DNA from: a virus
Reading direction: 5' to 3' (one strand)
IMG/VR virus record: IMGVR_UViG_3300033984_000108
Span: 1-29,825 of that record
Length of the DNA stretch: 29,825 nt
In this document: piece by piece, positions 1 through 29,825 of the stretch
Position numbering within the stretch: position 1 is the stretch's first letter
Layout: each line of letters starts with the position of its first letter
Made by a program: the position numbers and the translations under genes
The notes under the pieces: generated by a model
What the model saw: only the letters and a program-made list of their open reading frames with translations
Told to the model about the DNA's origin: nothing
The model's database searches: none

Positions 1-210
1 CAAAAACCAGTTGCATTATACAAATGGATTTTAGATAAATACGCCAAACCAAACGATAAAATACTCGACACACATTTAGGTAGTGGAAGTATTGCAATAG
101 CTTGCCACGATTACGGATTTGATTTGACAGCGTGTGAATTGGATAAAGAGTATTACGATAAAGCAATGCAAAGAATACAAAATCACGTATCACAACAAAA
201 ACTATTTTAA
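1..210 (+). CDS. Site-specific DNA methyltransferase, C-terminal fragment
   Basis: This is the last 69 codons of a gene that begins before the window. Translation in frame 1 shows DTHLGSGSIAIAC followed by DLTACELDKEYYDKA. That is the S-adenosylmethionine-binding FxGxG-type motif and the following acidic strand of N4/N6 amino-methyltransferases of the pfam01555 type. In that class the catalytic DPPY motif lies upstream of the SAM motif, which fits its absence here. The likely role is methylation of phage DNA, for example to evade host restriction. The specificity and the modified base cannot be read from this fragment. An intrinsic terminator follows 12 bases after the stop codon, so this gene ends a transcription unit. 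Confidence 0.85.
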   Translation, partial: QKPVALYKWILDKYAKPNDKILDTHLGSGSIAIACHDYGFDLTACELDKEYYDKAMQRIQNHVSQQKLF

Positions 211-222
211 TTTAGTATATTT

Positions 223-253
223 ATACGCCTCAAAATGGGGCGTATTTTTTTTT
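223..253 (+). terminator. Intrinsic terminator after methyltransferase
   Basis: ATACGCCTC (223-231) pairs with GGGGCGTAT (237-245) over 9 bp including one T-G wobble, around an AAAAT loop. A run of eight T follows (246-253). It sits directly after the methyltransferase stop codon. Confidence 0.85.
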
Positions 254-270
254 AATCAAATAACCAAAAT

Positions 271-1386
271 ATGAGTATTTTTTCAAAGTATAATGATGAG
301 ATTTTAGAATTATTAGGAAAGGGTTTAAGCAATCGAGAAATAGCACGTCAAATTTCGCCTGATAAAGTTTCAGGAATTAGAAAACATATTGCAAAACTAA
401 AAGACAATACAGGTATTTTAAACGCTTGTAATAGCGTAGGAGTTGACCCTAAAACCGTTCCGATGTTATGGCTAAAAAACAAAAACGAATCGGTAAGAGT
501 TACCAATCCACTATTTGAGAAAGCAGAAGAAAAACAATTTCAAGACCTTACAACAACTTTAATAAAAGATTTACAAGAATACGCTCCTAATTTTGTAAAG
601 TTAGAACGAATTGAAAACAAAGATTCTTATTTATTAGTTTTAGACCCTGCAGACATACACATCGGTAAGCTATCAAAACATTTTGAAACTGGAGAAGATT
701 ATAACAATCAAATTGCAGTACATAGAGTTTTAGCAGGAGTAAAAGGTATTTTACAAAAGGTTAGTTCTTTTAATATTGATAAGATTTTGTTTATCGGTGG
801 TAACGATATTTTACACATTGACAATCCAAAAAGAACAACTACAAGCGGTACACCACAAGACACCGATGGTATGTGGTTCGAAAACTTTATAATAGCTAAA
901 AATCTTTATATTGATGTTTTAGAAATATTACTACCTATTGCAGACGTTCATTTTTGTTTTAATCCTTCAAATCACGATTATACAAACGGATTCTTTTTAG
1001 CTCAGGTTATTGAAACTTATTTTAAGAATTGTCAAAATATTACTTTTGATACTTCGATAGCACACCGCAAAGGTTTTAGGTATTATAATAACCTTATTGG
1101 AACTACTCACGGTGATGGAGCAAAACAAGAACTATTACCTTTATTAATGGCTCAGGAGTTCCCTATTGAATGGAGTTTAACAAAACACCGTTATGTATAT
1201 ACGCACCACGTACACCACAAAACAAGTAAAGACTATGTAGGTATTACAGTTGAATCTTTAAGAAGTCCTTCGAGTGCTGACAGTTGGCATCACAGACAAG
1301 GATATCAGCATTCCGTAAAAGCTCTTGAAGGTTTTTTGCACTGCAAAAATAACGGTCAAATCGCCAGGATTACGCATATTTTTTAG
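271..1386 (+). CDS. Calcineurin-like metallophosphoesterase with N-terminal helix-turn-helix
   Basis: This 371-residue protein has a small N-terminal helix-turn-helix (about residues 7-30, GLSNREIARQIS) and a C-terminal metallophosphoesterase domain. The metal-binding motifs of that superfamily appear in order: DIH (128-130), GGND (176-179), SNHD (233-236), HGD (280-282) and the HxH cluster THHVHH (311-316). The fold hydrolyses phosphomonoesters or phosphodiesters with two metal ions. The DNA-binding-like N-terminus suggests a nucleic-acid substrate, but that is inference. The gene stands alone between two terminators, with no recognisable TAnnTTTG promoter in the 60 bases upstream, so its expression signal is unclear. 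The start at 271 is the first ATG after the upstream terminator. The fold call is firm; the biological role is not. Confidence 0.8.
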   Translation: MSIFSKYNDEILELLGKGLSNREIARQISPDKVSGIRKHIAKLKDNTGILNACNSVGVDPKTVPMLWLKNKNESVRVTNPLFEKAEEKQFQDLTTTLIKDLQEYAPNFVKLERIENKDSYLLVLDPADIHIGKLSKHFETGEDYNNQIAVHRVLAGVKGILQKVSSFNIDKILFIGGNDILHIDNPKRTTTSGTPQDTDGMWFENFIIAKNLYIDVLEILLPIADVHFCFNPSNHDYTNGFFLAQVIETYFKNCQNITFDTSIAHRKGFRYYNNLIGTTHGDGAKQELLPLLMAQEFPIEWSLTKHRYVYTHHVHHKTSKDYVGITVESLRSPSSADSWHHRQGYQHSVKALEGFLHCKNNGQIARITHIF

Positions 1387-1407
1387 TATATTTACATGTT
1401 TTGTTTT

Positions 1408-1436
1408 AGCCGCTGATGAAAATTAGCGGTTTTTTT
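1408..1436 (+). terminator. Intrinsic terminator after metallophosphoesterase
   Basis: CCGCTGAT (1410-1417) pairs with ATTAGCGG (1422-1429), with one G-T wobble and a GAAA loop, then seven T. Its sequence resembles the terminator at the end of the window (29803-29825), which also has the form AGCCG...TTAGCGGTTT. Confidence 0.85.
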
Positions 1437-1441
1437 ATATC

Positions 1442-1476
1442 TTTTTGTTATTTATTCAAAAAAAGTATTATATTTG
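1442..1476 (+). promoter_or_regulatory. Bacteroidetes-type promoter for leader RNA 1 and primase-helicase
   Basis: TATATTTG at 1469-1476 matches the Bacteroidetes -7 element TAnnTTTG. A TTTTTG with TTG at 1445-1447 lies 21 bases upstream and fits the -33 element. The predicted transcription start is around 1480, exactly where the first hairpin of the leader begins. Confidence 0.75.
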
Positions 1477-1480
1477 TAGC

Positions 1481-1570
1481 TGTGTTATTGGTGGAGCATT
1501 AATACAATTAAAGAAATTTTTTAGAAGCCTTATAGTGCGGGACTCCACTCCCAATCTATAGGGCATTTTT
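1481..1570 (+). ncRNA. Structured leader RNA with predicted kissing loops (copy 1)
   Basis: Hairpin 1 pairs TGTGTTA (1481-1487) with TAATACA (1500-1506) and exposes GGTGGAG (1490-1496) in its loop. A 20-base A/T-rich linker follows. Hairpin 2 pairs GCCTTATAG (1527-1535) with CTATAGGGC (1556-1564); inside it GGGA (1539-1542) pairs with TCCC (1549-1552), leaving the loop CTCCAC (1543-1548). That loop is the reverse complement of GTGGAG in loop 1, and a G-T pair extends the match to 7. A T-rich tail (1566-1576, one interruption) follows, as in an intrinsic terminator. The primase-helicase ATG is 16 bases after the stem. The structure is read by eye. The same geometry recurs at 5759-5841 with different sequence. 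Confidence 0.65.
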
Positions 1571-1580
1571 ATTTTATATT

Positions 1581-3821
1581 ATGGAAAAACACTTTGTTAA
1601 AAAAATAGTTGAAAAAGGATTTTCAATTATACCAGTCAATGATGACAAAACACCAAAAGGATCATGGAAGCGAAACCAAACATCACCCTACTCAATTAAT
1701 GAAATTGATGCTATTGATTCAAATACATGGGCAATTATTACAGGATACAATGATCTGGAAATTATTGATTTTGATTTAAAAGTATTAAGCACGTTAAAAG
1801 AGCAAAATGAATTATGGGCCGAAATATTAAAATTCCTAAAAGATAATATTGATGACTTTGATAAAAAATTTAGTATTTACAAAACTAAAAACAAAGGATA
1901 TCATATTTTATACCGTTGCAATGTTATAGAAGGAAATACAAAAATAGCAAAACTAAAAGGTCATAAAGAGGCAATAATTGAAACACGTGGTAAATTTGGT
2001 TATGCTATTTTATATGATGACTGCATAAGTCAAAATAATTATGCAAATATTCAAGAAATTAGTGAAGAGGATCGTTTTATACTTTGGTCATGTTTAAAAA
2101 CATATAATTATGTTGAAGATTTACCGATTGAGCCTAAAAAAGAAAAACACGAATATCAAGAAACAGAAATAACATGCTGGGATGACTATAACAATAAAAC
2201 AGATATTTTTGACGTTATTGGATCAGATTTTACTATTGTAGCAAATCACACAAAAAAGTACATTATTAAAAGACATGGATCTGCATCACCACATTCTGGT
2301 TATATTTACAAAGAAGATAACAGGATGTTTCTTTTTAGCACAGGAACAATTTATCCACACGAAAAACAAATTACACCATTTATTGCTTACTGTTGGAAAT
2401 ATCATAATGGTAATTTATCTGAAGGAGCAAAAGATTTATATCAAAAGGGATTTGGATCACGTTTAAAATCTAAATTAAAAGAATTAAAAGAAGAAATACA
2501 AATTCATCCAGTAATTAATAAAGATCATTTAGTATTTCCGATTGATATATTTCCAAAAGATATACAAAACTATATTTTAGAATGTAACCAAAAACTTGAT
2601 AGTTCTATTGAATATATGGGTTGCTCAATGTTATGGCTTATTTCTGTATGCATTGGTAATTCTATTGATGTTGAGGTTAAAAGGGGCTGGAATGAAAATT
2701 TATCAATTTGGTTGTCTATTGTTGGTAAGGCTGGATTAGGTAAAACGCCAAGTATATCAAATATTATATTTCCACTATTAAAGATTAACGCAAAAGAAAT
2801 TAAAAAATACATTAAGGAAAACGAAAAATTTGAATATTATGATTCATTATCTAAAAAAGAAAAAGAAGAACACAGCGAAGTTCAAAAACCTATTAAAACT
2901 CAATTTGTTGCTAATGATATCACTTTGGAGGCATTGGTGGATTTACATCAAGAAAGTGATAACGCAGTAGGTGTTTTTAAGGATGAGCTTGCTGGATGGC
3001 TTAAAGACATGAATAAATATAGGGAAGGTTCTGATCTTGAATTTTGGTTAAGTAGTTGGAGTGGTAAAAGTGTAAATTTAAACAGAAAAACGGCTAAAAG
3101 TGCATTTGTTGAAAAACCATTTATACCAGTTTTAGGTGGCATTCAGCCTAGTATTTTTAACAGTTTTTATACAGAAGAAAACAAAGACAATGGATTTATG
3201 GATAGAATGTTATTGTGTTATCCAGATCTTAAAATTGATTATTATAACGAAAATGAAATTTCTGAAAATATACTAAATTGGTATAAAGAAACAATTATTT
3301 CTTTTTATGATACTTTAAAAGGAATTATTAAACGTGATGAAGATGGCGAAATTATTTCGCTTACTGCTAAATTTTCAGATGACGCAAAGATTGAATGGAA
3401 GCGAATGTTTAATGAAATGACAAGCGTTCAAAATGATGAGGAAGAAAATGAATACTTAAAAAGCATGTATCCAAAACAAAAATCATACATTCCACGCTTC
3501 GCTTGTTTAATACACGTTTTTAACGACTTTTTTAATGATGGTGGTAATTCTCTATTAATTTCAAAAGAAAGTATCTTAAAAGCCGAAAAATTGAGTAAAT
3601 ATTTCATTGCAACAGCTAAAAAGATAAAAATTAATTCTGCTGAAGTATCTAAGCTAAAAAGTACAATTGTATTGAATAAAGGTAAAAATGAAAAAGAAAA
3701 ACTTTATGAAGTATGGAAGGAAAATAAAAAATTCAATAGAAGTGAAACTGCTGAATTATTAGGAATAAGTAGAAGAAGTACACAGAATTGGATTAAAGAG
3801 TTTGAAAGTGCGCAAAAATAG
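1581..3821 (+). CDS. Primase-helicase: Prim-Pol domain, DUF3987-type ATPase, C-terminal HTH
   Basis: This is a 746-residue replication protein. Residues 1-170 resemble the bifunctional primase-polymerase (Prim-Pol) fold: GFSIIPV near the start, the acidic pair in IIDFDLK (D63, D65) and KGYHILYR (H108), matching the catalytic DxD and the conserved histidine. Residues 320-650 resemble the DUF3987 ATPase, with Walker A GKAGLGKT (382-389) and a Walker B-like VFKDELAG (466-472). Residues 710-743 form a helix-turn-helix (ETAELLGISRRSTQNWIKEF). The protein would make primers and unwind DNA at the phage origin. It lies downstream of a promoter and structured leader, and its last codons already contain the first TGCGCA motif of the candidate origin. 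The start at 1581 is the first ATG after the leader. Confidence 0.85.
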   Translation: MEKHFVKKIVEKGFSIIPVNDDKTPKGSWKRNQTSPYSINEIDAIDSNTWAIITGYNDLEIIDFDLKVLSTLKEQNELWAEILKFLKDNIDDFDKKFSIYKTKNKGYHILYRCNVIEGNTKIAKLKGHKEAIIETRGKFGYAILYDDCISQNNYANIQEISEEDRFILWSCLKTYNYVEDLPIEPKKEKHEYQETEITCWDDYNNKTDIFDVIGSDFTIVANHTKKYIIKRHGSASPHSGYIYKEDNRMFLFSTGTIYPHEKQITPFIAYCWKYHNGNLSEGAKDLYQKGFGSRLKSKLKELKEEIQIHPVINKDHLVFPIDIFPKDIQNYILECNQKLDSSIEYMGCSMLWLISVCIGNSIDVEVKRGWNENLSIWLSIVGKAGLGKTPSISNIIFPLLKINAKEIKKYIKENEKFEYYDSLSKKEKEEHSEVQKPIKTQFVANDITLEALVDLHQESDNAVGVFKDELAGWLKDMNKYREGSDLEFWLSSWSGKSVNLNRKTAKSAFVEKPFIPVLGGIQPSIFNSFYTEENKDNGFMDRMLLCYPDLKIDYYNENEISENILNWYKETIISFYDTLKGIIKRDEDGEIISLTAKFSDDAKIEWKRMFNEMTSVQNDEEENEYLKSMYPKQKSYIPRFACLIHVFNDFFNDGGNSLLISKESILKAEKLSKYFIATAKKIKINSAEVSKLKSTIVLNKGKNEKEKLYEVWKENKKFNRSETAELLGISRRSTQNWIKEFESAQK

Positions 3822-4065
3822 TGCGCAAATGTAAACTGCGCAAAACAACTTTGCGCAGTAAAAAGTCAATAAAATCAATACTTAACAAATGAAAGTGCGC
3901 AAAATGCACAGTTTACATTAAGTAAAATAAAAAAAATAAAAATAAAAAAAATAAAATATTTACTGCGCAAGTGCGCAAATGCACAGTTAACACTTGTAAA
4001 GCCTTATAAACATTGATAATCTACTGCGCAAAAGGTGCGCAAAACCACTGCGCAAATAGTGCGCA
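3809..4065. repeat. Cluster of eleven TGCGCA motifs, candidate replication origin or operator array
   Basis: The 6-bp palindrome TGCGCA occurs at 3809, 3822, 3837, 3852, 3896, 3964, 3972, 4025, 4036, 4049 and 4060 (start positions), most often followed by AA. Many copies are 8-15 bases apart. Two longer units also recur: GCGCAAAATGCACAGTTTAC near 3897 and GCGCAAATGCACAGTTAACA near 3973. The first copy lies inside the 3' end of the primase-helicase gene. The remaining copies fill the gap before the helicase gene, which holds no credible gene. Clustered short repeats plus an A/T tract beside replication genes are typical of iteron-type origins. A regulator-binding operator for the helicase operon is the alternative. 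Confidence 0.7.
3917..3962. other. A/T-only tract inside the TGCGCA cluster, candidate unwinding element
   Basis: These 46 bases contain a single G (3922) and no C, with long A runs on the + strand. The tract separates the left group of five TGCGCA motifs from the right group of six. Such a tract is what a DNA unwinding element of an origin would look like, but the genome is AT-rich overall, so this is inference from position. Confidence 0.45.
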
Positions 4066-4081
4066 TTTAAAAATATAAAAC

Positions 4082-5311
4082 ATGGAATTAAGAAATTACC
4101 AAATAGAACTTTCAAACAAAGGATCTGAAATATTAAAAAGAAAAGGATTAGTTTATTACAATTTTAGTCCCAGAGTAGGTAAAACATTAACAGCCTTACA
4201 AACGTGCCAGAATGTTAATGCAAAGGATGTTTTATTTATCACAAAAATAAAAGCCTTTAAAAGCATACAGGATGACTTTAATGCTGCTGGATATATTTTT
4301 AATCTAACAATAATAAACAAAGAATCAATTCACAAAATAGAACACAATAATTTTGATGTTATTATTTATGATGAGGCACACGGTTTATTTTCAACCTATC
4401 CAAAGCCTAATAACTTTTATAAAATTGCAAAATCAAGGTTTTCTAAAATACCAGCTATTCTTTTAAGCGGTACAATGTGCGTTGAATCTGGATCACAAAT
4501 TTATCACCAGTTTAATTTTAGCGATTATAGTCCGTTTAAACATTATATAAATTTTTATAGATGGGCCAAAGATTACGTAAAAGTAACACAGAAGCAATTA
4601 GGGTATGGTTTAATAAATGATTATAGTAAATGCAATATAGTAGCAGTTAATAAAATTATAGAGCCTTACACGCTTAAATTTACTCAAGAACAAAGCGGTT
4701 TTGTTTCAAAGGTTAATAAACATGTTTTAAATTTTCCTATTAGCAATAAATTTTTAATTGATAGGTTAAAACGTGATAATTTAATTGAAGGAAAAGACGA
4801 GTTAATAATTGCAGATTCAGGTGTGAAACTTATGCAAAAGATACACCAGATAGAAAATGGAACAATTATTTTTGAATCTGGCAATAATAAAATTTTAGAT
4901 TATTCAAAAGGTGAATTTATCAAAGATTATTTTAAAGGTAAAAAAATAGCTATAATATACAATTTTAAAAATGAATTGACTTTATTACAGGATGTTTTTA
5001 AGGACCAATGCACAATAGATTTAAATGAATTTAATAATACTGATAAACATTATTTAGGGCAACAGGTTAGTTCGTGCGAAGGTATATCGTTATCTAAAGC
5101 AGATTGTTTAGTGTTTTATAATTTTGGTTATTCAGGTAAAAATTTTATACAAGCTATTGACAGATTAACTTTAAAAGATAGGCCAACAAATGATGTTTAT
5201 TTTATATTTGGTAAAGGATCATTAACAGAGGCTATTTATAAAACTGTAAGTAAAAAAGAAAAATTTAATATAAAACAATTCAATGAATACAGAGCAACAA
5301 ATTCAAAGTAA
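4082..5311 (+). CDS. SF2 (DEAD/DEAH-type) DNA helicase
   Basis: This 409-residue protein has superfamily 2 helicase motifs in order: a Q-motif-like RNYQIEL (4-10), a Walker A variant SPRVGKT (29-35, with Pro-Arg-Val in place of the usual Gly-x-Gly), DEAH at 97-100, motif III SGT (129-131) and a motif VI-like QAIDRLTLKDR (357-367). It is compact for a helicase of this group and resembles phage SNF2-like or UvsW-like helicases of replication modules. The likely role is unwinding or branch migration during phage replication or recombination. It follows the TGCGCA cluster, and its 3' end overlaps the VRR-NUC gene by 29 bases, so the two are probably co-translated. Confidence 0.8.
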   Translation: MELRNYQIELSNKGSEILKRKGLVYYNFSPRVGKTLTALQTCQNVNAKDVLFITKIKAFKSIQDDFNAAGYIFNLTIINKESIHKIEHNNFDVIIYDEAHGLFSTYPKPNNFYKIAKSRFSKIPAILLSGTMCVESGSQIYHQFNFSDYSPFKHYINFYRWAKDYVKVTQKQLGYGLINDYSKCNIVAVNKIIEPYTLKFTQEQSGFVSKVNKHVLNFPISNKFLIDRLKRDNLIEGKDELIIADSGVKLMQKIHQIENGTIIFESGNNKILDYSKGEFIKDYFKGKKIAIIYNFKNELTLLQDVFKDQCTIDLNEFNNTDKHYLGQQVSSCEGISLSKADCLVFYNFGYSGKNFIQAIDRLTLKDRPTNDVYFIFGKGSLTEAIYKTVSKKEKFNIKQFNEYRATNSK

Positions 5312-5567
5312 AATAAAAAAATACGCTGAAGGCAAAGGTTGGATTGTAATTAAAACAATTAAATTATCTGAGGCTGGTTTTCCAGATTTATTTATGTTTA
5401 AAGATGGAAAAACTATTTTTATAGAAGTAAAGAAAGTAGGCGGTGTTGTTTCACCATTACAGGAATTAAGGCGCAAACAATTAATGCAACAAGGTTTTGT
5501 TTGTGAAATTATTTATAGTTTAGAACAATTTAAAAATGAAATTAGCCGAAAAGATAGAATTATTTAA
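5283..5567 (+). CDS. VRR-NUC domain nuclease
   Basis: This 94-residue protein is a stand-alone VRR-NUC domain of the PD-(D/E)xK nuclease superfamily. The catalytic signature is GFPDLF (D35) followed by IFIEVKK (E48, K50), and the SPLQ segment (57-60) is typical of the family. Phage VRR-NUC proteins are compact Holliday-junction or flap nucleases encoded beside helicases, which fits the overlap with the upstream SF2 helicase gene. The start ATG lies inside the helicase 3' end in another frame, and the domain is complete from this start. Confidence 0.85.
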   Translation: MNTEQQIQSKIKKYAEGKGWIVIKTIKLSEAGFPDLFMFKDGKTIFIEVKKVGGVVSPLQELRRKQLMQQGFVCEIIYSLEQFKNEISRKDRII

Positions 5568-5739
5568 AAAAAATAATCCTGAAAGATTAGAACATACCTT
5601 TAAAAATGGTTTAATATTCAAAGGAAGCGGAAATTATAAGTTACATTGGTGGCTTGATAGCCTTTATAAAGATGCTGTAAATGAGTGGAAATTTAATAAA
5701 ACCACTAATAATGTAGATTTTTTAAATAAAATATTATAA
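5536..5739 (+). CDS. Small protein of unknown function
   Basis: This 67-residue protein has no domain I recognise. It begins with a charged helix (MKLAEKIELFKKNNPERLE) and has an aromatic centre (KLHWWLDSLY). Its start lies 32 bases inside the VRR-NUC gene in a different frame, as is usual for tightly packed phage operons. It is the last gene before the promoter and leader at 5748, so it closes the replication operon. No terminator hairpin is visible immediately after it, so transcription may continue into the leader RNA. Confidence 0.6.
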   Translation: MKLAEKIELFKKNNPERLEHTFKNGLIFKGSGNYKLHWWLDSLYKDAVNEWKFNKTTNNVDFLNKIL

Positions 5740-5747
5740 TATTTTTG

Positions 5748-5755
5748 TATCTTTG
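5748..5755 (+). promoter_or_regulatory. TAnnTTTG promoter element for leader RNA 2
   Basis: TATCTTTG matches the -7 consensus, and the overlapping TATTTTTG (5740-5747) also matches. No clear -33 TTG is seen at the proper distance. As in copy 1, the leader's first hairpin starts 3-4 bases after the element, where transcription should begin. Confidence 0.55.
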
Positions 5756-5758
5756 TAT

Positions 5759-5841
5759 TTATAGTCTGGTCGCTATAATTAACAACATTATTTAATTCCT
5801 ACGGATGATAAGACGACCAGCTTTGATTCCGTAGGTTTTTT
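5759..5841 (+). ncRNA. Structured leader RNA with predicted kissing loops (copy 2)
   Basis: Hairpin 1 pairs TTATAG (5759-5764) with CTATAA (5773-5778), with the 8-base loop TCTGGTCG. A 19-base A/T-rich linker follows. Hairpin 2 pairs CCTACGGA (5798-5805) with TCCGTAGG (5828-5835), and an inner AAG/CTT helix (5810-5812 with 5821-5823) presents CGACCAG (5814-5820). That loop is a perfect 7-base reverse complement of CTGGTCG in loop 1. TTTTTT follows directly. The endonuclease ATG is 11 bases after the stem. Hairpin 2 spans 38 bases in both copies, and the complementary loop starts at the same offset (+16) in both. Confidence 0.65.
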
Positions 5842-5846
5842 ATTTT

Positions 5847-6449
5847 ATGGTAGGAATATACAAAATTACATCACCAACAAAAAAAGTTTATATTGGTCAA
5901 AGTATTGATATTGAAAAAAGGTTTAAAAATTATGAAGGACTAAATTGTAAAAGGCAACCTGCAATTTATAATTCATTTTTAAAATATGGAGTTAATAAGC
6001 ATAAATTTGAAATAATTTGTGAATGTGATATTTTAGAATTAAACGATAAGGAAAGATATTATCAAGACGTTTTTAGTGCAACTGGTAAAAATGGATTAAA
6101 TTGTAGTTTGACAAAAACAAATGATAGAAATGGCAGTCATTCTGAAGAAACTAAATTAAAAATAGGATTAGGAAATAAAGGAAAATTTGTTTCTGAAGAA
6201 ACAAGACAAAAAATGAGTAATACAAGGACTGGAATAAAACATAATTTAGGTAGAAAACATTCTAAAGAAACAAAAATAAAAATTAGCGAAGCTAATATGA
6301 ATAATGGAATATTAACTTTAAATATTGAAACAGGTATTTATTATGTAACATTGAAAGAAGCTGCTGAAAGCATTAATATAAAACAAACTAAATTACGTAT
6401 GCATTTAAAAGGTTATATAAAAAATACAACTTCACTTATTTATGTTTAA
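5847..6449 (+). CDS. GIY-YIG homing endonuclease with NUMOD repeats
   Basis: This 200-residue protein has a GIY-YIG nuclease domain in residues 1-90: GIY (3-5), YIG (15-17), the catalytic-type arginine in EKRF (R25), a conserved Glu in NDKERYYQ (E69) and GLNCS (83-87). It is followed by three NUMOD3-like DNA-binding motifs (about 97-112, 116-131 and 136-151) built on SxETKxKI and GRKHSKETK. The C-terminus (about 156-200) resembles a NUMOD1-type helix-turn-helix (TLKEAAESINI). Such free-standing endonucleases spread by cutting genomes that lack them. No intron is visible around it. It sits between the replication operon and the small-gene operon behind its own promoter and structured leader, as expected for a selfish insertion under tight control. 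Confidence 0.85.
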   Translation: MVGIYKITSPTKKVYIGQSIDIEKRFKNYEGLNCKRQPAIYNSFLKYGVNKHKFEIICECDILELNDKERYYQDVFSATGKNGLNCSLTKTNDRNGSHSEETKLKIGLGNKGKFVSEETRQKMSNTRTGIKHNLGRKHSKETKIKISEANMNNGILTLNIETGIYYVTLKEAAESINIKQTKLRMHLKGYIKNTTSLIYV

Positions 6450-6466
6450 AAAAAAAACGATTTTCT

Positions 6467-6497
6467 TTTGCGTAATTAAAAACTATTACTATATTTG
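6467..6497 (+). promoter_or_regulatory. Strong Bacteroidetes promoter for the small-gene operon
   Basis: TTTG (6467-6470), a 19-base spacer and TATATTTG (6490-6497) form the best full match to the Bacteroidetes -33/-7 promoter in the window. Predicted start is near 6501, giving an unstructured A-rich leader of about 29 bases before the ATG at 6530. Confidence 0.8.
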
Positions 6498-6529
6498 TAC
6501 TCAGATAACAACAATAAAACACAAATATT

Positions 6530-6691
6530 ATGAAAGCAATTAACTCTTTAGAATTAGTAAAATTAGAATTAATAACAATGTTTAATAATGGAATTACATT
6601 AACAAACATAAAAAGACATTTATTAAACAATGGATGTTCTGAAGTATTAGCAAATAAACTTATAAGAATAACAGAAATAGAAGTAAAATAA
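6530..6691 (+). CDS. Small protein, possible helix-turn-helix
   Basis: This is a 53-residue protein, first in the small-gene operon and placed about 29 bases after the predicted transcription start. It is mostly helical (NSLELVKLELITMFNNG, then TLTNIKRHLLNNG), and the second part could be a helix-turn-helix. The stretch NGCSEVLANKLI resembles NGASKEVSKLFANKII of the next gene, so the two may be distantly related. No function is recognised. Confidence 0.6.
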   Translation: MKAINSLELVKLELITMFNNGITLTNIKRHLLNNGCSEVLANKLIRITEIEVK

Positions 6692-6698
6692 AATTATT

Positions 6699-6893
6699 AT
6701 GAACGAAAAAGACAAAGCAAATGAGTTAATTAATTGGGCAATTACGAATGGAGCATCTAAAGAAGTTTCTAAATTATTCGCAAATAAAATAATTGATGAG
6801 GTATTAAATTTAGATAATATAAAACCATATGTTTTGCACAAAGAAATAATTAAATATTATATTGAAGTTAAACAAGAAATAGAAAAAATATGA
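6699..6893 (+). CDS. Small phage protein, family A copy 1
   Basis: This 64-residue protein shares a plan with the products at 7266 and 8634: an N-terminal KxKAxELI segment, a middle helix ending in IIDEV, and a C-terminus of the form YxEVKQEI. Family A members of this kind are frequent hypothetical proteins of Bacteroidetes phages; the function is unknown. The stop overlaps the next start as ATGA at 6890-6893, suggesting coupled translation. Confidence 0.7.
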   Translation: MNEKDKANELINWAITNGASKEVSKLFANKIIDEVLNLDNIKPYVLHKEIIKYYIEVKQEIEKI

Positions 6894-7003
6894 AAAAAGA
6901 AATTAAAAAAGAAATTTTAAGTTGGTTATTAATAATTTTATTAATAACATTTGGAAATATTATAGGAAGTATTATTGCAAATTTAATTATAAATTTATTA
7001 TGA
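6890..7003 (+). CDS. 37-residue single-pass membrane protein
   Basis: The protein has a positive start (MKKEIKKEI) followed by a hydrophobic run, SWLLIILLITFGNIIG then SIIANLIINLL, enough for one or two short membrane helices. ATGA overlaps link it to the gene before (6890-6893) and the gene after (7000-7003). This tight linkage on both sides is the main evidence that such a short frame is a real gene. No family is recognised. Small membrane proteins in phage early regions often act on the host envelope or block superinfection, but nothing here proves that. Confidence 0.6.
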   Translation: MKKEIKKEILSWLLIILLITFGNIIGSIIANLIINLL

Positions 7004-7269
7004 CACTAAAAGATAAGTTTGAAAATATAGACATTGTTGCTTATGATTCAATACACGGACAATATTACTCAAATCTAAATGAAGAAGAAATTGAAGTAAT
7101 TATAAAAATAGTAGATGAATTTGCTATTGGATTTGCTGAGTGGTGTACTAGGTATCATGACAAGAACATAAATGTTAATGGAGAGATGTTGCACGCTAAA
7201 AGTAAATATGATGAAACTTATTTAACAAAAGAACTATTAGAAATATATAAAAAAGAAAAAGAATTATGA
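7000..7269 (+). CDS. Small phage protein, family B copy 1
   Basis: This is an 89-residue protein. The start at 7000 is chosen over an upstream ATG at 6922 for two reasons: it forms an ATGA overlap with the preceding membrane protein, and its paralogue at 8365 begins with the same MTLKDK. Shared blocks between the two copies are DEFAIGFAEW and LLEIYKKEK. Identity extends to the DNA: the first 18 bases are the same in both copies. The function is unknown. Copy 1 has an extra central segment with KNINVNGEMLHAKSKYD that copy 2 lacks. Confidence 0.75.
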   Translation: MTLKDKFENIDIVAYDSIHGQYYSNLNEEEIEVIIKIVDEFAIGFAEWCTRYHDKNINVNGEMLHAKSKYDETYLTKELLEIYKKEKEL

Positions 7270-7454
7270 CACCAAAACAAAAAGCATCTGAGTTAATTGA
7301 TAAATTTACTTACTGGAATACATCGGAAGCCGAAAGGGAAGGAATTAAAAGCGCTTTAAACGTAGTCGATGAAATGATAAATGAGTTTGATTCATTAGAA
7401 CATTATAGAATTGATTATTGGTATGAAGTAAAAAACGAAATAAATAATTTATAG
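7266..7454 (+). CDS. Small phage protein, family A copy 2
   Basis: This 62-residue protein begins MTPKQKASELIDKF and ends YWYEVKNEINNL, matching the third copy (8634) best at both ends, with AxNVVDEMI in the middle. Its start overlaps the family B gene stop as ATGA. Function unknown. The B-then-A order here is repeated at 8365-8846, which points to a duplicated two-gene unit. Confidence 0.75.
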   Translation: MTPKQKASELIDKFTYWNTSEAEREGIKSALNVVDEMINEFDSLEHYRIDYWYEVKNEINNL

Positions 7455-7456
7455 TT

Positions 7457-7933
7457 ATGGATTTACAAGAGATAAAGAATTTGTTTGGAATAGACCTAAC
7501 AATTAAGAATAGAAAGCCACATTTTGTTTATTTACGAGGTATTTATATGGATCAGGAAATTGAAAAAGGCAAAAATAATTTAAACATTTGCAAAGAATTA
7601 AAATGCAATCACGCTACAGGGTTTCACTACTTCCAACGTAAAGAAATGTATAAAAACATTAAAGAGTATAATGATGTTAAAATAGCTTTTGATAATAAAG
7701 ATGCTGAATTGTTTAAAGATATTGATTTTAGACTCAATAACGTTAAGTACATTCATTATCGAGAAATGGAACGTAAAAAGCCTAAAAAAATAAATATTGA
7801 TGAGATGCCAAAGGTAAGATGGCATTATTTGAAAATAATTGAAACTTTACGCAAAGATAATAGGCACAAGTTATGGGATAAACCGATGAAGGAATTTACA
7901 ATTAATGATTATAAAATTTTAGAATCTTTATAA
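7457..7933 (+). CDS. Protein with DnaA domain-IV-like DNA-binding signature
   Basis: This is a 158-residue basic protein. Residues 20-62 resemble the DnaA C-terminal domain. KP at 20-21 aligns with the RP start of that domain. ICKELKC (44-50) aligns with the first recognition helix, and NHATGFHYFQR (51-61) aligns with the DnaA signature DHTTVLHACRK. The rest (about 80-158) is unlike DnaA, and there is no ATPase domain. It could bind DnaA-box-like sites in phage or host DNA to control replication or transcription. The match is by eye and the similarity is partial, so the fold assignment needs a profile search. It sits two bases after a family A gene in the small-gene operon. Confidence 0.5.
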   Translation: MDLQEIKNLFGIDLTIKNRKPHFVYLRGIYMDQEIEKGKNNLNICKELKCNHATGFHYFQRKEMYKNIKEYNDVKIAFDNKDAELFKDIDFRLNNVKYIHYREMERKKPKKINIDEMPKVRWHYLKIIETLRKDNRHKLWDKPMKEFTINDYKILESL

Positions 7934-7986
7934 ATACTCGTTTTAACGGCAATTAACACCGTAATAACTTAAAATTTTAAATAATT

Positions 7987-8127
7987 ATGGCAAATAAAAG
8001 AAATATAAAACCGTTAACTCAAAGGTTATCGATTTATGAGCAGGAATATAAATTGAAAGAACAAGCAAAAGAACTATTAAAAAAAATAAAAGAAGATGCC
8101 AGATATAACAATGTGTCAAGGAACTAA
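7987..8127 (+). CDS. 46-residue basic protein of unknown function
   Basis: The protein runs from MANKRNIKPLTQRLSIYEQE to KKIKEDARYNNVSRN, very basic with one long predicted helix. It starts 53 bases after the previous stop, and that gap has only a weak ACGG/CCGT hairpin. Its 3' end overlaps the next gene by 32 bases in another frame. No family is recognised; a nucleic-acid or host-protein binding role is possible but unsupported. Confidence 0.5.
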   Translation: MANKRNIKPLTQRLSIYEQEYKLKEQAKELLKKIKEDARYNNVSRN

Positions 8128-8368
8128 TTGCAATATAAAAGATAATTGTTATAGATTTAAAGCCGAACCGAGTGAATTTAGGCAATCTTGGTTTTGTGAA
8201 AGTCCTAATATAGACGAAAATAATTGTGATTATTATTGGGAAGTAACAAAACCAATTCATAAGTTTAATAATGGTAACGGAGCAACCTTATGCAATAAAT
8301 GCAGTAAAATAATTAGTATTGGATTGACAAAAGAATTATATTGTTCAACTAAATGTGAAGAAAAATGA
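8096..8368 (+). CDS. Cys-rich, probably zinc-binding small protein with two modules
   Basis: This 90-residue protein has two cysteine modules. Residues 1-47 (MCQGTNCNIKDNCYRF, then SEFRQSWFCESP and CDYYWE) match a hypothetical protein type that recurs in Bacteroidetes phages. Residues 52-90 (HKFNNGNGATLCNKC ... LYCSTKCEEK) form a CxxC...CxxxC zinc ribbon that in related phages I recall as a separate small protein. Here the two appear fused. Each module could bind one zinc ion. Function is unknown; small phage zinc ribbons often bind nucleic acid or host RNA polymerase. The stop overlaps the next start as ATGA (8365-8368). Confidence 0.7.
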   Translation: MPDITMCQGTNCNIKDNCYRFKAEPSEFRQSWFCESPNIDENNCDYYWEVTKPIHKFNNGNGATLCNKCSKIISIGLTKELYCSTKCEEK

Positions 8369-8580
8369 CACTAAAAGATAAGCTTATAGACGCATTTAAA
8401 AGCGGTAAAAGATTTGATATTAAAAACGCTGAAGTTATAGCAGATGAATTTGCTATTGGGTTTGCAGAATGGATTTTAAAATTTGATAATTTAAAAAATG
8501 AAAATAAATATATTATTGAACAACTATTAGAAATCTACAAAAAAGAAAAAGGATTGTATTCCAACTTTACCACTTTATAG
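8365..8580 (+). CDS. Small phage protein, family B copy 2
   Basis: This 71-residue protein is paralogous to the one at 7000. MTLKDK, DEFAIGFAEW and LLEIYKKEK are shared, also at the DNA level. Copy 1 ends at KKEKEL and runs straight into the next gene by ATGA. Copy 2 instead continues with seven extra residues (YSNFTTL) encoded by an inserted stretch that contains a hairpin, and its stop codon lies within that hairpin. Function unknown. Confidence 0.7.
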   Translation: MTLKDKLIDAFKSGKRFDIKNAEVIADEFAIGFAEWILKFDNLKNENKYIIEQLLEIYKKEKGLYSNFTTL

Positions 8581-8595
8581 TGCTACTTTTGGAAT
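8558..8595 (+). other. Hairpin in the spacer between family B and family A genes
   Basis: ATTCCAA (8558-8564) pairs with TTGGAAT (8589-8595), with an inner CACT/AGTG helix (8571-8574 with 8579-8582) around TTAT. It contains the stop codon of the upstream gene. An AT-rich, T-poor stretch follows, so it is not a standard terminator. It may limit read-through or stabilise the upstream mRNA. Confidence 0.5.
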
Positions 8596-8633
8596 GATAA
8601 TAATAATTTTAATAATAATTAAAAATAAAAAAA

Positions 8634-8846
8634 ATGACACCAAAAGAAAAAGCAAAAGAGTTATTGAATAAGTATTATCATTTATTTTCAGTAGAATTAG
8701 AAAATACAATTGACTATAGAGAAGCTAAACAATGTGCATTAATCGCAGTTGATGAGATAATTAAAGATAGAGAAAGATTAAATGATGCTTTCTTTTATAA
8801 TGAGAATTATTGGCAAGAAGTTAAACAAGAAATCTGTGATTTATGA
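8634..8846 (+). CDS. Small phage protein, family A copy 3
   Basis: This 70-residue protein begins MTPKEKAKELLNKY and ends YWQEVKQEICDL, with CALIAVDEIIKD in the middle, the fullest version of the family A pattern. It stands 53 bases after the family B gene, unlike copies 1 and 2, which sit in tight overlaps. Its own stop overlaps the next start as ATGA (8843-8846). Function unknown. Confidence 0.75.
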   Translation: MTPKEKAKELLNKYYHLFSVELENTIDYREAKQCALIAVDEIIKDRERLNDAFFYNENYWQEVKQEICDL

Positions 8847-8929
8847 AATATATTTTAGTTTGGATAGCATACGAGTTTATAAGACCAAAAGCGATTTGGT
8901 TATGGAATTTTTTAATTAGTAAAGCATAA
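8843..8929 (+). CDS. 28-residue micro-protein, amphipathic or membrane-bound
   Basis: The product is MKYILVWIAYEFIRPKAIWL then WNFLISKA. It is rich in Trp and aliphatic residues with an RPK centre, so a short membrane-associated helix is likely. The ATGA overlap with the family A stop supports it as a real gene despite its length. Function unknown. Confidence 0.5.
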   Translation: MKYILVWIAYEFIRPKAIWLWNFLISKA

Positions 8930-8932
8930 ATT

Positions 8933-9031
8933 ATGATAGAAGATTTTGCACAAGGAATAGTTATAGGGTTTATGATGGGTATCTTTTTTTCGTTAGTAGC
9001 TTATATTTTAAAAACAAATGATTATATATGA
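8933..9031 (+). CDS. 32-residue single-pass membrane micro-protein
   Basis: MIEDFAQGIVIGFMMGIFFS followed by LVAYILKTNDYI gives one clear membrane helix (about residues 8-26) with an acidic N-terminus and a Lys after the helix. It starts three bases after the previous stop, and its own stop overlaps the lipoprotein start as ATGA (9028-9031). Together with the micro-proteins at 6890 and 8843 it forms a set of tiny envelope-directed products. Function unknown. Confidence 0.55.
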   Translation: MIEDFAQGIVIGFMMGIFFSLVAYILKTNDYI

Positions 9032-9222
9032 AAAAATTAATATTGATTTTAGCAGTTGTTGGAATGACAAGCTGCTCAAAAAATTGTGATGACTTAGAAG
9101 ATGCGGCTTATAAACAATATCAAGACGCTGTTTTTAGATGTGGAGGTAGTTCAGCTTGTAGGATTGAAATAAAAAGGCAATATGACGATAAGATAAAACG
9201 AATAAGAGAAAATTGTAATTAA
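9028..9222 (+). CDS. Small lipoprotein
   Basis: This is a 64-residue precursor. Residues 1-15 form a type II signal peptide (MKKLILILAVVGMTS), and C16 is the lipid-modified cysteine. The mature protein begins CSKNCDDLEDA. Its acidic cluster just after the cysteine resembles the lipoprotein surface-export signals described in Bacteroidetes, so it may reach the cell surface. Two more cysteines (C38, C44) could form a disulfide; the rest is a charged helix. Phage lipoproteins commonly mask or block receptors to prevent superinfection, or block DNA injection. That role is inferred here from the signal alone. It is the last gene before the late promoter at 9228. Confidence 0.75.
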   Translation: MKKLILILAVVGMTSCSKNCDDLEDAAYKQYQDAVFRCGGSSACRIEIKRQYDDKIKRIRENCN

Positions 9223-9227
9223 TTTTG

Positions 9228-9235
9228 TAACTTTG
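9228..9235 (+). promoter_or_regulatory. TAnnTTTG promoter for the packaging and head operon
   Basis: TAACTTTG matches the -7 element. Only five bases separate it from the terminase small subunit ATG (9241), so the predicted start falls on or next to the ATG and the mRNA would be nearly leaderless. No clear -33 TTG is present. Confidence 0.65.
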
Positions 9236-9240
9236 TATTT

Positions 9241-9645
9241 ATGGCACGACCAAGTGAATATAGTTTTGATTTGTCAAAAGAGATATGTAATGAAATAGCA
9301 TTAGGTAATAATATCATACGTATATTAGAATCTGATGCAAAGTATCCAAACTGGACAACATTCAGACGGTGGAAAAATAATAACGATGAATTACGCACAC
9401 TGTATGTGAGCAGCCAACAGGATAAAGCGTTAGCATTGGAAAATGAAATTGATGACTTAAGAGATATGTTAATCACTAAAGAAATTGAATACCCTGTTTA
9501 TAACGCTTTAGTTAATACTTTAAAATGGAAAATGGCTAAAATGTATCCTAAAGTGTTTGGTGATAAAACAGATGTAACGTCGGGGGGTGAGAAAATACAA
9601 AATACAACCTTACAAATCGAAATAATCAAACCAAGTGAGGATTAA
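9241..9645 (+). CDS. terS: Terminase small subunit
   Basis: This 134-residue protein has an N-terminal helix-turn-helix region (about 8-45, IALGNNIIRILESDA then NWTTFRRW), a central helical oligomerisation region and the segment WKMAKMYPKVFGDKTDV (about 98-114), typical of Sf6-like small terminase subunits. It recognises the phage packaging site and delivers DNA to the large subunit. It is directly upstream of the large subunit gene and overlaps it by 11 bases, the normal order. The start at 9241 is adjacent to the promoter. Confidence 0.85.
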   Translation: MARPSEYSFDLSKEICNEIALGNNIIRILESDAKYPNWTTFRRWKNNNDELRTLYVSSQQDKALALENEIDDLRDMLITKEIEYPVYNALVNTLKWKMAKMYPKVFGDKTDVTSGGEKIQNTTLQIEIIKPSED

Positions 9646-10873
9646 AGCAACTACGGTATTTGAGAAAAATTATAATTCATTAAATACTGGAAAATATAAA
9701 TATATTATAAATTCAGGGTCTTCTCGTTCGAGTAAGACCTTTAGTATTTTACAATTATTTTGGCTTTTAGCGTGGTCAAATGAACGTATTAAATTAGCAG
9801 CTTTTAGGATTACTAAAAAGGATTGTAAGGATACAATTTTACAGGATATGTTAAAGTATTATCCAACTTTGTCAAATTGGGATAAAGTAGTTTATAATAA
9901 ATCAGAATCTTATTTTACCTTCCCAAATGGATCACAGATATTTATAGAGGGTACAGATGATGAATTGAAAGTGATGGGTTATCATTCAGACTATTTATGG
10001 TTTAATGAATTTTACAAGCTATCAAAAGAAACATTTGACCAATTAGATATGAGGTGTTCAAAATCTATTTTTATGGATTATAATCCAGTTGGTAACCATT
10101 GGGCGGATAGTGTTATGAAGCGGGATAACGCTATTGTAATTCATTCAACATTCAAAGACAATCCATTCATACCAATAGAGCAAAAAAAGAAAATACTATC
10201 TTATGAGCCTACTGAATACAATGTAAAACAAGGAACTGCCAATGAATATAACTGGCAAGTATTCGGGTTAGGTTTAAAAGCACAAAAACAAGGCAGAATA
10301 TACAACTGGAATGAAATCAATTATTATGATTATTTAAACATTGAAAAACAGACTTACTATGGTTGTGACTGGGGTTTGGTTGATCCATTTGCAATTGTTG
10401 AGGTTAAATATCATGATGGTAATTTATACGTTCATGAATTGAATTATAAGTCAGAAAACGAATTAAGGAAAAACTTAACCACAACTGAATTACACCAAAT
10501 AAACGCAAATCAGGATGAAGGCCTTGTGAGTTGGATGTTTACAAAATTAAATATACCAAAGGATAAAATTATTGTATGTGATTCTAACAGGCCCACAAAG
10601 ATAATAGCTTTAAGGAGATCAGGTTGGGAATATGCCGTTTCTGTTGGTGGTAAAACTCGATTAATTGACAGGATAGGCACAATGCAAGGCTTAAATGTTT
10701 ATTATACATCCACTTCAAAAAATATAGAATTTGAACAGGAAAATTACTCTTATCAAAAGGATAGGTTCGGTGTAACCTTAGAAAATCCAGAAGATGGTAA
10801 TGACCATTTAATTAATGCTATTGAATATATCGCACAAAAACTGTTTGAAATGAATATTATAAAAAATATTTAG
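9635..10873 (+). CDS. terL: Terminase large subunit (PBSX-like)
   Basis: This 412-residue packaging motor has an ATPase domain with Walker A GSSRSSKT (28-35), Walker B-like YLWFNE (120-125, acidic E125) and the coupling segment FMDYNP (146-151). The RNase H-like nuclease domain has its acidic residues at GCDWG (D245), VCDSN (D316) and DGNDH (D390). The order and spacing match Terminase_3/Terminase_3C proteins of siphoviruses. It pumps DNA into the prohead and cuts concatemers. The start is GTG at 9635, inside the small subunit gene; no in-frame ATG precedes Walker A. Confidence 0.95.
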   Translation: MRIKATTVFEKNYNSLNTGKYKYIINSGSSRSSKTFSILQLFWLLAWSNERIKLAAFRITKKDCKDTILQDMLKYYPTLSNWDKVVYNKSESYFTFPNGSQIFIEGTDDELKVMGYHSDYLWFNEFYKLSKETFDQLDMRCSKSIFMDYNPVGNHWADSVMKRDNAIVIHSTFKDNPFIPIEQKKKILSYEPTEYNVKQGTANEYNWQVFGLGLKAQKQGRIYNWNEINYYDYLNIEKQTYYGCDWGLVDPFAIVEVKYHDGNLYVHELNYKSENELRKNLTTTELHQINANQDEGLVSWMFTKLNIPKDKIIVCDSNRPTKIIALRRSGWEYAVSVGGKTRLIDRIGTMQGLNVYYTSTSKNIEFEQENYSYQKDRFGVTLENPEDGNDHLINAIEYIAQKLFEMNIIKNI

Positions 10874-10881
10874 TAACTTTG
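10874..10881 (+). promoter_or_regulatory. TAnnTTTG promoter element before portal
   Basis: TAACTTTG starts right after the terL stop codon and 13 bases separate it from the portal ATG. The nearest upstream TTTG (10844-10847) is 26 bases away, longer than usual, so strength is uncertain. It could provide extra transcripts for the head genes. Confidence 0.45.
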
Positions 10882-10894
10882 TGAAAATTTTATT

Positions 10895-12049
10895 ATGGGA
10901 TTCAATCTAAATTTTTCTTTTGGTAATAATGCACCTCAAACAATTGAGAGGGATTTAAGCGGGAATTTCTTTTATGAAGTATTAAACCAAAACGCAAATT
11001 TATCAAAATTTAAGAATGACAAAGAAAAACTGAATGTTGTATTATCTAATCCAGCAGCGTTAAAAGTCTTTGCATTAAACTGTGATTTATTTAGTTTAGG
11101 TAAAATAAACACACCAACAGAAACAGACTTTCTTTATAGTCAAAGAAAAAAGCCAAACTTTAAACAGAACTGGACTCAATTTCTATGGGATTATATGTTT
11201 TTTATGCAGCTTGGAACAGCTTACCTTTGGACTCCAAACAATCAATTGAATGAAACATCACCTATTCAGTGGCTTAATCCAGCGAATATTGAATTCGATA
11301 GTAATATAGTTGATAAGTTAAACAGTCTTATTTTATCTAAAATTACTTATTCTGATATTGTAAAAGGCACAATTAAATATAATATTGGTAATACATCCAA
11401 AATTATTCCTATTTCAGAAATTACACCATTTTACGATCTTACAAACTCAATTAGTGATAATAGTTTTAAAGGCATTTCAAGGTTAGATGCATTATATAAG
11501 GTTATTTCTAATTCAGAAAATGCGCTGAATGCTAAAAATATAAATTTAGAGTTTAGCCAGAAATTTGTTGCTACTGCTAAAAATGATAGTTTAGAATCGG
11601 TTAACATGACCGATGTAGAAAAAAGAAATATTGAAGGAGTAGTAAGAAGTAGCAAGAGCGTTCACGCAATTAAAAAGCCTATTGAAATAAAGAGATTTGT
11701 TGATGATATTGCACGTTTAAAACTTGATGAGTGTTTTTATAATGATTATTTCATGATAGGATCAATGTATGGAATTCCAAAAGATATACTTGAATCTAAT
11801 TTAAAAGGCAGTACATACGAAAATCAGGAAAAGGCAACAAATAGACACGTTGAATATGTTTTAAAACCAAAAGGCCAATTATTAACAGATACATTTGAAG
11901 AAAAGTTTAATTATTCTGAATTGTTTATGAGTTGGGAACATTTGGCATTTAATCAAGTATTTGAGAAGGAACGTCAAGAAGTAATTAAATTGAAACTTGA
12001 TAACAAAATATTAGCAGATCAAAACAACATTAATCTGGATGAGCTATGA
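10895..12049 (+). CDS. Portal protein (HK97-type)
   Basis: This 384-residue protein directly follows terL and precedes the prohead protease, the canonical portal position. Features of the family are NPAALKVFALNCDLFSLG (52-69) near the start, a central segment ISRLDALYKVI (193-203) and the portal-typical MIGSMYGIPKDILES (287-301). It forms the dodecameric ring at one capsid vertex through which DNA enters and leaves, and it docks the terminase and the neck. The length is normal for the Phage_portal family. The last codons overlap a tiny frame starting at 12046. Confidence 0.85.
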   Translation: MGFNLNFSFGNNAPQTIERDLSGNFFYEVLNQNANLSKFKNDKEKLNVVLSNPAALKVFALNCDLFSLGKINTPTETDFLYSQRKKPNFKQNWTQFLWDYMFFMQLGTAYLWTPNNQLNETSPIQWLNPANIEFDSNIVDKLNSLILSKITYSDIVKGTIKYNIGNTSKIIPISEITPFYDLTNSISDNSFKGISRLDALYKVISNSENALNAKNINLEFSQKFVATAKNDSLESVNMTDVEKRNIEGVVRSSKSVHAIKKPIEIKRFVDDIARLKLDECFYNDYFMIGSMYGIPKDILESNLKGSTYENQEKATNRHVEYVLKPKGQLLTDTFEEKFNYSELFMSWEHLAFNQVFEKERQEVIKLKLDNKILADQNNINLDEL

Positions 12050-12117
12050 TAACCAAAGAAGATATTGAGCAACTAAAAAAAGATAAACAAAATGAAAATA
12101 CCATCGTTCGAAAATAA
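12046..12117 (+). CDS. Possible 23-residue micro-ORF coupling portal to protease
   Basis: The product is MITKEDIEQLKKDKQNENTI then VRK. It starts with an ATGA overlap at the portal stop, and its 3' end overlaps the protease start (12092) in another frame. It may be a true micro-gene, or it may only keep ribosomes moving across a 42-base gap so that the protease is translated. Its start resembles the major capsid start (MITQEQLDAL). Confidence 0.3.
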   Translation: MITKEDIEQLKKDKQNENTIVRK

Positions 12118-12898
12118 AGAACAGGAAATTGATTTTATCATTAAAAATCAAAACAAACTGATTGCATTTAAAAAGGCATCATTTAAAAAAGCCGATACAT
12201 TTTCATTTTCACCAATTGAAACAACAAAGGCAATTGTAAATAATAAACCAGTTCAGGAAGCTGAAGAAGAACTAAAAGTGAAAGTAGTAGTTAATTCAAC
12301 TAACTTTTTAGATTCTCACGGTGATGTACATATTAAAGGTTTATGGAACAAGTCTATAAATGAGAATAAAAATATTGTACATTTGCAGGAGCATTGTATG
12401 GAGTTTGATAAGATTATTGCAGATGGTGAAGATTTAAACGTATTTACTCAACAATTTACTTTTAAACAATTGGGATTTGAATATGATGGTAAGACAGAAT
12501 GTTTAATCTTTGAAAGTAAAGTAAAAGAGGACCGTAACGAGTTTATGTATGAACAATATTCAAAAGGATTTGTAAAAAATCACAGCGTTGGAATGTCATA
12601 TGTTAAAATGGTACTTTGTGCAAATAATCCAGCAAGCACACAAGAGTTTGAAAACTGGAATAAATATTTACCAGAGGTTGCAAATCAAGAAACAGCAATT
12701 GAAAAAGGTTATTTTTGGGCCGTACTTGAAGCAAAATTAATTGAAGGTAGTGCAGTTGTTATAGGATCTAATCCAGTTACACCTACACTTGAAAATAATA
12801 TGAAAGCCGTTCACACACTTTCAGAAAATGAGCCAACTATCGAAGTTACTCAAAAAATGAATGAAAACGAATTTAACAAACTATTAAACAAATTTTAA
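12092..12898 (+). CDS. Prohead maturation protease (HK97 family)
   Basis: This 268-residue protein has core segments matching Caudovirus prohead serine proteases: NSTNFLDSHGDVHIKGLW (68-85), a histidine region HLQEH (97-101) and the catalytic serine motif KNHSVGMSY (162-170, S165). It cleaves the N-terminal scaffold region of the capsid protein and itself during head maturation. It lies between portal and major capsid, the usual order. About 60 residues precede the protease core and may act as a pro-region or assembly tag. Only two bases separate it from the capsid gene. Confidence 0.85.
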   Translation: MKIPSFENKEQEIDFIIKNQNKLIAFKKASFKKADTFSFSPIETTKAIVNNKPVQEAEEELKVKVVVNSTNFLDSHGDVHIKGLWNKSINENKNIVHLQEHCMEFDKIIADGEDLNVFTQQFTFKQLGFEYDGKTECLIFESKVKEDRNEFMYEQYSKGFVKNHSVGMSYVKMVLCANNPASTQEFENWNKYLPEVANQETAIEKGYFWAVLEAKLIEGSAVVIGSNPVTPTLENNMKAVHTLSENEPTIEVTQKMNENEFNKLLNKF

Positions 12899-12900
12899 AA

Positions 12901-14058
12901 ATGATCACACAAGAACAATTAGACGCTTTAAGCGCAAAAGTTGAAGGATACAAAGCACAGGATGTTGAAGTATCTACATTGAAAGCTGAATTAGAAGCTT
13001 TAAAAGGTAAAGAAACTATTGAGAAATCAGTATTCGAAAACCTACAAGAACAAGTAAACCAATTAAAAGAAATGAAAGTAACTACAACTGTTAAGACTAT
13101 TGTTGAAGAAATCAAAGAAAACAAAGAAACTTTAAGAGCTATTGCAAAAGGTGGAAACGCTGAAGTAGTATTGAAAGCAGATACTTTGAGAGCTTCTATT
13201 GCTACAAATCCACACGTTGCATTAGTTGACGGTATTGGTCAATTACAACGTAAAAAAAGAAGTCTTTATGAATTATTTCGTAAAATTCCTGTTGGTGCTG
13301 GTAACCATAATGGTACTATTGCTTATGTTGACTGGGATGAGGCTACAACCGTAAAAGCTGCCGCTTCTGTTGCTGAAGGTGTCGCATTTGCAGAATCAAC
13401 TGCTAAATTTAAAGGTTATACTTTAGCATTGCAAAAAATCGGTGATTCATTGCCAGTATCTGAAGAATTCTTCAATGATGAGGTTATGGCTGCTGCTGAA
13501 TTAGAATTGTTCCTTGATGCAAACGTTTTAGACAAAGTAGCTTCTCAAATCGTAGTTGGTGATAACACCGGTACTAACTTAAAAGGTTTAATCACTTCAT
13601 CACCAGCTTACACGGCTGTAGCTTCTGGAATTACAGATGCAAACATTTATGATTTGATTGCAAAAGTATCTGAAGATATTACTTCTGTTGGTGGTGCTAA
13701 ATATCAACCAGATTTCGTAGCAATGAACATTGCAGATATTAACAAATTGAAATTGAAAAAAGATAGTACTTACAATTATGTTTTCAACTTTAATGATCCA
13801 CGTATTGGCGCATTGAATATCGTAGAAGATAATAATGTAACAGCTAACACACTTTATTTAGGTGATTCAAGATTTGCACGTATCTATGAAATGGGTGGTG
13901 TTGTTGTTTCTAAAGGTTACAATGGAACTGATTTCGCAGAAGATATGTTGACTTTGAAAGCACGTAAGAGATTAGCTTTCTTAATCCGTGAAGCTGATAA
14001 AACTGGTTTTAGAAAAGTAGCTTCTATTTCTGCTGCATTAACTACATTGGCAACATAG
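12901..14058 (+). CDS. Major capsid protein (HK97 fold)
   Basis: This is a 385-residue protein. Residues 1-90 are a charged coiled coil (the delta domain that acts as an internal scaffold), from MITQEQLDALSAKVEGYKAQ to about ETLRAIAKG. From about residue 95 the HK97 shell domain begins; it contains LYELFRKIPVGAGNHNG, GDSLPVSEEFFNDEV and TLKARKRLAFLIREADK. The prohead protease encoded upstream should cut between the two parts, near residues 90-100. Codon choice is noticeably cleaner and richer in GCT, GGT and GTA codons than in the early genes, which is common for the most abundant phage protein. Confidence 0.9.
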   Translation: MITQEQLDALSAKVEGYKAQDVEVSTLKAELEALKGKETIEKSVFENLQEQVNQLKEMKVTTTVKTIVEEIKENKETLRAIAKGGNAEVVLKADTLRASIATNPHVALVDGIGQLQRKKRSLYELFRKIPVGAGNHNGTIAYVDWDEATTVKAAASVAEGVAFAESTAKFKGYTLALQKIGDSLPVSEEFFNDEVMAAAELELFLDANVLDKVASQIVVGDNTGTNLKGLITSSPAYTAVASGITDANIYDLIAKVSEDITSVGGAKYQPDFVAMNIADINKLKLKKDSTYNYVFNFNDPRIGALNIVEDNNVTANTLYLGDSRFARIYEMGGVVVSKGYNGTDFAEDMLTLKARKRLAFLIREADKTGFRKVASISAALTTLAT

Positions 14059-14061
14059 TAG

Positions 14062-14199
14062 ATGAAAAAAGTAGAGTTTATAAAAGACTTTGCAACTAAA
14101 TTGAAAGGCGATGTTTGGGAGTGCGACTCCCAACTCGCTTCTCACTTAGTACACATTGACAAAGTGGCTAAATATTACGAACCTAAAAGCAAAAAATAA
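14062..14199 (+). CDS. 45-residue protein after the capsid gene
   Basis: The product runs from MKKVEFIKDFATKLKGDVWE through HLVHIDKVAKYYEPKSKK. It starts three bases after the capsid stop, and its TAA is followed at once by the next ATG (14200), so it fills an exact slot in the operon. It contains a perfect 8-bp inverted repeat at 14115-14133. No domain is recognised. A minor head protein or a spacer gene carrying the RNA hairpin are both possible. Confidence 0.6.
   Translation: MKKVEFIKDFATKLKGDVWECDSQLASHLVHIDKVAKYYEPKSKK
14115..14133 (+). other. Perfect 8-bp hairpin downstream of capsid gene
   Basis: TTGGGAGT (14115-14122) and ACTCCCAA (14126-14133) flank a GCG loop. There is no T-run, so it is not an intrinsic terminator. 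It lies within a coding region 57 bases after the capsid stop, where a stable hairpin could protect capsid mRNA or slow polymerase or ribosomes before the less abundant connector genes. Confidence 0.6.
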
Positions 14200-14838
14200 A
14201 TGTATTTAATTGACCAAACATATTTTATCAAAGAATTAAGTATTCCAAATCTTAATGAGATGGATTCCGATAATCTTACTGTATTAAATCAATATATTGA
14301 TGAAAAATGTAGGGAATTATTACAAAATGCATTAGGATACGTTTTATTTAAGGATTTGGATAGTAAGATAACAAATGGAGTTCTGGATACATTAGCGCCT
14401 CAAAAATGGCTTAATTTTGTCAATGGTGTTGAATATACAAAAGAGGGTAAATTATACAAGTGGAAGGGCTTAAGATACACCGAAGGCCTTTATAAGTCTT
14501 CATTGATGGCCAAATATACTTTTTACTCTTGGTTAAAAGATTCCATTTCTGTTGTTACTGGAACAGGCGAGAAAATGATTAATTCACAAAACGCTCAAAA
14601 TGTTAATTCAAATCAAAGACTGGTAACAGTTTGGAATGATTTTGTATCGGAATATCAAGGTACAAATAATTATTTTCCTTCTGTATGGTATAAAGGCACA
14701 ACAAGGGTTGTTGATTGGTTTGGATCTGGTGAGCAGTTGGGGTATGTTAGTTTGATTCAATTTTTATCTGACAATGAAACAGATTATCCAGATGCAAATA
14801 TGACCTTATTCAGAAATCAAAATCAATTTGGATTATGA
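14200..14838 (+). CDS. Probable head-tail connector protein
   Basis: This 212-residue protein lies between the major capsid and the probable tail terminator, where gp6-like adaptor proteins are encoded. The sequence is helical at the start (MYLIDQTYFIKELSIPNLN) and has TEGLYKSSLMAKYTFYSWLK in the middle, as in a conserved hypothetical family of Bacteroidetes phages that starts MYLID. The role is inferred from gene order. Its stop overlaps the next start as ATGA (14835-14838). Confidence 0.55.
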   Translation: MYLIDQTYFIKELSIPNLNEMDSDNLTVLNQYIDEKCRELLQNALGYVLFKDLDSKITNGVLDTLAPQKWLNFVNGVEYTKEGKLYKWKGLRYTEGLYKSSLMAKYTFYSWLKDSISVVTGTGEKMINSQNAQNVNSNQRLVTVWNDFVSEYQGTNNYFPSVWYKGTTRVVDWFGSGEQLGYVSLIQFLSDNETDYPDANMTLFRNQNQFGL

Positions 14839-15329
14839 TAGTAGTAGAGCATTATTTACGGGATTTATTTGCACAGTTACCAACTATTCAAGGTTTTCAA
14901 CCAAAATTTAACTGGGGTTCACAGGATTCATTAAATTTGTATTTAGCACAATTAAAGCAAACTAATAAGTATCCGTTAATCTGGTTAGTTGAAAATGAGG
15001 AAAACGGTAATTTTTCGAAAAAAGGAGTTGAAAAATCTGTAAAACTAATTATTGCAAAACAATCCGTACACCAAACAAATACAAATCCTATAATCTGGGA
15101 AACAGAATTTAATGATGTATTAAATCCACTTGCAGAAAATATACTAAAAGCATTGGATCGAAGTACAACAACAGAAATAAAGGAAGGAAAATATAAATTA
15201 CAAAGACGGTCAAACTATTCAGAAGATAACGGTAAAAATGCAAAAACCATTGACAACTGGAATGTGATTATTTTAGATTTGGATATTTACTTCAAAGATA
15301 ATTGTTTAAAAACTATAAATTTTAATTAA
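14835..15329 (+). CDS. Probable neck or tail terminator protein
   Basis: This 164-residue protein has an alternating strand-rich C-terminal half (WNVIILDLDIYFKDNC) and an N-terminal helix with FAQLPTIQGF, a plan seen in tail terminator/neck proteins of siphoviruses. It lies directly before the major tail protein, the expected place. No specific motif can be cited, so the assignment rests on position, size and overall character. It is coupled to the upstream connector by ATGA. Confidence 0.5.
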   Translation: MIVVEHYLRDLFAQLPTIQGFQPKFNWGSQDSLNLYLAQLKQTNKYPLIWLVENEENGNFSKKGVEKSVKLIIAKQSVHQTNTNPIIWETEFNDVLNPLAENILKALDRSTTTEIKEGKYKLQRRSNYSEDNGKNAKTIDNWNVIILDLDIYFKDNCLKTINFN

Positions 15330-15331
15330 AA

Positions 15332-16267
15332 ATGGCATTAACTAACATCGTTAACTCGGTAAATTGCAGCGCATCGGAAGTTTTAGGAACTGGATTAAAA
15401 AACTGCAAACAGGATATCAAAAGAGTTACAACATTAGGACTTTTAGAAAGAGGTCTTAAATTTGATGAAGCTCGTTCACTTGAATTGGCTTATATTCAAG
15501 AATTGCAACAAAAAGGGCAATTAATCATTTTGCAAGGAGTTGTTGAATTAACTGACAATACAGCAGAAGACACAATTATCACACGTGCAGGATCAGGTGA
15601 GAAAATCGTAGCTGGAAAAAACCCATATGAGTATATGGTAATGTTTGACAACGGTTTAAACTTTCACAAAGCATTAACTTCTTTGTCTTCTAACAGACAA
15701 TATGACTTGATCATGTTTGATTCAAAAGGTGATGCAATTTTCACACAAACAAAAGCGGGTGAGTTCAAAGGTTTCACACTTGGAATGTTTGAAAATGGTA
15801 AATACACTATGAGTAACGGTACTGATGCATCTGCACAATCAGTAACCTTTCAAATGGTTAACAGATTAGAGTTTGACGAGCGTGTAAGCTGGATTACTGC
15901 TGATAACTTGGATTACAACGCACAAGAAGACTTAGACGGTGTTAACGATGCAGTATTTACAATGACTGCTCCAACTGCTGGAACTTCTATTGTTTTCACT
16001 GTTAAAACATTAGCTGACAATCATCAAGTATCATTAAGCGGATTACTTAAGACTGATTTACTTTATACTGTTGACGGTGTTACTACAACAATCACAACAT
16101 TAGTTGAAAGCACAACAGAAGCTGGTAAATACACGTTAACTGTTCCTGCATTTATTGCTGGTAAAGTATTAACGCTAAAAACTTGGGATACTACATTATT
16201 AAAAACTATCATCAATTTAGATGGTGTTTTATATAAGTCAAATGTAGCAACTACAACGGCAATATAA
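15332..16267 (+). CDS. Major tail (tube) protein with C-terminal Ig-like domain
   Basis: This 311-residue protein follows the neck genes and closes the late-1 transcription unit with a strong terminator, as expected for the abundant tail tube subunit. Residues 1-205 include TLGLLERGLKFDEARSLE and a strand-rich region with NRQYDLIMFDSKGDAIFT. Residues 208-300 look like an added immunoglobulin-like or big-type domain (TMTAPTAGTSIVFTVKTL, then VSLSGLLKTDLLYTVDG), common as decoration on siphovirus tail tubes. Capsid-like codon choice (many GGT, GCA and ACA codons) agrees with high expression. Assignment is from order and architecture. Confidence 0.65.
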   Translation: MALTNIVNSVNCSASEVLGTGLKNCKQDIKRVTTLGLLERGLKFDEARSLELAYIQELQQKGQLIILQGVVELTDNTAEDTIITRAGSGEKIVAGKNPYEYMVMFDNGLNFHKALTSLSSNRQYDLIMFDSKGDAIFTQTKAGEFKGFTLGMFENGKYTMSNGTDASAQSVTFQMVNRLEFDERVSWITADNLDYNAQEDLDGVNDAVFTMTAPTAGTSIVFTVKTLADNHQVSLSGLLKTDLLYTVDGVTTTITTLVESTTEAGKYTLTVPAFIAGKVLTLKTWDTTLLKTIINLDGVLYKSNVATTTAI

Positions 16268-16291
16268 TTTTTGTTTTGAGTTAATGAATTA

Positions 16292-16320
16292 AGCGCATCA
16301 TAATAGGTGCGCTTTTTTTT
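16292..16320 (+). terminator. Intrinsic terminator between tail tube and tail genes
   Basis: AGCGCATC (16292-16299) pairs with GGTGCGCT (16306-16313), one T-G wobble, with an ATAATA loop and seven more T. It ends the head/tube operon. The T-run runs directly into the next promoter. Confidence 0.9.
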
Positions 16321-16321
16321 G

Positions 16322-16329
16322 TACTTTTG
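16322..16329 (+). promoter_or_regulatory. TAnnTTTG promoter for the tail operon
   Basis: TACTTTTG matches the -7 element and lies one base after the terminator's T-run. Four bases separate it from the ATG at 16334, so the transcript should be leaderless or almost so. Confidence 0.65.
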
Positions 16330-16333
16330 TATT

Positions 16334-16774
16334 ATGAGAACTGTAAAAGATTATATGGACTTCGTTAAAAATGTTAGGGATAATATTCCTCAACAAACAG
16401 AGGGTATAATTAACAGAAATAAAGCCGAAATAATAGACTTAAACAGACAGGCTCAATTGTATGCAAAAGGTGAGGATAGTTTAGGATTAGACTTAAAACC
16501 TTATGCATTTTTTACGGTCCAGATAAAACAATTGTTGGGGCAGCCATATGACAGAACAACTTTGAACTATTCAGGAGCCTTTTATGATGGCTTTTATTTA
16601 ACAGTAGACAAAGACAATTTAATACTTACTTTTAACTCAAACGATAGAAAAACACCTGATTTGATTGGAAAATATGGTCAAAATATTTTTGGATTGAATT
16701 ACGATAATCAACAAAAACTAAATTATGAAATTATTAAACCTGAATTGGATAAATACATCCGTCAATATTTATAA
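16334..16774 (+). CDS. Unknown protein, first gene of the tail operon
   Basis: This is a 146-residue protein. An in-frame ATG at 16307 lies inside the terminator stem, so the start is placed at 16334, just after the promoter (MRTVKDYMDFVKNV). The N-terminal half is helical and charged (NIPQQTEGIINRNKAEII). The centre has DGFYLTVDKDNLILTFNSND, probably a beta hairpin, and the C-terminus has LNYEIIKPELDKYIRQYL. I recognise no domain. Position before the assembly chaperone and tape measure suggests a tail role, and it could also be a minor neck protein. Confidence 0.55.
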   Translation: MRTVKDYMDFVKNVRDNIPQQTEGIINRNKAEIIDLNRQAQLYAKGEDSLGLDLKPYAFFTVQIKQLLGQPYDRTTLNYSGAFYDGFYLTVDKDNLILTFNSNDRKTPDLIGKYGQNIFGLNYDNQQKLNYEIIKPELDKYIRQYL

Positions 16775-16787
16775 AAAGTGCGATGAA

Positions 16788-17354
16788 ATGCCACTCTGGA
16801 ACTTTCAAAAGTATCTTGAAACAAATGATTTAAAATACTTTACAAAGGAATTAAAAGAGGTAAAAGGGTTAGATAGTGTAATGAATGATTTCTTTGTTGA
16901 GTATTTAGAATTAACTCAAAATAATGCAGTATACCAAAGATTCTCAAAGATTTATAAATTATTGAAATTAGAAGGAAAGTATAATTGCGTTACATTAATA
17001 TTAAAATCATTATACAATTACGATAAGGGTTTAAATTTAGATATGTTTCACGCTTTGACTTGGGAATTAGAAAAATGGCATTACAGAATTGATAGGGCAA
17101 AAGATATATTTTCACAACTTGAAAGCATTAACCAAAGATTGCAGAATGTTAAAACACAAATTGAGATACTACAATTAGAACTTAAAAAAGATGACCAACA
17201 AGAAAGCCAAAGTATAGAAAGCCAATTAATTTCAGTTAGTCGTATTTTAGAATTAAAGTACAAATTAGATGCAAAAGAAATTACGGTAAAAGAATGGATT
17301 GAATTCCAAAAACAAGCTGAAAAAACAATAAAATCACAAAAGAATGGCAAATAG
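16788..17354 (+). CDS. Probable tail assembly chaperone
   Basis: This 188-residue protein is placed immediately before the tape measure gene, where gpG-like tail assembly chaperones are encoded. The start at 16788 (MPLWNFQKYLETNDLKYF) is preferred to the in-frame ATG at 16725, because the latter overlaps the previous gene by 50 bases and adds 21 residues of no clear character. The C-terminal half is coiled coil (SQLESINQRLQNVKTQIEIL). It overlaps the tape measure start by 11 bases in a +1 frame, but no slippery heptamer is evident, so a gpG/gpGT-style frameshift product is not supported. Confidence 0.45.
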   Translation: MPLWNFQKYLETNDLKYFTKELKEVKGLDSVMNDFFVEYLELTQNNAVYQRFSKIYKLLKLEGKYNCVTLILKSLYNYDKGLNLDMFHALTWELEKWHYRIDRAKDIFSQLESINQRLQNVKTQIEILQLELKKDDQQESQSIESQLISVSRILELKYKLDAKEITVKEWIEFQKQAEKTIKSQKNGK

Positions 17355-19974
17355 TATTGATTTAATAGTAAGTAAAGAGGCACAAGCTGGACTTGATGCA
17401 TTATATAAATCATTGACCAAAACACATGAAGAAGTAGTGGCGATTTCAAAATTGCAACTTTCATTTAATGGTGGTCAATCACCTAAAAGCGTAACGGATT
17501 TAAACGAAAAAATAAAGGATCAGGCAAAAATACAAGCTCAATTAGAAAAACAAATTGAAAGGAACAGACTTGCAGAAATAAGACTACAACAAACAAGGGA
17601 AAAAGCCTTTGATAAATATACTGCACAATTACAAAAAGAAGAAGCCAAACTAAAAGCATCCGAATCAGTTTACAATAAAATTCAAAATAGTATGAATTTA
17701 TTGCAAAAAACTTATAAAGATTTAGCTATTAGAAAGGAATTAGGAAGCCAATTAACAGATGATGAAACAAAAAGTTTAGAAAGATTAGGCAAAAGAATTC
17801 AAGACTATGACAGAGCATTAAAAGCTGTTGATGGTCAAATGGGTAAATACCAGAGAAATGTTGGTAACTATGCTGGAGCATTTAATCCATTAAGCAACTC
17901 AATCAATCAATTAAGCCGTGAAATGCCAGCTTTTGCAAATTCCGTACAAACTGGATTTATGGCAATTTCGAATAACTTACCTATTTTCTTTGATGCAGTT
18001 GGTGGGATTATTAAGCAAAATAAAGAATTACAGGCACAAGGGCAACCAACTCAATCAGTATTTAAACAACTTGCAGCTTCTGTTTTTAGTTTAGGAACGG
18101 CATTAAGTATTGGAGTTACTTTGCTTACTGTTTACGGTGCGCAAATTTGGGACAGTATATCAGGATCAAAAGCCAGAAAAGAAGCATTAGAAAAGGAAAA
18201 AAAGGCAGTTGAAGACAAAGCACAAGCAGAAGATAAAGCACGTGAAAGATTAGCACAAGCACAAAGTGTTGAAATTTCACGTTCGCAAGTACTTTTTGAA
18301 AATGCTAAAAATGTAACTTTGAGTTATTCCGAAAGAATAAAAGCGGTTAATGAATTACAAACAAGGTATCCAGAATATTTAAGTAATTTATCAAAGGAAC
18401 AAATTTTAGCTGGTGATACTGCTGACGCTGAATTAAAATTAAATGATGCTTTGGTAAAACGTGGAATTGCTTTAAGTTCACAGCAAGCTATTCAAGATGA
18501 AATAACCAATAATTTAAAAAATGAAAAATGGCTTTCAGATAAACTTTTAGATGTTGAAACAAAACGTAAAAAATTAGGTGAAGAACTTCAAACATTAGAT
18601 CCATTTTCTGAAAATAAAAAACTAATTGAACAATACGAAAAAATTAAATTAGAACTTGGAAGGTTGTTTTATTTAGAGGGAACTTTGAAAGATCAATATA
18701 AATCTAAAAATAAAACTATTCAGGAGAGTATTGCTTTTTATTTAAAACAATACAATGAAAATGCTAAATATTTGGATGTTGTACGAGAGGATACAAAAGA
18801 AACTAAAAAGAATAGTACTGCAAAAAAAGACAAATTAAAAGTTGACAAAGAAATAAACAGAGGAACTGAAGAATATTTTCTTTCTGAAATTTCACGTTTG
18901 GAAAAATTAAGATCATCCGTTGCAACAACTACGCAGGAATATGAATCGTATAACGCACAATTAGAGTTATTAAATGCAAGTTTATTATACTTAAGAGGTG
19001 GTGAAAGGTTAAATATGGCTGGAATGGTAACTGGTGGCAAAGATGAAATTGCAAAATTGCCAATAGCAACAAAAGAAAGTTTAGAACAAACAAGCCAATA
19101 TTTACAAGGTTTTTATGATCAGTTTGGAAGTCAAAGCGGCATGCCAACACTATTTAAGGTATTAAATAAAGAGATTGAAGGCTTTGGTGATAATTGGAAA
19201 GTTACTGCCGTAGCGATGATGGAAATAGGTCAGGAATTGACTAATACATTAATGAAACAAAGTGAAGCTCGTTTTAATGCTGAATATGCACGTTTAGAAC
19301 AACAAAAGAATATTTCAATTGCATTTGCTGGAAGTAGTGCAACTGCAAAAGCTGAAATAGAGCGTCAATACGAAGAACGAAGAAAATCAATACAAAGGCG
19401 ACAAGCTGAAAGTGAAAAAAGACAGGCTTTATTTAATATAGCCGTTAATACTGCACAGGCTATTGTTGCTACATTAGGGAAAACAGGATTCGCTGGCATT
19501 CCGTTATCTTTGATAGTTGGTGCAATTGGAGCTGCACAGTTGGCAATGGTTGCATCACAAGAAATTCCAGCATTTGCAGAAGGTGGGGTTCACGAAGGTG
19601 GTAGGATGTTAATCAATGATGCTAAGGGTTCAAAATATCAGGAAACAGTAGTAACACCAGATGGAAAAATTAGACAGTTTAAGGGAAGAAATAAAGTTGT
19701 AGATGCGCCAAAAGGAACGCAGATTTTTACACCTGATCAATGGAGCAAACAAATTAATAACCTACTTTTGAAAAACAATATTTCACCTTTGCAAACAAAC
19801 CAAACAAACGGAATAAATAAAGAGGATCTTGAAAGTGTTTTTAGAAAATACAGCGGTTCTAACGAAGTGGCAATTAATATAAATGAAAACGGATTTAAGA
19901 AAATGATTAGTTCAAACGGCAGAACAAGAGAAGTTTTAAATAGCAGACTAACAACAAAAGGAAGGATAGTATAA
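17344..19974 (+). CDS. Tail tape measure protein
   Basis: This 876-residue protein is the longest of the early tail genes. It starts MANSIDLIVSKEAQAGLDAL and continues with long charged coiled coils (about residues 40-155 and 275-350). It has a hydrophobic segment at 240-272 (VFSLGTALSIGVTLLTVYGA) and another at 697-741 (IPLSLIVGAIGAAQLAMVAS). The C-terminal motif PAFAEGGVHEGGRMLINDA and TPDGKIRQFKG are typical of Bacteroidetes tape measures. It sets tail length and helps DNA pass the host membrane. At about 0.15 nm per residue it predicts a tail near 130 nm, in the siphovirus range. Its stop shares one base with the next start (TAATG). Confidence 0.9.
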   Translation: MANSIDLIVSKEAQAGLDALYKSLTKTHEEVVAISKLQLSFNGGQSPKSVTDLNEKIKDQAKIQAQLEKQIERNRLAEIRLQQTREKAFDKYTAQLQKEEAKLKASESVYNKIQNSMNLLQKTYKDLAIRKELGSQLTDDETKSLERLGKRIQDYDRALKAVDGQMGKYQRNVGNYAGAFNPLSNSINQLSREMPAFANSVQTGFMAISNNLPIFFDAVGGIIKQNKELQAQGQPTQSVFKQLAASVFSLGTALSIGVTLLTVYGAQIWDSISGSKARKEALEKEKKAVEDKAQAEDKARERLAQAQSVEISRSQVLFENAKNVTLSYSERIKAVNELQTRYPEYLSNLSKEQILAGDTADAELKLNDALVKRGIALSSQQAIQDEITNNLKNEKWLSDKLLDVETKRKKLGEELQTLDPFSENKKLIEQYEKIKLELGRLFYLEGTLKDQYKSKNKTIQESIAFYLKQYNENAKYLDVVREDTKETKKNSTAKKDKLKVDKEINRGTEEYFLSEISRLEKLRSSVATTTQEYESYNAQLELLNASLLYLRGGERLNMAGMVTGGKDEIAKLPIATKESLEQTSQYLQGFYDQFGSQSGMPTLFKVLNKEIEGFGDNWKVTAVAMMEIGQELTNTLMKQSEARFNAEYARLEQQKNISIAFAGSSATAKAEIERQYEERRKSIQRRQAESEKRQALFNIAVNTAQAIVATLGKTGFAGIPLSLIVGAIGAAQLAMVASQEIPAFAEGGVHEGGRMLINDAKGSKYQETVVTPDGKIRQFKGRNKVVDAPKGTQIFTPDQWSKQINNLLLKNNISPLQTNQTNGINKEDLESVFRKYSGSNEVAININENGFKKMISSNGRTREVLNSRLTTKGRIV

Positions 19975-22598
19975 TGGAAAACTTTACATTTTATTTAAAC
20001 TTTAAGAATGATGCAACAGGCTTGATTGAAATAACCGAGCCTGTTAAATTCGATGGTGCAAGTTTCACAGTTGAACAGGATAAAACCAGATACGGAAGGG
20101 ATATAAGCTACGGAAATGAGGAAGTCAGTCTGGAGTTTTATGATGGCATTTTTGATAATGGTTTAACAATGGGTTTATTTAACTTATTGGATTATTATAA
20201 AACTTATGGTTTTGAAAGTGAGGTTGAATTTATATTGAAGAAAAACGGTGTAACTTTTACTGTTGGATTGTTAGATTTTCAAATGGCAAAGACTGACTTA
20301 CTTACTTATTTTGAATGTAAAGTAATTCAGGAAAATAACAGGGCAATAATAAATAGGCGAAGTGATATTAATGTTGATGTATTTAGTGATAAGGATTTGG
20401 ATTTAAACACAATTACACCGTTAACAACTGAAAATATACTATTAAAGGCAAAGCCATTATTTCAGGTAAGTGAGTGGGGAAGTTATGTTGAAAATTCTTT
20501 TTACCAACCTTTATACGGTCAGGATGCAGTTTTAATGAACATAACTGGAAATTTAAATAAATTTGCAATAGAAAACTCGTTTTCACCATTATTCCACAAA
20601 GAGTATGTTCCTTCATTGTCAGGTGATCCAGTTTATGAAACCTTAAGGGATGAATCAACAATTATAAGAGCAGCAGCAAATTTAACAAATATAAACATTA
20701 AGATTAAAAACTTAAATTTAAATGCAATTGCACAAAGTGCATTTTTTACAAAATTTTATTTCAGATTATATTATGGAACTTCTTATGTAGCTGGAAATTA
20801 CGAATATATTGATATTATTACGCCATTTGATTTAAATAGTTTTAATATAACAAATCAAGATTATACTATTAATATACCTTTTTTAGTTTCAAACTCAAAA
20901 GTTTGGATTAATTTACAAGTTTTCAATTTATATTCAACACCAGCGGGAACACCAGTTGACGCAGTTACAATTGATTTTAATTGTGAAAGCGTAACAATAG
21001 AAGCCACTTCAACTGCAATCGATAGTATTATAAAAGGAATTAGATACATTGATCTATTTAAACAAAATATAAAATCAATTTCAGGGTTATCAGTTGATGC
21101 GCCAAAATTTGATGTTGATGGTGAATTTTACGAACAATTTGCGTTTAATGGTAAATTAATCAGGCAATTTATAGACAGGCCGTTTTACGTTAGTTTTAAG
21201 GATTTAACCGAAGGTTTACAGGAAGTTAATGCAGACTATCAAATAAACCAAAATAATGTCTTTATAGGGCAATATAATGACTTTTATAATAATGTTGATT
21301 TGGGTGGATATTTACAAGCACCAGATACAGAATTTAATACAAATTTCAATGACAGATATACTATTAACGCTTTCAATTATTCTTATAAGACTTACGAACA
21401 AAATAGAGATGAAACTAACACAATTGATAGTATTCATACGGATGCGCAATTTTTAATGCCAAATAAACTCGTTGAAAATAATAAAAAAATAGAAGTAAAT
21501 CAAATTCGTGATCCGTTTAGTATTGAAAGCGCAAGGCGTCAAGGAATAAATACAAAAGAAACAACTTCTTTGGATAATGATGATAAAATATTTTTAATAG
21601 ATGTTTATCCATTGCCAAATGGTTCAATGGGTGGTTTTATTTCTTTTTTATTAATGAGGTTAAACGATGGTAAACTAGAAATATTAAATAATACTTTAAA
21701 CGGTGCTGCAATTCCTTTTAATTGGACTTTGTTAGGTTTTGTTGTTGGTTCTGATTTTGATATTGTTGACGGTGAAAATATAGGTAATTATACAGTATTT
21801 TCAATAAATGAAACAAGTGTATTTTTAACACCTATTGGATTTTCACCAAGTTTTGAAGGTGATGGGTTTATTAAAACAGAATTTCCGCTTAATAATGTAT
21901 CTTATGTAAATAGAACAAGTCAGGGTTTCACTGAAATACTTAATTTGTCAAGTGGCGACAATTATAGTAATTTAAGGTATTCAATTAAAAGAAATATGAA
22001 GTATTGGAGCAGTTATTTAAAGACAGCATCGAAATACAAACCAAGTGGAATAATACAAAATACCTTCTTTAAAAATAACGGTTTACTTTCAACAAAATAC
22101 GGACCAGAAACGGCATCAACTGTTGAGGGTGGCAATATTAATGTAACTGATTTAAGCGATGCAATTTTATCACCAATGTTTTATAAAACAAAAGTTGTGG
22201 CCGAATTTGAAACGGTTAAAACTTTACTCGATAATTTAGCCACTCAAAAAGGATTTATTAGGGTTGTTGACACTAATAACAGGGTTTTAAAAATACATCC
22301 AACTAAATTGGATTATGAATGGGTAACTAATTTATTAAAAATCGAAGGTGAGCAAAGAAATGAAAGCGACTTTGTAACTATTGATACAATAGGTACTGAA
22401 TTAATCAATATTAACGAGGTTGGCTATGATTCAATAATATTAAAACGTAACTGGTTTAAAATTGATGGTTTTTTTGTAACTTTGTACGATTTCAATAGTG
22501 TACCGTTAATTAATCCCACAAGGATAGAAAAAGTTAAGGTTAATGGTGTAGCATATACAAATGCAGTTAATTTAGCAGATGCAATAAATGGATTATAG
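19974..22598 (+). CDS. Baseplate / distal tail protein
   Basis: This 874-residue protein follows the tape measure, the position of distal tail and tail-associated baseplate proteins. The N-terminus (MENFTFYLNFKNDATGLIEI ... DKTRYGRDISYGNEEVSLEF) resembles the starts of Bacteroidetes phage tail proteins, with a strand-rich distal-tail-like character. The middle and end contain many Asn- and Tyr-rich segments (YTINAFNYSYKTYEQNRDET). It most likely forms the ring below the tail tube that joins it to the fibres. No peptidoglycan hydrolase motif was seen. The 3' end overlaps the next gene by 11 bases. Confidence 0.55.
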   Translation: MENFTFYLNFKNDATGLIEITEPVKFDGASFTVEQDKTRYGRDISYGNEEVSLEFYDGIFDNGLTMGLFNLLDYYKTYGFESEVEFILKKNGVTFTVGLLDFQMAKTDLLTYFECKVIQENNRAIINRRSDINVDVFSDKDLDLNTITPLTTENILLKAKPLFQVSEWGSYVENSFYQPLYGQDAVLMNITGNLNKFAIENSFSPLFHKEYVPSLSGDPVYETLRDESTIIRAAANLTNINIKIKNLNLNAIAQSAFFTKFYFRLYYGTSYVAGNYEYIDIITPFDLNSFNITNQDYTINIPFLVSNSKVWINLQVFNLYSTPAGTPVDAVTIDFNCESVTIEATSTAIDSIIKGIRYIDLFKQNIKSISGLSVDAPKFDVDGEFYEQFAFNGKLIRQFIDRPFYVSFKDLTEGLQEVNADYQINQNNVFIGQYNDFYNNVDLGGYLQAPDTEFNTNFNDRYTINAFNYSYKTYEQNRDETNTIDSIHTDAQFLMPNKLVENNKKIEVNQIRDPFSIESARRQGINTKETTSLDNDDKIFLIDVYPLPNGSMGGFISFLLMRLNDGKLEILNNTLNGAAIPFNWTLLGFVVGSDFDIVDGENIGNYTVFSINETSVFLTPIGFSPSFEGDGFIKTEFPLNNVSYVNRTSQGFTEILNLSSGDNYSNLRYSIKRNMKYWSSYLKTASKYKPSGIIQNTFFKNNGLLSTKYGPETASTVEGGNINVTDLSDAILSPMFYKTKVVAEFETVKTLLDNLATQKGFIRVVDTNNRVLKIHPTKLDYEWVTNLLKIEGEQRNESDFVTIDTIGTELININEVGYDSIILKRNWFKIDGFFVTLYDFNSVPLINPTRIEKVKVNGVAYTNAVNLADAINGL

Positions 22599-23733
22599 TT
22601 TTATAAAATTATCGAAAATACAAGATAGTGAAAATCCAAAAATTTCACAAATTAACTATTCAGATTGCGTTCAGTTATTACCTTCTGAAAGTTATTTGCA
22701 AATAAGTAACAACGCTGACGGAATTGCATTTGACAATGACTTTTCCGTTTTTGTTGTTGACTGTGATAATACGGAATTGGCTGACATAACCACAAATGTA
22801 TCTATATTTGAGTTTACTGATATTAATGGAGTTCACCAGATAGCATTTGAATTAAATTTTCTTACTGTTGATTTTGGATTTCAACCTGTTAGATTAAAAT
22901 TTGTTAAAACAACTGGTTCTGATATTTGGTATTCAAATGAAATATTAATAACAGAGGAAGCTGAAGAACAAACCACACGTTTTGACTATAAATCAAATGA
23001 TTATTTTCATGGAATATCTTATAATATAGTTGATTTTTATCAATCAATAAGGTTAAGATGCTTTTTTGATCGTTTGGATAGTGAAACAGAAGTAAAAGAC
23101 TACTATCAGATAAGCAAAGGTAATACAATCAGTACAAGGGCATTATTTAAAGAATTAAGCCAATATAAATTTGTAAATATAAATCCTTTTGTATTCAGAA
23201 GGATAAATATATTATTAATTCACGATATTATTTATATTGATGGATTGAGAATGACTAACAAAACAAATGTAAAAGGGTCGGAACGCTTAGGCTATTCTAA
23301 TTTATCAGAAGGAGAATTTTCTGCATACATAAACAACAGCGACCCTTTTAATTTTGATTATCAAATTTATGAAGGATTAAAAATTATAGAAAATAATCCT
23401 GTTGGCCAGATAAGTTTATACGAGTTTTTTAATGAAATTTCATTTTCTTTAAATAAACCAGTAACTTTAAATCCAATAGCATCACTAATTAATTTAAAAG
23501 ATGGCGATGGAAATATTTTATTTTCTTATGATTATTTAGATTTAACTTTTGATGGTATATATTATAATATAGATACAAGCGCATTCACACCAGCAATTGG
23601 AAGTTATACGGTTGAAATTCCAAAAGGTTTATTTTCCTCAACTTTACAAACAACAGATTTTTATTCATGGACTTTCAATATTGTTGTTGGTGATTATTCG
23701 GATTCAGATTACTCAATTGATTATTTAATATAA
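22588..23733 (+). CDS. Baseplate or tail tip protein
   Basis: This is a 381-residue protein with no enzyme motif. It starts MDYSFIKLSKIQDSENPKIS and is strand-rich with evenly spaced short domains, for example SDCVQLLPSESYLQISNNAD and the C-terminal GSYTVEIPKGLFSSTLQTTD. It overlaps the upstream 874-residue protein gene and precedes the fibre genes, so it probably belongs to the same baseplate complex or anchors the fibres. The pairing of a large and a mid-sized protein directly after the tape measure recurs in Flavobacterium phages in my memory, but the specific role is not established by the sequence. Confidence 0.5.
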   Translation: MDYSFIKLSKIQDSENPKISQINYSDCVQLLPSESYLQISNNADGIAFDNDFSVFVVDCDNTELADITTNVSIFEFTDINGVHQIAFELNFLTVDFGFQPVRLKFVKTTGSDIWYSNEILITEEAEEQTTRFDYKSNDYFHGISYNIVDFYQSIRLRCFFDRLDSETEVKDYYQISKGNTISTRALFKELSQYKFVNINPFVFRRINILLIHDIIYIDGLRMTNKTNVKGSERLGYSNLSEGEFSAYINNSDPFNFDYQIYEGLKIIENNPVGQISLYEFFNEISFSLNKPVTLNPIASLINLKDGDGNILFSYDYLDLTFDGIYYNIDTSAFTPAIGSYTVEIPKGLFSSTLQTTDFYSWTFNIVVGDYSDSDYSIDYLI

Positions 23734-23737
23734 AGAT

Positions 23738-24268
23738 ATGACACAAGCAGAATTAACGGAACTTATTAATGATAACATTAGAAATAAGACTCCCAAAGTA
23801 GTAAAAGTAGAACACGCAGATGTAGAACAAGAAATAACAGATACTTTGTTTGATAATGTAGATACATTGACAGCTGTTATAGGTGCATTAAATGATACAA
23901 TTACAGATATACAGGCTGTATTGGCGCTTAATAGTGGAGTTGTTAAAAGTATAAACATTGGATCTGGAACAGTTGGGGCAAGTAGTGCAACACAGGGCAA
24001 TATTTCAAGTTGTATTTTAAATGCTGTTGGATCAAATGGTAATACATACACCGTTACACTTACAAATGCAATGCCTACAACAAGTTACAGTGTATTTTTT
24101 ACTTTGGAATCAACAAGCGGTGATATGTTAGTTGATAACAATGCGTTAAGCGTAGTATTTAAACCTTTGACAACTACAACCTTCCAGTTTTCATTAGACG
24201 ATGTAACAAGCTCTGGAAGTGATTTAATTGATTTGCATTTAAAAGTTTATAATAATACAACTTACTAA
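23738..24268 (+). CDS. Small tail fibre or fibre-adaptor protein
   Basis: This 176-residue protein begins with a helical, possibly trimerising region (MTQAELTELINDNIRNKTPK, then VVKVEHADVEQEITDTLFDN and LTAVIGALNDTITDIQAVL). It continues with a beta-rich C-terminal region (SYSVFFTLESTSGDMLVDNN, TTFQFSLDDVTSSGSDLIDL). The layout of coiled-coil stalk followed by a beta head is that of short tail spikes or adaptors. It lies between the tail tip gene and the long fibre gene and is co-transcribed with both. Function is inferred. Confidence 0.5.
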   Translation: MTQAELTELINDNIRNKTPKVVKVEHADVEQEITDTLFDNVDTLTAVIGALNDTITDIQAVLALNSGVVKSINIGSGTVGASSATQGNISSCILNAVGSNGNTYTVTLTNAMPTTSYSVFFTLESTSGDMLVDNNALSVVFKPLTTTTFQFSLDDVTSSGSDLIDLHLKVYNNTTY

Positions 24269-24270
24269 AT

Positions 24271-27102
24271 ATGGCTACATTAGAAATAAGAAAAAAAAGT
24301 CTTAAAACGTGGCTACACGTTCCAAGTGATGCAGATAATTTTATTTTATCTAAATTCTATTGCAAAACGAATGCTGGCACATTTAAAATTGTTGAAGAAA
24401 GCGGAAGTAATAGAAGGGAATATTCATATACTGATATCACAGTTTATGACGATACAGATATAGGAACGCCAGAAACATTCGCAAGCGCTCAGGCTTTAAT
24501 GTTAAGACTGGAAGTTCTGAAATACACGGGTTTTAATAGGGATGGGGACATCCCAACTTCGTATATTGAAAGTGTTGTAGCGGGTACAAATATAACTATA
24601 GACGATACTGATCCTTTAAATCCAATTATTTCAAGTACTGGCGGTGGTGGAGGTTCGCAAACTTTAGCCGATACTTTAATATTAGGCAATACTACAGACG
24701 GCGAAAATATTTTCATTAGTGATGGTGATGAAATTAGTTTTGACAATGGATCAAGAATAAGAAAGGGTTTAACCGATGCTGGGAATGGCGGTGCAAAAGG
24801 TGTGGCATTAGTTTGCTCATTAGATTACGAGTTGAAATGGGAAGCTGGTCGTTTATATGTAATGCAACAAGATGGTTTTACTATTCGTGAAGTATCTAAC
24901 AATTTTACAATTACACCAACTGCTACAGACGATATAAGTAAAGGATTTGTAGTTGGTTCACGTTGGATTTTAGACGATGGCGATTTATACATTTGTACCG
25001 ACAACACAAGTACGGCTGCTGTTTGGGAATTACAAACAGCGGTTACAAGCGTAGGCTTAACAATGCCGAGCGCTTTTACTGTTACAAATAGCCCAATAAC
25101 ATCGAGCGGTGATATTGCAGTAACAGGCGCTGGATTAGCTTCTCAATATGTAAGAGGTGACGGTGCATTGGCTAATTTTCCAACTTCAGGTGGTGTCGGT
25201 TCAAGTGTTAATTATTATCTAAACGGCGGAACAAGTCAAGGTACTTTTGGCGGAACAACTTATTATGAATTTAGTAAAACGGCTGTAATAGGAACGGGAG
25301 TTGATTTTAGTAGAGGTACAAATGGTTATATTGCTTCATTCATAACCGATGTAGCAGACCCTTCGTTGTTACTTATTCCTGCTGGTAATTGGAATTTAGA
25401 ATTTTTCTTTTCTTCAAGTTCGGCTGGCGGTTCACCTTCATTTTACGCTGAATTGTACAAATACGACGGAACTACATTTACTTTAATTTCTAGTGGTTCG
25501 GCAGTTCCTGAAGGAATAACAAATGGAACAACTATTGATGCTTATTTTACAGCATTAGCAGTACCCGAAACGGTATTAACAGTTAATGACAGATTAGCTA
25601 TAAGAGTGTATATAAATGCTTCAAGTAAAACAATTACACTACATACACAAAACGGTCATCTTTGCGAAGTAATTACAACTTTTTCAACTGGATTAACTGC
25701 GCTAAATGGTTTAACAAATCAGGTGCAATATTTCGCAACAGGAACAACAGGCGCTGACTTTGGAATTAGTTCGGCAACAGATACGCACACTTTTAATTTG
25801 CCAACTGCAAGTGCAACTAATAGAGGGGCTTTAAGTTCGGCAAATTGGAGTACATTTAACGGAAAACAAGATGCTTTAGTTTCAGGCACAAACATTAAAA
25901 CAATTAATGGTAATAGTGTTTTAGGTTCGGGTAATTTATTGTTAGGTGTACCATTAACAAGGCAAGAATTTAGTTTTTCAGGCGCTCAAACTTTTACACT
26001 TTTTGGCACTCCTTCTGATATTTATGCTGTTTTTGTTAATGGTCAGGAACTTAATAGCAGTCAATATTTTTTTGTAACTACAACATTAACAATATCAGAT
26101 ACTTTACAAACTGGTGATAAAATAAACATTCTTTATACACCTACAAGTGTTGGAGTTTTAGAATATTATACAAAAGCGCAAATTGACGGTTTTTTGACAA
26201 ATTCAAATATTGAGTCAATTATCGGTCAGGCTTCGGGTGTTAATAGTGGATATTTAAGTTTCACAGATTGGCTTGATTTTGATGCCAAACAAGATACAAT
26301 AACGCTAACGACAAACAATTTCAGCGGTGTAGCTACATTAATAGGAACTACATTAAATATACCTAATTACGATGGCTTTATTCCTAAATTAAGAGGACAC
26401 GAAACATTCAGAGGGGTTAATTATTCAAACAATTCAACAACAGAAGTTGCAAGTGGGGGAATTGTTATGGCAACAACAGGTTCAACAATTGCCAGAGCAG
26501 TATCATCAACAAATTACGCAAGTAAACAAGTGCGTAAAGGATTTTACGGTTCTGTTGTTTCAACTGGTCGTTATACAGGAACAAGAGGTTCGGCTTTATT
26601 ATGGTATTTAGGTGGCGGTTTTAAATACGTTTGCGATGTTTATATTTCTGATACTGCTTATGGTTCAGGATGTAGACAATTTTACGGAATGGCTGGTCAA
26701 ACAACAGATTTGGCCTACAGTGATTCTGTTTTAGTTTCATCATTAACAAATATAATTGGTGTTGGTTCTGATGCTTCAGACACTAATTTACAAGTATTTC
26801 ACAATGACGGAACAGGAACGGCAACAAAGATTGATTTGGGTGTAAACTTTCCAGCAAATAGAACAGCTGGAGCAGCATTAACTACTGTTTATTCAATTGA
26901 GTTATATAATGATTCAGAAAGTACAGACGTTAAATATTGCGTAAGAAATAAAGAAACAGGAGATATTGCAATGGGTACAATTACAACAAATTTACCTTTA
27001 CATACGCAAGGATTGAATTTCTTTGCTTCTCGTTGTATGGGTGCTGGAGTAACTAACACAGGGCAATTTGATTTATTAACATTAGGAACTTATTCTTTAT
27101 AA
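24271..27102 (+). CDS. Long tail fibre protein
   Basis: This 943-residue protein is the largest in the window. The N-terminus (MATLEIRKKSLKTWLHVPSD) probably attaches to the baseplate. A GGGG hinge at about 127-130 and strand-rich segments follow. WSTFNGKQDALVSGTNIKTI (about 526-545) and WLDFDAKQDTITL (about 668-680) are related stalk modules built on the FxxKQD core, common in fibres. Residues 700-943 form a distinct Ser/Thr/Gly-rich globular end with cysteines in CRQFYGM and SRCMGAG, which is the likely receptor-binding part. Its size, position and repeats support a fibre role. Receptor unknown. Confidence 0.7.
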   Translation: MATLEIRKKSLKTWLHVPSDADNFILSKFYCKTNAGTFKIVEESGSNRREYSYTDITVYDDTDIGTPETFASAQALMLRLEVLKYTGFNRDGDIPTSYIESVVAGTNITIDDTDPLNPIISSTGGGGGSQTLADTLILGNTTDGENIFISDGDEISFDNGSRIRKGLTDAGNGGAKGVALVCSLDYELKWEAGRLYVMQQDGFTIREVSNNFTITPTATDDISKGFVVGSRWILDDGDLYICTDNTSTAAVWELQTAVTSVGLTMPSAFTVTNSPITSSGDIAVTGAGLASQYVRGDGALANFPTSGGVGSSVNYYLNGGTSQGTFGGTTYYEFSKTAVIGTGVDFSRGTNGYIASFITDVADPSLLLIPAGNWNLEFFFSSSSAGGSPSFYAELYKYDGTTFTLISSGSAVPEGITNGTTIDAYFTALAVPETVLTVNDRLAIRVYINASSKTITLHTQNGHLCEVITTFSTGLTALNGLTNQVQYFATGTTGADFGISSATDTHTFNLPTASATNRGALSSANWSTFNGKQDALVSGTNIKTINGNSVLGSGNLLLGVPLTRQEFSFSGAQTFTLFGTPSDIYAVFVNGQELNSSQYFFVTTTLTISDTLQTGDKINILYTPTSVGVLEYYTKAQIDGFLTNSNIESIIGQASGVNSGYLSFTDWLDFDAKQDTITLTTNNFSGVATLIGTTLNIPNYDGFIPKLRGHETFRGVNYSNNSTTEVASGGIVMATTGSTIARAVSSTNYASKQVRKGFYGSVVSTGRYTGTRGSALLWYLGGGFKYVCDVYISDTAYGSGCRQFYGMAGQTTDLAYSDSVLVSSLTNIIGVGSDASDTNLQVFHNDGTGTATKIDLGVNFPANRTAGAALTTVYSIELYNDSESTDVKYCVRNKETGDIAMGTITTNLPLHTQGLNFFASRCMGAGVTNTGQFDLLTLGTYSL

Positions 27103-27103
27103 T

Positions 27104-27328
27104 ATGACACAATTCACACTACAAAGCCAAAACATTACTTTGGATGATTTAAAAATAAATGTTAGATTATTTCCAACAGATTTAGAATTGATAAACATAA
27201 TTGACACGCACAGAACCTATAATAATTTAGCGGATGCAATTGCTGACTTAAGTAGTTTTATTGCTGAAATGACACCTATATTGTACGAGAACTTAAATCC
27301 TGAAACAAAATCTAATTATTATTTATAA
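27104..27328 (+). CDS. Small tail-region protein
   Basis: This 74-residue protein, MTQFTLQSQNITLDDLKINV onward, contains a helix (NLADAIADLSSFIAEMTPIL). It starts one base after the fibre stop and its own stop shares a base with the next start (TAATG). It may be a fibre chaperone or a small structural part; the sequence does not decide. Confidence 0.5.
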   Translation: MTQFTLQSQNITLDDLKINVRLFPTDLELINIIDTHRTYNNLADAIADLSSFIAEMTPILYENLNPETKSNYYL

Positions 27329-27684
27329 TGATATCAACAAAACTAATATCAAGAGAACAATTAGACTTAAATGCTAATGTACAAACCGTTACAAGTTCGG
27401 CAACGGTTACACCAACAAGCGCAAATGATTTGGTAGTTATTACTGCTCAAGCTGTTGGTTTAACTATTGCAAATCCTACAGGCACAATGGTACAAGGTCA
27501 GGCTTTAATGATTAGAATTAAAGACAATGGAACGGCAAGGAGTATTGCTTTTGGCACTAATTACAGAGCGTTAGGAATAACACTACCAACTACAACCGTA
27601 GTAAATAAGACTTTGTATTTAGGTATGATTTGGAACTCTACAGATACAAAATTTGATGTTGTTGGATTAAATCAGGAGGCATAA
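27328..27684 (+). CDS. Small beta-rich tail / receptor-binding accessory protein
   Basis: This 118-residue protein has alternating strands (ATVTPTSANDLVVITAQAVG, then QALMIRIKDNGTARSIAFGT) and ends TLYLGMIWNSTDTKFDVVG. This module type recurs as a domain at the ends of many phage fibre proteins, where it forms a compact beta fold. Here it stands as a separate gene. It is translationally coupled to its neighbours by TAATG at both ends. A role in fibre assembly or receptor contact is likely, but the receptor is unknown. Confidence 0.55.
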   Translation: MISTKLISREQLDLNANVQTVTSSATVTPTSANDLVVITAQAVGLTIANPTGTMVQGQALMIRIKDNGTARSIAFGTNYRALGITLPTTTVVNKTLYLGMIWNSTDTKFDVVGLNQEA

Positions 27685-28490
27685 TGTATTATTCATTAAT
27701 TAGTTCGATGGGCAAAGGGTTATCAGATGCGCAAAAATTTATTTTAGCCGCAGGAATAACAGACGCAACGCAAAAAAGCGCAATTAATACCTTAGTTGAT
27801 GATTTAAAATTTTATGGTTTATGGAGTAAAATGAAAGCCATTTATCCAATGGTTGGAGGAACTGCTACTACTCATCAATATAATCTAAAAGATCCAAGAG
27901 ATTTAGATGCTGCATTTCGATTAAAGTTTTTTGGAGGTTGGAATCATTCAAGCGGTGGAGCTTTACCAAATGGTATATCTTATTCAGATACTTTTTTTAA
28001 CCCAGTATCTCAATCTAGTGCGCAAAATTCATTTTTTCTGTCAGTATATAGTAGAACAAATTCAAATATTGGTTTTCCTTATGATATAGGTAATGCTGAT
28101 AGTTGGGGCTCAGGAACTAAATTTACTGGTATTATTACAAGATATAATAACGGAAATAGATATATTTCAGTTTGCGACGCTTATTCTAGTGCGAATGGCG
28201 AAACAGATTCAAGGGCTTTTTATTGCGGAGGTACTAATGGCAGTTCAAATCAAAGATTATATAGAAATGGTACAAGTGTTTTAAGCGGAACTTCTCAACA
28301 GAGTGGCTTTTCTAATTGTAATATATATATTAGTGCTGTAAATTCATTATTAAGCGTACCAGCTGCAAATGGTTACTCTAATAAACAATTGGCATTTGCT
28401 TCATTAAGCGATGGATTATCAGCAACGGAATCGGCTAATTTTTACACAGCCGTACAAGCATTTCAAACAACTTTATCTCGCCAAGTTTAA
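27684..28490 (+). CDS. Receptor-binding or tail spike protein, probable lectin-like fold
   Basis: This 268-residue protein begins with a helical part (MYYSLISSMGKGLSDAQKFI, then TQKSAINTLVDDLKFYGLW). From residue 54 there is a Gly/Ser/Asn-rich beta region with KAIYPMVGGTATTHQYNLKD and FRLKFFGGWNHSSGGALPNG, a type I associate with Flavobacteria phage and prophage tail ends. The body resembles a jelly-roll or lectin-like binding domain, suggesting host glycan recognition. It closes the fibre cluster. An AGGAGG at 27674-27679 precedes its ATG, but it also encodes the upstream protein's last residues. Function is inferred. Confidence 0.55.
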   Translation: MYYSLISSMGKGLSDAQKFILAAGITDATQKSAINTLVDDLKFYGLWSKMKAIYPMVGGTATTHQYNLKDPRDLDAAFRLKFFGGWNHSSGGALPNGISYSDTFFNPVSQSSAQNSFFLSVYSRTNSNIGFPYDIGNADSWGSGTKFTGIITRYNNGNRYISVCDAYSSANGETDSRAFYCGGTNGSSNQRLYRNGTSVLSGTSQQSGFSNCNIYISAVNSLLSVPAANGYSNKQLAFASLSDGLSATESANFYTAVQAFQTTLSRQV

Positions 28491-28492
28491 TT

Positions 28493-28702
28493 ATGGAAGT
28501 ATATAAATTAACAATAGAACAAAAACAAGCTTTAAACGGTCAAACTTATGACGGTTTGCAATATTTTAACCCAACTTTAGATGCTGACAATAATTGGTTT
28601 ATTTCAATTGAGGAGGTAAACGGTTGTACGAATGAGTTATTACAATGGGTTAAAGATTTGCCTTTAATTACTTACAACCCTATAATATATGAACGTTTTT
28701 AA
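28493..28702 (+). CDS. Small protein between fibre and lysis genes
   Basis: This 69-residue acidic protein, MEVYKLTIEQKQALNGQTYD to ITYNPIIYERF, has the residues DADNNWFISIEEVNGC in the centre. It sits two bases after the spike gene, and its stop shares a base with the holin-like gene start (TAATG at 28700). Small proteins in this position often assist fibre assembly. No domain recognised. Confidence 0.5.
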   Translation: MEVYKLTIEQKQALNGQTYDGLQYFNPTLDADNNWFISIEEVNGCTNELLQWVKDLPLITYNPIIYERF

Positions 28703-28887
28703 TGAAAAATAAAATATTAAATGTAGTAACTACTATAATCGGAATTTGCATTTTATTTTTACAAGTATGGAAATATTACAGCCATACTTTAAATTTATCA
28801 TTTAATGAGGTTATTTTAACCATCATTGCATTATTATTGTTAAAAGACCCAAATAAATTAATTAACTTTGTAAAAACAAAATTATAA
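28702..28887 (+). CDS. Holin candidate with two membrane segments
   Basis: This 61-residue protein has two hydrophobic helices, about residues 7-23 (NVVTTIIGICILFLQVW) and 36-49 (EVILTIIALLLLKD), and a basic C-terminus (NKLINFVKTKL). Size, topology and a place two genes before the endolysin fit a holin, which forms membrane holes so the endolysin can reach the wall. Class cannot be settled from the sequence alone. The gene is coupled to the upstream one by TAATG. Confidence 0.6.
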   Translation: MKNKILNVVTTIIGICILFLQVWKYYSHTLNLSFNEVILTIIALLLLKDPNKLINFVKTKL

Positions 28888-28889
28888 TA

Positions 28890-29150
28890 ATGGATTATAT
28901 AAGCATAATAATAGGATCTTTACCAATGATTGGAACAATTGTAGGTATTTATATCAAAATGAACAATGTTATAATCCGTCAAGATATGAAAATTGAACAT
29001 TTAGAAATGAAAATAAATGAAATACAAGTAAATGCCGAAAAATTGAATAATATTCTATTTAAGAAGCTTGAAGAAATGGATAAGAAAATGGATGATGTAA
29101 GGATGCACGCTTTTAGTTGTATTAATTTTAAAACTAATAAGAATGGATAA
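28890..29150 (+). CDS. Membrane protein with coiled coil, second lysis candidate
   Basis: This 86-residue protein has one N-terminal membrane helix (ISIIIGSLPMIGTIVGIYI, about 4-22) followed by a long charged coiled coil (QDMKIEHLEMKINEIQVNAE, then LEEMDKKMDDV). This layout is like XhlA-type holin partners or anchored lysis regulators. It lies between the holin candidate and the endolysin and overlaps the endolysin start by 8 bases. A spanin role would need a signal sequence or lipobox, which is absent. Confidence 0.55.
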   Translation: MDYISIIIGSLPMIGTIVGIYIKMNNVIIRQDMKIEHLEMKINEIQVNAEKLNNILFKKLEEMDKKMDDVRMHAFSCINFKTNKNG

Positions 29151-29619
29151 AATCAGTTTAAACAGAATCGAAAAAGCGCATCCTAAAATTAGAGAAGAAT
29201 TAAGCGTATATTATAGAGAATGTAACAACTTACTTCCTAAACACGTTAGGCTTCGTTTTAGCCACGTTTTTAGAAGCCCACAAGAGCAAAGAGAATTGTT
29301 TTTAAAACGTCCTAAAGTAACTAACGCTGATAAATTTCAAAGTATGCATAATTACGGTTTGGCTTTTGATGTGGTTTTATTATATGATAAAAACGGTGAT
29401 GGTAATTTTGAAACAGCAAGCTGGGAAATTGATGAACACTGGGAACGAGTGATAACATATTTTAAGAGCAAAGGATATCAATGGGGCGGTGATTGGAAAA
29501 CATTTAAAGATAAACCACACTTTGAGAAAAACTTCGGCTTTGATTGGAAAACATTAAAAAGCAGATTTGATAAAGGAATAATTATAAATGACAACGGAAT
29601 TACATACCCTAAAATATAA
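29143..29619 (+). CDS. M15-family peptidase endolysin
   Basis: This 158-residue protein matches the M15 (VanY/L-alanyl-D-glutamate peptidase) family. The zinc ligands and catalytic surroundings are MHNYGLAFDVVL (H69, D76) and GGDWKTFKDKPHFE (H126, with D117 nearby). RSPQEQRELFLKRP (44-57) is the usual motif before the active site. It cuts peptide crosslinks or stems of peptidoglycan at the end of infection. No signal peptide is seen, so it depends on the holin candidate for release. Length is close to the T5 endolysin type. It is the only wall hydrolase in the window. Confidence 0.9.
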   Translation: MDKISLNRIEKAHPKIREELSVYYRECNNLLPKHVRLRFSHVFRSPQEQRELFLKRPKVTNADKFQSMHNYGLAFDVVLLYDKNGDGNFETASWEIDEHWERVITYFKSKGYQWGGDWKTFKDKPHFEKNFGFDWKTLKSRFDKGIIINDNGITYPKI

Positions 29620-29623
29620 TAAA

Positions 29624-29785
29624 ATGGAAAAAAAAGATTTGATTAATTTAGCACTTAAAGAAGTAGCTATTAAATACAGCGAAAGTCCAGCAACAACAAA
29701 CGCTGGAAGATGGTTAAGGTTAATTGTAAAGTATTTACCGACTGATTTAATTGTTAAAGCTTTTGCGCATAAATTGAGTAGGTAA
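29624..29785 (+). CDS. Small protein after the endolysin
   Basis: This is a 53-residue protein. Start placed at 29624 (MEKKDLINLALKEVAIKYSE), five bases after the endolysin stop; an in-frame ATG at 29588 would add 12 residues inside the endolysin gene. It is helical and basic with a short hydrophobic run (WLRLIVKYLPTDLIVKAF), possibly membrane-associated. No family recognised. It is the last gene of the lysis operon before the terminator. Confidence 0.55.
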   Translation: MEKKDLINLALKEVAIKYSESPATTNAGRWLRLIVKYLPTDLIVKAFAHKLSR

Positions 29786-29802
29786 TTTAAAAAAAAGTTT
29801 AG

Positions 29803-29825
29803 CCGTTAATTAATTTTAGCGGTTT
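29803..29825 (+). terminator. Intrinsic terminator, cut by window end
   Basis: CCGTTAA (29803-29809) pairs with TTAGCGG (29816-29822), with one T-G wobble, and at least three T follow before the window ends. It resembles the terminator at 1408-1436. It closes the late operon. Confidence 0.65.

Follow-up and report, generated by a model that had tools for sequence, protein, structure and literature searches.

Leader RNAs of the window

The window, meaning the whole stretch of DNA analysed here, is a virus record of 29.8 kb in which a replication region lies upstream of a terminase, capsid and tail region. Nearly all phage records that match its DNA are Flavobacterium phages. Two structured elements lie on the plus strand immediately 5′ of genes, leader 1 at 1469-1578 and leader 2 at 5748-5846.

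Read directly from the sequence, leader 2 has the order TATCTTTG-tat-TTATAG(tCTGGTCG)CTATAA-linker-CCTACGGA(tgatAAGaCGACCAGCTTtgat)TCCGTAGG-TTTTTTATTTT-ATG. It opens with a Bacteroidetes-type -7 promoter box, TATCTTTG (5748-5755), whose form TAnnTTTG is the family-wide anchor. Hairpin H1 (5759-5778) pairs TTATAG at 5759-5764 with CTATAA at 5773-5778 around an 8-nt loop, and this loop holds the first kissing arm, CTGGTCG (5766-5772). An A/U-rich single-stranded linker (5779-5797), which across the family is A-rich and then U-rich, leads into the 38-nt hairpin H2 (5798-5835). The lower stem of H2 joins CCTACGGA at 5798-5805 to TCCGTAGG at 5828-5835, and an inner stem joins AAG at 5810-5812 to CTT at 5821-5823. 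The second kissing arm, CGACCAG (5814-5820), is a perfect 7-base complement of CTGGTCG. Folding and covariation support H1 and both stems of H2, while the kissing arms are supported by the sequence, the structural descriptor given below and covariation in a 9-sequence alignment. The leader ends in a U-rich, terminator-like tract, TTTTTTATTTT (5836-5846), which agrees with the U enrichment seen family-wide. Directly after it, with its ATG at 5847, stands a gene assigned by Pfam to a free-standing GIY-YIG/NUMOD3 homing endonuclease of 200 aa (5847-6449, plus strand). Elsewhere in the window, a promoter-like stretch at 9209-9242, TAACTTTGTATTTATG, matches that of leader 2 at 85% over 34 nt; it sits 5′ of the ORF preceding the terminase and lacks the leader hairpins.

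Leader 1 has the same order of elements upstream of a DUF3987 gene. Its -7 box, TATATTTG (1469-1476), has TTTG at 1444-1447, 21 nt upstream. The fold places H1 at 1481-1506 and the 38-nt H2, GCCTTATAG/CTATAGGGC, at 1527-1564 with an inner stem of 1539-1542 with 1549-1552. The descriptor assigns the kissing arms to GTGGAG at 1491-1496 and CTCCAC at 1543-1548. The U-rich tract ATTTTTATTTTAT (1565-1577) is followed by the plus-strand DUF3987 gene (1581-3821, ATG at 1581), which encodes a primase/helicase-like protein of 746 aa (Pfam PF13148, E 6e-56). Just 5′ of the leader 1 promoter, at 1408-1431, lies an ordinary intrinsic terminator, AGCCGCTGATGAAAATTAGCGGTT-TTTTT, which makes a useful internal comparison for H2. 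Between the DUF3987 and helicase genes, at 3803-4065, are many repeats containing TGCGCA, such as TGAAAGTGCGCAAAA, with five copies at 78% or more; these repeats are iteron-like and form a candidate replication origin.

A first-pass annotation of this DNA had described both elements, and direct reading of the sequence finds them as it said, with H2 lengths of 38 nt each and ATG spacings of 11 nt (leader 2) and 16 nt (leader 1). The loop pairing that it proposed is a perfect 7-mer in leader 2, whereas the GGTGGAG/CTCCACT pairing given for leader 1 comprises six Watson-Crick pairs and one G.U rather than seven full matches. Compared with dinucleotide shuffles in RNA folding, the two leaders have z values of about -2.5 over the whole leader and about -3 over H2. 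An initial version of the descriptor, which had no promoter term, ranked both of them top in the window, over several low-quality matches.

Anatomy across the family

The shared layout consists of TAnnTTTG, H1, an A/U-rich linker, an H2 that pairs with the H1 loop over 6-9 bp, a U-rich tract and a start codon. Among 58 nonredundant leaders, H1 mostly starts 0-9 nt past TAnnTTTG, with a mode of 4, which for Bacteroidetes promoters is presumably close to +1. These 58 leaders contain 52 distinct kissing words, and in most of them the word abuts the 3′ side of the H1 loop. The linker is A-rich and then U-rich throughout. Two types can be told apart by its length: the short-linker type, which includes both window copies, has an inner stem in H2, while in the long-linker type the linker often has a small hairpin of its own and the kissing loop caps H2 directly. 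Rod length and linker length showed no correlation in a geometric test based on an approximate parse.

The region 3′ of H2 is strongly biased. T makes up 55-79% at each of the eight positions past H2, after which A dominates, and an upstream U-rich stretch is found at 74% of leader genes versus 18% of other genes. In the whole-collection scan, which set no tail criterion, all 32 distinct leaders have at least five T in 8 nt at the 3′ end of H2. At four loci (L186, L192, L206 and L208) the base of the stem is GC-rich and runs into T7. An A-tract often lies 5′ of the H2 stem. The U-run of the long-linker type is often interrupted (TTTTCTC, TTTTGTC). From H2 to the ATG the gap is mostly 11-25 nt, reaching about 46 nt in hattifnatt9-1 (hattifnatt/morran). 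Downstream of H2 and ahead of the start codon, Flavobacterium and Cellulophaga phages share about 36 nt of conserved sequence (GGTAATCTT..AAACC; L168:14450-14487 and L179:1350-1381), possibly an extra small hairpin or a regulatory site.

Evidence for a conserved fold

The descriptor combines TAnnTTTG, H1, linker, H2, loop-loop complementarity and a U-rich tail, and it was run on about 160 related viral loci gathered by protein homology to both downstream genes of the window. In its promoter-anchored, filtered form it gave 87 matches, every one in sense orientation, and dinucleotide shuffles of these loci gave none, so that the layout does occur in other genomes, as the earlier annotation had proposed to check. 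A non-circular test parsed the regions upstream of DUF3987 and GIY-YIG homologues by stems only, with no kissing term. In this parse, 24 of 25 nonredundant leaders (96%) have loop-loop complementarity of at least 6 bp, compared with 7.2% when loops are swapped.

Covariation was assessed in an alignment of nine sequences (A4) with the pseudoknot written in. All cells of its kissing helix are paired, and six of the seven pairs have changed on both sides. Over the whole structure, there are 42 two-sided changes where 11.7 are expected, a value found in 0 of 500 shuffles; none of the whole-structure measures was reached by the 500 shuffles or by slid versions of the structure. Compensatory change is also seen between closely related cultured Baltic phages, with GTGAGACG/CGTCTCAC in hattifnatt9-1 and GTGGAACG/CGTTCCAC in mumin6-1 and snusmum9-1.

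Scans of 2.9 million viral contigs extended the family beyond the collected loci. The pattern TATATTTG-N3..16-GTGGAAG-N25..55-CTTCCAC matched 45 contigs, versus one when the partner word was permuted, and that lone control match is not a leader. Except for two, the newly retrieved matches could be parsed as complete leaders. A second word pair, GTGACAG/CTGTCAC, absent from the earlier set, was scanned as a prediction set before looking; it matched two contigs versus none for its control, and both are full leaders, one of them immediately 5′ of a primase-like gene. The pairing-maximising parse inflates per-pair percentages, and the fair tests are the descriptor against shuffles, the swapped loops, A4 and the whole-collection scans. 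Together these bear out, across dozens of phages, the real structural constraint with covarying loops that was first suspected from two copies. By these comparisons, the leader fold is near certain, and both window copies belong to a large, apparently undescribed family of phage leader RNAs.

Genomic context and spread

Searching 99 sources with a covariance model turned up 64 leaders, every one of them on the sense strand. Among 73 DUF3987 loci, 53 carry a leader no more than 1.2 kb upstream of the gene; in 34 the distance is at most 22 nt, and the more distant leaders are mostly separated from the gene by one or more small ORFs. This distance and the intervening ORFs indicate that the leader belongs to the beginning of a transcription unit and not to one particular gene.

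The replication genes downstream encode DUF3987 and other primase/helicases, replication-initiation and primosomal proteins, and DEAD helicases. An AAA_24 ATPase, a DNA methylase and nucleases of the GIY-YIG, NUMOD4-HNH and T5orf172 types are also found. Replication functions predominate among the downstream genes; homing endonucleases, the gene type that the initial description named after leader 2, carry the leader too, but it is not specific to them. In the collected set, leaders were never found ahead of structural genes. Because most loci were collected by way of two protein families, the gene list is biased, the pattern scans aside.

Some leaders before different genes are close to one another. 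The L098 leader (5897-6001), before a GIY-YIG gene, is close to window leader 1, before DUF3987, and the L095 leader (7885-7998), before GIY-YIG, is close to the L044 leader (7878-7995), before DUF3987. Such near-identical leaders suggest that leaders and homing endonucleases recombine at their boundary. At about 6020-6168 of L030, the sequence immediately 5′ of DUF3987 resembles the end of a GIY-YIG gene, and here an endonuclease appears, by this resemblance, to adjoin the replication gene directly upstream.

Cultured phages with a leader include hattifnatt9-1 (three), 11b, FCOV-F35 and V186 (two each), and a leader is found at weaker scores in FL-1 and Cellulophaga phi10:1. Spread into bacterial genomes was considered and set aside: 100 relatives of one Bacteroidota MAG gave no R1 match, a weak result given the unclear makeup of that set.

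Proposed function and alternative explanations

Sequence comparison establishes the promoter motif, H1, H2, the loop-loop helix, the U-tract, the position before the first gene and the replication-gene context; the exact start site, actual termination, the regulation of read-through and the direction of the kissing effect are predictions built on these elements. With a likelihood somewhat short of even, the family is tentatively read as a promoter-proximal transcription attenuator, in which H2 resembles an intrinsic terminator and the kissing of H1 probably sets read-through. Such leaders would control phage replication transcription units of the early or middle class. Transcription would start at H1 from the Bacteroidetes-type promoter and give an RNA with a base-paired 5′ end. 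As H2 emerges, its loop would pair with the H1 loop into a compact rod closed by the linker. RNA polymerase would halt part of the time at H2 and its U-tract, freeing a stable RNA about 80 nt long, and the remaining polymerases would read into the gene, with the H1-H2 kissing probably setting or timing this read-through.

The leaders have the stable stem followed by a U-tract that characterises intrinsic terminators. Their H2 loops are larger than those of typical terminators, and a terminator pattern scan of window 1300-6600, covering loops of 3-8 nt, flagged neither window H2. The short spacing from H2 to the ATG is also compatible with a translational role, a point against attenuation. Pairing of H1 or the linker with either H2 arm or the tail shows no excess, and a classical attenuator with a mutually exclusive antiterminator was rejected on this ground. 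Leader-peptide attenuation had been suggested by an ATG-to-TAG mini-ORF in H2 of leader 2; this ORF is not conserved, and ATG-to-stop leader-peptide ORFs are depleted, occurring in 28% of leaders versus 39% of shuffles. Neither antiterminator pairing nor leader-ORF enrichment is present, and hence the classical attenuation switches are absent; the likely control point would then be the kissing itself, or a protein or RNA-polymerase modification that recognises the fold.

A more speculative extension, to which a low probability is given, is that, as in plasmid copy-number control, the kissing-hairpin leaders gate replication genes through read-through of the promoter-proximal terminator, and that released leader RNAs with private loop codes feed back on nascent leaders of their own type. 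If true, this would be a copy-number-like control in phages that ties replication gene expression to template number, and the loop codes would give related or co-infecting phages separate regulatory identities. The broader suggestion of the first-pass annotation, that the loops cross-regulate other RNAs, is not borne out by their matches: loops match their own partner, and 1 of 48 same-contig cross-combinations reaches at least 6 bp, no more than between contigs. Since cross-pairing within a contig is no different from that between genomes, there is no clear avoidance of cross-pairing either.

Other readings are rated less likely than the attenuator. A leader acting on mRNA stability, translation or both is unlikely, if still to be taken seriously; with little or no termination, H1 and the kissing lock would shield the 5′ end, and H2 with its spacer would present the start codon. 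The placement of H1, about 0-9 nt and most often 4 nt after TAnnTTTG, fits this reading, since a start so near should leave the mRNA 5′ end paired, and so do the H2-ATG gap of mostly 11-25 nt and the U-rich, then A-rich spacer. A U-tract right after the stem, sometimes T7 on a GC-rich base, is instead what a terminator requires, while the gap of up to about 46 nt in hattifnatt/morran and the marking of an operon start instead of a single gene also speak against it. Less likely still is a cis-acting antiterminator of the put type, whose nascent fold would bind RNA polymerase and override the H2 U-tract and then later terminators. It draws on the two promoter-proximal hairpins that open phage replication transcripts, a layout known from HK022 put, on variable leader sequence with constrained structure and on the family-wide A-rich linker, but no Rfam family matched and neither a terminator-like second hairpin nor kissing loops are known for HK022 put, which counts against it.

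Hairpins that seal both ends, a promoter of its own and a terminator-like end would suit a small-RNA gene whose terminated RNA is the product and acts in trans on host or phage targets while the downstream gene lives on read-through. This is improbable: the loops vary from copy to copy almost without exception (52 distinct words among 58 leaders), which leaves no common seed for trans targets, and the leader always lies just 5′ of a same-strand gene. An antisense RNA encoded in cis and directed at the leader would fit the kissing hairpins and the replication genes downstream, as in plasmid rep leaders (PMC10724649, PMC8383071), but such control is very improbable, as antisense TAnnTTTG occurs at 0.64-0.89 per kb in or after the leader versus about 1 per kb farther downstream, with no enrichment in a scan confined to promoters of this type. 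Chance, or an ordinary promoter beside an unrelated terminator, has a negligible probability. AT-rich genomes do yield many weak hairpins (3424 loose matches), but the contrasts of 87 with 0, 96% with 7% and 45 with 1, and the 0 of 500 shuffles, refute it through the shuffle, swapped-loop and permuted-word controls.

Novelty and significance

The first annotation knew no named RNA family with this layout, and no Rfam family matches it: cmscan against Rfam 15 at the gathering cut-off gave no match in the window or in 13 related loci, and at lax E-values, beyond these, sub-threshold matches only. The leaders were not found in the open-access literature searched, and an earlier account in subscription papers or preprints is possible. 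They are rated as a new family within a familiar kind of RNA, the structured cis-regulatory leader.

The family is widespread and opens replication transcription units of Bacteroidetes phages, in which little is known of how gene expression is controlled. Because the loop-loop helix that underlies the fold is almost free in sequence, the family offers dozens of natural kissing-loop variants, a clean set for RNA structure work and for orthogonal switches in Flavobacteriia. Because cultured phages carry the leader, including F. columnare phage FCOV-F35, Flavobacterium phages V186, hattifnatt9-1 and 11b, and Cellulophaga phage phi10:1, the timing of replication genes is directly testable.

Comparison with known systems

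The put RNA of phage HK022 mediates antitermination by RNA only; it is phage-borne and promoter-proximal, has two hairpins, and depends on structure over sequence. The leaders resemble it in layout, being phage-borne and promoter-proximal with two hairpins in the nascent transcript. Unlike put, their loops kiss, their second hairpin has a U-tract, many of them directly precede replication genes, and their hosts belong to another phylum.

The c4 antisense RNA and the P4 CI RNA are two-hairpin phage RNAs with covarying loop complementarity, which pair with a separate target stretch. The leaders share the two hairpins and the covarying loops, but in them two loops of one RNA pair with each other, and cmscan gives no Rfam match. 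With an intrinsic terminator, they share a stem followed by a U-rich tract, often with an A-tract 5′ of the stem. They differ in that the large apical region of H2 is engaged in a 6-9 bp loop-loop helix with a hairpin upstream, and in that they stand before a gene rather than after it.

In IncI-alpha, IncB and IncK plasmids, rep leaders (repZ) are controlled by a pseudoknot formed through long-range loop pairing, and an antisense RNA competes for that loop, translation being the step that is switched (PMC10724649, PMC8383071). Like the repZ leader, the phage leaders precede replication genes and have long-range loop pairing 5′ of the start site; unlike it, they have no antisense promoter signal and carry a U-tract after the second hairpin. 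The same papers cite pT181-type plasmids for countertranscript transcription attenuators. The phage leaders resemble this type in placing a terminator, here the terminator-like H2, in a replication-gene leader, and differ in showing neither an antisense RNA signal nor an alternative antiterminator helix. The association of a loop-paired leader with replication genes is a notable parallel between these phages and plasmid rep leaders.
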